64,000 bases of DNA from NCBI GenBank assembly GCA_003833075.1, contig RIAY01000001.1, positions 248,001 through 312,000 of the forward strand, read 5' to 3'. The position numbers and the translations under genes were made by a program. This DNA is from Muribaculaceae bacterium Isolate-036 (Harlan). Its GTDB lineage: Bacteria > Bacteroidota > Bacteroidia > Bacteroidales > Muribaculaceae. Shown piece after piece: positions 1 to 64,000 of this stretch (its first letter is position 1; each line of letters begins with the position of its first letter). Below the pieces are notes generated by a model. The model saw nothing but the letters and a program-made list of their open reading frames with translations, searched no databases and was not told where the DNA came from.

Positions 1-346
1 GGTAAAATTCGGGTGCCGGAGAGTTGACGACGCGGAATGTGGCTTCAGTCAGTGTGATTCCCGGCTCCTCTTCGAGAATGCGTTTTACGCGGCGGCATAT
101 TTCATGATACATCTCCCTTTTCTTAGTATTCATCGATTCTATCCGGTCTCCTTTGAGCATTGCGGATATCACAATCATCGCACGCCTTTCGCTGACCCAG
201 AATCTTGAGGCAGGCATCATCGCGGCGCGAGTGAAAACCTCCTGCAACGGCACTGTGCCCAACAGATGCAACTGTGATTTGAACGCCTGTAGCAACTCTT
301 TGTCTCTCTGATCATTGAACTCTACAACAGATCCTTTCTTTTTCAT
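1..346 (-). CDS. Conserved Bacteroidales small protein, 3' end cut by the window edge
   Basis: At least 115 codons are visible, beginning at the ATG at 346 and open to the left edge. The N-terminus is basic and followed by helical, Arg/Lys-rich sequence (a SRFWVSERRA segment, then a KREMYHEICRR segment). I recognise no named domain. From memory, similar proteins occur beside phage-like loci in Bacteroidales, which fits the capsid-like genes on the opposite strand, but this is weak. A TAnnTTTG promoter element lies about 40 bp upstream on the minus strand. Function is unknown; DNA binding is only a guess from its charge and helical look. Confidence 0.6.
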   Translation of the reverse strand, partial: MKKKGSVVEFNDQRDKELLQAFKSQLHLLGTVPLQEVFTRAAMMPASRFWVSERRAMIVISAMLKGDRIESMNTKKREMYHEICRRVKRILEEEPGITLTEATFRVVNSPAPEFY

Positions 347-387
347 GTTCTCTTAAGTTTATAGTGATATATTCTGATTTTACGCTG

Positions 388-395
388 CAAATATA
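388..395 (-). promoter_or_regulatory. -7 promoter element for the left-edge gene
   Basis: The minus strand reads TATATTTG here, matching the Bacteroidota -7 consensus TAnnTTTG. It lies 41 bp before the ATG at 346 and is back to back with the plus-strand promoter at 451-480. Confidence 0.55.
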
Positions 396-450
396 ATAGC
401 AATGTTAGTAATATGCAAGTATATTTATTAACAATGTCAACAAATAAAAC

Positions 451-480
451 TTGGCACAGGATTTTTACGTATAATTTTGC
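451..480 (+). promoter_or_regulatory. Promoter of the capsid-like gene cluster
   Basis: A TTGG -33-like element (451-454) and a TAATTTTG -7 element (473-480) are separated by 18 bp, close to the Bacteroidota pattern. The possible TTG start at 477 falls inside the -7 element, so translation must begin downstream, at the ATG at 516. Confidence 0.6.
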
Positions 481-515
481 ATCATCGAAAAAGGAAAGTT
501 TTAAACCAACCGATT

Positions 516-1067
516 ATGCTGAAAATACTTAAAAGAAAAGATGAGCGGCAGGATGAGAGCCGCGAGAAAGGGAACGTTGCCGTTTTGGAAGAGACACCGC
601 TCGGCAGAGAGATGCTTGAACCGGTCGTGGAGAAAGAGGAGGATACTGCTGAAAATGCCGATGAAACCGAACAAGTTGAGACAGAAGGAGAGGCACAAGA
701 GGATCGTAGTTGCGGAATCACAGCTGAGTTTCAGATGGCGGCAGAGTCTTTTGCCAAGGGTGGAGGCGTGGATCCGGAACGGCTTGAGGAGGCGTTGGCG
801 TTCATGCAGAGGACGGGAGAGGCTTGGCGCGATGGAGCTTTGACAGTGGATTTGCTTGAGACTGTTATCAAAGGTTTAGGCTTTGACGCAGCCGTCGCAA
901 ATGCTTTCGCCGAGGGTGAGCTGCAGGGACGCAACACCCGGATTGCCGAGGAGTTCATGAAGCCCGAAGATTCCGACGGTCTGCCGCACCTCTCGGGTCG
1001 CGGAAATATCGGAAGCGGTCGGAAGAAAGTATCTTCAATATTCGATCTTGCCCGTAGCGCGGGGTGA
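516..1067 (+). CDS. Putative phage scaffold-like acidic protein
   Basis: This is a 183-residue protein using the ATG at 516; a longer TTG start at 477 is excluded because it lies inside the promoter. The N-terminal third is very rich in Glu/Asp and low in complexity. The centre looks helical and the C-terminus has a short Gly/Ser/Lys tail. I recognise no family. The reason to suggest a scaffolding or head-assembly role is position: it directly precedes the capsid-like gene by 58 bp in one transcription unit, the usual place for a phage scaffold or protease gene, and it has the acidic helical composition common in scaffolds. This is inference. No protease motif is apparent. Confidence 0.6.
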   Translation: MLKILKRKDERQDESREKGNVAVLEETPLGREMLEPVVEKEEDTAENADETEQVETEGEAQEDRSCGITAEFQMAAESFAKGGGVDPERLEEALAFMQRTGEAWRDGALTVDLLETVIKGLGFDAAVANAFAEGELQGRNTRIAEEFMKPEDSDGLPHLSGRGNIGSGRKKVSSIFDLARSAG

Positions 1068-1125
1068 GACCGAATGTCAGATAATTTGACATAAAATAAT
1101 CACTAACTTACAAATTTTAAAGAAA

Positions 1126-2646
1126 ATGAATGCAGAAAATCTCAATGTGACAGCCGGAACGGCTAATCTTCAGACTCAGGTGCCGGGTGCCCCTGCAACC
1201 GTCTCCTCGGCGGCGGAAGTGACAGGTGGTGTTGCCGCCGGATCTTTTGTGGAGACAGACATCGATGACGAACTTTTTCAGTTCAACTCAGATGACACTC
1301 CGCTGATGAATTTGATGCTTCGCGCAAAGCGGGTCAAGGTAAACAGCCCGGAAGTGGAGCATTACATGATCGATGAGTCGCGCAGCCTGATAACTGTGGC
1401 GGAAGATGTGGAAGAGCAGAACAAGATGCAGGTGACACTCCCTCTTCTCGCACAGGACCAGAATCTTCCGCGTCCTTACTCGACTCTTCTTGTGAAAGGG
1501 GTCGACGGCTATACGCCCGACGGCGACTCTCGCACTCCAGGCAAAGAACTCATGCTTTTTGTTGTGGCGGTGGATCCGACGACCAACAATCCTGTGGTAC
1601 GTGCGGTAAATGGTCGCAAATCGCAGAAAGAAGACGAATTTTCGAGTGTGCCGCGAATACCGGCTGGTACGAAGGTGGTGATTCTTGCAAACTCGCTTTA
1701 CGAGACGCAGAAGGAGGTTGACCCCGATCTGATTGTGCCTCAGCCCACGAAGATATATCTTCAGAAAAGGGGTATGAACCAGGTTGTTTCCGACTATTTC
1801 GAATCGCAGCGCAAACGGATTCCCTTCTCCAAGGCTATAATCGCGGAGCAGGCGATAGCCAACTTCAAGGTGCGCGGCAACCGCACTCTCTGGGCGGGGC
1901 GCGCCGGCAAATTCAAGATGAATGTGCCCAGAATGGGATTGCAGTATGTATATTGCACCGAAGGTCTGCGCTGGCAGTTCAAACGTGAGCTTATGCACAA
2001 GGGGAAATGGACCGTAGAGGATGTCATAGCGTTGGCGAAGATGTTTTTCACCGGAGAGGATGTTCCCAAGACGGCTCTCCTGCTTGCAGGAAAGAATCTG
2101 TTGGAGCAGATACAGTGCATCGACTTCTCGAAACATCCTGAGATACAGATTTCGACCAAGGTCAACAGTGTCGGCTGGACTGTGACCAACTTCCACACCG
2201 TGTTCGGAGACATTGAGATCAAGCGTGAACCCACGCTCGACCGTCTCGGATGGAGCAATTCCGGCGCATTGATCGGAGAAAATCGCCTGGTGCATTATGT
2301 CTATTCATCAGAACACAGTTTCAGTGATCGTGTCGACGGGGAGGAAGCGACTCGCAACGGCATTCTTATCTGGGATGCCCTCGCGCTGAAAGGAAGCTGT
2401 CATATCTGGATTGACGGAGACTGCGACAAACCCACGGACGGCTCGTTCGCCTTCCGCATGTGGAACGGAGAGGAAGCACCGTCAGACGCAGTTTCGGGAG
2501 ATATATTCTATCTCACTTCCGACTGTCCGGGAATGTCTCCCTCCGCGCGTATCGGGCAGATATGGCAGGCGGTGAAGACAATGGGTGACGATGGATCCGA
2601 AAAAATCGCATGGCAACCTTATTCCGGCGAGATTGAGGTCAGCTGA
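1126..2646 (+). CDS. HK97-fold/SU10-like major capsid protein homologue
   Basis: This is a 506-residue protein. After a disordered Thr/Ala/Gly-rich N-terminus comes a DDELFQFNSDDTPLMNLM segment, resembling the 'D..TPL' start of SU10/DUF5309-type major capsid proteins. Near residues 365-430 there is a region like a capsid C-terminal domain (FGDIEIKREPTLDRLG, then a WDALALKG segment). A beta-rich extension of about 70 residues follows. Length suits a major capsid protein with an insertion. It is second in a plus-strand run of four small genes. No transmembrane segment or signal peptide is seen. It could instead be a domesticated, capsid-derived shell protein, because the usual terminase, portal and tail genes are not visible downstream. 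A structure prediction would settle the fold. Confidence 0.6.
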   Translation: MNAENLNVTAGTANLQTQVPGAPATVSSAAEVTGGVAAGSFVETDIDDELFQFNSDDTPLMNLMLRAKRVKVNSPEVEHYMIDESRSLITVAEDVEEQNKMQVTLPLLAQDQNLPRPYSTLLVKGVDGYTPDGDSRTPGKELMLFVVAVDPTTNNPVVRAVNGRKSQKEDEFSSVPRIPAGTKVVILANSLYETQKEVDPDLIVPQPTKIYLQKRGMNQVVSDYFESQRKRIPFSKAIIAEQAIANFKVRGNRTLWAGRAGKFKMNVPRMGLQYVYCTEGLRWQFKRELMHKGKWTVEDVIALAKMFFTGEDVPKTALLLAGKNLLEQIQCIDFSKHPEIQISTKVNSVGWTVTNFHTVFGDIEIKREPTLDRLGWSNSGALIGENRLVHYVYSSEHSFSDRVDGEEATRNGILIWDALALKGSCHIWIDGDCDKPTDGSFAFRMWNGEEAPSDAVSGDIFYLTSDCPGMSPSARIGQIWQAVKTMGDDGSEKIAWQPYSGEIEVS

Positions 2647-2679
2647 AACCGCGAGTCATGAACAAACATATAAGGTAAC

Positions 2680-2916
2680 ATGAAAAAGACGTATGGAGTA
2701 AACGGGATGATGGAATGGAATGCCATCATCCCCGTAGGACGCACTTCGGTAAGAGTGCATTTTACCGGTGGAACCGTCACCGGATATGGTGTTTCGCCCG
2801 CGACATTCACCACCGACAACCCGGCTGTGATACACCTGATAGAGAACAGTCACTGGTTCCGTCACCGCAAGATAATGCTTCTCAAGACAGAAGGCTCGCC
2901 GGCAAGGAGGAAATAG
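2680..2916 (+). CDS. Small phage-like hypothetical protein
   Basis: This 78-residue protein lies 33 bp after the capsid-like gene and 43 bp before the next one, in the same orientation. It opens with a Met/Lys start and has several short beta-prone stretches (VRVHFTGGTVTGYGV), ending in a basic tail. No family is recognised. Small beta-rich proteins between capsid and neck genes are often head decoration or minor head proteins, so that role is possible. The ATG at 2680 is followed by lysines and preceded by an A-rich leader, which makes it the best start. Confidence 0.55.
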   Translation: MKKTYGVNGMMEWNAIIPVGRTSVRVHFTGGTVTGYGVSPATFTTDNPAVIHLIENSHWFRHRKIMLLKTEGSPARRK

Positions 2917-2959
2917 AGACAAGACAGTTTTAAACAGTTTTTTTTATTTATGGAATAAT

Positions 2960-3544
2960 ATGGAAGTCAAGATAAGCGAGATGGTGTCGGGAGTGTTGAA
3001 ATATCTCGATGAAAACGAAGAAATGATAGTTGACAAAACGGAATTCGGATACCCCGCGACATCTCTCACGGATCTTGTCGCAGAGGTGTTGCCCGATGTG
3101 GCTGAGAGAACCGTAGCCGAAGCCGAACGCGGAGATATTGACGAGTGGCTGGAGATGGAGGGAGATTTCGAATGGGTGTCTCCGGGCACGGGAGAGATGG
3201 AGCTTCCTGAGGATTTTCTTCGTCTCGCGGTGTTCCGTATGAGCGATTGGAAACGCTCCGTGTCTGTGGCTGTTTCTTCGGATTCACCGGTATATTCCCT
3301 GCGTTTCAATCCTGGGTGTGACCGCAAGAGGATAAGGAAATCACCGATGGTGGCTGTCGTGGAAGGGAGAGGGCGCAGGAAACTGGAATTTACCGGTTCC
3401 ACCGATGCCGGGGCGTATGTCGAGCTTGCGGGTTATGTGCCCCGACCTGCAGGCGATGATCCCGAAAAACTCCGGATACCCCGAAGTCTCGTGAAGAGAG
3501 TCGTCATGAACGCGGCGTCAAAAGTCAGGGAAATCCGAATCTGA
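2960..3544 (+). CDS. Possible phage neck/adaptor-like protein
   Basis: This is a 194-residue protein, last of the capsid-like cluster. It starts with helical acidic sequence, then has a GEMELPEDFLRLAVFRMSDW segment at about residues 75-94 followed by beta-rich sequence around residues 100-150. That layout (helical N-terminus, then an 'LPxDFlRl' motif and strands) resembles head-tail connector or tail accessory proteins of the P22 gp4 / gp10 kind. I offer this only as a weak family call. A stem-loop 3-33 bp after the stop ends the cluster. If the call is right, head-completion functions are kept while the portal and packaging genes are missing from view. Confidence 0.5.
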   Translation: MEVKISEMVSGVLKYLDENEEMIVDKTEFGYPATSLTDLVAEVLPDVAERTVAEAERGDIDEWLEMEGDFEWVSPGTGEMELPEDFLRLAVFRMSDWKRSVSVAVSSDSPVYSLRFNPGCDRKRIRKSPMVAVVEGRGRRKLEFTGSTDAGAYVELAGYVPRPAGDDPEKLRIPRSLVKRVVMNAASKVREIRI

Positions 3545-3546
3545 CA

Positions 3547-3577
3547 AGACCCCGTCCCGTTTGCCGGGATGGGGTCT
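3547..3577 (+). terminator. Stem-loop terminator after the capsid-like cluster
   Basis: AGACCCC-G-TCCCG pairs with CGGGA-T-GGGGTCT around a five-base loop. The stem is GC-rich but only weakly followed by T residues, so termination strength is uncertain. Confidence 0.6.
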
Positions 3578-3634
3578 AACTGTTCAAAAACATATGGTAA
3601 AGTTTGCAAAACACGAAACGCACATATATGAGGG

Positions 3635-3666
3635 TTTGCACAGGTTGATTAATCTTCGTATATTTG
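3635..3666 (+). promoter_or_regulatory. Promoter of the GH2 beta-galactosidase gene
   Basis: TTTG (3635-3638) and TATATTTG (3659-3666) are 20 bp apart, a near-perfect Bacteroidota -33/-7 pair. The leader to the ATG at 3701 is about 28 bp. Confidence 0.7.
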
Positions 3667-3694
3667 CAGCATTACTTATCGGCTTATAATCTAA

Positions 3695-6814
<3,120 letters not shown>

Positions 6815-6853
6815 GGCAGCTGCAGGAACTGCAGAATAAATACATAACCGAAT

Positions 6854-6897
6854 AAAAATGGTCAGCCGCTTCCTTCGCGAAGCCGCTGACCATTTTT
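6854..6897 (+). terminator. Strong intrinsic terminator after the GH2 gene
   Basis: AAAAATGGTCAGC pairs exactly with GCTGACCATTTTT, with a further inner CTTC/GAAG pairing. The right arm ends in five Ts, and the A-rich left arm would let it work in both directions. Confidence 0.85.
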
Positions 6898-6990
6898 ATA
6901 AGTAAGTATTGGAAATCAGAGAGTCTTTGGATTTAACTTTCATTCACGTGTAGATGGTTTTTCGAGGGAATTTCACCAAGTCTCATCGGT

Positions 6991-7170
6991 CACATAGCCC
7001 GCCATAGTTTCGCAGTCAATCTGCTCAATGCCGGGGCGGATATAAAGACGGTGTCTTCGCTGCTTGGTCATGCGAGCATCAAGATGACCGAAGAGTATCT
7101 GCACGTCATTGACCAGCGCAAGCAGAAAGCCATCAACAAGCTCGGCAAGGTCGCCTTTGATGTTGATTGA
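6991..7170 (+). pseudogene. C-terminal remnant of a tyrosine recombinase/integrase
   Basis: One forward frame encodes about 59 residues and ends at the TGA at 7168-7170. It begins HIARHSFAVNLLNAG, continues into LLGHASIKMTEEYLHV and finishes with a lysine-rich tail. This carries the last catalytic signature of tyrosine recombinases: the HxxRH box, the LLGH box and the nucleophilic Tyr in EEYLHV. The in-frame sequence further left (about 6946-6990) does not resemble an integrase, and no N-terminal or core-binding domain exists upstream. It is therefore a 3' fragment left by decay or deletion of a mobile element, with no promoter or start of its own. Confidence 0.8.
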
Positions 7171-7198
7171 AGCTGATAATCCCCCGTGGCATTTTTGA

Positions 7199-7238
7199 CA
7201 CTTTGGCACTTTGGCACTTTGGCACTTTGGCACTTTCG
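7199..7238. repeat. 8-bp tandem repeat, five units
   Basis: Four exact CACTTTGG units are followed by a fifth, CACTTTCG, 28 bp after the integrase remnant stop. Such short non-coding tandem arrays are prone to slippage and often mark scars of past rearrangement. This is not a CRISPR, because there are no spacers. Confidence 0.85.
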
Positions 7239-7305
7239 CTTGTTATAGTGTTGTATAGGCGACCAGAAATGACTATGTTTCATTTTTGACGTGGATTTAG
7301 TGGTT

Positions 7306-7337
7306 GGACATCGGGAGGGAACCCCGGTGTCCTTTTT
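7306..7337 (+). terminator. Terminator-like hairpin between integrase remnant and pckA
   Basis: GGACATCGGG and the downstream CCCCGGTGTCC form a stem with one G-T pair, followed by five Ts (7333-7337). It may be left over from the mobile element that held the integrase. The rest of 7238-7422 shows no gene. Confidence 0.6.
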
Positions 7338-7422
7338 CTCTGTTGTCCAATCCGATGAAAATGATTATCTTTTCAAACTAAAACGGCATTTTGTCATGTC
7401 AGGTTCGAATGTAGGGGGTATA

Positions 7423-7459
7423 AAAATAAATGCCACGCAAAACTGCATGGCATTTATTT
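7423..7459 (-). terminator. pckA terminator
   Basis: An A/T-flanked 12-bp stem (AAATAAATGCCA and its complement) lies 19 bp beyond the pckA stop. Read on the minus strand it ends in TTATTTTTA, as expected for an intrinsic terminator. Confidence 0.8.
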
Positions 7460-7477
7460 CTATAGTTTGAGACCGGA

Positions 7478-9082
7478 TCAGATGTGGGGACCTGCCGCAA
7501 CGAGAGCCTTGCCGGCTTCGTTGGTCTCGAATTTCTTGAAGTTGTTGATGAACATCTCGGCGAGTTTCTTAGCCTTGTCATCCCATTCTTTGGCATCTGC
7601 ATAGGTGTCGCGGGGATCGAGGATGCCGGTGTTTACGCCGGGAAGTTCGGTAGGAATAACGAAATCGAAGTAGGGAAGAACCTTTGTGGGAGCCTTCTCG
7701 ATGTCACCGTTGAGGATGTCGTCGATGATACCGCGTGTGTCAGGAATTGAGATACGTTTGCCAGTACCGTTCCAACCTGTGTTCACGAGGTATGCTTTAG
7801 CGCCGTTGAGGCTCATTTTCTTCTCAAGTTCCTCTGCATATTTTGTGGGGTGCAGAGAAAGGAATGCCTGACCGAAGCAAGCCGAGAATGTGGGAGTAGG
7901 CTCTGTGATGCCACGCTCTGTTCCGGCGAGTTTAGCGGTGAAGCCGCTGAGGAAGTAATATTTAGCCTGCTCGTTGTTGAGGAGGGCAACAGGAGGAAGA
8001 ACTCCAAACGCGTCTGCGCTGAGGAAGATCACCTGCTTTGCTGCCGGACCTTTGGACACGGGCTTTACGATGTTCTCGATGTGGTAGATAGGATAAGAAA
8101 CGCGGGTGTTCTCAGTCACGCTCTTGTCAGCGAAATCACATTTGCCGTCAGCCTCTACTGTAACGTTCTCAAGAAGAGCGTCGCGCTTGATGGCGCCGTA
8201 GATGTCGGGTTCGTTTTCCTTGGAAAGGTTGATGACCTTAGCGTAGCAGCCACCCTCGTAGTTGAAGACACCGTCGTTATCCCAGCCGTGCTCGTCGTCA
8301 CCGATGAGTTTACGTTTCGGGTCAGTGGAGAGGGTAGTCTTGCCTGTTCCGGAAAGACCGAAGAAGATGGCTGTTGAAGTCTCTTCCATGTTGGTGTTGG
8401 CTGAGCAGTGCATTGAAGCGATGCCACGGAGAGGATTGAAGTAGTTCATCATGGAGAACATACCTTTCTTCATCTCGCCGCCATACCAGGTGTTGATGAT
8501 TACCTGCTCGCGCTCTTTGATGTTGAATGCCACTACTGTCTCTGAGTGGAGACCGAGCTCTTCGTAGTTCTCGCATTTAGCCTTTGATGCGTTGAAGACA
8601 ACGAAGTCGGGAGTGAAGTCTTCGAGTTCCTCTTTTGTAGGACGGATGAACATGTTGGTCACGAAGTGAGCCTGCCATGCAACCTCCATGATGAAACGTA
8701 CTTTAAGACGTGTAGCCTCGTTGGCGCCGCAGAACAGGTCTACAACGTAAAGAGTCTTGTCGCTGAGCTCTTTAACTGCCTTTTCGCGAAGCTCGTCCCA
8801 TACTTTTGTGGTGATCGGCTTGTTGTCATTCTTATATTCTTCGGAGGTCCACCATACGGTGTTTTCTGTAACCTCGTCTTTTACGAGATATTTGTCTTTG
8901 GGAGAACGACCTGTGTAAACGCCTGTGAATACGTCTACTGCACCGAGGTCGGTTGTGATACCTTTTTCATAACCCTCGAGGTTGGGGTTGGTCTCATCCT
9001 TGTAAAGCTCTTCATAAGAGGGATTGTGAATGATGTTCTTCACATCTTTGATCCCATACTGGGACAAATCCAATGTTGCCAT
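7478..9082 (-). CDS. pckA: Phosphoenolpyruvate carboxykinase (ATP)
   Basis: This 534-residue protein is the standard length for the ATP-dependent enzyme. It interconverts oxaloacetate and phosphoenolpyruvate. In Bacteroidales that step often runs towards CO2 fixation on the path to succinate. The P-loop GLSGTGKT is at residues 242-249, followed by the DDEHGWD kinase-2 region and the GGCYAK motif, all diagnostic. The RSPKDK segment near residue 59 matches the substrate-binding arginine region. It has its own terminator and a TAATTTTG -7 element about 70 bp upstream. It is a cytosolic single-gene unit with no unusual residues noticed. Confidence 0.97.
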
Positions 9083-9150
9083 AAATTAAATAATATTTAT
9101 TTGGGTTTTATATAAGTTTTTTACCTTGTAATGCTCTTTTTACCACGATG

Positions 9151-9158
9151 CAAAATTA
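9151..9158 (-). promoter_or_regulatory. pckA -7 promoter element
   Basis: The minus strand reads TAATTTTG, 68 bp before the pckA ATG. A clear -33 partner at the usual spacing was not found. The remaining AT-rich sequence from 9083 to 9356 contains no gene that I can see. Confidence 0.5.
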
Positions 9159-9356
9159 ATCATTTTTTTTCAAAAAAAATAATATTAAGGAAAAATTTCC
9201 GTAATATTTAGCGCCTCTATGGAAAATTGTTTTCCGGGAGGTTCCGTTTTTGCCGGATACGTTCTGTGTTTTACCGGCGGAGTTCTGTATTTTAACAATC
9301 TATAGCACCCTTGTTCTTGCAGGAATAACAATTATTTTGCAATTTTGCAATCATTT

Positions 9357-10211
9357 ATGAAAACTGCAGACAAGATAAAGAATATATTTCAGACAACGGG
9401 CGATTCTTTGGCATCGATTTTTAAGGTCGCGCTTATGTCGCGGCGACTTTCGCCGTCGGCAAGCCGCAAAGACTCCACGCTGATTATTATGGGGAACGGA
9501 CCTTCGCTTAGGGAGGCGATCGACAGTCATGGCGATGTGTTGGAGAAATATGATCTTCTTTCTGTTAATTTTGCTCCTTTGTCTGCCGATTTCTTTAGTC
9601 TCAGACCGGAAATGCATCTCCTCGCCGATGGTGTCTTTTTCCAGCCTGACGCGCCGGGGAATGTGGCGGAGATGTGGTCCGCGCTGTCAAAAGCAGACTG
9701 GCGGATGTCTCTTTATGTGCCGGTGAAATACAGGAGTTGCCTGGCGCTCAAGACCCTTCCTTCAAATATAAAGGTGAGATATTTCAATCTGACTCCCGCT
9801 TCCGGATGGGGGTGGCTTGTGAGGAGGTTGTTCCGGGCGGGGCTTGCCATGCCCCGCCCAAGAAATGTACTTGTGCCTTCGCTGATGACGGCGATACGCG
9901 AGGGGTATTCAAGGATTGTGCTTACCGGGGCGGACCATAGCTGGAGCAAGTCTCTGTGGGTCACCGACAACAACCGTGTGGTCACTGTTCAGCCGCATTT
10001 CTATGAAGACAACGAAAAGGAGAGGGAGAGGGTGGAAAGCCTGTATAAAGATATAAGAATTCATCAGATATACGAGAGTTTCTCGATTGCGTTCCGAAGT
10101 TATTTCGCCGTTAAGGATTTCGCAGATTCGGAAGGTGTGGAGATTCTTAACGCGACACCAGGCTCTTTTATCGACGCTTTCCCACGCACCAGGCTCGAAC
10201 TTCTCGGTTAA
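9357..10211 (+). CDS. MptE-like/DUF115 protein, probable surface-glycan transferase
   Basis: This is a 284-residue protein. The ATG at 9357 is preferred over a TTG four codons earlier. An early segment, IIMGNGPSL, matches the nucleotide-binding 'GNGPSL' motif of the 6-hydroxymethylpterin diphosphokinase MptE-like / DUF115 family, whose bacterial members often sit in sialic-acid or surface-polysaccharide loci. The later LTGADHSW motif is also typical of that group. No signal peptide or transmembrane helix is present, so it should be cytosolic. It lies alone, 98 bp before a SemiSWEET gene and about 2 kb from the first glycosyltransferase of this region. The substrate is not predictable. I am fairly sure of the family, less of the role. 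Confidence 0.7.
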   Translation: MKTADKIKNIFQTTGDSLASIFKVALMSRRLSPSASRKDSTLIIMGNGPSLREAIDSHGDVLEKYDLLSVNFAPLSADFFSLRPEMHLLADGVFFQPDAPGNVAEMWSALSKADWRMSLYVPVKYRSCLALKTLPSNIKVRYFNLTPASGWGWLVRRLFRAGLAMPRPRNVLVPSLMTAIREGYSRIVLTGADHSWSKSLWVTDNNRVVTVQPHFYEDNEKERERVESLYKDIRIHQIYESFSIAFRSYFAVKDFADSEGVEILNATPGSFIDAFPRTRLELLG

Positions 10212-10309
10212 GGCGTCATTGAGGGTAGTGCGTTGTCTAAAATATACGAAATTACAATTTTGTCAAACTTTTTTCTCTCCGGATTTTTATTAATTATAAA
10301 CGTTTTATT

Positions 10310-10579
10310 ATGCTGATTGATATCATAGGTTATGCCGCCGCCATATGCATGGTGTTCGGCTATTTCCCTCAGGCGATTTACACCATCCGCACGCGTGATA
10401 CCGACGGTATCGCGTTGCCTACTTTCCTTTTGATGTTTCTGGGATCGGTATTTTTCATGATCCAGGGTTTCATGCTCGGTAATGTGCCTTTGTGGATAAC
10501 GAATCTTATCACCGGAACGTCATCTGCGATAATTTTCGGAATCAAGATGTATAACGACTATTTCAAGAAAAAGGATTGA
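10310..10579 (+). CDS. SemiSWEET-type sugar transporter
   Basis: This 89-residue integral membrane protein has three hydrophobic helices. The PQ-loop signature GYFPQ at residues 18-22 is followed by a TDGIALPTF segment, which is diagnostic of SemiSWEETs. These dimerise to form a 3+3 helix channel that moves mono- or disaccharides down a gradient across the inner membrane. Length and topology match characterised bacterial examples. The gene ends 20 bp from the convergent gene on the minus strand. The cargo sugar cannot be deduced from the sequence. Confidence 0.9.
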   Translation: MLIDIIGYAAAICMVFGYFPQAIYTIRTRDTDGIALPTFLLMFLGSVFFMIQGFMLGNVPLWITNLITGTSSAIIFGIKMYNDYFKKKD

Positions 10580-10599
10580 AGTCAGATTCCTTGGAAGTG

Positions 10600-11835
10600 T
10601 CAGTGAGTCGGATTGGTGAATTCGAAGGTTATCGCCTCGAAGAAATCGCCCTCGCGCATCGGACATTCGATCTCGACCTCAAACCATCGCCATCGGGTTC
10701 CGAATAATCCGCGGATATAAGGTCCTGTAGCTGATGCTATCAGATGACGTGTCTCACGATGCTGAGATGCATACAGCCGCATCTTGACCTTGTCTCGTCT
10801 GAAAACACCTCTTAGCGTCAGGCTCCTGACGCTTTTTTCATCTTCGGGATAATCGAGATGCAGAGGCTCGGTGCGCAGGTGTATGGTTTTGCCTGCCGGA
10901 GAGGGGAGGTTGTCTTCAGGCTTAGGAAGCTTGCTGAAGTCCGCGAGGGTGCCTGCGCTCATCCGTAATGTCACGTAATTGTCGGATCCGGTGATTTCAT
11001 CTGCCGGTACAGAACCTATAAGCCTGAAGTCGCTGTCTGACATCACCTGCGTGTTGATATCTTCTTCGGTATATCTGTCATAATACCAGCATCGGCGCGG
11101 GGTGCCGTCTACGGTCATGCTCCTTATTCCAGCGACTTCCCCATCCTCAGGATACATTCCGGCTTGTTTTGTGGCATATATGTCGATTGCCGTTATTCTG
11201 TTGCGGAGTGCTGTGAACGAGGGCGTTGCGTCCAGACGGTACATCAGTCTTGCCGATACGTTGCGCACCTGTACCCGGGTGTGAAGATACTTGCCTGAAA
11301 GTTGATGTGACATCACCGGAAGGAGCGGTGCAGTGCGGAAACATGAAAGAACACCGCAGTCGTGAAACCCGGAACAGGTGTTGTCGGAATATCTGTATCT
11401 CCACGCGATACGGAAAGGAGATGTGAAAAGATTCGATGAGTCCGAGGCTTTACGGTATCTTTTGAGTGCTTCGTGAACAGCTGTCGACCTGTTTTTCCTG
11501 AGCAATGCGCTTTCCGGTTCTGTGACTCCATGATAGTTGTCGTCAAACCATGCCAAGACTCTCGGAATGTCGCTGTCGCTGACGTTAAACGCTATTTCCG
11601 TTTCATTCCATCCTCCCATAAGTGGATGCTTTTCACCGTTTTCATCGGTGATTTCGGCGGGTTGTCGCGGACCGAATCCATCCAGTGTCTCTCCCCGTAG
11701 ACGGAACTTGATGCCGCAGTCCGGAACAGACTGCGTATTATTACCGTTTCCTCCGCTTCCATCGGGGTTTTCTGTCGTTGTCTCGCTCCTGAAAACTTTT
11801 ATGTTTTCCAGTTCGATACGTTTTCTGATTCTCAT
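10600..11835 (-). CDS. Unrecognised 411-residue protein, possibly phage-structural in origin
   Basis: This is a complete 411-residue protein with no signal peptide or membrane helix. It is beta-rich with many short charged turns. A WRYRYSDN segment near residue 165, followed by a proline-containing strand, and later the ITAIDIYATKQ segment, recall strand motifs I associate with phage virion proteins of Bacteroidota hosts. That resemblance is from memory and weak. It is transcribed on its own, with a perfect palindrome about 45 bp upstream of the start. If phage-derived it could be related to the capsid-like genes at 0.5-3.5 kb. Otherwise the function is unknown. The single long frame with regular codon use argues that it is a real gene. 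Confidence 0.65.
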   Translation of the reverse strand: MRIRKRIELENIKVFRSETTTENPDGSGGNGNNTQSVPDCGIKFRLRGETLDGFGPRQPAEITDENGEKHPLMGGWNETEIAFNVSDSDIPRVLAWFDDNYHGVTEPESALLRKNRSTAVHEALKRYRKASDSSNLFTSPFRIAWRYRYSDNTCSGFHDCGVLSCFRTAPLLPVMSHQLSGKYLHTRVQVRNVSARLMYRLDATPSFTALRNRITAIDIYATKQAGMYPEDGEVAGIRSMTVDGTPRRCWYYDRYTEEDINTQVMSDSDFRLIGSVPADEITGSDNYVTLRMSAGTLADFSKLPKPEDNLPSPAGKTIHLRTEPLHLDYPEDEKSVRSLTLRGVFRRDKVKMRLYASQHRETRHLIASATGPYIRGLFGTRWRWFEVEIECPMREGDFFEAITFEFTNPTH

Positions 11836-11880
11836 ATGGCAGTGATATGTTTGCAGTGGTGATGGTTAAGAGCTTTTAGG

Positions 11881-11900
11881 AACTGTTTAAATAAACAGTT
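11881..11900. repeat. Palindrome upstream of the 411-aa protein gene
   Basis: AACTGTTTA and TAAACAGTT form a perfect 9-bp inverted repeat with a 2-bp centre, 46 bp upstream of the minus-strand start at 11835. The size and position suit an operator, though a role is not shown. Confidence 0.5.
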
Positions 11901-11922
11901 TCTTACAATAATATGCGGTGGA

Positions 11923-11972
11923 ATAAAACCTCGTGGCGAAGATAACGGTAAATCTTCGCCACGAGGTTTTAT
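11923..11972 (-). terminator. Long-stem terminator after the GT2 gene
   Basis: A perfect 21-bp stem (11923-11943 with 11952-11972) and an 8-base loop sit 53 bp beyond the stop of the minus-strand GT2 gene. The minus-strand arm ends in TTTTAT. It ends the M28-tyrS-GT2 unit. Confidence 0.8.
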
Positions 11973-12024
11973 CTGTTGCAATTATCAGCCGGCTCTTATG
12001 AGCCATGACTTCGAGAGCCGCGCT

Positions 12025-13020
12025 CTAAAGCCGGTCGTTGCGGATTGTGCTGATTCCGGGAATGAAATTTGACAGCGTCTTTGATATCCGTTCTGTTAGG
12101 TAGTCTTTCTTATTGTATTTCAGCAATTCCTTCCCTTTGAGATATGCCGCTTTGCGGTCTTCCTCGCTCATCTGGGCGCGTTGTATTTTTTTCATCAGTG
12201 CTCCCAGACGTATCATCTTCCTTAAAGTCGGGATTCTGGTGTTCTCGAAGATATGTCTGAGAACGATGAAATCCTCATCGAAGAGATTCCCGTTGGATTT
12301 CCCTTTGTTTACACCCTCGCGTGTTGTGCTTCCAGAGTGGAAACGGAAGTGGTTGAGTTTGCGGTAAATCTCGATTACATCACCTTTGGTTGCCATGATT
12401 GACCAGAAAAGCCAGTCGCCGGCATTGCGCATCTTCATGCAGCTCTCGAATTCCGAGCCGTCTCCATATGCGTCGCGCCTGAAGAGAGTGCCGCTGGCGT
12501 TATAGATGTAGTTGATCCATATGAGATTGTGAGTGATGTATCGAATGCCGTCGAATACGCGGCATTCACCCTGACGTTTTTTGAACCGCTTGTCATACCA
12601 CCGGTCGTTGTCAATCTCTATCTTCGAACTGTTTTCGTCAATGGTGATTGAGCCGCCGAAAGCGATCACCGCCTTCGGATTGTTCTTCATCATTGCAACG
12701 CAGGTCAGCAGAAAGTCGGGTTCGCAACTGTCATCGCTTTCGGCAATCCATATATATTTACCCTGTGACAATTCGATTCCCCGTTGCCATTGGCGGAACG
12801 GACTTCCGCTGTTCTCTTTGTTTACAACCAGATGCGACACACGGGGGTCTTTGGCATATTCTTCAAGAATTTCCACTGAATTGTCGGTGGAAGCATCATC
12901 AAGGAGAATGACTTCAAAATCTTCGAATGTCTGGTTAAATACTGATTCCAACCGCTCCCTGAGGAACCGGGAGTGGTTGAAATTAGGTATTATAATGGAA
13001 ACAAGAGGAGCTTTGTCCAT
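12025..13020 (-). CDS. GT2 family glycosyltransferase
   Basis: This 331-residue cytosolic protein has a GT-A fold. The N-terminal VSIIIPNFNHSRFL strand-loop and LLDDASTD (nucleotide-sugar binding) are classic GT2 features. The IAESDD motif near residue 95 supplies the metal-binding acidic residues. The C-terminal third is helical and basic, which may allow membrane association. It probably adds a sugar to LPS, capsule or another surface glycan. It lies 48 bp downstream of tyrS on the same strand and ends at a strong terminator. Donor and acceptor are unknown. Confidence 0.88.
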   Translation of the reverse strand: MDKAPLVSIIIPNFNHSRFLRERLESVFNQTFEDFEVILLDDASTDNSVEILEEYAKDPRVSHLVVNKENSGSPFRQWQRGIELSQGKYIWIAESDDSCEPDFLLTCVAMMKNNPKAVIAFGGSITIDENSSKIEIDNDRWYDKRFKKRQGECRVFDGIRYITHNLIWINYIYNASGTLFRRDAYGDGSEFESCMKMRNAGDWLFWSIMATKGDVIEIYRKLNHFRFHSGSTTREGVNKGKSNGNLFDEDFIVLRHIFENTRIPTLRKMIRLGALMKKIQRAQMSEEDRKAAYLKGKELLKYNKKDYLTERISKTLSNFIPGISTIRNDRL

Positions 13021-13068
13021 AATTGATTGTAGATGTGTTGATGGTCAGCGGTGATTCGGAACAGTGCG

Positions 13069-14361
13069 TTATTCGGCGATCAAAAGGAAATGGTTTTTCT
13101 TCCCTTTCTGGATATGGAGATATTTTCCCCCGAGAAGAGCCGATGCGTCTACAGTTGCCGCAGGGTCGGTTATTTTCTCTTTGTTGAGGCTTACGCCGCC
13201 GCCTTGCACCATCTTGCGGGCTTCTCCCTTTGACGGGAACACCTGTGTCTTCACCGCAAGGAGGTCAAGCACGGGGATTCCCTCCTCAAGCTCCGCCCTG
13301 GAGATAGCGAATCGGGGAACACCGTCGAAAATGTCGAGAAGTGTCTGCTCGTCAAGAGCCTTCAGTGCCTCTCCGGCATTGTTGCTGAAAAGAATCTGGG
13401 ATGCCTCGACAGCGGCTTCGTAGTCTTTTTCGCTATGAACCATTGTGGTGACTTCCTTTGCAAGACGTTTCTGCAAGGGACGTGCGCCGGGATTCTCCTC
13501 ATGTTCGCGGACAAGTTGTTCGATTTCTTCTTTGGAAAGGAATGTGAATATCTTCAGATATTTCTCGGCATCGGCATCTGAAACGTTGAGCCAGAACTGA
13601 TAGAATTTGTAGGGGGATGTATAGCGTGCGTCAAGCCATACGTTTCCGCTTTCTGTCTTGCCGAATTTGCCTCCGTCAGCCTTGGTGATCAGCGGACAGG
13701 TCAGGGCGAATGCCTCACCGCCGGTCTTGCGGCGGATAAGTTCCGAGCCTGTGGTGATGTTGCCCCATTGGTCCGAGCCGCCGAGCTGGAGCTTGCAGTT
13801 CTTTTCCTGATAGAGGTGAAGGAAATCAAAGCCCTGAAGAAGCTGATATGTGAATTCAGTGAAGCTCAGACCGTCGCGGGCCTCGCCGTTGAGGCGTTTC
13901 TGAACGCTGTCTTTTGCCATCATGTAGTTGACGGTGATGTGCTTGCCGATTTCGCGTGCGAAATCAAGGAATGTCACATCTTTAGTCCAGTCATAGTTGT
14001 TGACCAGTTCTGCGCGGTTGGGAACATCTGAGTCGAAGTCAAGGAATTTTGCGAGTTGCTTCTTTATTGCCTCCTGATTGTGACGCAATGTCTTTTCATC
14101 AAGAAGATTTCGCTCGGCTGATTTCCCTGAAGGGTCGCCAATCATACCCGTCGCGCCGCCTACGAGCGCAAGGGGTTTGTGTCCGCAACGCTGGAAATGA
14201 CGAAGCATCATGACTCCGCAGAGGTGACCGATATGGAGTGAGTCTGCCGTCGGGTCAATACCGAGATATGCGGTGGTCATCTCTTTGTTCAGTTGTTCGT
14301 CTGTGCCCGGCATCATGGTGTGTATCATGCCGCGCCATGTCAATTCTTCAATGAAATTCAT
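13069..14361 (-). CDS. tyrS: Tyrosyl-tRNA synthetase
   Basis: This 430-residue class I aminoacyl-tRNA synthetase charges tRNA-Tyr. The HIGH motif is at residues 43-46, with the KMSKS counterpart as KFGKT in the [11 protein letters not shown] segment. The WGNITTG segment also matches bacterial TyrRS. A C-terminal S4-like RNA-binding domain ([16 protein letters not shown]) completes the usual architecture and length. It lies between the M28 lipoprotein gene (62 bp upstream) and a GT2 gene on the same strand. No T-box or other leader structure was noticed. Confidence 0.96.
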
Positions 14362-14423
14362 ATGTCTGTCTGTTTTTTTGTTTAATAACTGGTAAAATCA
14401 TGAACGTAAAAAGACTTCCGGTT

Positions 14424-15401
14424 TTACAGTTCAAGATACCGCACAAGGGTCGTACCTACGGCGCGCAGTGTGTTTTTATCGATATTTTCGAGATTGTCTT
14501 TTGTCGTGTGCCAGTGGGGATTGAAGCCTGTGCGTGGATGATATTCGATGATGTCGACTGCCGGAATACCCTGTTTTATGAACTCCACATGGTCATCGGT
14601 GACAGCTCCTCCCATCTGGCGTGGGAACAGGCTGCCGTATCCGCTGGCGGATGCCGCGTTCCAGAGTTCGGTTACAAGATCCGGCGCTGACTGCTGCGAG
14701 AAATATTCTATCGGGAAGAGTGCGCCCGCGCCCCCGACCATGTCGGCTACAATCACGCGTGCCGGCTGATATCCCGGCTTGACCGGATTATGCACGAAAT
14801 ATCTTGTGCCCATCGCCCAGGAATCATCGTCTCCCTCTGTGCCCCAGTCTTCGGCATCTACGAAAAGAATGTCTATCCCTTTTTTCGGATTGGCGGCGGA
14901 GATCTGCCGGGCGATCTCAAGCAGCACGGCGACTCCGCTGGCTCCATCGTTGGCTCCGTCGACGGGCTGTTTCCGTTTGTCGGGATCTGGGTCTTCATCA
15001 GCCCAGGGTCTGCAGTCATAGTGGGCAAGAAGAAGAGTCCGGTCTTCCTCTCCGGGGTTGTATTGCCCGAAGATATTGCGTGCATGAAGAATGGTTCCGT
15101 CGAATGCTTCAAGATCCATCTTCTGCTCGATGACCTCGGCTCCATGACGCCGGAGTTCGGCTGCCATCCAGTCACCGGCTTTGGCGTGAGCCTCGGTGTT
15201 CGGAACGCGCGGTCCGAATTCCACCTGTCTGCCGAGGTATGCGTATGCGCTGTCGGCATCGAATGCCACTGCGTCGGGTGCTTCGGCAACCATAGCCGAG
15301 GAGTCCGCATAGTTGCCGGATCCATCGGCGGAATCTGCTCTTTTCGCACCGCATCCCGCAAGGAACATCAGAACTAATATTGACGTAAATACATTTTGCA
15401 T
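14424..15401 (-). CDS. M28-family zinc peptidase / glutaminyl cyclase-like lipoprotein
   Basis: This is a 325-residue protein. A lipoprotein signal peptide ends in LAGC, giving Cys17 as the lipidated residue, so the enzyme is anchored in a membrane outside the cytoplasm. The M28 zinc-binding pattern is visible: LLAHYDCRPW (His and Asp), NDGASGVA (bridging Asp) and VDAEDWG (Glu). Overall it resembles bacterial glutaminyl-peptide cyclotransferase-like M28 proteins, which form N-terminal pyroglutamate, but an aminopeptidase role is equally possible. The -7 promoter element ends only 4 bp before the start codon, so the mRNA may be leaderless. The signal peptide requires this start. Confidence 0.85.
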   Translation of the reverse strand: MQNVFTSILVLMFLAGCGAKRADSADGSGNYADSSAMVAEAPDAVAFDADSAYAYLGRQVEFGPRVPNTEAHAKAGDWMAAELRRHGAEVIEQKMDLEAFDGTILHARNIFGQYNPGEEDRTLLLAHYDCRPWADEDPDPDKRKQPVDGANDGASGVAVLLEIARQISAANPKKGIDILFVDAEDWGTEGDDDSWAMGTRYFVHNPVKPGYQPARVIVADMVGGAGALFPIEYFSQQSAPDLVTELWNAASASGYGSLFPRQMGGAVTDDHVEFIKQGIPAVDIIEYHPRTGFNPHWHTTKDNLENIDKNTLRAVGTTLVRYLEL

Positions 15402-15405
15402 ATTG

Positions 15406-15413
15406 CAAAATTA
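15406..15413 (-). promoter_or_regulatory. -7 element abutting the M28 lipoprotein start
   Basis: The minus strand reads TAATTTTG, and its last base is four bases from the ATG at 15401. Transcription would start at or next to the start codon. Confidence 0.6.
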
Positions 15414-15445
15414 CTCATAAACTTCCGAATTTCTAAATTTTACGT

Positions 15446-15453
15446 TAATTTTG
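15446..15453 (+). promoter_or_regulatory. -7 element abutting the GT90 gene start
   Basis: TAATTTTG ends four bases before the ATG at 15458. It mirrors the divergent element at 15406-15413, 32 bp away. Confidence 0.6.
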
Positions 15454-15457
15454 TAAT

Positions 15458-16429
15458 ATGAATCTCATTGAGAAATACGTTCTGCCGGGTAAAAAGATGG
15501 CGCTTTTCTTCTATATCAGGGGGGCGCTTCATAATCTTGTGCCCCGTTTCTGGCTCAATGCCAGTCGCAGAAGGGTGTTGCGTAACTGGGAGAAGCGTGC
15601 TGATGCAGACTATCTCAGATGGCGCCGCGACATTTATTGCCGTCTTGAAAAGCCTTGCACGATACCGGAGGAAGCGGGTGTCGCGCTTAAAGATGTGAGG
15701 ATGGGTAATTTTCAGAGCCGATATGCGGTTGATGCCCAGCGATCTTTGCGTTACTTCCCTGGAAATGCTCTCCTTGCGTTCAAAGATGGGGATGTATGGG
15801 AGAATCCGGTGGTGCCGACACTGATCAAGGCACGTAGACTCAATGGAAAGAATGAGGAAAATGCAGTGATTCTAAATCTCGACTCGATACGCCACTGGCT
15901 CAATCCTCATGACAATATCCCCTTCGATAAGAAGATTCCGAAACTTTTTTTTAGAGGAGACATTTTCAATAAGCCGGCGAGAGTGAAGTTTTTTGAGCAA
16001 TGGGCAGACAACGGAATGTTTGATCTGGGCGACACCAATCGCAATCATCCTTCACGATGGCAATCCGAGTTTGTGTCGATACCTGAACATTTCAAATATA
16101 AATTCATTCTTGCCCTTGAGGGATACGACATGGCGTCGTCGCTTCAGTGGATAATGGCTTCGGGTTGTGTGCCTGTTATGCCCAAACCCACTGTCGAGGG
16201 GTGGCTGATGCATTCGCAACTTGTGGCTGGCAGGCATTATATCGAGATAGCCCCCGACTTTTCAGACGTGGGCGATGTTATGCGGTATTATATCGGGCAT
16301 CCCGATGAGGCGCGCATGATTTCCGAGGAGTCTCGAAAATGGGCATTGCAGTTCAACGACAGAAAGAGAGAGAAGATCATAAGTCTGCTTGTGGTCGACA
16401 AATACCTCTCGTCAATCGCGAAGCCCTGA
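15458..16429 (+). CDS. GT90 (CAP10/LpsA-like) glycosyltransferase
   Basis: This is a 323-residue protein. The centre and C-terminal half carry the GT90/CAP10 pattern: IPKLFFRGDIFNKPAR around residue 165, the HFKYKFILALEGYDMASSL segment near residue 210, and a SGCVPVMPKP segment just after it. This family includes bacterial LPS core transferases (LpsA) and fungal capsule and animal O-glucosyl/xylosyl transferases. A role in LPS or surface glycan assembly is likely. There is no signal peptide, so it acts at the cytosolic face. It starts a plus-strand run of four glycosyltransferases. Met14 is an alternative start if the leaderless start proves wrong. Confidence 0.85.
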   Translation: MNLIEKYVLPGKKMALFFYIRGALHNLVPRFWLNASRRRVLRNWEKRADADYLRWRRDIYCRLEKPCTIPEEAGVALKDVRMGNFQSRYAVDAQRSLRYFPGNALLAFKDGDVWENPVVPTLIKARRLNGKNEENAVILNLDSIRHWLNPHDNIPFDKKIPKLFFRGDIFNKPARVKFFEQWADNGMFDLGDTNRNHPSRWQSEFVSIPEHFKYKFILALEGYDMASSLQWIMASGCVPVMPKPTVEGWLMHSQLVAGRHYIEIAPDFSDVGDVMRYYIGHPDEARMISEESRKWALQFNDRKREKIISLLVVDKYLSSIAKP

Positions 16430-16485
16430 CGATATGTCCCGGCTTAGAGAATGAGTTCCCCAATAAATACTGATTATAATATCAT

Positions 16486-17343
16486 ATGTTATCAATTATC
16501 GTAAGCACGGTTTATCCGGAAAGACTGGAGCGGTTCAGAAGGAATGTCGCCGAAACCATCGGAGATATTCCCTATGAGATAATCGCTATTGAGAATGTAA
16601 AGAATCCGCGTTCGCTGGCAAATGTATATAATGAAGGTGGCTCGCGTGCCCGTTTTCCTTACCTTCTTTTCATGCATGAGGATGCGGGGTTCATTACGAG
16701 AAACTGGTTTGAGGACATCCGCCGTAAACTTGACGAGCCGGATTGCGGCACTGTCGGATTTGCCGGATCAAAACTGATGTTCAATATGCCCGGAGGATGG
16801 GGCATGGGTCTGAAATGGATGTATGTCAATGTATTGCAGTGTGGAGAAGTGGCGCGTGCGAACTATGATGCAAACACTCCGTTTGTCGAGGTTGTGACAA
16901 TCGACGGACTTGCGATGTTCGTGCGAAAGGAGGTGTGGGCTGAGAATCCGTTTGATGAGGAGTCGCTTCCAGGTTTCCACTGCTATGATGTGGATTTCTC
17001 ACTTAATCTGTCGTTGAAATATAGGAATTATGTCTGTTTCTGTGTCGATGTCTATCATGATTCGGCTGGAAATTTCGACCGTGTCTGGCTTGATCAGACA
17101 TTGAAGATATATGAAAAAAAATGGAAGCATATTCTTCCACGTGCCGTGGACAACATACACCTTACTCCCTCGCAGATTAAATATGAGGAGGAAAGACAAT
17201 GTTTCCGCTTTCTGAAGATTCTCGAAAAAGATTCAGTTTTGAGGAATTTCTATAAGCGTCGCTTCATGAATTATCCTCTCACATTACGCCATTTTGAGCA
17301 TCTTGTGAAACTTGTTCTTGGACTTGCTCAAAAAAGACGCTGA
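16486..17343 (+). CDS. GT2-like glycosyltransferase (Glyco_tranf_2_5 type)
   Basis: This is a 285-residue protein. It opens with MLSIIVSTVYPERLERF, and the usual GT2 DxD is replaced by HEDAGF near residue 65, as in the Glyco_tranf_2_5 group. A later GFHCYDVDFSL motif supplies the acidic catalytic pair. It is probably cytosolic and acts on a surface glycan precursor. Its stop codon is 4 bp before the next gene's ATG, which indicates one operon. Donor and acceptor cannot be told from the sequence. Confidence 0.82.
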   Translation: MLSIIVSTVYPERLERFRRNVAETIGDIPYEIIAIENVKNPRSLANVYNEGGSRARFPYLLFMHEDAGFITRNWFEDIRRKLDEPDCGTVGFAGSKLMFNMPGGWGMGLKWMYVNVLQCGEVARANYDANTPFVEVVTIDGLAMFVRKEVWAENPFDEESLPGFHCYDVDFSLNLSLKYRNYVCFCVDVYHDSAGNFDRVWLDQTLKIYEKKWKHILPRAVDNIHLTPSQIKYEEERQCFRFLKILEKDSVLRNFYKRRFMNYPLTLRHFEHLVKLVLGLAQKRR

Positions 17344-17347
17344 TGAT

Positions 17348-18172
17348 ATGAAGATTTCGGTAATAGTAGCTGTATATAACAATTTCAAATGGCTTCGTCT
17401 TATTCTTGATGCGATGCGTATGCAGACTTATCATGATTTCGAAGTCATAATAGCCGATGACGGCTCTTCTCAGGATAATGTGACCAAGATAAGGGGATAT
17501 ATAAATTCCCATCCTGAAATCAGGATACTCCATTCGTGGCATTCCGATGAAGGCTGGCGCAAGAACAAGGCTCTGAACAGTGCCGTCAGGATTTCGTCAG
17601 GCGATTATCTTGTCTTCATCGACGGTGACTGCATCCCGCATCCGGATTTTGTGGCAGACCATGCAAGACTCGCTACCGAGGGTGTGGTGATGGGAGGACG
17701 CCGTGTCGAGACGGGTAAGTATCTGAACAATATGATTGAAAGTTGGAGTACACTGCCCGCAAATTATTTCGCTTTGGCGCGCAAGAAAATTGTGGGTTCT
17801 CTTTTCAAGGAGTCTTTGGGCAAGACATTGTCGCAGCTCAGACGCACTTGGCGGTTCCCTTATGTCTTTGGCAAACCGTTGGGTCTCAAGGAACAAGGTA
17901 TACTTGGCGCGAATTTCGGGATATTCCGTTCCGATTTCGAGAAGGTAAACGGTTTTGACGAACGATACACGGATCCGGGCACCGGTGAAGACTGCGATCT
18001 TGATGTGCGTCTGGAGAATGCAGGTATCCGCCATCTCAAAGCATCGCACTATGCGCTTATGATGCATCGCCATCACGACCGTCTCGACTGGAGCTCGGAA
18101 AAGAATGCCGCCCTCTACGCCTCGGCGCGCAATAACAAAACCACTTATGTGGAAACCGGTCTTCGTCAATAA
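17348..18172 (+). CDS. GT2 family glycosyltransferase with galactosyltransferase-like C-terminus
   Basis: This is a 274-residue protein. A TTG start further upstream lies inside the previous gene, so the ATG at 17348, 4 bp after that gene's stop, is preferred. The N-terminus shows MKISVIVAVYNNFKWL and IADDGSS. The DxD is in FIDGDCIPH, near residue 95. The PGTGEDCDLDVRLENAG segment near residue 220 is the Glyco_transf_7C (galactosyltransferase-like) acceptor-side motif. It is co-transcribed with the GT2-like gene upstream and is likely to extend the same surface glycan. Confidence 0.87.
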   Translation: MKISVIVAVYNNFKWLRLILDAMRMQTYHDFEVIIADDGSSQDNVTKIRGYINSHPEIRILHSWHSDEGWRKNKALNSAVRISSGDYLVFIDGDCIPHPDFVADHARLATEGVVMGGRRVETGKYLNNMIESWSTLPANYFALARKKIVGSLFKESLGKTLSQLRRTWRFPYVFGKPLGLKEQGILGANFGIFRSDFEKVNGFDERYTDPGTGEDCDLDVRLENAGIRHLKASHYALMMHRHHDRLDWSSEKNAALYASARNNKTTYVETGLRQ

Positions 18173-18226
18173 TTTGATAAGAAACATTAATTTCCCGGAA
18201 AACATATCTCAATCGCCAATCAAAAA

Positions 18227-19018
18227 ATGAAAACCTCCCTGATAATATCCACATATAATCGTCCTGACGCGCTGGAAGTGTGTCTTAAAAGCGTTGCGAT
18301 GCTTAATCCCCTCCCCGATGAAGTGATTGTTGGTGATGACGGGTCGCGTGAAGAAACTGAAACGCTTGTGAGCCGTTTTTGTAAAGATTTTCCTGTGCCA
18401 CTCAAATATATCCGTCAGGAAGACGAAGGTTTCAGGCTGGCGATGATTCGAAACAAATGCGTGGCTGCCGCCACAGGCGATTACATAATCCAGATCGACG
18501 GTGACCTGTTTCTCCATCAGCGTTTTGTCAGCGATCATGTGCGGGAAAGCCGGAAGGGATATTTTCTCAAAGGGGGAAGAGTCCAGTTGGGCGAAGCGCT
18601 TACGAATGAAATATGTAAAGAACGAACGCCGAGAAAGATAACACCTTTCACAGCAGGAATCGAGGCAAAGAGGGCAAACGCCGTCAGGTCTGTGGCGGTG
18701 GCGGATTATCTTGCACCGCGTTATCGTAAGAACAGGGAAAATGTGTTGGGGTGCAATATGTCTTTCTACAGAGATGATTTTATGGCGGTAAACGGCTATG
18801 ATGAAAGTTTTGAGGGATGGGGAGCGGAAGATCTTGACATCTCTTTCCGTTTCAAGAACATGGGACTGGGCAAAAGATACCTTAAATTCTGTGCTCTGGC
18901 ATATCATCTATGGCATCCGGAAGCACAGATGGACAAAAGTTCCGGCAACCACGCCGTGGCGAGGAAACACCGGGACGAGGGTGTTGTCCGGGCTTTAAAG
19001 GGTGTTGACCGCTATTGA
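18227..19018 (+). CDS. GT2 family glycosyltransferase with galactosyltransferase-like C-terminus
   Basis: This 263-residue protein is the same type as the preceding gene but not a close duplicate. Features include MKTSLIISTYNRPDAL, VGDDGSREET, the DxD in QIDGDLFLH, and the GWGAEDLDIS motif of Glyco_transf_7C enzymes. Two consecutive enzymes of this class suggest two related sugars are added in sequence. It lies 54 bp after the previous gene and ends 13 bp from the convergent GT4 gene, with no terminator visible in that gap. Confidence 0.87.
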   Translation: MKTSLIISTYNRPDALEVCLKSVAMLNPLPDEVIVGDDGSREETETLVSRFCKDFPVPLKYIRQEDEGFRLAMIRNKCVAAATGDYIIQIDGDLFLHQRFVSDHVRESRKGYFLKGGRVQLGEALTNEICKERTPRKITPFTAGIEAKRANAVRSVAVADYLAPRYRKNRENVLGCNMSFYRDDFMAVNGYDESFEGWGAEDLDISFRFKNMGLGKRYLKFCALAYHLWHPEAQMDKSSGNHAVARKHRDEGVVRALKGVDRY

Positions 19019-19031
19019 CTTCCGGAGTCCC

Positions 19032-20021
19032 TCAGTTGCCTGCCGGCAGGCTGTTGATCTGTTCGTTGTTTAGTACCTGCTCGTAATAAGAGAGATATTT
19101 GCGTGCCATTATGTCGGAGTTGAAGGTGGTTGCCGCATAATTGTGCAGAAGTCTTTCATCGGCGTTGAAATCACGGATTGCAGCCGCGAGTTCTTCGGGC
19201 GATTCGGAAAGCACGCCGGCGTCAGGGATTACAAGCTCGGGCAGCGAGCCTCTTGTCGCACCGAACACCGGTGCGCCGAAATACATTGCCTCGACCACAG
19301 CTAACCCGAACGGCTCGTCCCATAAAACGGGAAATACCAGACCGCGTGAGCTGTTTGCAACTCTTCCTTTCTCGTCATTGCCTACCATGCCGTGGAATCT
19401 GACATTCAGGTCCGGTGTGAAGCGGAATCCCATTTTCAGGTTAAGTCTGTGACCGCCGAGCACATCAAGCCGCTCGCCCGACATGCGGGCTATCTTTATC
19501 GCTCCACGTAGGTTCTTAACTTTCCAGGCTGCTTTGCCGAGGAAAAACACCCCTTTGCGCCGAAGCCCGGGTGTAAAACGGGGATAGTCTTCCCAGTCAA
19601 GTCCGTTGTACACATATGCGGAGCCTCCGTGTCTCGACGCATGGTTTGCCGATACGAAAATGGCATTCGGATCCGGAAGCCTGCCGCCGGGTATGTTGCC
19701 GTGAACAGTGACTACATAGGGAATGTCGCGTTTTCCGGTCAATGCGCGGCTTATGCCATCGGCATAAGCCGCTGCCGGGAGTGGCGGCAATGCGTTCTGG
19801 AAGTGAATTATATCGAGGTTATCCGGAATCTGTGCCCATACCGACATGCCGGGACGGAGTTCAACGACTCTTGCGAAATCCGCTGCGGTGCCTTTCCCCG
19901 CTATGAGCGTGACCTCGTGTCCGGCACGGTGAAGAGCCTTAGCCAGGCTCCACACCACTCTTTCTGTTCCGCCGTATCTTTTCACTGGCAAAGAGCAGCC
20001 GATATGTAAACCGATTCTCAT
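19032..20021 (-). CDS. GT4 family glycosyltransferase
   Basis: This is a 329-residue GT-B enzyme. The N-terminal KRYGGTERVVWSLAKALHRAGH segment is the acceptor-side glycine-rich motif of GT4 proteins. Near residue 245, FPVLWDEPFGLAVVEAMYFG carries the ExFGxxxxE nucleotide-sugar motif. It is cytosolic and retaining by family. It probably works with the neighbouring GT2 and GT90 enzymes on a surface glycan, though it is on the opposite strand, directly downstream of metG (24 bp), and may be co-transcribed with it. Confidence 0.88.
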   Translation of the reverse strand: MRIGLHIGCSLPVKRYGGTERVVWSLAKALHRAGHEVTLIAGKGTAADFARVVELRPGMSVWAQIPDNLDIIHFQNALPPLPAAAYADGISRALTGKRDIPYVVTVHGNIPGGRLPDPNAIFVSANHASRHGGSAYVYNGLDWEDYPRFTPGLRRKGVFFLGKAAWKVKNLRGAIKIARMSGERLDVLGGHRLNLKMGFRFTPDLNVRFHGMVGNDEKGRVANSSRGLVFPVLWDEPFGLAVVEAMYFGAPVFGATRGSLPELVIPDAGVLSESPEELAAAIRDFNADERLLHNYAATTFNSDIMARKYLSYYEQVLNNEQINSLPAGN

Positions 20022-20045
20022 GATGATCTGCTTCTTGGCGTGCGT

Positions 20046-22085
20046 TTATCCCACGCACGCTCCGGGTGCTACCGGACCGGTGGGTCCGACCACTACAAGG
20101 TTTCCGTCGCTGTTCACTGCCGACAGTATCATTCCCTGCGATTCAATGCCCATCATTTTGCGCGGCTCGAAGTTGGCTATGAAGCAGATCTCTTTCCCTA
20201 CAAGCACCGAAGGATCCTCATAGGAGAGGGCGATGCCGCTCAGGATCGTGCGTTTCTCCATGCCGTCTTCAATGAGGAACTGGAGCAGTTTCTTCGATTT
20301 CTTCACTTTGGAGCATTCCAGAACTTTTCCCACACGGATGTCAACTTTGTCGAAGTCTTCGTAGCTGCAGGTCTCCTTGACCGGTTCCGGTTTCCAGGAT
20401 GCGGCTTCGTTGGCTTTCTTTGTGTCAAGAAGTTTCTGTATCTGTGCCTCTATGGGGGCGTCTTCGATTTTCTCGAAGAGAAGGTGCGGCTCTGATATTA
20501 CAGTGCCTTCGCTTAGAAGATCGAATCTTCCCGCCATATCCCAGCTTATTTTCTCAAGTCCGAGCATTTTGCATAGATCCGCGCTCATGAATGGAGTGAA
20601 AGGCTCGAACGTGATTGCGAGATTGGTGCATATCTGAAGAGCGATATTCAGGATGGTCTTCACGCGCTCCGGCTCTGTCTTCCATAGCTTCCACGGCTCG
20701 GTGTCGGCGAGATATTTGTTTCCGGTCCTGGCAATGTTCATCGCTTCTTTCAGAGCCTCGCGGAATTTGAAGTTGTCGAAGTTCTCGCTCAGTCTTGCCA
20801 CCGATTCCTTTATTTCGCGTATCGCCTCTTCGTCGATTGCCTGCAATTCGCCGCATGCCGGCACTTTGCCTTCGAAATATTTGTGGTCAAGAACCATTGC
20901 GCGGTTCACGAAGTTGCCGAGAATGGCAACGAGCTCGGAGTTGTTGCGCGCCTGGAAGTCTTTCCATGTGAAGTTGTTGTCTTTTGTCTCAGGTGCGTTT
21001 GCCGTGAGAACATAACGCAACACATCCTGCTTGCCGGGGAAGTCGGCGAGATATTCGTGAAGCCATACCGCCCAGTTGCGTGAGGTGGAGATTTTGTCAT
21101 CCTCAAGGTTCAGAAACTCGTTGGCGGGAACATTGTCGGGAAGATTGTAGCTTCCGTCAGCCATGAGCATGGCGGGGAACACGATGCAGTGGAACACGAT
21201 GTTGTCTTTGCCGATGAAATGGAGCATGCGTGTCTCGGGGTCTTTCCACCATTTGGTATAGTCGTCACCAACGAGGTCGATTGTGTTGGAGATATATCCG
21301 ATAGGCGCATCGAACCAGACATAGAGCACCTTGCCGTCGGCTCCCTCTACGGGCACGGGTATTCCCCAGTCGAGGTCGCGGCTGACAGCGCGGGGCTGGA
21401 GACCCATGTCGAGCCATGACTTGCACTGACCGTAGACGTTGCTCTTCCATTCTTTGTGCTCTTCGAGAATCCATTTCTCAAGCGGTTTCTGCCATTTGTC
21501 AAGGGGGAGATACCAGTGTGATGTCTCCTTGAGAACGGGAGCGTTGCCGGTGATGGCTGACTTGGGGTTGATGAGGTCTGTGGCGTTAAGCGATGTGCCG
21601 CATGCCTCGCACTGGTCGCCATAGGCATTCTCATTGCCGCAGTGAGGGCAGGTGCCTGTCACATAGCGGTCGGCGAGAAATTGCCCGGCTTTCTCGTCAT
21701 AGAGTTGCATGGATGTTTTCTCGATGAATTCACCCTTTTCATAAAGGCGGCGGAAGAAATCCGATGCGGTCTTGCGGTGGGTTTCGGAGGTGGTCCTGCC
21801 GTATACGTCAAAAGATATGCCGAGACCTTCGAAAGAATCCTTGATGATGCCGTGATACCTGTCGACTATATCCTGTGGCGTAACACCCTCTTTTTTAGCT
21901 TTGATGGTGATCGGCACTCCATGCTCGTCGCTGCCGCCGATAAGGAGCACTTCTTCTCCTTTGAGACGCAGGTAACGCGCATAGATGTCGGCGGGAACAT
22001 ATACACCGGCAAGATGTCCGATATGAACCGGACCGTTGGCATAGGGGAGAGCTGTCGTTATTAAGGTACGTTTGAATTCTTTCAT
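20046..22085 (-). CDS. metG: Methionyl-tRNA synthetase with C-terminal tRNA-binding domain
   Basis: This 679-residue class I synthetase has HIGH at residues 21-24, a zinc knuckle in [18 protein letters not shown] near residue 145, and the KMSKS equivalent KISTS at about residue 335. The anticodon-binding helical domain follows. The last ~110 residues form an EMAPII/Trbp111-like OB-fold ([20 protein letters not shown]), so it is the dimeric long form of MetRS. A TAATTTTG -7 element lies 68 bp upstream. No unusual substitutions were seen. Confidence 0.97.
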
Positions 22086-22153
22086 ATCTCTTTTTATGTT
22101 TTCCTGTTTTTGTGTTGAAAATCATGAACAAGTCCTGTCGGATTTGTTCAGTG

Positions 22154-22161
22154 CAAAATTA
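22154..22161 (-). promoter_or_regulatory. metG -7 promoter element
   Basis: The minus strand reads TAATTTTG, 68 bp before the metG ATG, in the short gap between metG and the lipoprotein gene upstream on the same strand. Confidence 0.55.
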
Positions 22162-22202
22162 GCAAAAAAAATCCTCATTGCCAATATATTCACGAATGAC
22201 TG

Positions 22203-23636
22203 TCATTCTCTTTCCTCCGGTCTGGCGTATGCGCCGAGTGTAGTATTGCCGGCTGCTGTGGCGGTGAGACGGTCTGTCCCGTCTATGTCTGTGACAAGCG
22301 GTCCTGTCACGAACTGCGGATTTCCCATGCCGATCTCCGGGGAATCTGGCAAGACGTGATAGTTGAAATAGTATTTCGCTCTGTCGGTGAGGAAAAGCGG
22401 GTCGCACTCCCATATGCAGTCGATGAAGTTATCGTCGTTTTCTCCCCCTGATTTGAGCGATACGTTCCGGAAAAACACCTGTGAGCCTGTAAAATCTCCC
22501 TCGTTAAGATCTTTGGCGAGTCCATAGATTATTGAGTTTTCAAACGAGGCTTCCATCAGCGGGTTGGGGTTTGTCGCCGATTCCGCTTGGTCGGGAAGAC
22601 AATGGTAAAGACTCAGCAGCGGTTCTGATATTGCCGAAAAAAGATAATTGTTGGCGATGGTGCACTGGATGAAGCTGTTTTTGCCGCCGTGGAGGCTGAC
22701 CACGGCGTCCGCGGCTTCCGAAAAGCACACTCCGTATGCCTCGATTGCGGCGTATCGGGCTTCGAATGCGTGGGCTTGAGAATTGTGGAGCCATGAATTG
22801 AGAATCCGGAGTTTCAAGGTGGAGGTGTCTCCGCATGAGTCCACGCGAAGTCCGGAGGCGGTGGAGCGCATGTCGGTATATTCTATGCGGTTGTTGAATG
22901 ATTCCCTTGATATCCTGATTCCCTCCCATTGCCCGGCAAGGATGTCGTAACTGACATTCGGCAATACGTCGTCGAGTCTGTCGCCGCGCATATGTATAAG
23001 TTTGCCGGGTGCTCCGGTCGCCTCTATTCTTCCGTGTATTATCATCGATGCCCCGTCATGAAAAAGAAGACGGGTGTCGGGTTCTATGGAAAGCGTGGCT
23101 CCTTTGTCTACTACAAGGGAGTCGAAGACGATATAGGGAAGGTCGGCGGTAAAGCGGGTGTCTTCGGTGATGCGGTGGCATTTCAGACGCGTCACATTCT
23201 GACCGTAGGCTTCCAGCAAGACGGTCTGGGTGACTCCGTTTGTCACGAATTCAAGCTCATCCTCTACCCTGTATGGCTCCTTGTTCTGAGTCTCCGGTAT
23301 AAAACATTCGATAAACATGAATATCGAGTCTTCTTTCCATATCTCTACATCATGGAAGTCTTTGCCGCTCACTCCGTCTACGTTGATGCGGAAGTTGGAA
23401 TCCGGATTCCTGAGACGTATCGAGGAAATGACGATTCCTTTTTTCGCGCGGTTCGCCACAATCAGCCGTGCGGTCGGGGTGCCGAGGTCGGTGAAGACGG
23501 TGTCGAAGCTGACGGTGTCGCGTGAAAAGGTGAGTATGTCGTTGGGCGACGTGGAGACGGCATCACTTATACAGGAGGTGGCGGTTAAACCAATCCACCA
23601 TATCATTGTCATAAAAAACAAGAAAGCTTTCTTCAT
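22203..23636 (-). CDS. Beta-helix-like lipoprotein, unknown function
   Basis: This is a 477-residue protein. The signal peptide ends in ATSC, making Cys22 the likely lipidated residue. After an N-terminal beta-sandwich-like region (about residues 35-150), the middle shows repeated short strands with Asn/Gly turns (about 180-400), as in right-handed parallel beta-helices of the choice-of-anchor Q type. It is probably cell-envelope anchored. Proteins of this design in Bacteroidota are common and mostly uncharacterised. Catalytic residues could not be identified. It lies between metG and lpxB and diverges from lpxB, with 76 bp shared upstream. Confidence 0.75.
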   Translation of the reverse strand: MKKAFLFFMTMIWWIGLTATSCISDAVSTSPNDILTFSRDTVSFDTVFTDLGTPTARLIVANRAKKGIVISSIRLRNPDSNFRINVDGVSGKDFHDVEIWKEDSIFMFIECFIPETQNKEPYRVEDELEFVTNGVTQTVLLEAYGQNVTRLKCHRITEDTRFTADLPYIVFDSLVVDKGATLSIEPDTRLLFHDGASMIIHGRIEATGAPGKLIHMRGDRLDDVLPNVSYDILAGQWEGIRISRESFNNRIEYTDMRSTASGLRVDSCGDTSTLKLRILNSWLHNSQAHAFEARYAAIEAYGVCFSEAADAVVSLHGGKNSFIQCTIANNYLFSAISEPLLSLYHCLPDQAESATNPNPLMEASFENSIIYGLAKDLNEGDFTGSQVFFRNVSLKSGGENDDNFIDCIWECDPLFLTDRAKYYFNYHVLPDSPEIGMGNPQFVTGPLVTDIDGTDRLTATAAGNTTLGAYARPEERE

Positions 23637-23712
23637 AATATATTAAAAACGCTTCAGTGCCGTTGATATTATAGAAAACCGCCGAGAGGCAGATATAAGA
23701 TATTAAAGATAC

Positions 23713-24939
23713 ATGAAATATATGATTATTGCGGGGGAGGCGTCCGGAGACCTCCACGCGGCTAATGTTATAAAATCGCTCAGGAAGATAGACGCATCCG
23801 CCGATATCCGTTTTTTCGGCGGTGACCTTATGGCTAAGGAGGCGGGCAGAGACCCGGATCTGCATTATGATCAGATGAATGTGATGGGCTTCAGCGAGGT
23901 GCTGCGCAAGTTGCCTGTAATCCTCCGTAACCTGCGTCAGGCGAAGGCTCTGTTGCGTGAGTTCCGTCCCGACGCGTTGATTCTTGTGGATTATCCCGGA
24001 TTCAATCTCAAGCTGGCTAAGTTCGCGCATAAGTTGCATGTGCCCGTGCATTATTTCATCTCACCAAAGGTCTGGGCTTGGAAGGAATGGCGTGTAAAAA
24101 AAATAAAAAAATATGTTGACCGACTCTATTCGATTCTTCCGTTTGAGGTCGGTTTCTATAAGAAACATCATTATGATGTGACATATGTGGGAAATCCTTC
24201 GGTACAGGAGATTGCCTACAGCCTCGGTCACATCCCCCCAAAGAAACATTTCATGGAGCGTCAGGGACTTGATGATCCACGTCCGATTATCGCTCTGCTT
24301 CCAGGGTCGCGCCGGGGAGAGATCCGCAACAATCTCCCTCTGATGATTGCGGCGGCAAAGCGTTTTCCGGAATTTCAGTATGTTGTGGGCGCAGCTCCGG
24401 CTGTGGGTGAGAAATTCTACCGGGAGGTGGCTCAGGATCCGGGACTTAAGGTGACGTTCGGTTCTACTCACACGCTTCTTAAATATTCTCAGGCGGCTGT
24501 GGTCACATCCGGCACCGCCACTCTCGAGACCGCGCTTATAGGCACGCCGCAGGTGGTGGTATATCGAGCCAACGGGGTGAAACTTTCCTACCGGATAATG
24601 GAGAAACTTCTCAAAGTCAAATATGTCTCTCTTCCCAATCTTATCGTGGGAAACAGCGTGGTGCCGGAGCTGCTTGTGCATAACTGCACGGTAGAGTCGA
24701 TAACGCGTGAGTTGTCGCCGATACTTCAGCCTTCACCGCGCCGCGAGTGGCAGATAGCCGGCTACCGCACAATGCAGAGAAAGCTCGGCAACTCCGTGGC
24801 TTCGGAGTATGTTGCCGAGCTTATAGCCGATTCGCTGGGAGTCTCGGAGAGAGTCCCGGCTGAGGATGATGCTAAACCGCAGACACACAAACGGAATCGC
24901 CGCAGAAAACAACCTCGACGCGAAGAGTCCGCGTCTTAG
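23713..24939 (+). CDS. lpxB: Lipid-A-disaccharide synthase with extra basic tail
   Basis: This 408-residue GT19 enzyme condenses UDP-2,3-diacylglucosamine with lipid X to give the lipid A disaccharide. Family motifs are GEASGDLHAANV near the N-terminus, DYPGFNLKLAKFAHK near residue 97 and ALLPGSRRGEIRNNLP near residue 195, followed by a SGTATLE region. The family core ends near residue 375. The remaining ~30 residues form a hydrophilic, Lys/Arg-rich tail that overlaps the end of the convergent GH31 gene by 68 bp. The tail is probably not catalytic and may be read-through sequence. Confidence 0.95.
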   Translation: MKYMIIAGEASGDLHAANVIKSLRKIDASADIRFFGGDLMAKEAGRDPDLHYDQMNVMGFSEVLRKLPVILRNLRQAKALLREFRPDALILVDYPGFNLKLAKFAHKLHVPVHYFISPKVWAWKEWRVKKIKKYVDRLYSILPFEVGFYKKHHYDVTYVGNPSVQEIAYSLGHIPPKKHFMERQGLDDPRPIIALLPGSRRGEIRNNLPLMIAAAKRFPEFQYVVGAAPAVGEKFYREVAQDPGLKVTFGSTHTLLKYSQAAVVTSGTATLETALIGTPQVVVYRANGVKLSYRIMEKLLKVKYVSLPNLIVGNSVVPELLVHNCTVESITRELSPILQPSPRREWQIAGYRTMQRKLGNSVASEYVAELIADSLGVSERVPAEDDAKPQTHKRNRRRKQPRREESAS

Positions 24940-27250
24940 CGTCATATTCCCATTCTCCTCCTGTTACTTTTTTCGGTGATTTTATGCCTGTGATTTCCAA
25001 TGAAATGGTCTGTCTGGCGGGCATACCTTCATAGCTTCCTTCAGAGTCTATGGTGACAACAGTCTCTTCGCCGTTCTGCCATCCTTTGAACGTGGTGAGG
25101 CGATAATGTCCGTTTTCTATCGATTCCGGATCTTTCCTGTTGTCTTCGAAGAGGGTATAGGATGTTTCTTCACGTGTGGGGAAATATTTGACTGTAAGCT
25201 TGGAAGGGTCATATTCCGTTACGTTGGAGATAGGCTGCATATACTGCGGAACAAAACTTCCCGCCTTCACGAACAGGGGAAGTGTGCCGAGCGGTGCCTG
25301 CACCGTGGCTGTTGAGCCTCCCTTGTATCTGAGACGTGTGTCGTTCCAATTGATCCATTCACCTTCGGGAAAGATTACTTTGCGGGAGCGTGCTCCTTTG
25401 TTGAGCACGGGCGCGACAAGAATTTCGCTGCCCCATAGATATTCGTCCTGCACATTAGCGAGTCTGTCATCGCTGCCGCCGGTGAAATTAAGCGGGCGGG
25501 CGAGAGGGAATCCTTTGGTGGTGTTCTCATAGGCGAGGGTGTAGTTATACGGAAGCCATTCATAACGCATCCGTATAAACCGCCTGATTATATTCTCCTG
25601 TGCGGGATAATGATATGGTTCCGGACGGAATTGGGCGTGCGTGCGCAGAACGGGTGAGAAGACTCCCGCCTCAATCCAGCGCACATAAAGCTCGGGATCA
25701 TAGGGGTGTGCGGGGTCTACCGCGAATCCGCCGATGTCGGAACCCATGTAGCCCAGTCCCGACAGTCCGGAGTTAAGCATGAGATTTACCTGCGGCTGCA
25801 GACCGCCCCATGACCGCGAGACATCCGTTGTCCACGGGAACACCGAATACCGTTGCAGCCCGGCTGTGCCGCCGCGCATGAGAAGCATCGGGCGAATGTC
25901 GGGAAAATCCTTCCTCATGCCTTCATATATAAGTCGACTCCATTCATTGCCGTAGACGTTGTGATATTGCGATGCGGTCTGACCGTTGGCATGCATGATC
26001 GTGAGCGGATGCACTTCCGGCTCCCCGAGGTCTCCCCACCATCCGGCAAGTCCTTCGGCAGTAAGAGGCTTAAGCCGGTTCCAGAGCCATTCCCTTGTGT
26101 CAGGATTGGATATGTCAAGCATACCGGCGTCACCTACCCATGTCGAGACATCATGTGTGTTGCCCTCGGAATCTCTGGCGAGCATCCCTTTCGAGGATAA
26201 AAGATTGTAATTGTCGATAGCTCCGTTCTTGTTGACATAGGGCTGTGAGATAAGGATCGTGTTGACACCCATTGCGTTCAGGGAGTCAAGCATCTTCCTG
26301 TGGTCGGGAAACTGCTCCTTGCTCCAGGCAAGACGCCCCATGTCTTTTTCCACTCCGTACCAGTAAAGGTCAAAGACGATGCCGTCAAGCGGATAACCAC
26401 GGGTCTTCAGTGAATCTACCGCGCCGAGTGCTTCCTGCTGGTTATGGTAGCCGTATTTCGAGGTTATATATCCCAATGCCCAGAACGGGGGGAGATTCTG
26501 GCGTCCGGTCAGGAGCGTGTAGTTGCCTGTGGTTCCGGCGAGTGTCCCGTTGCCGTTGATGAAATAGTAAGAAAGAGGCAGGGGAGTGTCGGATGTGTAT
26601 GTTATCCGGTCTCCGAGGTGGAGTGTGGATGCGTTGTAGTCATCGAAAAGCACACCATATCCGCGGTCTGACGCGAAATAGGGAATTGTTATTCCCATCT
26701 GTTTGATACGCGGGTCTCCTGCCGTGTAACCGTAGTTCTGCCTGTTGTACATCACAAGGGTGTCGCCGTTGAGTCTCAGCGAATGTCCGCGCTCCCCGGC
26801 TCCGTAATAATTCTCTTTCCCTATGGGGGCGAAAGATATGTTTTTTGTGTCTTTCGCGTTGCAGACTCCCGATGCTTCGGAAAGGAGTGTGTCGCCGGCA
26901 AGGTCGGTGAACACTGTTTTTCCGGTGCGGCGGTTTACCCTCACGATGGTCGTGGAGCTTGTCAGCATAAATTCGTCAGGGGTGACGGAGGCGATTGCCC
27001 CGCCCTGTGCCGGAGCGAGAACTGCCGCCTGCGACTTGGGAATGTCAAGTCGTTCTTTCCCTGAAGGAATGGTGGTGATGCGGAAAATGTCTCCGTTTAT
27101 CGGAGTGACTGCAACGGTCTTGCCTCCTGCTTTCACAAGATATGTTTCCCCCTGTTTCGTTATTGGTCCTGACGGGTGAAGAACCTCCGCCATAGACAAA
27201 GCGGCAAGGATACACCCTGCCGCCGATATGGTCAATATTCGTTTGTTCAT
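24872..27250 (-). CDS. Exported GH31 alpha-glucosidase/alpha-xylosidase-type enzyme
   Basis: This is a 792-residue protein with an N-terminal signal peptide (MNKRILTISAAGCILAALSM). The GH31 order is seen: N-terminal galactose-mutarotase-like beta domain, TIM barrel with the nucleophile Asp407 in WWGDLGEPE, and an SDIGGF segment near the barrel end. C-terminal beta domains follow, including a DUF5110-type region. The enzyme removes terminal alpha-linked glucose or xylose. The WWGDLGEP variant does not settle the specificity. The last 22 residues overlap the lpxB 3' end on the other strand. Its start is 14 bp after the stop of carboxynorspermidine synthase, so the two may be co-transcribed. Confidence 0.92.
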   Translation of the reverse strand: MNKRILTISAAGCILAALSMAEVLHPSGPITKQGETYLVKAGGKTVAVTPINGDIFRITTIPSGKERLDIPKSQAAVLAPAQGGAIASVTPDEFMLTSSTTIVRVNRRTGKTVFTDLAGDTLLSEASGVCNAKDTKNISFAPIGKENYYGAGERGHSLRLNGDTLVMYNRQNYGYTAGDPRIKQMGITIPYFASDRGYGVLFDDYNASTLHLGDRITYTSDTPLPLSYYFINGNGTLAGTTGNYTLLTGRQNLPPFWALGYITSKYGYHNQQEALGAVDSLKTRGYPLDGIVFDLYWYGVEKDMGRLAWSKEQFPDHRKMLDSLNAMGVNTILISQPYVNKNGAIDNYNLLSSKGMLARDSEGNTHDVSTWVGDAGMLDISNPDTREWLWNRLKPLTAEGLAGWWGDLGEPEVHPLTIMHANGQTASQYHNVYGNEWSRLIYEGMRKDFPDIRPMLLMRGGTAGLQRYSVFPWTTDVSRSWGGLQPQVNLMLNSGLSGLGYMGSDIGGFAVDPAHPYDPELYVRWIEAGVFSPVLRTHAQFRPEPYHYPAQENIIRRFIRMRYEWLPYNYTLAYENTTKGFPLARPLNFTGGSDDRLANVQDEYLWGSEILVAPVLNKGARSRKVIFPEGEWINWNDTRLRYKGGSTATVQAPLGTLPLFVKAGSFVPQYMQPISNVTEYDPSKLTVKYFPTREETSYTLFEDNRKDPESIENGHYRLTTFKGWQNGEETVVTIDSEGSYEGMPARQTISLEITGIKSPKKVTGGEWEYDAKTRTLRVEVVFCGDSVCVSAV

Positions 27251-27263
27251 TTATGAGATGCAG

Positions 27264-28460
27264 TTAGAATTCAAGGTCGCCGTTCTCGATGACATGCCAG
27301 GGAAGACCTGACGCGGCGAGCTTTTCAAGGAATGGATCGGGATCGAACTCCTCTACGTTGTGCACGCCGGGCATCACCCATTTGCCGGTGAGGAACATAT
27401 ACGCTCCTACCATTGCCGGAACACCGGTGGTGTAGCTGACTGCCTGTGCGCCGGTCTCTTTGTAGGCTTCCTGATGCGAGCAGTTGTTGTAGATGTAATA
27501 TGTCGAATCCTTCCCTTCTTTGTCAAGACCGCTTATGCGGCAGCCGATGGAGGTCTCGCCGGTATAGTTCTCTCCGAGCGAGCCGGGATCGGGCAATACG
27601 GCTTTGAGGAATTGTATCGGCACTATCTCCTGTCCGTTATACATCACCGGGTCGATTCTCGCCATGCCTATGTCCTGGATAACGCGGAGGTGTGTGAGAT
27701 ATTCCTGACCGAAGGTCATCCAGAAACGGGCGCGACGGATCGAGGGGAAGTTGAGGACAAGGCTCTCAAGTTCTTCGTGATAGAGCAGGTATGATTCGCG
27801 CTCGCCGATATTGGGATAGTTGAGTGGCTTGTGGATTTCGAGATTCTCTGTCTCTACCCATTTGCCGTCTTCCCAGTATTTGCCTTTCTGGGTTATTTCG
27901 CGGATATTGATTTCGGGATTGAAGTTTGTGGCGAATGCTTTGCCATGGTTGCCGGCGTTGCAGTCAACGATGTCAAGATAACGCATCTCCGAGAAATGGT
28001 GCTTGGCTGCGTAGGCTACGAAAATGGCTGATACTCCCGGGTCAAAACCGCATCCGAGAATGGCGGTCAGACCGGCTTCCTCGAAGCGTTTGCGGTATGC
28101 CCACTGCCATGAATATTCGAAATGAGCCTCATCCTTGGGCTCGTAGTTGGCGGTGTCGAGGTAATTGACACCGCATTTCAGACATGCCTCCATGATGGTG
28201 AGATCCTGATAGGGGAGGGCGACGTTGATGCAGATGTCCGGGCGGTGACGGTTGAAAAGTTCCACCAGCTCTTCGACTGAGTCTGCGTCTACTCTGTCTG
28301 TGACAATATTCTTCGCACCGATCTCTGCCGCGATTTTGTCGCATTTCGATTTTGTACGGGATGCGAGCACAATCTCATTAAAAACTTCCGGATTCTGTGC
28401 GCATTTGTGGGCTACCACTGTGCCAACGCCTCCGGCGCCGATTATAAGGACTTTTCCCAT
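27264..28460 (-). CDS. Carboxynorspermidine synthase (saccharopine dehydrogenase family)
   Basis: This 398-residue protein starts at the ATG at 28460. A longer frame begins with a TTG at 28493, which falls inside the promoter element. The Rossmann motif is VLIIGAGGVGTVVAHKCAQN at the N-terminus, and CGFDPGVSAIFVAYA near residue 148 marks the carboxynorspermidine/saccharopine dehydrogenase family. It joins L-aspartate semialdehyde to a diamine (putrescine or diaminopropane) with NADPH, the route to spermidine in Bacteroidales. The matching carboxynorspermidine decarboxylase is not in this window. It is cytosolic. Confidence 0.9.
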   Translation of the reverse strand: MGKVLIIGAGGVGTVVAHKCAQNPEVFNEIVLASRTKSKCDKIAAEIGAKNIVTDRVDADSVEELVELFNRHRPDICINVALPYQDLTIMEACLKCGVNYLDTANYEPKDEAHFEYSWQWAYRKRFEEAGLTAILGCGFDPGVSAIFVAYAAKHHFSEMRYLDIVDCNAGNHGKAFATNFNPEINIREITQKGKYWEDGKWVETENLEIHKPLNYPNIGERESYLLYHEELESLVLNFPSIRRARFWMTFGQEYLTHLRVIQDIGMARIDPVMYNGQEIVPIQFLKAVLPDPGSLGENYTGETSIGCRISGLDKEGKDSTYYIYNNCSHQEAYKETGAQAVSYTTGVPAMVGAYMFLTGKWVMPGVHNVEEFDPDPFLEKLAASGLPWHVIENGDLEF

Positions 28461-28490
28461 TTTTTTATTGTTTACTTGATATGTTTGCTG

Positions 28491-28498
28491 CAAATATA
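28491..28498 (-). promoter_or_regulatory. -7 promoter element for carboxynorspermidine synthase
   Basis: The minus strand reads TATATTTG, 30 bp before the ATG at 28460. It overlaps the alternative TTG start, ruling that start out. Confidence 0.6.
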
Positions 28499-28552
28499 CG
28501 AAGAATTCGCGAAACTATGGCAATAAATGGGGAATAAAGTAATGTGTTGAGA

Positions 28553-28661
28553 GTTAGGAAAGATCGGCGTTGTTCGTCCGAATGGTGCTTTCGGCGGATA
28601 ATTCGGTTTTTGGAAGGGTTAGGAGATAGAATCGCTACCTATCCGTTGCCTTTTTCCTAAC
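28553..28661. repeat. Inverted repeat in the gap before the PUL regulator
   Basis: GTTAGGAAA (28553-28561) and TTTCCTAAC (28653-28661) are perfect 9-bp complements 91 bp apart. The segment between them has no gene. It may fold as an RNA or hold a regulator site. The rest of the ~360-bp gap holds only divergent promoter sequences. Confidence 0.35.
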
Positions 28662-28802
28662 CGGAATCCGGTCTTGAAGACGGTTTTGCCGATGGATGAT
28701 TATCCCTGTCTTATGTCATAGAACCCGCTTGTCAGGCATCTTTGCTATTATGCTATTATTAAAGTTTTTGAGCTGTAAAGCCTCTAATTTCGAGAAATTT
28801 GC

Positions 28803-28810
28803 TAACTTTG
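28803..28810 (+). promoter_or_regulatory. -7 promoter element for the hybrid two-component gene
   Basis: TAACTTTG ends seven bases before the ATG at 28818, giving at most a very short leader. Met5 (28830) is the alternative start. Confidence 0.55.
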
Positions 28811-28817
28811 CAGTATT

Positions 28818-31800
28818 ATGGGTGATTATATGCCAACCTCGCTAAAGGGCACTAAGAACGGGCTGTTTATTACAGTGGTTGTCATGGTTTTTCTGTTTCT
28901 TGCACAGAAAGGCTATGGAAGTGAGCATGTAATTTCAGAAGTTCTGCGTATTGACAACTCGACGGGGCTCAGTAGTCAGAAGGTGTATTCGCTTGCTGAA
29001 GATGCGTCAGGAGCTATCTGGATAAGTACCAAGTCGGGGGTTGACAGGTATAATGGCAGGATTCTAAAGAATTACTCGCTTGAAAGCAACTCATTCTATG
29101 GCGATAGAGCCGGTCGCATTATTCGGCTGTATCACAATGAAGGCGATTTGTATGCCTACGAAAGTACGGGCAAAATTCACAAATATTCACCCGTATATGA
29201 CTCGTTTATATTGACGAGCAATCTTTCCGACTTAAGTCACGGCGATGTTGTGCTCAACAAGATGCTTGTTAACAATGACGGCAGTATATTATATGCAACC
29301 AATAACGGTCTGTTCAAATACGTGTCAGATAAGGATTATCGCCCCATTCTGCCCGGCTCGGCTGTCAACGACATTATTATTGCAAAGGGCTATTTGTTTG
29401 CGGCTACTTCATCGGGCTTAAAATTCATGCGCAACGACCATGCGGTCAAAGATGTCGGGCTGCTTAAAGATACCAATATACAGAGTCTGTATTTCGATGA
29501 AGCAAGCGACGCTTTGTATATCGGGGCTTTTAACAAGGGCTTATATATGCTGAATTTGTCGGATTTCAGCGTTGCCCAGATACATACCACAAACAGCCTG
29601 TTACAGAAACCAATCCGCTCGATTGTCAAACTGAGCCCGGAACGGCTTGCCATAGGCATTGACGGCAGCGGTGTTCTGGCTTATAATGCAAAGGACAACT
29701 CACTCACCACGTTTGTCAACACGGAACTCGCACCTGAATTTTCATTTACCGGCAACGGCATATATGCACTGTTGAATGACGGCAACGGCAATCTGTGGAT
29801 TGGCAGTTATACCGGAGGGGTGACAATGGTGAGTCTGTCGCAGTCGCCCATACATATAATTACACATATAAAAGACAATCCCAACTCTCTTGTCAACAAC
29901 AATGTGAATTATATCATAGAGTCGACAGACGGAAATATATGGTATGCAACTGACCGCGGAATAAGCATTTACAATCCCCGTACCGGAATCTGGAGAAATT
30001 CATTATCCGGAATAGTCGTTGTGTCGCTGTGTGAGGACGGCAACGGAAATGTACTGGCAGGTTGTTATGGCGACGGCGTATACCGTATGGATTTGTCGGG
30101 AAACATCAAGGGGCACTGGACACAAAGCGATGGAGCCTTGTCGTCGAACTATATCTTCGCAATACAGACTGATTGTCATGGCAAGATATGGGTCGGCTCT
30201 CCTCACGGCTGCCTCGTAGCCCTTAATAGCGACGGCTCGTTATATCATAGGTTTGAGATAGACGGCGTTATGTCAATCAGTGTCGTTGACGAGAAGCGTA
30301 TAGGTGTCGCTACCGGCAACGGATTTTATATCATCGATGCCGACACGAACAGCTATAACTGGTACGCCAATTTTCAAGAACAGTCAGAGCACGACGTAAG
30401 TGCATATATAATCCCGATGATGTTCTCAAAAGGTACCACAGTATGGCTTGGAACCGAAGGTGGTGGTCTTAACCTGTATGATTATAAGAACAGGAAAATC
30501 ATACGCGAGATAAAAATGTCAGACGGATTGCCCTCAGATGATATATACGGTCTTGTGCATGATGACAAGGGACGCCTTTGGGCAAGTACTGGCAACGGCC
30601 TCGCAATCATAGGCGATTCAACAGTTTCCAGTCTTAACTTTATCAACGGAATTGCCAGAGAATATAACAAGTCCTCGATTTTAAGGACATCTAACGGTGA
30701 TTTGATTTTCGGCAGTACGGCAGGCGCAGTCAGGCTGTCGCCCGACAAAATCAGTGTAGCTGAATACTCCGCACCATTGAGAATATCCCGATTCACTATT
30801 GACGGCATCAGCGAAGAGGAGTCTGCCAAGATTATACCGGAGCTTTTTGAGATGCTGCAAAACCGGAATATAGAGCTCAGTGCCAGTCATAACTCGTTTG
30901 ATGTTGATTTTGAGGCAATAAACATAGACTATCGCAATGACATCGCTTATCACTATATCCTTGAAGGGTATGACCACGATTGGAGCGAAATGACCATGGA
31001 CGGTACCGCCCGCTTCCGGAATGTGCCGCCGGGCAATTATACCCTAAAAATAAAAGCGTTGCGTAAAAGCGACGGACGAGTCATAGATGAAACCTCTATT
31101 GACATCACTGTCGAAGAACCGTGGTGGAATACAATATGGGCGAGAATATGCTATCTGGCTATAATAGCCTTTATTATATATTTTATAATTAGGTATAAAT
31201 GGTATCAGTTGCGAAAAGAGCATGACGAAGACAAAATCAGATTTTTCATCAATACAGCCCACGACATCCGCACTCCATTGTCATTGGTCATGTCGCCCAT
31301 TGAAGAGCTGAAGACACAGAACGGCCTTTCCGAAAAGGCTAAATATCTGCTCGATGTGGCGGGCGCAAATATACGAAAGCTTAATGCTGTCACCGCTCAG
31401 CTGCTCGATTTTGAAAAGATTGATTCGAGAAAAGCAAAGGTCAACATCGAGCCGATCAATCTTAATTATCTATTGTCGGAGGAACTGAGTTGTTTCAATA
31501 ATGTTGGTGAAAAACGCGGCATCACGCTTCACCTGCAAGTTCCCGATGAGCAGGTTGTGGTTTCAGCTGACAGACATCTGCTTGAACTTATGCTTGATAA
31601 CCTCATGTCGAATGCCTGCAAATATACCAATCAAGGTGGCAAAGTGGAGGTGTCACTAACCGCAAACAAGTCAAAGGCTGTCATCAGGATTACCGACAAT
31701 GGTATAGGTATACCTGAGAAAGAGCAGAAAAACATATTCACAAATGTCTATAGAGCCGAGAATGCGAGAGCGTCACAAGAAACAGGCAACGGTTTCGGTC

Positions 31801-32822
31801 TGCTTCAGGTCAAGCGTATAGTGGAAATGCTCAACGGCAACATAGGCTTTACATCCAAAGAGAATGCAGGAACCACTTTTACAATCTCATTCAAGCGTAT
31901 CTATGACGAGCCTGTCATTCACTGGAATCCGAATAATCTGAATGAGGCCTTGAATGAAATACGCATACCTTCTCCCGTAGTATCCGCTGTTTCTGAGAGT
32001 AAGGATGAGACATTGTTGATTGTCGAAGACAACGATGATCTCAGGAATTATTTGACAGCAACATTCTCGGTTGAATATAATGTCGTGTCAACTATTTCGG
32101 CTGAGGATGCCCTAAGATTCCTTGAGAATCACTATCCGGATATTATCATCTCAGACGTAATGATGCCCGGACTACAGGGTGACGAGCTGTGCAGCATGAT
32201 AAAGAACAACCCTGACACCGCCGGCATTCCGGTCATTTTACTTACTGCGAAAACCACTCATGACGCGATTGTGAACGGCATTGAAAAAGGAGCCGATGAC
32301 TATATCGCCAAGCCGTTCAGCCTTGACATCCTCAAAAGCAAGGTCAGAGGTATGCTCCACAATCGCAAGCGTATCCGTGAATATCTTATGAGGCTCGCAC
32401 TGATGAGAGCCGAGGGTGACGTAGTCGAAGTGAAGACAATTCCACAAACCGTCGAGGAACCGACACTAACCGAGGGCAATCGGACAAGCGAAATGCCGGC
32501 ATCTGACAAGGCATTTGTTGATAAGGCAGTTGATATAATTATCGCAAATATGTCAAACACCGAGTTTGACATTGAACATCTATGCCGAGAGATGGCAATG
32601 AGCCGGACGCTGTTCTTTGGTCGCCTGAAGTCTTTGACCGGGAAGGCTCCGCAGGAATTTATCCGCATCCTGAAACTTGAACGAGCCGCCGAATTACTTA
32701 AACAAAATATGCCTGTGGCAGAAGTTGCAGTGGTGACAGGTTTTGCTAATTCTAAGTATTTCAGCACTATCTTTAAGAAACACTTCGGGGTGTCTCCAAG
32801 TAAATTTTGCGAACAGAATTGA
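28818..32822 (+). CDS. Hybrid two-component system regulator (HTCS) of a glycan locus
   Basis: This 1334-residue one-protein signalling system sits in the inner membrane. In order it has: an N-terminal signal/anchor; about 14 two-component propeller blades (roughly residues 35-690) with repeated LWIGSYTGG/IWYATDRG-type motifs; a Y_Y_Y domain (695-770); a transmembrane helix (about 774-795); a histidine kinase with phospho-acceptor His815 in HDIRTPLS; an ATPase domain with DNGIG and GFGL boxes; a receiver domain with phospho-acceptor Asp1113 in IISDVMMPG; and a C-terminal AraC-type DNA-binding domain (about 1230-1334). HTCSs sense periplasmic oligosaccharides and switch on the neighbouring PUL, here the genes at 32989-42314. 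Confidence 0.96.
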   Translation: MGDYMPTSLKGTKNGLFITVVVMVFLFLAQKGYGSEHVISEVLRIDNSTGLSSQKVYSLAEDASGAIWISTKSGVDRYNGRILKNYSLESNSFYGDRAGRIIRLYHNEGDLYAYESTGKIHKYSPVYDSFILTSNLSDLSHGDVVLNKMLVNNDGSILYATNNGLFKYVSDKDYRPILPGSAVNDIIIAKGYLFAATSSGLKFMRNDHAVKDVGLLKDTNIQSLYFDEASDALYIGAFNKGLYMLNLSDFSVAQIHTTNSLLQKPIRSIVKLSPERLAIGIDGSGVLAYNAKDNSLTTFVNTELAPEFSFTGNGIYALLNDGNGNLWIGSYTGGVTMVSLSQSPIHIITHIKDNPNSLVNNNVNYIIESTDGNIWYATDRGISIYNPRTGIWRNSLSGIVVVSLCEDGNGNVLAGCYGDGVYRMDLSGNIKGHWTQSDGALSSNYIFAIQTDCHGKIWVGSPHGCLVALNSDGSLYHRFEIDGVMSISVVDEKRIGVATGNGFYIIDADTNSYNWYANFQEQSEHDVSAYIIPMMFSKGTTVWLGTEGGGLNLYDYKNRKIIREIKMSDGLPSDDIYGLVHDDKGRLWASTGNGLAIIGDSTVSSLNFINGIAREYNKSSILRTSNGDLIFGSTAGAVRLSPDKISVAEYSAPLRISRFTIDGISEEESAKIIPELFEMLQNRNIELSASHNSFDVDFEAINIDYRNDIAYHYILEGYDHDWSEMTMDGTARFRNVPPGNYTLKIKALRKSDGRVIDETSIDITVEEPWWNTIWARICYLAIIAFIIYFIIRYKWYQLRKEHDEDKIRFFINTAHDIRTPLSLVMSPIEELKTQNGLSEKAKYLLDVAGANIRKLNAVTAQLLDFEKIDSRKAKVNIEPINLNYLLSEELSCFNNVGEKRGITLHLQVPDEQVVVSADRHLLELMLDNLMSNACKYTNQGGKVEVSLTANKSKAVIRITDNGIGIPEKEQKNIFTNVYRAENARASQETGNGFGLLQVKRIVEMLNGNIGFTSKENAGTTFTISFKRIYDEPVIHWNPNNLNEALNEIRIPSPVVSAVSESKDETLLIVEDNDDLRNYLTATFSVEYNVVSTISAEDALRFLENHYPDIIISDVMMPGLQGDELCSMIKNNPDTAGIPVILLTAKTTHDAIVNGIEKGADDYIAKPFSLDILKSKVRGMLHNRKRIREYLMRLALMRAEGDVVEVKTIPQTVEEPTLTEGNRTSEMPASDKAFVDKAVDIIIANMSNTEFDIEHLCREMAMSRTLFFGRLKSLTGKAPQEFIRILKLERAAELLKQNMPVAEVAVVTGFANSKYFSTIFKKHFGVSPSKFCEQN

Positions 32823-32908
32823 ACGAGGTTTAACGTGTTTATGTCTGATTTTATGGATAATAGCATAATATGTCAGAAAACAAACCTCAAAATGTCAGTA
32901 ATCAAACC

Positions 32909-32936
32909 TTGATAATAACGAACGGTGGTAATTTTG
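32909..32936 (+). promoter_or_regulatory. Promoter of the beta-glucan PUL structural genes
   Basis: A TTG (32909-32911) and TAATTTTG (32929-32936) are 17 bp apart, 52 bp before the GH16 ATG. This is the likely HTCS-controlled promoter for the six downstream functions. Confidence 0.6.
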
Positions 32937-32988
32937 CAAAACCCATATAAGGTCTATGTGGGAGCAAATAAACTAACCAATCAATACC

Positions 32989-33834
32989 ATGTTTTTTTTC
33001 AATATCAAACATTTGTTTATCTCTGTGTTCGCAGTAGCGGCATTAACAGGGTGTGGCGGCTCGGAAGATAAACCGACACCAACACCACCGGTAGTTGAAC
33101 CTGTTGATGATGTGGTGTTCTTTGACGATTTTGATTCATTCAATTCCGCTTACTGGTCAAAAGAGACGCACGAAGCCGGATGGACAAATCAAGAGTTACA
33201 ATCCTATAGTACCAGTCAGGTCAAAGTCGGCAAGGACGAAGGTAAGACTGTACTAATTCTTACAGCCAAGCGCACCGGCAACAAGGTGGTGTCCGGTCGC
33301 GTGAACACCAAGAACAAGAAGTATTTCAAGTATGGAAAGGTTGAGGCAAGTATAAAACTGCCTGAGACCGCAAATGGTCTGTGGCCCGCATTCTGGATGA
33401 TGGGCAACAATAAGCAGGAGTGGCCTGCCTGTGGTGAAATAGATATAATGGAGATGGGAGATGCCCAAGGTATCGCCGACGGGACAAGTACCACGCGAGT
33501 AAATACCGCGCTCCATTTTGGCCCTGATGTTGCCGGACATAAACAGAAATATTTCGCCGGAGATGCCGGTTCAAATTTACAGGACGGCAAATATCACACA
33601 TATACGCTTACTTGGAATGAAAATAAGATTGATGTTTCAGTAGATGATGTCAAATTTCATAGTTTTGACATTACCGGTAGCCCTTATTTTCAAAATGACT
33701 TTTATATTCTGTTTAACCTTGCTGTTGGCGGATCATTCACCGGTATCTATGACATCGAAGGCATTACAGCCTTAAAAGATGGTCAGACGGCATCGATGTA
33801 TATAGACTGGATTAAAGTAACTAAAATTAACTAA
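32989..33834 (+). CDS. GH16 endo-beta-glucanase (laminarinase-like) lipoprotein
   Basis: This is a 281-residue protein. The signal peptide ends in LTGC, so Cys22 is lipidated; a Pro/Thr-rich linker follows, as in surface-exposed Bacteroidota lipoproteins. The catalytic jelly roll carries the GH16 motif GEIDIMEMG: nucleophile Glu150, Asp152 and acid/base Glu155. The extra methionine before the second Glu (the ExDxxE form) is typical of laminarinase/beta-1,3-glucanase clades. It would cut beta-1,3- or mixed-linkage glucans at the cell surface into oligosaccharides for the SusCD pair encoded 10 bp downstream. Confidence 0.92.
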   Translation: MFFFNIKHLFISVFAVAALTGCGGSEDKPTPTPPVVEPVDDVVFFDDFDSFNSAYWSKETHEAGWTNQELQSYSTSQVKVGKDEGKTVLILTAKRTGNKVVSGRVNTKNKKYFKYGKVEASIKLPETANGLWPAFWMMGNNKQEWPACGEIDIMEMGDAQGIADGTSTTRVNTALHFGPDVAGHKQKYFAGDAGSNLQDGKYHTYTLTWNENKIDVSVDDVKFHSFDITGSPYFQNDFYILFNLAVGGSFTGIYDIEGITALKDGQTASMYIDWIKVTKIN

Positions 33835-33843
33835 TCAATACAC

Positions 33844-36800
33844 ATGAAACAGAGAACTTTAACAACCAAGCTCCTGTGCGGTTTTCTGCTTGTCGGTGCG
33901 GTATCCTTTGCTATGCCGCTTCAGTCGTATGCAGAACCCAGAGCAGCTGCGGCAACGCCATCTCAGAAGATAAAGGTGACCGGTGTCGTTGAAGATGCTG
34001 AAGGCCCAGTTATCGGTGCCTCAGTAATTGAGAAAGGAACCGGCAATGGAACACTTACCGATCTTGACGGTAACTTTACGCTGATGGTATCACCGGGTGC
34101 TACCCTAAAAATCAGCTTTGTCGGCAATGAGCCTGTTGAGGTCAAGGCTACAGAGGCGCCAATGAAAATCACGCTGGAGCAGAGTTCGCAAATGCTCAGC
34201 GAAGTGGTGGTCACTGCTCTTGGAATCAAGCGCGACCGAAAGGCACTCGGTTACGGTCTTGACGAAGTAAAAGGTGATGCCTTTGAAAAAGCCAAAGAAA
34301 CTAACGTCATCAACTCTATGGCAGGTCGTGTGGCAGGTCTCGTTGTAAGCCAGACCGCAGGTGGTCCTTCCGGATCAACCCGCGTAATTCTGCGTGGTAG
34401 CACTGAAATGACCGGTAACAACCAGCCATTATATGTTGTCGACGGTGTGCCTCTTGACAATACAAACTTCGGCAGCGCAGGAACATCAGGCGGATACGAC
34501 CTTGGTGACGGTATCTCAAGCATCAATCCAGATGATATAGAAAGCATGTCGGTACTTAAAGGTCCTGCCGCCTCCGCTCTATATGGTAGCCGTGCCAGTC
34601 ACGGTGTGATTCTCATCACCACCAAGAAAGCCGGTAAAGAAAAATATTCGGTAGAATATAATGGTACACTGACATTTGAGAAACAACTCTCGAAATGGGA
34701 TAACGTACAGCAGATTTACGGTATGGGCAGCAATGGCACATACAGTATTGACGCAGTATCAAATACCAATAAGAGCTGGGGACCGAAAGCAGACGGAAGC
34801 AACGTCCTTCGCTACTTTGACGGCGTGGAGCGTCCATATCTTATAATACCGGACAATACCTCCGGATTCTTCAGAACCGGTCTTACCGCAAACAACACGG
34901 TTACAGTCTCATCCAATTCAGGCAATACAGGCATTCGCTTCACACTGACCGATATGCGCAACAAGGATATTGTCCCCAAGACTCACATGAGCCGTGACAT
35001 TTTCAATCTGCGTGCCAATACATCTATGGGGAAGGTTGACCTCGACTTTACCGTAAACTATACCCACGAAAATGTAAAGAATCGTCCTGCTCTTGGCGAC
35101 AGTAAGTCTAACGTCGGCAAGAACCTGATGACCCTTGCAACCACCTACGACCAGCGTTGGTTGCGCACATATCAGGATGCTAACGGAGAGTATTCCAACT
35201 GGAACGGTATGGACCCCTATAATATAAACCCCTATTGGGACGTCTACAAGAATTTCAATGATTCAAAGAAGGACCTGTTTCGTTTACACGCATCTGCTAT
35301 TTATAATGTAACATCACACCTCAAAATCAAAGGAACAGCGGGAGCTGAACTCAACTGGTTTAATTTCAATGATTTCAAGGCTCCGACAACTCCCGGCTAT
35401 GAGGCAGGTTACTTACAGCAGAGCCAGTTCAAAAACCAGATGTATAACTTTGAACTCATAGCGACCTATAACAACCGCTGGGGTGACTTTGACTTCACAG
35501 GAACTGCCGGTGGAAACATCTATAAGGTCGATAACCGTACAAATATAACCACAGCCCAAGAAATGCAGATTAGGGATGTGGTTGCCCTCATGAGCTTCAA
35601 CGAGACAAGCCTTCAGGAAAACAGCTACCGCAAGCAGATTAACTCGCTGTTCGCGGCTGCCAATCTCGGATGGAAAAACCTGTTATATCTTGACGCTACT
35701 ATCCGTGGTGATAAATCGTCGACTCTGCCTACTGGAAATAACACCTATATTTACCCCTCGGTGTCGGGTAGCTTTGTGTTCTCTGAACTGATCAAGCGTG
35801 GTGACATTCTGCCATACGGTAAAGTTCGCCTGTCATTCGCACAGGTTGGTAGTGATACAGATCCCTATCAGTTAGGACTGGTATATACAAAATCAAAATT
35901 CACATATCCCGGTTACACCATCGGCTTTATTGACAATACCACTATCCCCAATAAGAACCTCAAACCTACCCGGACCAACTCATTTGAAGTGGGTTTTGAA
36001 ACAAAGTTCCTCAACAACCGTATCGGTCTTGACTTCACATATTACAATCAGATAAGTAAAGACCAGATTATGGGCATGGCAAGTAGCTGGGCAACAGGAT
36101 ACCCCTATCGTCTTATCAATGCCGGTGAAATCCAAAACCAAGGTATCGAAATCGCACTTAACACACGTCCCGTTATCATAGGCGATTTCTCTTGGGATTT
36201 GGGTATCAACTTCTCTAAGAACAACAATAAAGTGCGTAAGCTTGTAGACGGCATGGATATGTTTGAACTTGAAAAGGCTTCATGGCTTGATGTCCAGGTC
36301 GCTGCAAAGGTTGGTGAGAACTTCGGTTCTATCGTGGGCCCCGATTTCCAGAGAAACGAAAACGGAGATATTCTCATTGACCCGGCAACCGGTTTGCCGA
36401 TGTACGACAAGAGCAATCACGTTCTTGGAAATGCATCTTGGGACTGGACAGGTGGTCTGAGCACAACATTCCGTTACAAGAATTTCGGACTTACCGCACT
36501 GTTTGACGTAAAGGTTGGAGCCGATCTGTATTCTATGTCGGCACGTGCTGCTCACGAATCAGGCAAGAGCCTTGCGACACTGGCAGGACGAGAAGAATGG
36601 TATAAGTCGGAAGAAGAGCGTCAGGCAGCGGGTATTGCAAAAGGTGCCTCGACATGGACTCCAACCGGCGGTTTTGTCGCACCCGGTGTGATTGACAACG
36701 GCGACGGCACATATCGTCCCAATGACATAAAGGTCAACCCCGAAGACTATTGGATGAGTGTTTGCCGCAATGCCCCTTCGATGTTCATCTATGACAATTC

Positions 36801-37035
36801 TTACATAAAGTGTCGTGAAATCACACTTACCTATCAATTCCCGAAGAAATGGCTCGGTAAGGTAGTGCAGGATATGTCCATTTCATTTGTGACTCGCAAC
36901 CCGTTCATCGTATGGAAGAACATTCCCGACATCGATCCTGATTCCAACTACAACAACACAACCGGTATGGGACTTGAATATGGTTCGCTGCCTTCGCGCA
37001 AGAGCTATGGTTTCAACCTGTATGTTAAATTCTAA
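33844..37035 (+). CDS. SusC-like TonB-dependent outer-membrane oligosaccharide transporter
   Basis: This is a 1063-residue protein. A signal peptide is followed by a carboxypeptidase-regulatory-like beta domain (about residues 40-115, VTGVVEDAEGPVIGASV), a TonB-box-like segment (SEVVVTALG), the plug domain with the SusC hallmark QPLYVVDGVP near residue 200, and a long 22-strand barrel ending in a terminal aromatic strand (FNLYVKF). With the SusD-like protein encoded 15 bp downstream it forms the pedal-bin transporter that imports glucan oligosaccharides into the periplasm using TonB energy. Confidence 0.96.
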   Translation: MKQRTLTTKLLCGFLLVGAVSFAMPLQSYAEPRAAAATPSQKIKVTGVVEDAEGPVIGASVIEKGTGNGTLTDLDGNFTLMVSPGATLKISFVGNEPVEVKATEAPMKITLEQSSQMLSEVVVTALGIKRDRKALGYGLDEVKGDAFEKAKETNVINSMAGRVAGLVVSQTAGGPSGSTRVILRGSTEMTGNNQPLYVVDGVPLDNTNFGSAGTSGGYDLGDGISSINPDDIESMSVLKGPAASALYGSRASHGVILITTKKAGKEKYSVEYNGTLTFEKQLSKWDNVQQIYGMGSNGTYSIDAVSNTNKSWGPKADGSNVLRYFDGVERPYLIIPDNTSGFFRTGLTANNTVTVSSNSGNTGIRFTLTDMRNKDIVPKTHMSRDIFNLRANTSMGKVDLDFTVNYTHENVKNRPALGDSKSNVGKNLMTLATTYDQRWLRTYQDANGEYSNWNGMDPYNINPYWDVYKNFNDSKKDLFRLHASAIYNVTSHLKIKGTAGAELNWFNFNDFKAPTTPGYEAGYLQQSQFKNQMYNFELIATYNNRWGDFDFTGTAGGNIYKVDNRTNITTAQEMQIRDVVALMSFNETSLQENSYRKQINSLFAAANLGWKNLLYLDATIRGDKSSTLPTGNNTYIYPSVSGSFVFSELIKRGDILPYGKVRLSFAQVGSDTDPYQLGLVYTKSKFTYPGYTIGFIDNTTIPNKNLKPTRTNSFEVGFETKFLNNRIGLDFTYYNQISKDQIMGMASSWATGYPYRLINAGEIQNQGIEIALNTRPVIIGDFSWDLGINFSKNNNKVRKLVDGMDMFELEKASWLDVQVAAKVGENFGSIVGPDFQRNENGDILIDPATGLPMYDKSNHVLGNASWDWTGGLSTTFRYKNFGLTALFDVKVGADLYSMSARAAHESGKSLATLAGREEWYKSEEERQAAGIAKGASTWTPTGGFVAPGVIDNGDGTYRPNDIKVNPEDYWMSVCRNAPSMFIYDNSYIKCREITLTYQFPKKWLGKVVQDMSISFVTRNPFIVWKNIPDIDPDSNYNNTTGMGLEYGSLPSRKSYGFNLYVKF

Positions 37036-37049
37036 ACGTAAGATTACCA

Positions 37050-38714
37050 ATGAAACTACATAAGATATTCACTCCTGTTTTGGCGGCTCTTGCGCTCATT
37101 GCAGGTTCATGTAGCGACAGCTACATGGAGGATCTGAACACAGACCCTTCAAAAGCCAACGGCATTGACCCCAATGCCCAGCTGACCACAGCCCAGCTCC
37201 AGACCTACGGCGATCTGGGTATGGTGGAAATCTACCGCAACTACCATTATGCTTTCTCTCAGATGCTGATGGGTTGCTGGAACACGACCAACTATGGAGG
37301 CCGCCACACAATCGACAATAACGAAATGTGTCGCATCTGGACTTCGCTATATCCCAACGCTATAAAAAATCTTACTGATGGCATTCATAACAGTGAGGAA
37401 GAAGGTCTGACAAACGTAAATGCCGCTCTGCGCATCTATCGCGTCTATATGATGTCCCTTATTACTGATGTTTATGGCGATGCGCCTTTTAGCGAGGCTG
37501 GTCTCGGTTATATTGCCGAGAAATTCAACCCTCGATACGACACTCAGGAAGAAATCTACGCAGCTTTCTTCAATGAACTCACCGATGCCTGCGGTGCTCT
37601 GTCATTGTCAGGCGACAGGATCACAGGCGATGTAATCTACAACGGTGACGTAACTAAGTGGAAGAAACTTGCCAACAGTCTGCGCCTCCGATTTGCCATG
37701 CGTATATCCGACGTAGACCCCGACAAGGCTAAGCAGGAATTTGAAGAGGCTCTGATGGCTGATGGGGGCGTGTTTACAAGCGCAACTGATGACGCTCTCA
37801 TTAAGTATATGGAAGTATCGTTCAGCTTTGGTCAGGATACATATTCCGACTATCGTGGCAATGCCCTTTCCAAACTACTGTTCGGTAATGACCCGGCAAA
37901 CAACCCGAGTTACCTCTGTTCTACATTCTTCAACCAGATGTATAACAGCGGCGACCCCCGTACTTTTATCTTCGCCCGATTCTACTATGACGGTCTGATG
38001 AGCCTTACAAGCCCCGATAACCGCATTGACCTTACGGAGGAAATTCTTTCAAAAGGTATTCCGATGAATCCGAGAGATCCGGGTGCTTACTCATGGGAAC
38101 CGTGGCCTGCAGGCTATGACAGCGATATCATGAAAGAGATTGCTGAGAACAATCCTTCTGTCGAAGTAAGTATGGCGCGCGAAACCGAACCCAAGCTTGC
38201 CAACAACTTCCTTAAGAGTGATAATCCGGGCGTCGTTATGACCTACGCCGAGGTAAACTTCCTTATGGCTGAGGCCGCCCTTAAAGGCTGGGCAGTCGCC
38301 GGTAGTGCTGACGGCTACTACAAAACTGGTGTACGTGCGTCAATGGACTTCCTTACTGACAACTACGGCTGCCGTAAGATTACTGATGAGGAATTCTCTA
38401 CTTTCATTGCCAACAACGGCATCGGTTACACCAACGAGCAGCGTAAGGCAGCAATCAATACTCAGGCATGGATTCTGCACTTCACCAATCCGTCTGAAGC
38501 ATGGGCAAACGTGCGCCGTTCAGGTTATCCCCGACTTAAATCTCCGGCTGAATACGGTTTCGGCCAGTTCCTCACCGGCGGTCAGGAAATCCCCGTTCGC
38601 CTTTGCTATCCGGTTCTTGAATCATCGTATAATAAGACCGGCTATGATGAAGCTTTGGACCGTATGGGCGGAAGCAACAGCTGGTACATACCCATGTGGT
38701 GGGACGTTGACTAA
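37050..38714 (+). CDS. SusD-like surface glycan-binding lipoprotein
   Basis: This is a 554-residue protein. The signal peptide ends in AGSC, with lipidated Cys21. The N-terminal TPR-like helices and the NTDPSKA segment directly after the anchor match the SusD/RagB family (SusD-like_2 type). It caps the SusC barrel from outside and captures oligosaccharides. It is encoded 15 bp after susC. Aromatic binding residues cannot be assigned without a structure. Confidence 0.94.
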   Translation: MKLHKIFTPVLAALALIAGSCSDSYMEDLNTDPSKANGIDPNAQLTTAQLQTYGDLGMVEIYRNYHYAFSQMLMGCWNTTNYGGRHTIDNNEMCRIWTSLYPNAIKNLTDGIHNSEEEGLTNVNAALRIYRVYMMSLITDVYGDAPFSEAGLGYIAEKFNPRYDTQEEIYAAFFNELTDACGALSLSGDRITGDVIYNGDVTKWKKLANSLRLRFAMRISDVDPDKAKQEFEEALMADGGVFTSATDDALIKYMEVSFSFGQDTYSDYRGNALSKLLFGNDPANNPSYLCSTFFNQMYNSGDPRTFIFARFYYDGLMSLTSPDNRIDLTEEILSKGIPMNPRDPGAYSWEPWPAGYDSDIMKEIAENNPSVEVSMARETEPKLANNFLKSDNPGVVMTYAEVNFLMAEAALKGWAVAGSADGYYKTGVRASMDFLTDNYGCRKITDEEFSTFIANNGIGYTNEQRKAAINTQAWILHFTNPSEAWANVRRSGYPRLKSPAEYGFGQFLTGGQEIPVRLCYPVLESSYNKTGYDEALDRMGGSNSWYIPMWWDVD

Positions 38715-38734
38715 TAACATAAAAAGAAACTACA

Positions 38735-39991
38735 ATGAATTTCATATATAAGACAATTTTGACTTTGCTGCCTGTAAGCGTCATGCTTGCTTCATGCAGC
38801 AGCGACGATCCGTTCTCTGTAGCAGGTCCGGATGACGAGCCCCATATTCTGGCACCGACTTTCCCTGACCGAAATAATGGTCAGCTGCCCGTAGTAGCCA
38901 ACATCAGCCGCGATGCAAATTTCGCCATGGAACTTACCGTGACACCTGCCGACTATGTTGATGTGGTATGGTATATCGACGGAGAGCAGACTGCAACCGG
39001 AAAGGCTATTGATATGCCTCTCCCCGCAGGTACATACGAGATGAAGGTTGTTGTCACAACCACTCAGGGTAAATCAACTTCTCGCGAAGGCATCATCAAT
39101 GTCAATCCGCTGGATGGTGATCCCTGGGCTTCGGAAGTCTCATTTGAACGCATTGTCGCTCCCGGACAGAACGCGGTACTTTATGGCCGCAATCTCAGCT
39201 CGGTGAAATCAATCACTCTCGGTGATTCTGAACCGATTCCTGTTGACTATTCTACCGAAGACGGCAATGATGTTCTCACCTATACCGTTCCAGCAAATGC
39301 CGTCAATGGTACTTGCAGACTGGAACTCATTGATGCCGAGGGTATGAACTACGGCGCAAATAAAGTGACTGTGAGCTCTTCCGCTCTCGTTACTTCAGGT
39401 GCAGACCGTATTACTTCTGGTGCTACAACAACGCTTACAGGTATCAATCTCGACAGAGTGGCATCTCTTGAAATCGGAGGAACCAAGATTTCTGATTTTA
39501 CCGAAAAAACTTCAACTGCAATCAGCTTCTCTGCCCCGGCTCTCGAAGATGGTGAGTATCCGATGTCGGGCGTTATGAATGATGGTGCCGAAGTTCAGTT
39601 CTACAAGAACGGTCAGGTTGAGACCTCCACAACAGTGGTTATGTTATCTCAGCAGACCTTGTGGTCAGGACACCACTATGTTTCGTGGGATCTTCCCGAT
39701 GACAGCCCCAACAAGACCTTCAACCTTATCGGCATGGATGTTTTTGCCGGCATTAAACCGGGTGCTGTAATGTCAATTCACTATTCGATAGAACCTACCG
39801 CCGAATATCATCAGCTTCGCACAACTACTGTATGGTGGAACGACCTTCCCGGTACAAGAATGATTGAATTCTCAACTGACGGTGTCGCAGAAATCACGCT
39901 GACAAAAGAGGCTCTTGACATGATTCAGGAGCAGTCCGGATTCATCTGCGTCGGTCATGGTTACTATGTAGATCTCGTAACACTTCGCTGA
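38735..39991 (+). CDS. Surface glycan-binding lipoprotein with IPT/TIG domains (SGBP-B-like)
   Basis: This is a 418-residue protein. The signal peptide ends in LASC, with lipidated Cys21. A PKD/Ig-like domain (about residues 55-125) is followed by two IPT/TIG-like domains (about 130-290) and a C-terminal beta domain of about 120 residues that probably holds the binding site. Position and architecture match the SusE/F-position binding proteins of beta-glucan PULs. It has no catalytic motif. Its stop is 1 bp before the GH3 start codon, so the two are translated together. Confidence 0.85.
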
Positions 39992-39992
39992 T

Positions 39993-42314
39993 ATGTTGAA
40001 ACATCTAATGACATTTTTAACCGTCACTTCAGCAGCCTGCTCTATGCAGGCTGCCGGAGTGGCAATTCCCTCAGACCCTGATATTGAGGCAGCTGTAGAG
40101 CGCACATTGTCCAAAATGAGCCTTGACGAGAAAATCGGCCAGATGACAGAGCTTTCAATTGATGTGCTTGGCGACTGGAAGGACGGTGAGTTCTTTCTCG
40201 ATCCTCAGAAACTTCATGAGGCTATCGCTGTCTATAAGGTCGGCTCTGTGTTGAATGCTCCCGGCGGACCGACAGCACAGACTCCTGCGAAATGGGAGAA
40301 GCTGATCGGTCAGATTCAGGAGGTGTCAATGAAAGAAATCGGCATCCCTTGTATCTATGGACTCGACCAGAATCACGGCACAACCTACACTCTTGGCGGT
40401 GTGCTGTTTCCGCAGAACATAAACGTAGGTGCGTCGTTTAACCCGACGTTGGCTCGCAGAGCTGCTGAAATTACGGCATACGAGACTCGCGCCGCCAACT
40501 GTCCGTGGACATATTCTCCTACCGTTGACCTCACCCGCGACCCGCGTTGGAGCCGTGTATGGGAAAACTACGGAGAGGATCCATTAGTCAACGCCATCAT
40601 GGGCGCTCAGCAGGTCAAGGGCTTTCAGGGCGACAACCCGAATAAGATAGGCCGACATAATATAGCCACCTCGGTTAAGCATTATCTCGGCTACGGCGCT
40701 CCGCGAACAGGCAAAGACCGCACGCCGGCATATATTTCACCGTCTGATCTCCGCGAGAAGTTTTTTGAGCCTTACCGTGCCTGCATCGAGGCAGGGGCGT
40801 TGACTGTAATGGTCAATAGCGGTTCAATCAACGGTCGCCCTGTTCACGCCAATAACGAGCTGCTCACCAAGTGGCTTAAAGAAGACCTTAACTGGGACGG
40901 AATGATTGTGACTGACTGGGCAGACATCAACAACCTCTATACCCGCGAATATGTGGCTCACGACAAAAAAGAGGCTATCGAAATGGCTATCAATGCCGGA
41001 ATCGACATGTCAATGGAGCCATACGACCTCAATTTCTGCACTCTGCTTAAAGAACTCGTAAATGAAGGTCGCGTATCTCAGGAGCGTATTGACGACGCAG
41101 CACGTCGTGTCCTGCGCTTGAAATATCGTCTCGGGCTGTTTGACACTCCCAATACATATCCCAAAGACTATGCCGACTTCGCCTGCGACCGTCACGAGCA
41201 AGTCGCTCTTCAGGCAGCCGAGGAATCGGAGATACTGCTCAAAAACAACGGCGGCATTCTTCCGTTGAAGAAAGGTACAAAGATTCTGCTGACAGGTCCT
41301 AATGCCAACTCGATGCGCTGTCTCAATGGCGGCTGGAGCTATTCATGGCAAGGTCATCTGACTGACCGTTTCGCATCGAAATACAACACCATCTACAAGG
41401 CATTGGTCAATAAGTTTGGCAAGAAGAATATAGTTCTTGAACAGGGTGTCACTTATCCTGCCGAAGGTGCCTATCACGAGGAAAATGAGCCGGAAATTGA
41501 AAAAGCTGTGGCAGCTGCGTCGGGTGTTGATGTCATAGTCGCCTGTATCGGTGAAAACTCCTATTGTGAGACACCGGGAAACTTGTCGGACCTCGCTGTC
41601 TCTGAAAACCAGCGCAATCTCGTCAAAGCTCTTGCTGCGACAGGCAAACCGGTTGTATTGATTCTCAACGGTGGTCGTCCGCGTATCATCAGTGATATTG
41701 AGCCATTGGCAGATGCGATAGTCAACATTCTGCTTCCCGGTAACTTCGGTGGTGACGCACTTGCCAACATTCTTGCCGGCGACACCAACCCGAGTGGCAA
41801 AATGCCCTACACCTATCCACGCCATCAGGCAGAACTCACCACCTACGATTATCGAGTGAGCGAGGAAATGGATAAGATGGAAGGTGCTTATGACTACGAT
41901 GCGGTGGTATCGGTGCAGTGGGCTTTTGGCTATGGACTCAGTTATACCACTTTCAAGTATGACAATCTCCGCTGCTCGAAATCTGAATTCGGTGTCAACG
42001 ATGACCTCGTGTTCACAATCGACGTTACCAATACAGGTAATTGCTCAGGCAAAGAGGTTGTGATGCTTTTCAGCCGTGATATGGTAGCGTCTCTGACTCC
42101 TGACAATCGCCGACTGCGCGCGTTTGAAAAAGTTGAGCTTAAGCCCGGTGAGACCAAAACCGTAACCTTGCCAATCAAGGCAAGCGACCTCGCCTTCGTG
42201 GACTACGACGGCAAGTGGGTACTTGAAAAAGGACAGTTCCGTATGCAAGTCGGCAGCAGTGTGATGGATATTGATTGCAACGACACATACAAATGGTCAA
42301 CCCCCAACAAGTAA
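39993..42314 (+). CDS. GH3 beta-glucosidase
   Basis: This is a 773-residue protein with an N-terminal signal peptide ([20 protein letters not shown]), so it is exported, most likely to the periplasm. The GH3 barrel carries the nucleophile Asp308 in [10 protein letters not shown], followed by the alpha/beta sandwich domain ([15 protein letters not shown] region) and a C-terminal fibronectin type III-like domain. It would release glucose from oligosaccharides that SusCD brings in, completing breakdown started by GH16. The PUL ends 30 bp later at a terminator. Beta-glucosidase versus beta-xylosidase cannot be fully separated by eye, but the locus favours glucosidase. Confidence 0.93.
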
Positions 42315-42343
42315 AATAATTCATAAGGTAAAACAGATTTGAT

Positions 42344-42377
42344 ATAGGCTTGCAGTGATGGCAGGCCTATATTTTTT
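42344..42377 (+). terminator. PUL terminator
   Basis: ATAGGCTTGC pairs with GCAGGCCTAT (one G-T pair) around a 7-base loop, followed by six Ts. It separates the PUL from tsaE. No gene was seen in the rest of the gap to 42586. Confidence 0.85.
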
Positions 42378-42586
42378 AATGCCAATTATAAATATCAGAA
42401 CCAAACACACTACCAATTTCTTATCCATTGCCCATCCTCACGCGAATTCTCAAAAATAACCTTGTAGTCAAAATATTAGCCCAAGACTACATCAAATATA
42501 CGAATTATTTGGGGAATAGTCACATATTTTTTATCATAGTTTAAGGCGATTTGAAATCTATTAATTAAATTCGCGTTATAAATCGG

Positions 42587-43024
42587 ATGAAAATGAATAT
42601 ATCAATCAGTAATATCGAGGATCTGCCGCGTGCGGCTGCAGAGTTCGTGGCGGCGATGGGGGATAACAGGCATTTTGCTTTCCATGCCCCGATGGGTGCG
42701 GGGAAAACAACATTCATCTCTGCTTTATGTGCGGCTCTCGGCTCTGAAGACGAGGCGTCAAGCCCGACTTTCAGCATAGTCAATGAATATGCGGTTGCGC
42801 CGGATGCGGTTGCGCCGGGTGGCTCTGACAAGATATATCACTTCGATTTCTACAGAGTGGAGACGGTGGAGGAGTTGCTCGACATGGGGCTTGACGATTA
42901 TTGGGATTCAGGGTCTGTCTGTCTTATGGAATGGCCCGAAAATGCTCTCGGATTCCTCCCGGACGATACTGTTGACGTGAGAATCGAGGTTTTGCCGGAT
43001 GACTCAAGGATGCTGACGGTATGA
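42587..43024 (+). CDS. tsaE: tRNA threonylcarbamoyladenosine biosynthesis ATPase TsaE
   Basis: This is a 145-residue protein. The P-loop is GAGKTT near residue 42, followed by SSPTFSIVNEY and YHFDFYR, the family fingerprints, then LMEWPEN. With TsaB, TsaC and TsaD it installs t6A37 on ANN-decoding tRNAs. An exact 15-bp tandem duplication (42789-42818) lengthens the loop after NEY, giving AVAPDAVAPGG. Met3 is an alternative start. The gene overlaps birA by 4 bp (ATGA), which indicates translational coupling. Confidence 0.95.
   Translation: MKMNISISNIEDLPRAAAEFVAAMGDNRHFAFHAPMGAGKTTFISALCAALGSEDEASSPTFSIVNEYAVAPDAVAPGGSDKIYHFDFYRVETVEELLDMGLDDYWDSGSVCLMEWPENALGFLPDDTVDVRIEVLPDDSRMLTV
42789..42818. 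repeat. 15-bp tandem duplication inside tsaE
   Basis: Two exact back-to-back copies of ATGCGGTTGCGCCGG keep the reading frame and add five residues to a loop of TsaE. Confidence 0.8.
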
Positions 43025-43767
43025 GAATAGAATGGCTGGATGAGTGTGTGTCGACCAACACGCAGGTGACGGAATATCCTCTCTCGGAAGAGGGGGTGAT
43101 TGTGGCGGCGCGCTGCCAGACAGGAGGACGCGGACAAAAGGGTAATTCCTGGGAAGCGCAGCCGGGAAAGAATCTCACATTTTCAGCGATGTGGAAACCA
43201 CGTGGCATCGCTGCAAGAGAACAATTCTCTATCAGCGAGGCTGTCGCGCTTGCCGTTGTCGATTTTCTGGAGGATGCGGGAATCAACGCGAAGGTCAAAT
43301 GGCCCAATGATATCTATGTGGATGACCGTAAGATATGCGGAATCCTGATAGAGCATTCGGTTATGGGAACGGAAATTTCCCGCACAATAGCAGGTGTGGG
43401 AATCAATGTGAATCAGCGTGAGTTCCTGAGCGGCGCTCCCAATCCGGTGTCGATGGCTTCCATAGCCGGAACTGAATTCACGACGGAAAGACTGCTTGAG
43501 GATTTTGAAATGAAACTCCGCCGGCGCCTCAGTCAGATATCCGGATCTGAAGGGAGAATAATGATTCACGATGAGTTCCAGTCAAGGATGTGGCGTTTCG
43601 ACGGGTCAGCCTATCCTTTCCGCGTCAGGGAATCGGGAGAATCATATCCGGGTATTGTCAGAGGTGTGGAGCCGATGGGTTTCCTGCATGTCGAGAATGC
43701 GGATACCGGTGAGACATGTAGATATGCCTTCAAGGAGGTGGAATTTTTGATATCCGGCGGAATTTGA
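43021..43767 (+). CDS. birA: Biotin-[acetyl-CoA carboxylase] ligase
   Basis: This 248-residue catalytic-only BirA lacks the N-terminal HTH repressor domain. The biotin-AMP motif GGRGQKGNSWE lies near residue 36, with KWPNDIYVDDRKICGILIE near residue 100. It biotinylates carrier proteins such as those of biotin-dependent carboxylases. Absence of the DNA-binding domain is usual for class I enzymes. The start overlaps the tsaE stop by 4 bp. Confidence 0.95.
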   Translation: MRIEWLDECVSTNTQVTEYPLSEEGVIVAARCQTGGRGQKGNSWEAQPGKNLTFSAMWKPRGIAAREQFSISEAVALAVVDFLEDAGINAKVKWPNDIYVDDRKICGILIEHSVMGTEISRTIAGVGINVNQREFLSGAPNPVSMASIAGTEFTTERLLEDFEMKLRRRLSQISGSEGRIMIHDEFQSRMWRFDGSAYPFRVRESGESYPGIVRGVEPMGFLHVENADTGETCRYAFKEVEFLISGGI

Positions 43768-43768
43768 T

Positions 43769-43776
43769 TAAATTTG
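43769..43776 (+). promoter_or_regulatory. -7 element just before the flippase-like gene
   Basis: TAAATTTG ends six bases before the ATG at 43783 and overlaps the end of the birA region. It would add an internal promoter with almost no leader. Confidence 0.45.
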
Positions 43777-43782
43777 CATTTT

Positions 43783-44856
43783 ATGAGTGACAAGGAAGCG
43801 AAAACAGGAAAAATGCGCACAGTGCTGGGGTATGCCCTCAGATGGCTGTTGCCGCTCGCGCTGACAGTCTTGCTGGTCAGCTATATGTTCAAAAAGGTCA
43901 ATTTCTACGACATGATGGATATTATCCGCCATGGAGTGGACTATTGGTGGATATTGTGTGCCATGGGAATCAGCGTTTGTTCCCATATATTCCGTGCGTT
44001 GCGCTGGCGTATACAGTTGCGGAGTCTCGGCATAGATGCGCCGCTTCTGGCTCTGTGCTGCTCTATTTTCGGTTGCTATGCCTTGAACCTTGTCTTTCCG
44101 CGCCTCGGGGAGGTGTGGAGATGCACATACATAGCGGGGCGTGAGAAAGCCCCTTTCGCCAAAGTGCTCGGTTCGATGGTCGCGGACCGTCTGTCGGATT
44201 CGATCTGTGTTCTGCTTCTCACCATATTGACATTCATCGTTGCGACTCCGGCAATAAATGCGTTCCTGACAAAATATCCCGTAGGACAGGGGGTTGTGTC
44301 TACTGCCTCTTCGCCTTGGTTCTGGATTGCCGTGGCTGGCGCATGCGCCGTTGTGTGGGCGATATTCCGTTTCGGACGCGATACTGCTCCGGTAAAGAAA
44401 GTGAAAGGCTGGGTGCTTGAGACATGGAAAGGTTTTGCTGTTGTCTCTGAAATGAAAGGGAAATGGACTTTCCTCTTTTATACAATCGCCATATGGGGAT
44501 GTTATTATGTGCAGTTGTATGTGGCGTTCTTCGCTTTCCCGTTTACACGCGAGTTGTGTGCACAACAGGGACTTGCCTTCGGACTGACACCCTGTCTTGT
44601 GGCGTTTGTGCTCAGTTCAATAGGTATGGCTATACCATCCAACGGCGGACTCGGTCCATGGAATATTGCTGTGATGTTCGGCCTCGCCATCTATGGTGTA
44701 AGCACAGCTGACGGAACGGCGTTCTCCATGCTGCAGTGGTCCGGTCAGACGGTGATGTTGATAATTCTCGGAATCTTCACTATGGCATATATATCACTTG
44801 ATAAAAAGAAAAATGAGGAAGTTCCATCGAATGAAACCGGAATTTCCCGCTCTTAG
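43783..44856 (+). CDS. Lysylphosphatidylglycerol synthase-type transmembrane protein (flippase-like)
   Basis: This 357-residue protein has about eight hydrophobic segments. The ATG at 43783 is chosen over an upstream TTG. Segments such as RLGEVWRCTYIAGREKAPFAKVLGSMVADRL and SSIGMAIPSNGGLGPWN are hallmarks of the LPG_synthase_TM / UPF0104 family, often linked to lipid or lipid-linked substrate translocation. The catalytic transferase domain of MprF is absent, so a flippase-like role is more likely than lipid aminoacylation. It belongs to the tsaE-birA run. Confidence 0.85.
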   Translation: MSDKEAKTGKMRTVLGYALRWLLPLALTVLLVSYMFKKVNFYDMMDIIRHGVDYWWILCAMGISVCSHIFRALRWRIQLRSLGIDAPLLALCCSIFGCYALNLVFPRLGEVWRCTYIAGREKAPFAKVLGSMVADRLSDSICVLLLTILTFIVATPAINAFLTKYPVGQGVVSTASSPWFWIAVAGACAVVWAIFRFGRDTAPVKKVKGWVLETWKGFAVVSEMKGKWTFLFYTIAIWGCYYVQLYVAFFAFPFTRELCAQQGLAFGLTPCLVAFVLSSIGMAIPSNGGLGPWNIAVMFGLAIYGVSTADGTAFSMLQWSGQTVMLIILGIFTMAYISLDKKKNEEVPSNETGISRS

Positions 44857-44882
44857 CCTACATATACGAATTGCAGACTATT

Positions 44883-45449
44883 ATGAATTTTAACGACGAT
44901 AAAGACGATTTTTTTGACGGTCCCGACATACAGGAAGTGCCTAAAACACCGAAAGCTCCTCTTCTTAAGCCGGAGGATCCGGATTACTGGGAGCAGGATG
45001 AGCCAGAGTTTGAACACCTGCTGCCTCCGCGTCGTAACACTACAATATGGCTCTGTGTAGCTGCTGCCGTGTTGGCTGTAGCTGCTTTCATTGCCGTTTA
45101 TCTGTGGTTTTTCTCACCATTCGTGACTGAAGCCGTGCAATACGGATATGTGGAGGATATAGAGAAAAGGGGAGAGGTCTTCAAGACTTATGAGGGAACA
45201 ATACTGCCATACAAGGAATTGATGGATACGACACGGGTATACCGTAAGGATTTTGTCTTCTCCGTCAAGGATCCTGCTGTTGCGGTGGAATTGCGCCGTC
45301 TGCAATACGCCAACCTTCCTGCACGTGTCGAATATGAGAAATATCACGGCTCGTTGCCATGGCGTGGAGAAAGCCGCATAATGGTGGTGCGTGTGGACAC
45401 TGCCGATCCTGCGAAAATTCTCCCTCCGGAATTTGCTCCCGACATATGA
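44883..45449 (+). CDS. Bacteroidales single-pass membrane protein, unknown function
   Basis: This 188-residue protein starts at the ATG at 44883. It has an acidic, proline-containing cytosolic N-terminus (about 55 residues), one transmembrane helix (about residues 56-80), and a periplasmic domain containing YGYVEDIEKRGEVFKTYEGTI. Similar proteins occur throughout Bacteroidales and have been misnamed 6-phosphogluconate dehydrogenase; there is nothing of that enzyme here. The stop overlaps the next gene's ATG (ATGA), so the two are coupled. Confidence 0.8.
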   Translation: MNFNDDKDDFFDGPDIQEVPKTPKAPLLKPEDPDYWEQDEPEFEHLLPPRRNTTIWLCVAAAVLAVAAFIAVYLWFFSPFVTEAVQYGYVEDIEKRGEVFKTYEGTILPYKELMDTTRVYRKDFVFSVKDPAVAVELRRLQYANLPARVEYEKYHGSLPWRGESRIMVVRVDTADPAKILPPEFAPDI

Positions 45450-46297
45450 ATCTAAGAACGGTCTGCATATTTTTGTTGTCGCTTGTTGCCGCGTCGCGGA
45501 TAGATGCGGAAGCGCAGGTTGTCGTGGATAATTCACCATGGTCTGTCACGGATTCCGTGCTTACTGTTTCTAAAACGGTATTGCGCGTCGAGGCATATGC
45601 GTTTGCCGACAGAAACGATATCCGGGAAGTCAGATTTGAAGATGGCTCCCGGCTTCATTCAATAGGTGAATATGCGTTTATGGGGTGTTCCAATCTTAAA
45701 AACATCACATTGCCGGCAAGTCTTCGGACACTCGGCGAGGGGTGTTTCCGTGAATGCGGATTGACCTCTTTGGCTGTTCCGGACGGAGTGAAAGAATTAC
45801 CCAAGGGGATGTGCGCATGGAATGAAGAGCTGCGGACCGTATCTCTCCCCGCCGGGCTGGCTGACATCGCGGCGCATGCGTTCGCCTATTGCAAGAGTCT
45901 TGAATCCATTGCGATACCCCGGGCGGTAAGTCATATAGGCAACAACGCCTTCTCATGTTGCTACACACTGGCGGAGGTGACGCTTCCCCGGGCGATGAGA
46001 GAGCTGGAATCTTATGCCTTCTCCGACTGCCGGTCATTGCGCGGCGCGGTCATGCCTGCGAACTCAAGGCTCCTCGGCGAATTGATTTTCAGCGGATGTG
46101 AAAACCTGACATCCATAACGGTGATGTCACCCGCACCGCCACCCTTCGACTGTGACAGTTTCATCTTCGAGCCGGACGAGGCGCGTCTGTATTCCCGATG
46201 CCGTCTCTACGTTCCTGCAGAATCCGTCAACCGTTACAGAACGGCCCGCGGCTGGAAGCTTTTCACAAACATAATCCCCGTCAGTCATCGTAAATAG
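45446..46297 (+). CDS. BspA-type leucine-rich repeat secreted protein
   Basis: This 283-residue protein starts at the ATG overlapping the previous stop (ATGA); longer frames start inside the previous gene. It has a signal peptide (MNLRTVCIFLLSLVAASRIDA), then about seven LRR_5 repeats of ~23 residues (about 45-235) of the form 'IGEYAFMGCSNLKNITLP'. It closes with a short C-terminal cap. LRR_5 proteins act in adhesion or protein binding at the cell surface. No sorting signal is obvious, so it may be periplasmic or secreted. A ligand cannot be proposed. Confidence 0.85.
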   Translation: MNLRTVCIFLLSLVAASRIDAEAQVVVDNSPWSVTDSVLTVSKTVLRVEAYAFADRNDIREVRFEDGSRLHSIGEYAFMGCSNLKNITLPASLRTLGEGCFRECGLTSLAVPDGVKELPKGMCAWNEELRTVSLPAGLADIAAHAFAYCKSLESIAIPRAVSHIGNNAFSCCYTLAEVTLPRAMRELESYAFSDCRSLRGAVMPANSRLLGELIFSGCENLTSITVMSPAPPPFDCDSFIFEPDEARLYSRCRLYVPAESVNRYRTARGWKLFTNIIPVSHRK

Positions 46298-46399
46298 CCG
46301 CCCCAAATTTTTATTTTTAAACACTCTTAAGAAATGCTCTTAGCCGCGAGGGCTTGTTATCGGCGAGAGTCCGCGTTGGGCAGGAACCGGGTGAAAATA

Positions 46400-46428
46400 A
46401 AAATAGCAGATTTGGAATCTGCTATTTT
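46400..46428. terminator. Bidirectional terminator between the LRR gene and yebC
   Basis: A perfect 13-bp stem (AAAATAGCAGATT and its complement) with a 3-base loop has an A run on the left and a T run on the right. It can serve both converging transcripts. Confidence 0.85.
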
Positions 46429-46485
46429 ATTGGTTTCAATGTCCTTGTCTGATGCTGTAAGTCATCAGGTATGATTCTACAGATG

Positions 46486-47202
46486 TTATTCCTCTTCCTT
46501 CATGTTATGGAAGACATTCTGAACATCTTCGTCATCTTCGAATTTTTCGAGGAGCTTCTCGAGCTGTTCGCGCTGTTCGGCTGTGACTTCCTTGTAGTCT
46601 GTCGGGATTCTTTCAAACTCTGCAGATACAATCTCAATGCCTTTGTCTTCAAAAAAATTCTGAAGGTTGGCAAACTGGTCGAAAGCGCCGTATATCAGCC
46701 ATTCTTCATCTTCCGCTTCAAGCTCAGCCTCGAAATCCATAAGGTCGAGTTCGAATTCATCAAGTGCGATGTCAGCATTCGGTTTTACGTGAAAAACGCT
46801 CTTGTGGTCGAACAGAAATGAGAGTGAACCCTGAGTGCCGAGTGATCCTCCGAATTTATTGAAATAGCTGCGTACGTTGGCAACGGTGCGCTGGTTGTTG
46901 TCGGTGGCGGTCTCCACTACAATGGCGATTCCGAAGGGTCCATATCCTTCATATACGATCTCTTTGTAGTCTCCGGCATCTTTGTCTGTTGCTTTCTTTA
47001 TGGCGCGCTCGATAGTGTCCTTGGGCATATTGGCTGCCTTGGCATTCTGCATCAATACACGCAGACGTGGATTCATGCTCGGATCTGGACCTGCTGCCTT
47101 TGCTGCAATGGTTATTTCCTTACCGATACGGGTGAACGTACGGCTCATATTGCCCCAGCGTTTCAGTTTGCGGGCTTTTCGGAATTCAAATGCTCTTCCC
47201 AT
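46486..47202 (-). CDS. yebC: YebC/PmpR family translation or transcription factor
   Basis: This is a 238-residue, acidic, cytosolic protein. GRAFEFRKARKLKRWGNMSR near the N-terminus and MPKDTIERAIKKA near residue 58 are the family fingerprints, and the VYEGYGPFGIAIVVE region fits. YebC proteins were long called transcriptional regulators; recent work links the family to relief of ribosome stalling. It lies 30 bp after pheT on the same strand and probably shares its promoter. Confidence 0.94.
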   Translation of the reverse strand: MGRAFEFRKARKLKRWGNMSRTFTRIGKEITIAAKAAGPDPSMNPRLRVLMQNAKAANMPKDTIERAIKKATDKDAGDYKEIVYEGYGPFGIAIVVETATDNNQRTVANVRSYFNKFGGSLGTQGSLSFLFDHKSVFHVKPNADIALDEFELDLMDFEAELEAEDEEWLIYGAFDQFANLQNFFEDKGIEIVSAEFERIPTDYKEVTAEQREQLEKLLEKFEDDEDVQNVFHNMKEEE

Positions 47203-47232
47203 ATATGTTGTTATCTTGTCTGTTTGTTAATA

Positions 47233-49719
47233 TTATCTTAATTCTGCTCCCATGTTTTTAAGGGCATCTATGATTCTGCTCATAGATGCGTCTATCTGTT
47301 TGTCGGTGAGAGTCTTCTCGTTATCCTGCAGTTTCATTGACACTGCATATGATTTCTTGCCGGCTGGGAGGTTCTTGCCTTCGTATACGTCAAAGAGACG
47401 GACGTCTCGCAGAAGTTTGCGTTCTGCCTTGCGTATGACTGCATCTATATCGGCGAATCTTACACTCTTGTCAACAAGCAGCGCGAGATCGCGATCCACA
47501 GGCTGGGTCTTTGGCAGTTCAGCGTATGTCACCCGGTTCTTGGCTGTGAGTTTGAAAAGGCTGTCCCAGTCTATGGCTGCGTATGTCACGCTCTGTTCGA
47601 TATCGAACTTCTTAAGAATCGAAGAACGTATGATTCCTACTTCGGCTATATGTTTGCCCGAACGGCTTGCGATATCGAGCTTTGCCGAGAAGATTTCATC
47701 GGAACTTTGGGTTGTGGTGACAGCTGCTGGCTGTAGCCCGAGACGGCGGAGGATATTGTTTACAACGCCCATAAGGTCATATACAGAAGCTTCTTCCGCT
47801 TTTACATTCCAGGATGCCGGTTCCTTCTTGCCGGTAATCCAGATGCCAAGCTCCATGCGCTCGCTGTATTGAGCCAAAGGTTTCTCCGCTGAGCTTTCCT
47901 TTTCAGGATTGAACCTGTAGACATTCCCGAACTCATAGAATTTAAGATCCGGCATCTTGCGGTTCACATTATGTGATATTGACTCAAGTCCGCCGTAGAG
48001 CAGTGTCTGGCGCATCACACCCAGGTCATTGCTGAGGGGATTCAACAGTCTGACGCAATTTGCCAGAGGTAATAACTCCGAATTTTCGTAATAACTTACT
48101 GCCGTGAGAGAGTTGTTCATTATTTCGGAGAAACCGGCGGCTGTGAGCTGTTCGCTTATGGTCTGCTGCATATCGTAGCTTTCGTCGGTAGCACCGCGCT
48201 GCGACAGAGATACGTGCATTTCATCGCCGATCTCGACATTGTTGTAACCGTATACTCTCAGAATCTCTTCCACTACATCGCAGGGGCGGTATACATCCAC
48301 ACGGTATGTCGGGACGGTCAGATGCAGAACATCCGCATCTTCGGTTTCAGTAACATCGAATTCAAGGGCTTTGAGGATGCATCTCACCAATTCACCCGGA
48401 AGTTCCTTGCCGATAAGTCTGTTGCAGTATGTAAGGGAGAAATCGAGTTCTTTTCGTTCAATAGGAGCGGGCAGAACATCGATTACACCTCCGCAGATTT
48501 CTCCCCCGGCAAGTTCCTTGATCAGCGATGCCGCCAGTATGGCGGCGTATACAGTCACAGATGGGTCTGCACCGCGTTCATAGCGGAATGAGGCATCGGT
48601 CGACAGTCCATGGCGGCGGGCTGTGCGACGCACGCGTGTGGGATTGAAATATGCGCTTTCTATGAATACGTTCTTTGTGCCTTCAGTCACTCCTGAATCA
48701 AGACCACCGAAAACACCCGCGATGCACATCGGTTTTTCCGCATCGCAGATCATCAGGTCTGCTTCGTTGAGCTCCCGTTCCACTCCGTCAAGAGTAGTGA
48801 ATCTTGTCCCCTTTTCGCATGTGCGGACAATTATCTCCTCCCCCTTGACGTGATCAAGGTCGAAGCAGTGCAATGGCTGTCCGATTCCCAACAGCACGAA
48901 ATTTGTGATGTCTACAATATTGTTGATCGGTCTCTGTCCGGCGGCAGTAAGAAGGTTCTTGAGCCATTCGGGAGATTCCTTGACTTCCACGCCTCTGATT
49001 GTGACTCCGGAATATCTCGGGCATCCCTCCTCATCCTCTATTCTCACTGTCACGGCACCATCGGTGCGGTCTGTCGTGAGTCCGGATGCATCCGGCACAG
49101 AAACCTCCGGATATTCTCCTTGTTTTTCATTCTGGCAGATAAGACACCATTCCTTTGCCTTGAGATCGCGAGCCACGCCATAATGGCTTGCCGCGTCAAC
49201 GCGGTTCGGAGTCAGCTCCACTTCCAGTCTGTAGTCGCTTTCGACATTGAAATATTCGGCTGCGGGTGTGCCGGGCTTGATATCATCTGCGAGCACCATA
49301 ATACCGGCATGGTCAGTGCCGATGCCGAGCTCGTCTTCAGCGCAGATCATACCGAATGACTCCTTGCCGCGTATTTTTGATTTCTTGATCTGGAATTCCT
49401 TGTCGCCGTCATAGAGGGTTGTGCCGACAGTGGCTACGACCACTGTCTGACCTGCGGCAACGTTAGGCGCGCCGCAGACTATCTGTACCGGTTCTCCGGT
49501 GCCGAGATCCACTGTGGTCACATGAAGATGGTCGGAATCGGGATGATCCTCGCATGTCAGCACTTTGCCGATTACCACTCCGCGCAAACCTCCGCGGATG
49601 CTTTCCACTTCCTCCACTGTGTCGCACTCAAGTCCGAGAGATGTGAGGGTGGCGGCAAGCTCACGCGGGCTCAAATCGAAATCGATATAGCGTCTGAGCC
49701 ATTTATATGATATATCCAT
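47233..49719 (-). CDS. pheT: Phenylalanyl-tRNA synthetase beta subunit
   Basis: This 828-residue protein has the full bacterial beta-subunit order: N-terminal B1 region, EMAPII-like tRNA-binding domain (about residues 40-155, VTTVDLGTGEPVQIVCGAPN), B3/B4 editing domain (about 215-400), B5 domain, core catalytic-like domain and C-terminal FDX-ACB domain (about 735-828). It pairs with PheS, which is not in the window, to charge tRNA-Phe and edit Tyr. A -7 element lies 35 bp upstream. Confidence 0.96.
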   Translation of the reverse strand: MDISYKWLRRYIDFDLSPRELAATLTSLGLECDTVEEVESIRGGLRGVVIGKVLTCEDHPDSDHLHVTTVDLGTGEPVQIVCGAPNVAAGQTVVVATVGTTLYDGDKEFQIKKSKIRGKESFGMICAEDELGIGTDHAGIMVLADDIKPGTPAAEYFNVESDYRLEVELTPNRVDAASHYGVARDLKAKEWCLICQNEKQGEYPEVSVPDASGLTTDRTDGAVTVRIEDEEGCPRYSGVTIRGVEVKESPEWLKNLLTAAGQRPINNIVDITNFVLLGIGQPLHCFDLDHVKGEEIIVRTCEKGTRFTTLDGVERELNEADLMICDAEKPMCIAGVFGGLDSGVTEGTKNVFIESAYFNPTRVRRTARRHGLSTDASFRYERGADPSVTVYAAILAASLIKELAGGEICGGVIDVLPAPIERKELDFSLTYCNRLIGKELPGELVRCILKALEFDVTETEDADVLHLTVPTYRVDVYRPCDVVEEILRVYGYNNVEIGDEMHVSLSQRGATDESYDMQQTISEQLTAAGFSEIMNNSLTAVSYYENSELLPLANCVRLLNPLSNDLGVMRQTLLYGGLESISHNVNRKMPDLKFYEFGNVYRFNPEKESSAEKPLAQYSERMELGIWITGKKEPASWNVKAEEASVYDLMGVVNNILRRLGLQPAAVTTTQSSDEIFSAKLDIASRSGKHIAEVGIIRSSILKKFDIEQSVTYAAIDWDSLFKLTAKNRVTYAELPKTQPVDRDLALLVDKSVRFADIDAVIRKAERKLLRDVRLFDVYEGKNLPAGKKSYAVSMKLQDNEKTLTDKQIDASMSRIIDALKNMGAELR

Positions 49720-49753
49720 AAATTAAAAATTCTGATCAGATTGGTTATGACTG

Positions 49754-49761
49754 CAAAATTA
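49754..49761 (-). promoter_or_regulatory. pheT -7 promoter element
   Basis: The minus strand reads TAATTTTG, 34 bp before the pheT ATG. No tRNA-Phe leader or T-box was seen. Confidence 0.55.
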
Positions 49762-49855
49762 ATAAAAATCTTCACCTTTAACAAAATAGGAATGCAGGAA
49801 AATGACACCGCACTGCCTGATGATCGAAAGAAGTGTGCGGGAGGGGTGTATTCCG

Positions 49856-51070
49856 TCATGCTGCCGGGAACTCGATTCGGAATGTCGTGCCTTTGCCTAT
49901 TTCCGATTCCTTCACGTATATCCTGCCTCCGTGATATTCCTCCACAATCCTTTTGGCAAGTGTGAGCCCCAGTCCCCAGCCTCGTTTTTTTGTGGTGTAT
50001 CCGGGATTGAATATTGTCTTGAAATTCTTTCTGGCAATCCCTTTGCCGGTATCTCTGACTTCTATCCACACGATATTTTTTTCGGTCCCCGTGGTTATGT
50101 CGAGTCTGCCTTCCCCTTGCATGGCGTCAACAGCATTTTTTGTCAGATTCTCCATCACCCATTCTATCAGCGGGCGAGACAGCTGCACCCCGTGGTCATC
50201 AACAGAGAGATGTATGCGGATGTCCACTCTTCCGGATACGCGGCTCTTCATATAGTCGAGCGATTTCGACACCACTTCGTTCAGATAATCAAGCTGAATC
50301 TCAGGTTGGGAGCCTATTTTTGAAAATCTGTCGGCAATGACAGAAAGGCGTTTCACATCCTTGTCTATCTCGTCTGTAATCTCTGCCTCGACACCGCTCG
50401 CCTGAAGATATTCGGTCCAGGCAATGAGAGAGGAAATGGGGGTGCCGAGTTGGTGGGCGGTCTCTTTTGATAGTCCTACCCATACTCTGTTTTGCTCCGC
50501 CCGCTTTGTATATACCATGGCAAGATAGATGATCAGGGCGAGGATAATCATCACAACCATCTGGATATACGGATAAATGCTCAGACTACGGAGCAGCCTG
50601 GAGTCTTCGTAGTAAATATACTGGTTTTCACCTCCGAAAAGCTCCACTTCTATGAAATGTCGGTTTTTTGACGCCATTTCTTCAAGAGGGGTGTCTCCAC
50701 GGGCTTTGCGCAATCTTTTCTGTAGATATTCTTTGTTTTTCGGAGAAAGCTCGTTGAAGAGTGATTTGTCCTCGTCGGCTTTGTCAGGAAGGGAGAAGTT
50801 CCGGAATTCGGATATGTTGAAATCCTTGTCGCATATCAGCACGGGGATGGAGTTGTTCTGAGAGATTATGCCAAGCAGAAACTCAAAGTCCGAATCGATG
50901 TTTGCCTTGGCAAGGCGTTCCGTTGCCTGTGCCCATATGTTCATGCGGTCGCGTTCCTGATTCTCGAGTTCTTTGATCAGATTATTGCTCACAAGCAGGA
51001 AAAGAATCACTGCAATCGCCGAAGCCGCGATTCCGAGCATTTTCCCTGTGCGTCTGTCTATATGCTTCAT
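49856..51070 (-). CDS. Membrane sensor histidine kinase
   Basis: This is a 404-residue protein. The ATG at 51070 is preferred: a longer frame from 51127 would overlap the previous gene and leave a long polar head. TM1 (about 11-32), a periplasmic sensor region (33-165) and TM2 (about 166-187) are followed by the kinase core. The phospho-acceptor is His206 in ETAHQLGTPISSL, a variant H-box in which Gln-Leu-Gly replaces the usual Glu-Leu-Arg. N-box NLTKNAVDAM, DTGKGIA and GWGLGLTL complete the ATPase domain. No response regulator is adjacent, so it is an orphan kinase. Confidence 0.9.
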   Translation of the reverse strand: MKHIDRRTGKMLGIAASAIAVILFLLVSNNLIKELENQERDRMNIWAQATERLAKANIDSDFEFLLGIISQNNSIPVLICDKDFNISEFRNFSLPDKADEDKSLFNELSPKNKEYLQKRLRKARGDTPLEEMASKNRHFIEVELFGGENQYIYYEDSRLLRSLSIYPYIQMVVMIILALIIYLAMVYTKRAEQNRVWVGLSKETAHQLGTPISSLIAWTEYLQASGVEAEITDEIDKDVKRLSVIADRFSKIGSQPEIQLDYLNEVVSKSLDYMKSRVSGRVDIRIHLSVDDHGVQLSRPLIEWVMENLTKNAVDAMQGEGRLDITTGTEKNIVWIEVRDTGKGIARKNFKTIFNPGYTTKKRGWGLGLTLAKRIVEEYHGGRIYVKESEIGKGTTFRIEFPAA

Positions 51071-51092
51071 AGGTGGGTGGATCTGTTCGGGC

Positions 51093-51929
51093 TCATCGGT
51101 CGCCGGATATGAATTCCGCGACGGCATCGTCTGTGTTCGGACCTATTACGATGTCCGCGATCTCTTTAACCTCAGGCAAGGCGTTTTCAACCGCAACCGC
51201 CACATCTGCCGCCTGCAGCATCGGAATGTCGTTGAGGTTGTCGCCGAATGCCACGACCCGGTCGGCTCCGGTCTTCTCTTTCATGCGCAGCACGGCATTC
51301 GCTTTTGTGGCATCTGGCGCGAATGCGTCGACCAGGGCGATTTCCTGCCCGTAGATGTCATGATAGCACTGGTGTCTGCATCCCGGAAGCCCTGAAACAC
51401 GCTCGTGTATTGCTTCGGCAAGATATGTGGGCTGCATGCCGTAAAATATGATGGTCTTGGAAATATCAGGAGGGAGCATGTCTTCTCCTGTCGCGGAAAT
51501 GTGAAAGCGTTTGTAGGGAGAATGAAGCCGCTCCTCCATGAATCGCCTTTCAAGTTCGTTAAGCTTGCCTCCGATATGATAGATGTTTATCACATCGTTC
51601 TCGAGAGTGAAATGGAAGATGGGGAACTTCTCTTTTCTGTATGTTTCCGCCAGCTCTGCGGCAGAGTCGGCATCCATGTATCTGATGTCGGAGTATTTCC
51701 CGGATGCCGGATTCCATATTGCGGCTCCGGTGAATACGATTGCCGGGAGGCTCATTTTCACATCCTTGATTATGCCGGCTACCGTCGCTGGAGTGCGTGC
51801 CGTGGCTACTGTGAAAAGCTTTCCTTCTCCAATGCTTCTGTTGAGAAGATCTATTGTCTTTTGCGACAGATAGGCGCCGGGTTGCATCAGAGTCCCGTCA
51901 AGATCGCTTACGTATAGAGTCTTGTCCAT
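51093..51929 (-). CDS. Cof-type HAD-IIB family hydrolase
   Basis: This 278-residue cytosolic protein has the HAD nucleophile motif DLDGTL at residues 9-14 (Asp9 and Asp11) and the C-terminal motif GDNLNDIPML. The large C2-type cap between them places it in subfamily IIB (Cof-like sugar phosphatases). Substrates of the family are sugar or cofactor phosphates and are not predictable from sequence. It lies 28 bp after DUF4834 and 22 bp before the kinase gene, apparently in one transcript. Confidence 0.92.
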   Translation of the reverse strand: MDKTLYVSDLDGTLMQPGAYLSQKTIDLLNRSIGEGKLFTVATARTPATVAGIIKDVKMSLPAIVFTGAAIWNPASGKYSDIRYMDADSAAELAETYRKEKFPIFHFTLENDVINIYHIGGKLNELERRFMEERLHSPYKRFHISATGEDMLPPDISKTIIFYGMQPTYLAEAIHERVSGLPGCRHQCYHDIYGQEIALVDAFAPDATKANAVLRMKEKTGADRVVAFGDNLNDIPMLQAADVAVAVENALPEVKEIADIVIGPNTDDAVAEFISGDR

Positions 51930-51957
51930 TCTGCCGTCTTTGTTTGATTGTTGCCAA

Positions 51958-52353
51958 TTATTTTTCTTTTATCTCGATATATTCCGCATCAGACACCTGC
52001 TCCTCTCTATAGACACGGCGTTCGCTCCTGCTTTCGTTTTCGAGGATTTCGGATTCAGAATATTCTTTGGTTTCGGTGAACTCTACATCTTCTGCATATT
52101 CCTGCATGCTTCTGATGCTGTCTTCCTCATTGGAGGCATATTGCCTGCCTCTCCGTCCTGTGCGGCTGTAGCTGTTGTCACGCTGCTGTCTCTGCTGCTG
52201 TTTACGTCGGCGTTCCTCCTCTTTGCGTGACGGCATTCCTGCCATTTTTCTGACCATGTCTTCAGCGCGCCGTGCCATAAACCCTCTGAGCCATTTGGCA
52301 ATCCATGGCCAGAAAAGGAAAAGCCCAACCAATATAACTAATAATATTCTCAA
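51958..52353 (-). CDS. DUF4834 family membrane protein
   Basis: This 131-residue protein has one N-terminal transmembrane helix (MRILLVILVGLFLFWPWIAKWLRG), then a long charged tail: Arg/Gln-rich around residues 45-70, Glu-rich towards the end. This is the pattern of Bacteroidota DUF4834 proteins, of unknown function. It lies between pssA and the HAD hydrolase gene and is likely co-transcribed with the phospholipid genes. Confidence 0.85.
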   Translation of the reverse strand: MRILLVILVGLFLFWPWIAKWLRGFMARRAEDMVRKMAGMPSRKEEERRRKQQQRQQRDNSYSRTGRRGRQYASNEEDSIRSMQEYAEDVEFTETKEYSESEILENESRSERRVYREEQVSDAEYIEIKEK

Positions 52354-52438
52354 AGGATTAATCTTTTTAGAAATTGTTTAAACTTATTGCCGGCTTCGGT
52401 AAAGCCGAATCTGTACGCATATGAACAACGCGTGTCTG

Positions 52439-53137
52439 TCACTCACGGTTTATTGCCCCGTATAATATATATGCTATGATAAGCCACATAAGTCCCGGAG
52501 TTCCCATGCTTGCCGGCAATACAACAGCCGTTGCGATAAGAAGCCATCTGAACTGATTCCCTTTCCATCCCCAGGTTTTGAATTTCAGGGAGAAAAGTTT
52601 TACAGGGGAGACCATCAGCCAGCATTCGAGAAGCAGCACAGGAATCACACACCACCACTCGCATGCATAACCCTGCGTTTCATTGCAGAGTGCCGTGTAT
52701 CCTATCCAGAAAATGGCGTTTGCCGGTATCGGCAGACCGATAAAGCTCGTTGTCTGTCGGGTGTCTATGTTGAATTTTGCCAGGCGCAGAACGCCGAATA
52801 CGGGTATCAGCAATGCTCCCCATCGCAGCCATTCGCAGCTTCCCAGTCTTTCGAGTGTCGAGAATAGCACCATGGCTGGTGCTACTCCGAAACTGACGGC
52901 ATCGCAAAGAGAGTCAAGTTCTTTGCCAAGTTCTGAATAAGCATGCAGCAAGCGGGCGGCGAAGCCGTCGAGAAAATCCATTACAGCTGCTATGCCGATG
53001 AATATGTATGCCCAGTTGTATGCTGCCATGCCATATATCTCGCTGTTTCCCTGAAGCGCGAAGATTATGGCTATGCTGCCTGCCGTGATGTTGAGGCATG
53101 TGATGGAGTTGGGTATATTTTTTACTATTGCATTCAT
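52439..53137 (-). CDS. pssA: CDP-diacylglycerol-serine O-phosphatidyltransferase
   Basis: This 232-residue inner-membrane protein has about six to eight helices. The CDP-alcohol phosphotransferase signature DGxxAR-(8)-Gxxx-D is present as DGFAARLLHAYSELGKELD, near residue 57. It makes phosphatidylserine, which the product of the overlapping upstream psd gene (4 bp) decarboxylates to phosphatidylethanolamine. Confidence 0.95.
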   Translation of the reverse strand: MNAIVKNIPNSITCLNITAGSIAIIFALQGNSEIYGMAAYNWAYIFIGIAAVMDFLDGFAARLLHAYSELGKELDSLCDAVSFGVAPAMVLFSTLERLGSCEWLRWGALLIPVFGVLRLAKFNIDTRQTTSFIGLPIPANAIFWIGYTALCNETQGYACEWWCVIPVLLLECWLMVSPVKLFSLKFKTWGWKGNQFRWLLIATAVVLPASMGTPGLMWLIIAYILYGAINRE

Positions 53138-53796
53138 GATTTGAATCTGGCGACAGGTGTGACACCCCCTCTGGTGATGTCACCAATTTTTACAAGAATC
53201 TCGCAGTCAACAGGAAGGTAGATATCGACTCTCGACCCGAATTTGATGAATCCGAGATGTTCATCGACAGATGCCTCTTCACCTTTTCGTGCGTATGTCA
53301 CGATTCGGCGCGCCATTGCTCCGGCTATCTGCCTTACGGTTATTCTTTTGCCGCAATCCGCCTTTATCCCTACAGTGCTCCGCTCGTTGTCGGTGCTTGC
53401 CTTCGGAAGGTATGCCGAGAGAAACCTGCCGTTATGATGCTTCACATATTCGACCGTTCCGTCTACCGGAAACCAGTTGGCATGCACGTTCAAGGGAGAC
53501 ATGAACACAGAGAGCATCATGGCTTCCTCCTTGAGATACTCCCCTTCGAAGGTGCGCTCCACTGCCACTACGCGACCGTCGACAGAGCTTACCACCATCC
53601 CCATGCGCTCGCCGCGGTAATGACGCTGCGGGCAACGGAAAAAATTGAAGACGAAGCAATAGACTATCGCGGAAAGGACACTGAAGCATGCCGGAATCAA
53701 AACCGGAGGCATAAAGAGCCATATCGGCACATTAAGCGCTGCCAATACTATAAACAATAGAATCAATATATTGGTTCCTTCCCGATGGATCTTCAT
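53134..53796 (-). CDS. psd: Phosphatidylserine decarboxylase proenzyme
   Basis: This is a 220-residue protein. The ATG at 53796 gives the usual family start (MKIHREGTNILILLF); an upstream ATG at 53853 would add 19 residues. Two hydrophobic segments at the N-terminus anchor it. The pyruvoyl-forming self-cleavage site is the FGS motif, with Ser188 becoming the pyruvoyl group. It converts phosphatidylserine to phosphatidylethanolamine. The gene overlaps pssA by 4 bp, so both enzymes of this branch are coupled. Confidence 0.94.
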   Translation of the reverse strand: MKIHREGTNILILLFIVLAALNVPIWLFMPPVLIPACFSVLSAIVYCFVFNFFRCPQRHYRGERMGMVVSSVDGRVVAVERTFEGEYLKEEAMMLSVFMSPLNVHANWFPVDGTVEYVKHHNGRFLSAYLPKASTDNERSTVGIKADCGKRITVRQIAGAMARRIVTYARKGEEASVDEHLGFIKFGSRVDIYLPVDCEILVKIGDITRGGVTPVARFKS

Positions 53797-53863
53797 TATC
53801 TGAGTTTTTAGCAAGACACCTGCCATTATCAAGGTGTAGGGTCTCAATGGCATTGTGACTTAA

Positions 53864-53899
53864 TATATTTGCAAATTTACACCTTTTTAATTAATTTTG
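53864..53899. promoter_or_regulatory. Overlapping divergent promoter elements for psd and the prenyltransferase
   Basis: TATATTTG on the plus strand (53864-53871) abuts TAAATTTG on the minus strand (53879-53872), face to face. A second plus-strand element, TAATTTTG (53892-53899), lies 24 bp before the prenyltransferase ATG. Confidence 0.55.
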
Positions 53900-53923
53900 C
53901 AATCGAACAACAAAGAAAGTGGC

Positions 53924-54934
53924 ATGCCGCTTTCAAAATCTATCGTCTTTGCGCCTTCCCTAAAGACGCCAAATTTATCTATCGTGACTGCTTTCCAGAT
54001 TTTAATCAAAGCTGCTGGGCTTCGTACGTTATGGCTCGGCATTGCATCGGTCGTTGCCGGAACGGCAGCCGCCGTCGCGCATGGCAATCTTCAGCCTTTC
54101 CCCGCACTGGCTTGTCTGCTCTTCGCAATCTTCGCGCAATGTGCGAGCAATGTGATGCATCGTTATTATGATGCTAAAAATGGTTATGGAGAAAACGAAG
54201 AAAACAATATTGTCTATGCCGATGATATCGACCGTCCGCTGACCTACATTCTCAAGGAGGGTATACAAGTGTTCTCTATTCTGACAGCTACTGCAGGATT
54301 GGCAGTGTTGTCGATGGCGGGATGGTGGACTATTCTCTTCGCCGCGTTTATCGCGATAATTGTGGTCATAAGCAACACCGGACCTCATCCTTTGTGCCGC
54401 TCTGTGTTTTATCCGGTGGCGACATTCCTGATCTTCGGTCCAATCGCGGTTGTCGGGACTGCATTTGTCCAGTCGCAGCACGAAGCTCTTGCTCTCTTCA
54501 GCTGGTGGGATCTGATGCCGGCTTTGATATTGGGAATGATAACTGGCATGATGGCTGTAAACTGTCATGTCATCTTCGGAGTCTTTCACCGTAGAAATAA
54601 CGTGACTCCATCCCGTACAACCTTTTTCGGACGCTATGGCAACGCTGCCACGGGCTTGCTCCTGGTCATATCCACGCTGGCTTCAGGACTCATCGGAATC
54701 ATGGCTCCTTTCTGGATGGACATTGACGACGGCTATATTTATATGCCGGTTCCCGTGCTTTCAATGATTCTCGGTTTTATCGCTATATCACTGATGCGCA
54801 AGCCAAGATATAGCAAAGTTGCCTGGAGACTTTCTCTTGTCAATATTGTTCTTTTTGCAGTTTTGTCGTTGATAATATTCTATTTTATCGGTTATCCGGA
54901 GGGATATATTGAGGAATCTTCGTTAATAATTTGA
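53924..54934 (+). CDS. UbiA-family prenyltransferase, probably menaquinone pathway (MenA-like)
   Basis: This is a 336-residue protein with about nine transmembrane helices. The ATG at 53924 is chosen because the upstream TTG lies in the promoter. The first polyprenyl-binding motif is divergent: NVMHRYYDAKNGYGENEENN near residue 77, in place of NxxxDxxxDxxxD. A later Asp-rich loop (FWMDIDDGYIYMP) is on the other side. The best fit is MenA, which prenylates 1,4-dihydroxy-2-naphthoate. Other UbiA enzymes cannot be ruled out. No other men genes are nearby. Confidence 0.72.
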   Translation: MPLSKSIVFAPSLKTPNLSIVTAFQILIKAAGLRTLWLGIASVVAGTAAAVAHGNLQPFPALACLLFAIFAQCASNVMHRYYDAKNGYGENEENNIVYADDIDRPLTYILKEGIQVFSILTATAGLAVLSMAGWWTILFAAFIAIIVVISNTGPHPLCRSVFYPVATFLIFGPIAVVGTAFVQSQHEALALFSWWDLMPALILGMITGMMAVNCHVIFGVFHRRNNVTPSRTTFFGRYGNAATGLLLVISTLASGLIGIMAPFWMDIDDGYIYMPVPVLSMILGFIAISLMRKPRYSKVAWRLSLVNIVLFAVLSLIIFYFIGYPEGYIEESSLII

Positions 54935-54941
54935 ATTTAAT

Positions 54942-54972
54942 TTTGAGATTGTAAAAAAAAATTGTAACTTTG
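54942..54972 (+). promoter_or_regulatory. tRNA-Pro promoter
   Basis: TTTG (54942-54945) and TAACTTTG (54965-54972) are 19 bp apart, a textbook Bacteroidota promoter, 17 bp before the tRNA. Confidence 0.8.
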
Positions 54973-54989
54973 CATTCGCAAACAAAAAT

Positions 54990-55062
54990 CGGGGTGTAGC
55001 ACAGTTGGTAGCGCGCTACGTTCGGGACGTAGAGGTCGGGCGTTCGAGTCGCCTCACCCCGA
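54990..55062 (+). tRNA. tRNA-Pro (anticodon CGG)
   Basis: This is a 73-nt cloverleaf. Acceptor CGGGGTG pairs with CACCCCG, with A as the discriminator base. The anticodon arm CTACG-TTCGGGA-CGTAG exposes CGG, reading CCG proline codons. The T arm has loop TTCGAGT. The 3' CCA is not encoded. A canonical promoter stands in front and a terminator directly behind. Confidence 0.95.
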
Positions 55063-55065
55063 CAG

Positions 55066-55101
55066 AAAAGGCTTGAAAATCTTCGGATTTTCAAGCCTTT
55101 T
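55066..55101 (+). terminator. tRNA terminator with UUCG loop
   Basis: A perfect 16-bp stem (AAAAGGCTTGAAAATC and complement) is capped by a C-TTCG-G tetraloop, one of the most stable RNA loops, and ends in TTTT. Confidence 0.92.
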
Positions 55102-55105
55102 CAAG

Positions 55106-55142
55106 TTTTGGCGCGTTCCCTGATTTTTGGCGCGTTCCCTGA
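55106..55142. repeat. 18-bp direct repeat downstream of the tRNA
   Basis: Two exact copies of TTTTGGCGCGTTCCCTGA (55106-55123 and 55125-55142) are separated by one base. A partial inverted copy, GGAACGCGC, follows at 55173-55181. The repeat does not match the tRNA 3' end, so it is not an obvious attachment site. Confidence 0.7.
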
Positions 55143-55199
55143 ATCCCAAGCTGTGGAGGCTGATGCTTTCAAGGAACGCGCTTTGCTATATTCCCCTTG

Positions 55200-58100
55200 T
55201 TACAGGGCTTTGAGGGCTTTGAGGGCTTTGAGGGCTGTCTCCACGCAGTCTGCTCCCGAAAGGGGGTATTTTTCGCGTGAATTTACCCATTTCTCATCAA
55301 TGCTGTAGAAATCTATCGGTGTCTTGTCGCCTGAAAGTTTACGCTCTATCCATGTTTTCCATCGTTCATAATAGAGTGTGCCAAGCACGCCGCTCCATTC
55401 TCTGTGACCGTAATCGCGCAGACCTCCGTCTTCGCTTGCCACACGCGGTCCCCAGGTGGTGATAAGAAGTCTGGCATTGTTTTCGAAATTGTCTCGTTCA
55501 TGTTTTGTCGGAGCCAGTCGGCGGGCATCGTCTATCCATGTGCTCACACTGAATTCCGGACGTGTGGAAAGAAGTTCGTCCTGAAGCTTTATCAAGGAAA
55601 GGAAAGAATCGGACTTGCGTCTGAATGTTTCCATATCCTTGCTCTTCAATGCTTTCTGCATCTCTGTGTAGACGATACGGCCTTTTTCGGCTATTGCCTG
55701 GCGTGTTATGTCGACAAGGTCATAGCGATAATTCTCATTCCCTTTCAGAGCAGGAGCGGCAGCAGCGAATTTTTTCGCGGCGGCAATCACATCCTCCGGC
55801 TTGTAGTAAGGTTTCATGCGGCTCCAGCTTGATACTTTCCAAGCCTTTTCCGATGGACGGGCGCAGAAAATCGACTCCGTTGTGCCCTGCTGTAGTATCC
55901 CCCAGGGGCAGTTGTAGATTGTGGCGCCAAGCATCTTCCATGCTTTTTCGGCATTCGCGTTCTTGCTGCCGTAACGTGCGCGGGAGTAACCTTCGAGCCA
56001 GTTCTCCTTGGTGAACTGTTCGGGTCGCCAGATAAGCTCTGATACAAGTTCGTACATCACCGGGTTGTTCTCGATCCCTTCCGGGGTGAGACCGATGCCT
56101 GTCATATCTTTGCCGAAACGTGAATCGCGAGCTTTATAATAACCTCCGATCACATTGTCGAGTCTTCCGTGAAGACCTACATTCCCTCCGAAGTTCAACA
56201 GCATGCACCATAGCCAGTCCTGTCCGTCGTAGCCGGTAGGACGTGGAGTTTTGGACGGTGTGTCGGGATCGCCCCATTGAGGTTTGATTTCAGATGCGAG
56301 GTCGAGAACCACAATGTCTCCTTTGGGAATGCCGGCATAAAGCTTTGCCCGCGGGTTCTCGTTCCACCCCTGTATGACCCATACCGCTTCCGGATTGGCG
56401 CGTTTCATGGCACCGGCTATGATCTTTCCTGCTTCGGTGAGATCAACGCCTTCGATGCTTCCTCCCTCATGGAATGGATCCATGCTGTAATACTTGGCAA
56501 CACCGCTCACTTTGCGCAGCTCATCATAATATATGTCAGCGATTTTGTTGAACTGCGGGTCGGTGCTTTTGAGGAATGTGGGACGCACGAAACCGTTCCA
56601 TATCCCTTTCCCCGACACATCCATGCCTAAGCGTTCTTCGGCATCGTGGGGAACCATGCCCGAATAGCCCGGAAGCACAGGCTCCATACCCAGCTCGCGC
56701 ATGCGGGTGAGGATTTTGTCCTGAAGCTCCGCGCGGTCTTCATACCATTTCTCGGAGTTGGGACCGCCCCATCCTTCGAGGTTGTTCATCAGCCACCATG
56801 CCTGGAATGCCGGACCGGCAACAAATTCGTCTGCCTCTTTCTTGCTGTAGCCGAGACGAAGCAGGGTGTTGCGCCACACGACATCGGTGCCGGTGATTGC
56901 AAGCGGCATGTTTATGCCGTGCAGTGCCATCCAGTCAATCTCTTTCTGCCACCTCTCCCAGTCCCAGAATGCCATGGAATATGAATGCGTGCAGTAGTTA
57001 AGGTAATAGCGTTGTGCGGCATCTGTGACATGACGCTCGGGACGCGACGGTAGCGGCAGAATGTCCGGTAAGTCGGCAGTCATCATGTTCCAGCTCAGAT
57101 GGATGCCTGTGTAATATTTCAGATACCAGTTTAGTCCGGAGGCTATGTTGACTGCGGAGTTTCCCTTGATCACGGGCTTGCCGTTTTCTGCGGAAATCTC
57201 GAAAAACTCATCCGGAGTGTCTGTCTGCGCGAAGATGAATCTGCGGGAACTTCCCGGACATACCCTTTCCAACAGCGATGCCACCGGGTTACAGGTGGAT
57301 TTCCATATCCTGCGCAGGTCGTTCCATCTGTAGTATCCCGGTGCCGCCTCCGCCACGCCGTTGATGCGCAACGGACGTTCGTTGAGTCTCGGTGCGACGA
57401 GTATGTCTCCCGCGGGGTTGCGAAGCAGTATAAGCTGCAGGTTCGCCCCCATGGGAGTGAGGTTCTGTTTCTGCCAGACGCACGTCGCCTTCTCGAAACC
57501 GCTCACTGAAGCATCCGCTCCCTCGGCTCCCATAAGTGCCAGAAGACGGAGCAGTGCGGTGTCGTGTCCGAAACGCAGGTCTGCTGCCGTAGGTCTCTTT
57601 CCGGCTATTGCTTCATCGGCGCGGTCAATTATATCGTTGAGGAGGTTTGTCGCGCTTCTCGGTCCTGCTCCTGTACCGTCGGGAGAATTTGCATGGCAAA
57701 CATACATCTGGTAATTCGAGCACTTCCACTGGTTATAGAGATCTTCCGGATCGAATACGCCTAATATGTCCTCGTCAATGCCGTCGACATCCTGCACGTC
57801 TATGGCAACATCATAGATATACCTCATGAGTCCCGGCAGATCTTTAACTTTGCCGGGGTCTGTGAACAGGCGCGAGGCTGTTGTCACCGAGCGTGTGAGA
57901 GAATCCTTGGCAGAGGCAAAACGCTTCCTCCAGTCGGCATCCTTCTTCTCCAGCATGCGGGTTTCGTCATTATGTCTCATGATAAACTTCATGTCGCCGG
58001 GGGAGGCATGTCTCTCGATGGTGAGGTTTGGGTTGTTTTTCTGTAATCCCTCGGTAAAGGCTGCCATGGAGATTATGCATCGCGGTTCGGTCGATGACCT

Positions 58101-58595
58101 TGCGATTATTTTTGCATTCCCTTTGAAAAGCCCCGGAAATCTTTTTGCCGTTCTGTCGGCGATGCCCGAGTGCTGGCGCTCTCCGAGCGGGGTCAGTTCT
58201 CCCCAGTGTCCTTCGGTGTGTTTCCCTAACTTCTCCACTTTGTCGAGCACCTCTCTGCCTGTGTCTGTCAGATTCCCCTGACTCTGCTCGGCACGCAGTG
58301 CGTCAGCCACAAGACGGTGGAGCTTCTTGTTTATGACCCACCTCGAACCGTGGCGTCCGTAGTGGCTGATATAAAAAGGTTCATAGCCCGACGGAGCCGG
58401 AGCCATAGAGTCGGTGGAGTAGGGGTAGGCATAATATATGCCGCCTGCTTTCTCGGGAGTGGCTTTAAACTCAGTCCGGATCTGTTGGCATTTAAGCATT
58501 TTCTGAGAGATCTGGTCTGATTTCAAGGTTTTGGCGAAACCGGTGGCAGTTATAGCCATAGTCGCCAGAATTGTTAGTGCAAATCGCTTATTCAT
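55200..58595 (-). CDS. Secreted histidine phosphatase-GH89 alpha-N-acetylglucosaminidase fusion
   Basis: This is a 1131-residue bifunctional protein. The signal peptide (MNKRFALTILATMAITATGFA) is followed by a histidine phosphatase domain (about 30-432) with the RHGSR nucleophile motif (His82) and the proton-donor HD motif (His344-Asp345). Directly after, with no linker, comes a complete GH89 domain (about 433-1120): N-terminal mixed domain, then a barrel with DPFHEGG (Glu710, putative acid/base) and TPEGI (Glu839, putative nucleophile). Their spacing of 129 residues is close to that in human NAGLU (Glu316/Glu446). The usual GH89 signal peptide is replaced by the phosphatase. Predicted actions are release of terminal alpha-GlcNAc and removal of phosphate outside the cytoplasm. 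The C-terminus ends in an ALK repeat coded by a 9-bp tandem. It is the last gene of a four-gene operon, 25 bp after its standalone phosphatase paralogue. Confidence 0.93.
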   Translation of the reverse strand: MNKRFALTILATMAITATGFAKTLKSDQISQKMLKCQQIRTEFKATPEKAGGIYYAYPYSTDSMAPAPSGYEPFYISHYGRHGSRWVINKKLHRLVADALRAEQSQGNLTDTGREVLDKVEKLGKHTEGHWGELTPLGERQHSGIADRTAKRFPGLFKGNAKIIARSSTEPRCIISMAAFTEGLQKNNPNLTIERHASPGDMKFIMRHNDETRMLEKKDADWRKRFASAKDSLTRSVTTASRLFTDPGKVKDLPGLMRYIYDVAIDVQDVDGIDEDILGVFDPEDLYNQWKCSNYQMYVCHANSPDGTGAGPRSATNLLNDIIDRADEAIAGKRPTAADLRFGHDTALLRLLALMGAEGADASVSGFEKATCVWQKQNLTPMGANLQLILLRNPAGDILVAPRLNERPLRINGVAEAAPGYYRWNDLRRIWKSTCNPVASLLERVCPGSSRRFIFAQTDTPDEFFEISAENGKPVIKGNSAVNIASGLNWYLKYYTGIHLSWNMMTADLPDILPLPSRPERHVTDAAQRYYLNYCTHSYSMAFWDWERWQKEIDWMALHGINMPLAITGTDVVWRNTLLRLGYSKKEADEFVAGPAFQAWWLMNNLEGWGGPNSEKWYEDRAELQDKILTRMRELGMEPVLPGYSGMVPHDAEERLGMDVSGKGIWNGFVRPTFLKSTDPQFNKIADIYYDELRKVSGVAKYYSMDPFHEGGSIEGVDLTEAGKIIAGAMKRANPEAVWVIQGWNENPRAKLYAGIPKGDIVVLDLASEIKPQWGDPDTPSKTPRPTGYDGQDWLWCMLLNFGGNVGLHGRLDNVIGGYYKARDSRFGKDMTGIGLTPEGIENNPVMYELVSELIWRPEQFTKENWLEGYSRARYGSKNANAEKAWKMLGATIYNCPWGILQQGTTESIFCARPSEKAWKVSSWSRMKPYYKPEDVIAAAKKFAAAAPALKGNENYRYDLVDITRQAIAEKGRIVYTEMQKALKSKDMETFRRKSDSFLSLIKLQDELLSTRPEFSVSTWIDDARRLAPTKHERDNFENNARLLITTWGPRVASEDGGLRDYGHREWSGVLGTLYYERWKTWIERKLSGDKTPIDFYSIDEKWVNSREKYPLSGADCVETALKALKALKAL
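55205..55236. repeat. 9-bp tandem repeat coding the fusion protein's C-terminal tail
   Basis: Three exact GGGCTTTGA units plus a partial fourth encode Ala-Leu-Lys repeats immediately before the stop codon. Slippage by whole units would change tail length without breaking the frame. Confidence 0.85.
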
Positions 58596-58620
58596 TGTAA
58601 GATATAATAAGTTTTCTCTC

Positions 58621-59922
58621 TTATTCCAGAGTTTTTCTCCATTTGGCGTTCAGATCGCTCCAGCGGTAATAACCCGGAGCATACTCTTTGACTCCGTGAA
58701 TCTTTGCCGGTCGCTCGTTGAGGAGCACGGTGGCGATTTCCTCACCCTTCGCATTGCGGAATATTGTGATCTGAAGGTTGGCTGCCATCGGTGTGAGGCG
58801 GTATTCCTGCCATACTCTTGACGCTTCGTCTATCCCCCGCGCCTCGTCATCGCTGCCTTCTATTCCCATAAGTGCGAGCTGGCGCAGTAGGAAAACGTCA
58901 TGTCCGAAGCGCAGATCGACAGCGGTGCGTTTCCCGGCAAGACTCTCATCTGCGCAGTCAAGGATGTCTTTCATAAGATTTTTTGATGACTGCGGACCGT
59001 TACGCTTGCCATCGACTGAATTGCCATGACGCACATATTGTCTGTATGCCTCCCCTTTCCAAAGGTTGTAAAGGTCTTCATGATTGAAATGCGTAAGAAG
59101 ATTCACATCAAGTCCGTCTACGTTCTGCACTGCGATCGCCACATGATGAAGATCTTTCATTACCTGCGGAAGTTTCTTGATCTTCGAAGGGTCGCGGAAC
59201 AGTCTTGATGCTGTGGCTTTACATTGATAGAGAGAGTCGCACGCTTTGTCGTAAGGAATCTTCCATTCCTGAGGCTTTTTGTAAATGTCAAGCGCTTCCT
59301 GTGTGTGGAACGCGATGAAATTCATGTCGCCGGGTGTGGCGTGGCGTTGTAATTCCAGTCTTGGGTTATACTCTTTCAAAGCCTCTGAGAACGCCGCCAT
59401 TGAAATGATACACCGTGGCTCGGTGGAACTCCTGGCTACAATCACGTCTCCATCCTTGAAGAGGGATGGGAAACGCTCGCACATACGGGTGGCGATGGCT
59501 TTGTGCTGACGCTCGCCGAGTGCCGAAAGCTCGCCGATATGACCTTTTGTATGATCGCGACATATCTCCACAAGCTTCATGACTTCTTCACCTTCGGCTG
59601 TCAGATTGCCGGCGGCATACTGCTTCTGCAACACTTTCAGAGTATTGTCGTGAAGTTTGGCGGATGTGTGCCATCTCGAGCCATGGCGCCCGTAATGGCT
59701 GATATAAACGGGTTCGAATCCCGCCGGTACGGGAGCCAGGGAGTCTGTGCTATACGGATAAGCGTAATAGATGCCTCCGGACTTCTCGGGCGTCGCGGCA
59801 ATCTCCCTGCGGATTTCCATGTCCGCAGGATTGACAATTTTTGTCTGCTTCTCTTTTTTTGCACTTGCGCAGAATGATGTCATCATCATCGCGGCGGTGC
59901 TGATCAGGATTAATTTTTTCAT
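58621..59922 (-). CDS. Secreted histidine-type phosphatase
   Basis: This is a 433-residue protein with a signal peptide (MKKLILISTAAMMMTSFCASA). It is a branch-2 histidine phosphatase: nucleophile His80 in YGRHGSRW and proton donor in FGHD (His341-Asp342). HD rather than HAE argues against the MINPP clade and for an acid phosphatase, sugar-phosphatase or phytase type. It is a close paralogue of the first ~430 residues of the next gene; for example both share TPEK.GGIYYAYPYSTDS and end in APGYYRW.DL. It overlaps the kinase gene by 4 bp and precedes the fusion gene by 25 bp. The substrate is unknown; sugar phosphates or inositol phosphates are both possible. Confidence 0.9.
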   Translation of the reverse strand: MKKLILISTAAMMMTSFCASAKKEKQTKIVNPADMEIRREIAATPEKSGGIYYAYPYSTDSLAPVPAGFEPVYISHYGRHGSRWHTSAKLHDNTLKVLQKQYAAGNLTAEGEEVMKLVEICRDHTKGHIGELSALGERQHKAIATRMCERFPSLFKDGDVIVARSSTEPRCIISMAAFSEALKEYNPRLELQRHATPGDMNFIAFHTQEALDIYKKPQEWKIPYDKACDSLYQCKATASRLFRDPSKIKKLPQVMKDLHHVAIAVQNVDGLDVNLLTHFNHEDLYNLWKGEAYRQYVRHGNSVDGKRNGPQSSKNLMKDILDCADESLAGKRTAVDLRFGHDVFLLRQLALMGIEGSDDEARGIDEASRVWQEYRLTPMAANLQITIFRNAKGEEIATVLLNERPAKIHGVKEYAPGYYRWSDLNAKWRKTLE

Positions 59923-60806
59923 TGTGAGTTTTTAATGGAGTTGCGTATGAGTTTTTCCACATCTTCTTCGGTTCCGCTGAAGGGTCCCTTGTCCTGGAGT
60001 TTAAGGGTGCACATCGCGGCTGCGAAAGTGCCGGCTTCCTGATAGGAGGCACCGCGGCTTCTCTTGTAGAGATACCCCGCCATGTAGGTGTCGCCGCAGC
60101 CTGTGGCGTCCACGAGGTCGGCTGGGGGCAATGCGGGAATCTCGTGGAAGACTCCCTCTGTGTAGATAATCGAGCCTTTGTCACCCAAAGTGAGAAGCAC
60201 CTCGCGGCAGCCCCAGCCGGAAAGTATCTTGGCGGCGCGGCGCGGGTCTGTCGTGCCTGTAAGAACCTCCATCTCCTTTTCGTTGGCTTTAAGAATGGAG
60301 ATATACGGCATTGCCTCACGCTTCTTGTCATAATCGACATGCACTACGTCCTCGCCTGTGACCTTGCGGAGATACCCCTGCACATCCACAGCCACTGTTC
60401 CTTTGGCGGCGAGTGCCTTGATGGTGTCAAGGTCGAAATCGTCAGCAAGGAGTGTGCCGAGGTGATATATGTCGGCGTTGATATCGCGGAGGTTCTCGGC
60501 GGTGAAAGGGTCTGCCTTGGCAAGCACACGCTGGGTGCGGTTGTTCATGTCTTCACCGTATTTGTTTTCAAAATATACGGATTTGCGGCTTGGAATCACC
60601 TTGACATCGATTCCTTCGGAACGGAGTTCCTCCACAACCCCCATCTCTGATTCTCCGAGGGAGGTGACGAGGGTAAAGCCGGTATGGTCGAAATTCTTGA
60701 GAGCCTTGGCGAAGTAAAAAGCTGTTCCGCCGGGCATATGCGCCTCAAAACGCGGAGTTATTACCTTGTCGAGCGTGATGTGCCCGATGCAGCATATATT
60801 TTTCAT
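59919..60806 (-). CDS. PfkB family carbohydrate kinase
   Basis: This is a 295-residue cytosolic ribokinase-fold enzyme. The ATG at 60806 overlaps the permease stop (ATGA); a much longer upstream frame has no domain and lies inside the permease gene. The substrate-side motif is MPGGTAFYFAKAL near residue 24. The PfkB signature is DATGCGD, with catalytic Asp239. It phosphorylates a sugar or polyol with ATP, presumably the product imported by the co-transcribed permease. GlcNAc kinases are usually ROK enzymes, so the target may be another sugar or inositol. Confidence 0.9.
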   Translation of the reverse strand: MKNICCIGHITLDKVITPRFEAHMPGGTAFYFAKALKNFDHTGFTLVTSLGESEMGVVEELRSEGIDVKVIPSRKSVYFENKYGEDMNNRTQRVLAKADPFTAENLRDINADIYHLGTLLADDFDLDTIKALAAKGTVAVDVQGYLRKVTGEDVVHVDYDKKREAMPYISILKANEKEMEVLTGTTDPRRAAKILSGWGCREVLLTLGDKGSIIYTEGVFHEIPALPPADLVDATGCGDTYMAGYLYKRSRGASYQEAGTFAAAMCTLKLQDKGPFSGTEEDVEKLIRNSIKNSQ

Positions 60807-62002
60807 TTTGTTTTCAGTTTTAAAGCATAAATCAATACGAAGAGATAACCGACGGCTGGCACTATGAATGCCGTGGACATGGATGTGGCGTCGGCTACTA
60901 TTCCCATCAGCGAGGTGCCTACGGCTCCACCGATGGGTGTCATCATAAGGAAAGATGAGGCTATTTTCACATTCTTTCCCGCATCCCTGATGGTGATTGC
61001 GAAGATTGTAGGGAACATTATCGCCTCGAACGCATAGCATACAAAAACTCCGCCACGCGATATCACTCCGAGATCAAGAGTGACGGCAACAGCTCCCGCA
61101 ACGGTCATCAACGCGCAGACGAGAAGCACTTTCTCGGCTTTAATGCGGCTCATGATCGCGCTGCCCGCTACCCTTGCCACCATGAATAGACCCAAAGCGC
61201 CGAACGAAAGAACCAACGATGCCGTGGCTTTGTCCATCCAGCCGTCTGAGGTGGCGTAATTGATGAAAAGGGAATTTATGGATATTTCCGCAACTTCATA
61301 ACAGAACAGCGCGAGGAGTCCGTAGCGGAAAGTTTTCCTTTTCCATAGGTCGCGGATTGTAGCCGCAAGACCAGTGTCAGCTGTGGAGTGGCGGGTTTCG
61401 GTTTCAGAGCTGTCTGAGATTTCAGGAAGGCTGACGCGTGAAAACACCAGTGCGGCTACAAGTACAATCACACCCATGATGGTGTAGGGCACTTCGACAC
61501 CGCCGCTGCCGCCTGAGAACAGGAAACCTCCCACAATCACCGGAGCGAGTATACACCCCAGTCCGTTGAACGACTGCGCCAGATTAAGGCGTGACGCCGC
61601 CGTTGCCTTGTCGCCTAATTCAGCCGCGTAGGGGTTTGCCGATGTCTCCAGCATCACGAGTCCGCAGCCAATCACGAAAAGCGCCACTAAGAATATAGGG
61701 AAGGAAAGCATGGCTGAACCAGGAATAAACAGCAATGCTCCGATTCCGAAAAGAAGAAGTCCGGTCACTACACCTCTCCTGTATCCGAAACGGGTGATAA
61801 GGATACCGGCAGGAAGTGCCATCAGAAAATAGCCGAGATATGTAGTGGCTTGTATGAGTGTGGATTGCGTGATGGAGATTTCCAATGACTCCTGAAAGTG
61901 TTTGTTGAGAACGTCCAGAATCGCGCGGGCAAATCCCCACATGAAAAAGAGGGAGGTAATAAGTATGAATGGTAGCAGATACTTCTTACTTACAAGTTTC
62001 AT
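60803..62002 (-). CDS. FucP/NagP-like MFS sugar permease
   Basis: This 399-residue protein has 12 hydrophobic segments. The ATG at 62002 is chosen because it is followed by MKLVSKKYLLPFILITSLFF and preceded by a promoter; an upstream frame would start inside it. The segment FFMWGFARAILDVLNKHFQ is the FucP-family opening, and ETSANPYAAELG near residue 125 the conserved core. Relatives import fucose, glucose/galactose or, in the NagP branch, GlcNAc by proton symport. It leads the operon and overlaps the kinase gene by 4 bp, tying transport to phosphorylation. Confidence 0.9.
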   Translation of the reverse strand: MKLVSKKYLLPFILITSLFFMWGFARAILDVLNKHFQESLEISITQSTLIQATTYLGYFLMALPAGILITRFGYRRGVVTGLLLFGIGALLFIPGSAMLSFPIFLVALFVIGCGLVMLETSANPYAAELGDKATAASRLNLAQSFNGLGCILAPVIVGGFLFSGGSGGVEVPYTIMGVIVLVAALVFSRVSLPEISDSSETETRHSTADTGLAATIRDLWKRKTFRYGLLALFCYEVAEISINSLFINYATSDGWMDKATASLVLSFGALGLFMVARVAGSAIMSRIKAEKVLLVCALMTVAGAVAVTLDLGVISRGGVFVCYAFEAIMFPTIFAITIRDAGKNVKIASSFLMMTPIGGAVGTSLMGIVADATSMSTAFIVPAVGYLFVLIYALKLKTK

Positions 62003-62032
62003 TCTGTCAGGTTTTAATTTTATTAGAAATTG

Positions 62033-62040
62033 CAAATTTA
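62033..62040 (-). promoter_or_regulatory. -7 promoter element of the permease-kinase-phosphatase-GH89 operon
   Basis: The minus strand reads TAAATTTG, 30 bp before the permease ATG. Confidence 0.55.
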
Positions 62041-62180
62041 ATAAAAAAATCTCCAACCTGAGTAATTTGGCAATTTATCCTCGTGAAAGCAGCCGTATAT
62101 GTATATCTTTACTCGGCTGATAATTAGTAAAATAGCATTATGTAGATTTGGCACTGCCCACCAATGGATCATTCTTGATA

Positions 62181-62240
62181 GTTAAAATGTGTTAAAATGC
62201 TTAAAAAGTGTAGTTTTTACACTTATGATTGCTATATTTG
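62181..62240 (+). promoter_or_regulatory. Structured control region of the right-edge SusC gene
   Basis: The -7 element TATATTTG is at 62233-62240. Upstream are a 7-bp inverted repeat, AAGTGTA-GTTTT-TACACTT (62206-62224), covering the -33 position, and two GTTAAAATG copies exactly 10 bp apart (62181-62189, 62191-62199), one helical turn. These look like regulator sites. The intergenic gap (62003-62359) holds no gene. Confidence 0.55.
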
Positions 62241-62359
62241 CAACGACAAAACTTCAGATGCAGTAAAGTAGATTGATAAGACTTTATTCAGATGTGTTGA
62301 ATATCTGCGGTTTATCAAGAATGCGATACTATAATAACAACTTAAGTTAACCTTACATC

Positions 62360-64000
62360 ATGTGTAATTCAGGACAAGGGCACGGTGGGAAATATACTGC
62401 CCCCCCTGCTGCTAAAAAATGGAAATGGCTCACCATCGTATTGGTGTTCCTTATGACATCCTTTACAATCAATGCTCAGACAAGTGTGACAGGTACAGTG
62501 ACCGATGAAGCCGGCGAACCTCTGGTCGGCGCGAGTGTCGTGGTGCCCGGAACTACTGTCGGTGCCTCGACCGACATCGACGGCAATTTCAAACTGAACG
62601 TTGCTCAAGGAAAGAAGATACGTGTCTCCTACGTGGGCTATGTGTCAAAAGAGGTTGAAGTGAAGGGTTCTCATCTAAACATCGCCCTCAAGGAAGATAA
62701 TGAGGTTCTCGACGAGGTGGTTGTGATCGGTTACGGCACAATGAAGAAAAAAGACCTTACCGGTTCCATCACTACTGTCAATTCCAAAGACCTCAACGTA
62801 GGTTCCTACACCGATCCGGGTCAGTTGCTACAAGGTAAGGTTCCCGGACTTGTAGTAGTGCAGAACTCAGACCCTAACGGTGGTGTCAATTCTTTGACAC
62901 TTCGTGGAGCTTCCACTCTCAACGGTTCAACAGAACCCCTCTATGTTGTTGACGGAATCCCGGGAGTGAACCTTAACCTTATCCCACCTGCCGACATTGA
63001 GAGTATCGATGTGCTCCGCGATGCTTCGGCTACAGCCATCTATGGTTCAAAGGCTGCCAATGGTGTAATCATTGTAACTACTAAAAAAGGCTCGGATGGT
63101 CCGGCTCGTGTATCCTACCAGGGTTACGTATCCTGGGAGCGCATCGCCAACGACCATAAAATGATGACAGCCTCGCAGCTTCGTCAATATGCCGAGGAGA
63201 ACAATATTCCAATCCCCAATGACAAAGGAGCCGACACCAATTGGGCAAAAGAGACACAGCGCACTGGTTTCGCCACTAATCACAACCTCTCCATCTCCGG
63301 TGGCACCAAGAGCACGAGCTACAACGCTTCGGTGAACTATATCAAGCGTGACGGTATTATAAAAGGCGTAGGCAACAACCTTTTCACGGCACGTGCATAT
63401 GTTGAAACAAAACTTCTCAAAGACCGTCTCCTTTTGGGAGCCGGAGTCAACGGCAACATCCGCAATGAATCGGGTGTCCCCCGCAACAAGCAGGGAGCTT
63501 CAGTATACGAGGCAATGTATTATTACTCACCCCTTGAACCGGTGCGCAATGAAGACGGATCGTGGTATTCCAATACAGATGTATCTCAATATTACAACCC
63601 TCTTTCACAGGTATATGAAGATCGTTCTATGGCAACTTTCAAGCGTTGGCAAGTAACGGGCAAGGCTCGTCTGAAAATCCTTGAAGGACTTTTCCTCAAC
63701 GGCAACTTCGCCTATGAGAACCAGAACAAGAATTACAAGGAATATCTCTCTACCGAATCGCAGACCAATCATCGTCATGGTCAGACCACACGGGAAGTTC
63801 TTGACTGGGAAAGCAAGCTTATGGAAATCTTTGCCAACTATGACAAAGACTTCGGTGAGGATCACCGCATGGCACTCATGGCAGGTTATTCCTGGGAAGA
63901 GCGCAAAGACGAAGAAGGATTCGGTGCAAAAGGCTACAACTATTATGACGACTCCCTTGGCTGGAACGACATAGGTATGGCAAACTCATGGGATACAGAT
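62360..64000 (+). CDS. SusC-like TonB-dependent receptor, cut by the right edge
   Basis: The first 547 codons are visible and open to the window end. After a signal peptide preceded by a polar Gly-rich head (MCNSGQGHGGKY) comes a carboxypeptidase-regulatory-like domain (VTGTVTDEAGEPLVGASVVV). The TonB-box-like DEVVVIGYG follows, then the plug with EPLYVVDGIPG and the IYGSKAANGVIIVTTKKG signature of the SusC/RagA family. The barrel begins near residue 290. It is not closely similar to the SusC at 33.8 kb. It diverges from the GH89-phosphatase operon and may belong to the same utilisation system; a SusD partner would lie beyond the edge. Confidence 0.93.
   Translation, partial: MCNSGQGHGGKYTAPPAAKKWKWLTIVLVFLMTSFTINAQTSVTGTVTDEAGEPLVGASVVVPGTTVGASTDIDGNFKLNVAQGKKIRVSYVGYVSKEVEVKGSHLNIALKEDNEVLDEVVVIGYGTMKKKDLTGSITTVNSKDLNVGSYTDPGQLLQGKVPGLVVVQNSDPNGGVNSLTLRGASTLNGSTEPLYVVDGIPGVNLNLIPPADIESIDVLRDASATAIYGSKAANGVIIVTTKKGSDGPARVSYQGYVSWERIANDHKMMTASQLRQYAEENNIPIPNDKGADTNWAKETQRTGFATNHNLSISGGTKSTSYNASVNYIKRDGIIKGVGNNLFTARAYVETKLLKDRLLLGAGVNGNIRNESGVPRNKQGASVYEAMYYYSPLEPVRNEDGSWYSNTDVSQYYNPLSQVYEDRSMATFKRWQVTGKARLKILEGLFLNGNFAYENQNKNYKEYLSTESQTNHRHGQTTREVLDWESKLMEIFANYDKDFGEDHRMALMAGYSWEERKDEEGFGAKGYNYYDDSLGWNDIGMANSWDTD

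Follow-up and report, generated by a model that had tools for sequence, protein, structure and literature searches.

The locus described here raises the question of why a gut bacterium should carry a histidine phosphatase and a GH89 alpha-N-acetylglucosaminidase in a single polypeptide. The window, the whole stretch of DNA that was analysed, comprises 64,000 nucleotides of contig RIAY01000001.1 from Muribaculaceae bacterium Isolate-036 (Harlan), and the gene occupies 55200..58595 on its minus strand, a single open frame of 1131 residues with an ATG start and zero internal stops. Pfam places His_Phos_2 at residues 81-392 (E 5.7e-15), NAGLU_N at 437-514 (E 1.2e-22), NAGLU at 529-857 (E 2.2e-127) and NAGLU_C at 866-1113 (E 9.1e-77), and a search of NCBIfam returned no named family. 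Together with intact motifs in both halves, this bears out the original prediction that one frame holds a pair of complete domains, both apparently active. A hydrophobic N-terminal segment, MNKRFALTILATMAITATGFA (58530..58595, minus strand), looks by eye like a signal peptide. The phosphatase domain, of histidine phosphatase branch 2, extends over residues 37-432 (57300..58487, minus strand), and the GH89 region, delimited by Pfam, alignment and fold search, over residues 434-1113 (55257..57296, minus strand). The phosphatase match to 7r5y stops at residue 432 and the match to CpGH89 starts at 430-434; the junction (residues 430-437; 57285..57308, minus strand) is therefore without a linker, as had been proposed. 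A structure prediction of the junction, suggested at the same time, gives the same picture: in the AF2 model of the fusion (mean pLDDT 78, pTM 0.71) a helix at 424-434 runs nearly straight into a helix at 437-445, with confidence blocks of 79-91 across residues 411-470.

The phosphatase half carries both signatures of branch 2 (RHGxR plus HD), with R81-H-G-S-R85 as the nucleophile motif and H344-D345 as the proton donor. Its nearest sequence matches are 7r5y and BtMINPP, and by sequence as well as fold search MINPP structures are the best match over the whole domain; the fold search lists 7r5y as a MINPP from Prevotella, bound to a myo-inositol hexakis-ligand. It is like BtMINPP (Bt4744; 4fdt, 5cx4) and the Prevotella sp. 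CAG:617 enzyme (7r5y) in its branch 2 fold, its RHGSR motif and its full-length match, but unlike them it is fused to GH89 and lies near CAZymes and an inositol kinase. The HAE proton-donor tripeptide, a hallmark of MINPP (PMC3969271), is absent, and because HDT replaces it, leaving HD in contrast to the HAE-type enzymes, we use the term MINPP-like; 7r5y, labelled MINPP, likewise aligns with HDT. The earlier identification as a histidine phosphatase holds, whereas its generic nature does not: this half belongs with the MINPP-like phosphatases of the inositol-phosphate type.

The second half contains the NAGLU_N, NAGLU barrel and NAGLU_C domains of GH89 and aligns over its full length with CpGH89. 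Its catalytic residues E710 (in DPFHEGG) and E839 (in TPEGI) align with E483 and E601 of CpGH89, the two residues mutated to Q in 4a4a (PMC8225759). The three-domain arrangement with a central TIM-barrel and both catalytic glutamates is common to CpGH89 (2vc9, 4a4a), human NAGLU (4xwh) and Bt3590, but none of these carries a phosphatase, whereas here GH89 forms the second half of a fusion in what may be a glycosyl-inositol-type locus. Trp924 aligns with CpGH89 Trp685, whose loop has been tied to GlcNAc-alpha-1,4-Gal rather than GlcNAc-alpha-1,4-GlcA (PMC8225759). As a guide to substrate this loop signature was not decisive, the Ser-Ser-Trp region being kept in Bacteroidales GH89s both beside and away from an HGSNAT gene.

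The fusion lies in an operon that also contains a standalone MINPP-like paralogue of 433 aa (58621..59922, minus strand; 53-54% identical to the fused phosphatase), a PfkB-family kinase (59919..60809, minus strand) and a FucP/NagP-type MFS transporter (60803..62056, minus strand; likely ATG start near 62002). The order MFS-kinase-phosphatase(s)-fusion is conserved in G317 and G347, two genomes of the same family. The closest match of the kinase is TM0415, which phosphorylates myo-inositol to myo-inositol monophosphate, and in the alignment all four TM0415 residues that contact inositol (D11, N78, Q141, R145) are kept (PMC5931981); we predict it to be a myo-inositol kinase. It shares the PfkB fold family with the myo-inositol kinases TM0415 and that of Thermococcus kodakarensis but lacks the motif for PPi-dependence, RXGRGD, the alignment showing DATGCGD instead, so that use of ATP is predicted. 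The kinase-MFS pair is common across the family, in most genomes of which no phosphatase lies beside it, and in another genus (L212) the inositol kinase and MFS genes adjoin GH28 and a phosphatase. The link of operon and locus to inositol is, in our judgement, moderately supported.

The divergent half of the locus starts with a SusC-like transporter (62360..64000, plus strand) that runs beyond the end of the window, where it is followed by SusD, GH92, a domain of about 180 aa, GH28, a lectin-bearing protein of 910 aa, a second GH92 and an HGSNAT-type protein, which is of the GlcN N-acetyltransferase type. The whole genome holds one GH89, two GH92 and one HGSNAT, all of them here within about 25 kb. 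With its SusC/SusD pair and linked CAZymes this is a Bacteroidota polysaccharide utilization locus; Sus-type loci share the pair together with several glycoside hydrolases, and related loci also contain hybrid two-component sensors, as Sus-type loci do. The window locus differs from these in adding an HGSNAT-type acyltransferase, a MINPP-like phosphatase and an inositol kinase, and our literature search found no matching substrate for such a locus. Heparan sulfate was considered and set aside, since those genes of the locus to which homology gave a label or to which a Pfam scan was applied include neither a sulfatase nor a polysaccharide lyase, which is a partial test. No head-group phospholipase was seen among the same genes; such an enzyme could have its gene in another part of the genome or come from other organisms.

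GH28 is known for uronic acid linkages, GH92 comprises alpha-mannosidases and GH89 alpha-GlcNAcases, and HGSNAT proteins N-acetylate GlcN, which enables NAGLU to act. Taken as a set, a MINPP-like phosphatase, an inositol kinase, GH28, GH92, GH89 and HGSNAT suit a GlcN(Ac)/Man-uronic acid-inositol-phosphate, although no GH28 is known to act on alpha-GlcA-inositol. That the substrate carries both phosphate and alpha-GlcNAc, as the original prediction held, is the reading favoured by the gene surroundings, and we put at about an even chance that the protein is an exported bifunctional enzyme acting on glycosyl-inositol-phosphates handled by the locus. The most likely natural source would be plant GIPC, that is Man or GlcN(Ac)-GlcA-inositol-P-ceramide. 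Plant GIPCs consist of GlcA-IPC bearing Man, GlcN or GlcNAc, followed by hexose and pentose in the higher series, and barley grain contains many HexN-HexA-IPC species (PMC9113257, PMC12201980). They reportedly predominate among the glycosphingolipids of plant membranes (PMC12201980), which means that gut microbes encounter them daily. Fungus-attacked plants release phosphorylated oligosaccharides of the GIPC head-group kind (PMC11496612). The Botrytis GIPC phospholipase C described there releases the very glycosyl-inositol-phosphates that the window locus would consume, but it is fungal and acts at the lipid end, and the text consulted describes no bacterial consumer (PMC11496612).

Export, substrate, reaction order and activity we infer from gene content, as follows. 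The SusC/D pair would import glycosyl-inositol-phosphates, from which the GH89 half would remove terminal alpha-linked GlcNAc, once the HGSNAT-type protein has N-acetylated free GlcN, or from which GH92 would take off alpha-mannose. GH28 could then remove the uronic acid and the MINPP-like half cleave the phosphate monoester from the inositol ring, fused and standalone phosphatases together freeing inositol, which the MFS carrier would import. Phosphorylation by the PfkB kinase might finally feed an inositol-lipid cluster at another place in the genome, which does carry MIPS (L206:3659-8605, G000:C1). The neighbours of MIPS, as read from sequence, look like members of the alternate inositol-lipid cluster, namely its NTP-transferase, CDP-alcohol transferase and HAD genes (PMC9246714). 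In a fuller reading, the locus would encode in one place the steps from acetylation of free GlcN to inositol salvage, by which a gut bacterium takes apart the head groups of plant GIPCs, and selection would more than once have joined the phosphatase to glycosidases; this we advance tentatively and hold to be somewhat short of an even chance. Several observations count against GIPC: the mucin-type loop with Trp924, HD in place of HAE, the lack of a head-group phospholipase among the genes surveyed, the many GH89 loci devoid of partner genes, the kinase-MFS pairs that mostly stand without a phosphatase, and the fact that GPI and fungal inositol glycolipids likewise contain GlcN, Man and inositol-P.

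A scenario that we regard as unlikely, though not far-fetched, involves two unrelated nutrients, the phosphatase scavenging phosphate or inositol from phytate and GH89 trimming alpha-GlcNAc of mucin or heparan-type glycans, with the genes fused as co-regulated neighbours and not through a common substrate. Each half would have a precedent, as BtMINPP is an InsP6 phosphatase located in periplasm and vesicles (PMC3969271) and the substrates of GH89 enzymes include class III mucin glycans as well as heparosan (PMC8225759), and Trp924 fits the mucin-type loop of CpGH89. However, Arg183 of BtMINPP, which matters for the attack on InsP6 (PMC3969271), has no conserved counterpart in the alignment of either the standalone paralogue or the G317 fusion, and the phosphatase keeps particular company. 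In 15 of the 19 loci of its close subfamily a GH28, GH92, GH43 or GH89 gene lies no more than about 10 kb away, whereas the 15 loci of distant paralogues have none (p 2e-6); three of the 19 were chosen through GH89. Among 80 named GH89 loci, picked on GH89 similarity alone, HGSNAT occurs in 24, GH92 in 15, GH28 in nine and MINPP-like genes in nine (0, 1, 0 and 0 in 19 regions picked arbitrarily, not at random), and 51 have no HGSNAT, GH92, GH28 or MINPP. The distant paralogues are a stronger control than these arbitrary regions. The BLAST seeds came partly from the loci under study, and the domain of about 180 aa, matched by BLAST as a partial phosphatase, was left out of the statistics as a separate domain. 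The phosphatase has, moreover, been fused separately to GH89 and to GH92, the latter in four Prevotellaceae loci (L125:6421-9783, L135:6733-9945, L139:14721-18188, L153:1528-4863). These associations and fusions also count in favour of the glycosyl-inositol-phosphate reading.

A common substrate could also be a GPI-anchor glycan, or a fungal or protist inositol glycolipid, with GlcN-alpha-inositol-P and mannose. The generally known structure of the GPI core offers a bond or a product for each of GH92, HGSNAT, GH89, the MINPP-like phosphatase and the inositol kinase, but GH28, present in 11 of the 19 close phosphatase loci, finds no uronic acid there, and GH43 near the phosphatase suits the pentose-bearing plant GIPCs better; we consider a GPI-type substrate decidedly unlikely. 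Very improbable is the proposal of a GlcNAc-alpha-1-phospho-sugar cap, or a phosphomannan, on which the glycosidase would expose a phosphate for the phosphatase. Both activities are predicted and GH92 mannosidases are at hand, but the phosphatase as well as the kinase suggests inositol, and GH28 and HGSNAT would be left without a role. Nothing was found in support of the cap suggested by the original prediction, operon and locus indicating glycosyl-inositol-phosphate, and exposure of a phosphomonoester by the glycosidase is not required, because on such a substrate glycosidase and phosphatase would act at opposite ends. That the fusion is an assembly or frameshift artefact, for which nothing speaks, can be dismissed, since it recurs in three other genomes and an unfused pair adjoins in the same order in a further one.

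These homologues (G317, G347 and G181; records L075, L076 and L090) all belong to the same family and have an identical architecture, which, with a frame free of stops and frameshifts, confirms the expectation of a genuine fusion. That of G317 is 72% identical over residues 32-1128, that of G347, cut by a contig end, 71%, and that of G181, an ORF of 1225 aa, 62%. In Muribaculum caecicola (L077) phosphatase and GH89 genes are unfused and adjoin in the order of the fusion with an overlap of 13 nt. No further fusion was found among the sampled genomes of family, genus and order, and none outside the family among 393 genomes sampled from the order. In the tree, the standalone copies of the operon are the sister group of the fused phosphatases from the window, G317 and G347, while the G181 phosphatase clusters with its unfused counterpart in M. 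caecicola, and a single clade of fused phosphatase halves is rejected (p 1.9e-5); the GH89 halves fall into a single group, with weak support (61). That the fusion arose once and both of its halves were then inherited vertically is accordingly rejected for the phosphatase halves, which leaves two separate fusions, or one fusion whose phosphatase half was exchanged afterwards. The fusion itself, the firm family assignments, the catalytic and kinase contact residues, the gene order and the recurrence can be considered established at the level of sequence.

As had been surmised, the domain pairing seems to be undescribed: a search of the literature that left aside most subscription journals and preprints found no paper on such an architecture or locus, nor a bacterial route for GIPC head groups. 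Taken as a whole, the original interpretation is partly supported. If the GIPC reading is true, it would connect diet-derived inositol with the synthesis of inositol lipids by bacteria, a process that in B. thetaiotaomicron influences how fit the organism is in mice (PMC9246714). It would also provide new roles for HGSNAT-type proteins and for GH28, GH89 and GH92. Should the substrate have been guessed wrongly, the fusions of MINPP with GH89 and, separately, with GH92 still attest to a chemistry that couples phosphatase and glycosidase and of which we found no description in the literature searched, and fusion and locus supply specific genes for testing the breakdown of GIPC head groups.

Some further features of these loci deserve mention. 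The 910-aa protein (L074:13328-16060) has ricin-type and laminin G domains, while its first 420 aa, which include an SPLNEPD stretch, gave no Pfam or PDB sequence match. A domain of about 150-180 aa without a Pfam match occurs alone, N-terminal to MINPP-like phosphatases or C-terminal to GH92 (L074:9671-10204; L124:9352-9924; L136:9379-9918; the first ~180 aa of L068; C-terminal parts in L125, L139, L146, L150 and L153), so that other genomes fuse GH92 to it; its model has a pLDDT of 86 and only weak PDB matches (PNGase domains, LolB/LolA). In L136 a calcineurin-like phosphoesterase (L136:5484-7076) lies between GH28 and GH92 genes and might carry out a phosphodiester step there. Finally, the 3' end of the fusion gene (window 55203-55235) encodes a short Ala-Leu-Lys repeat, a tandem array of the 9-nt unit gccctcaaa.
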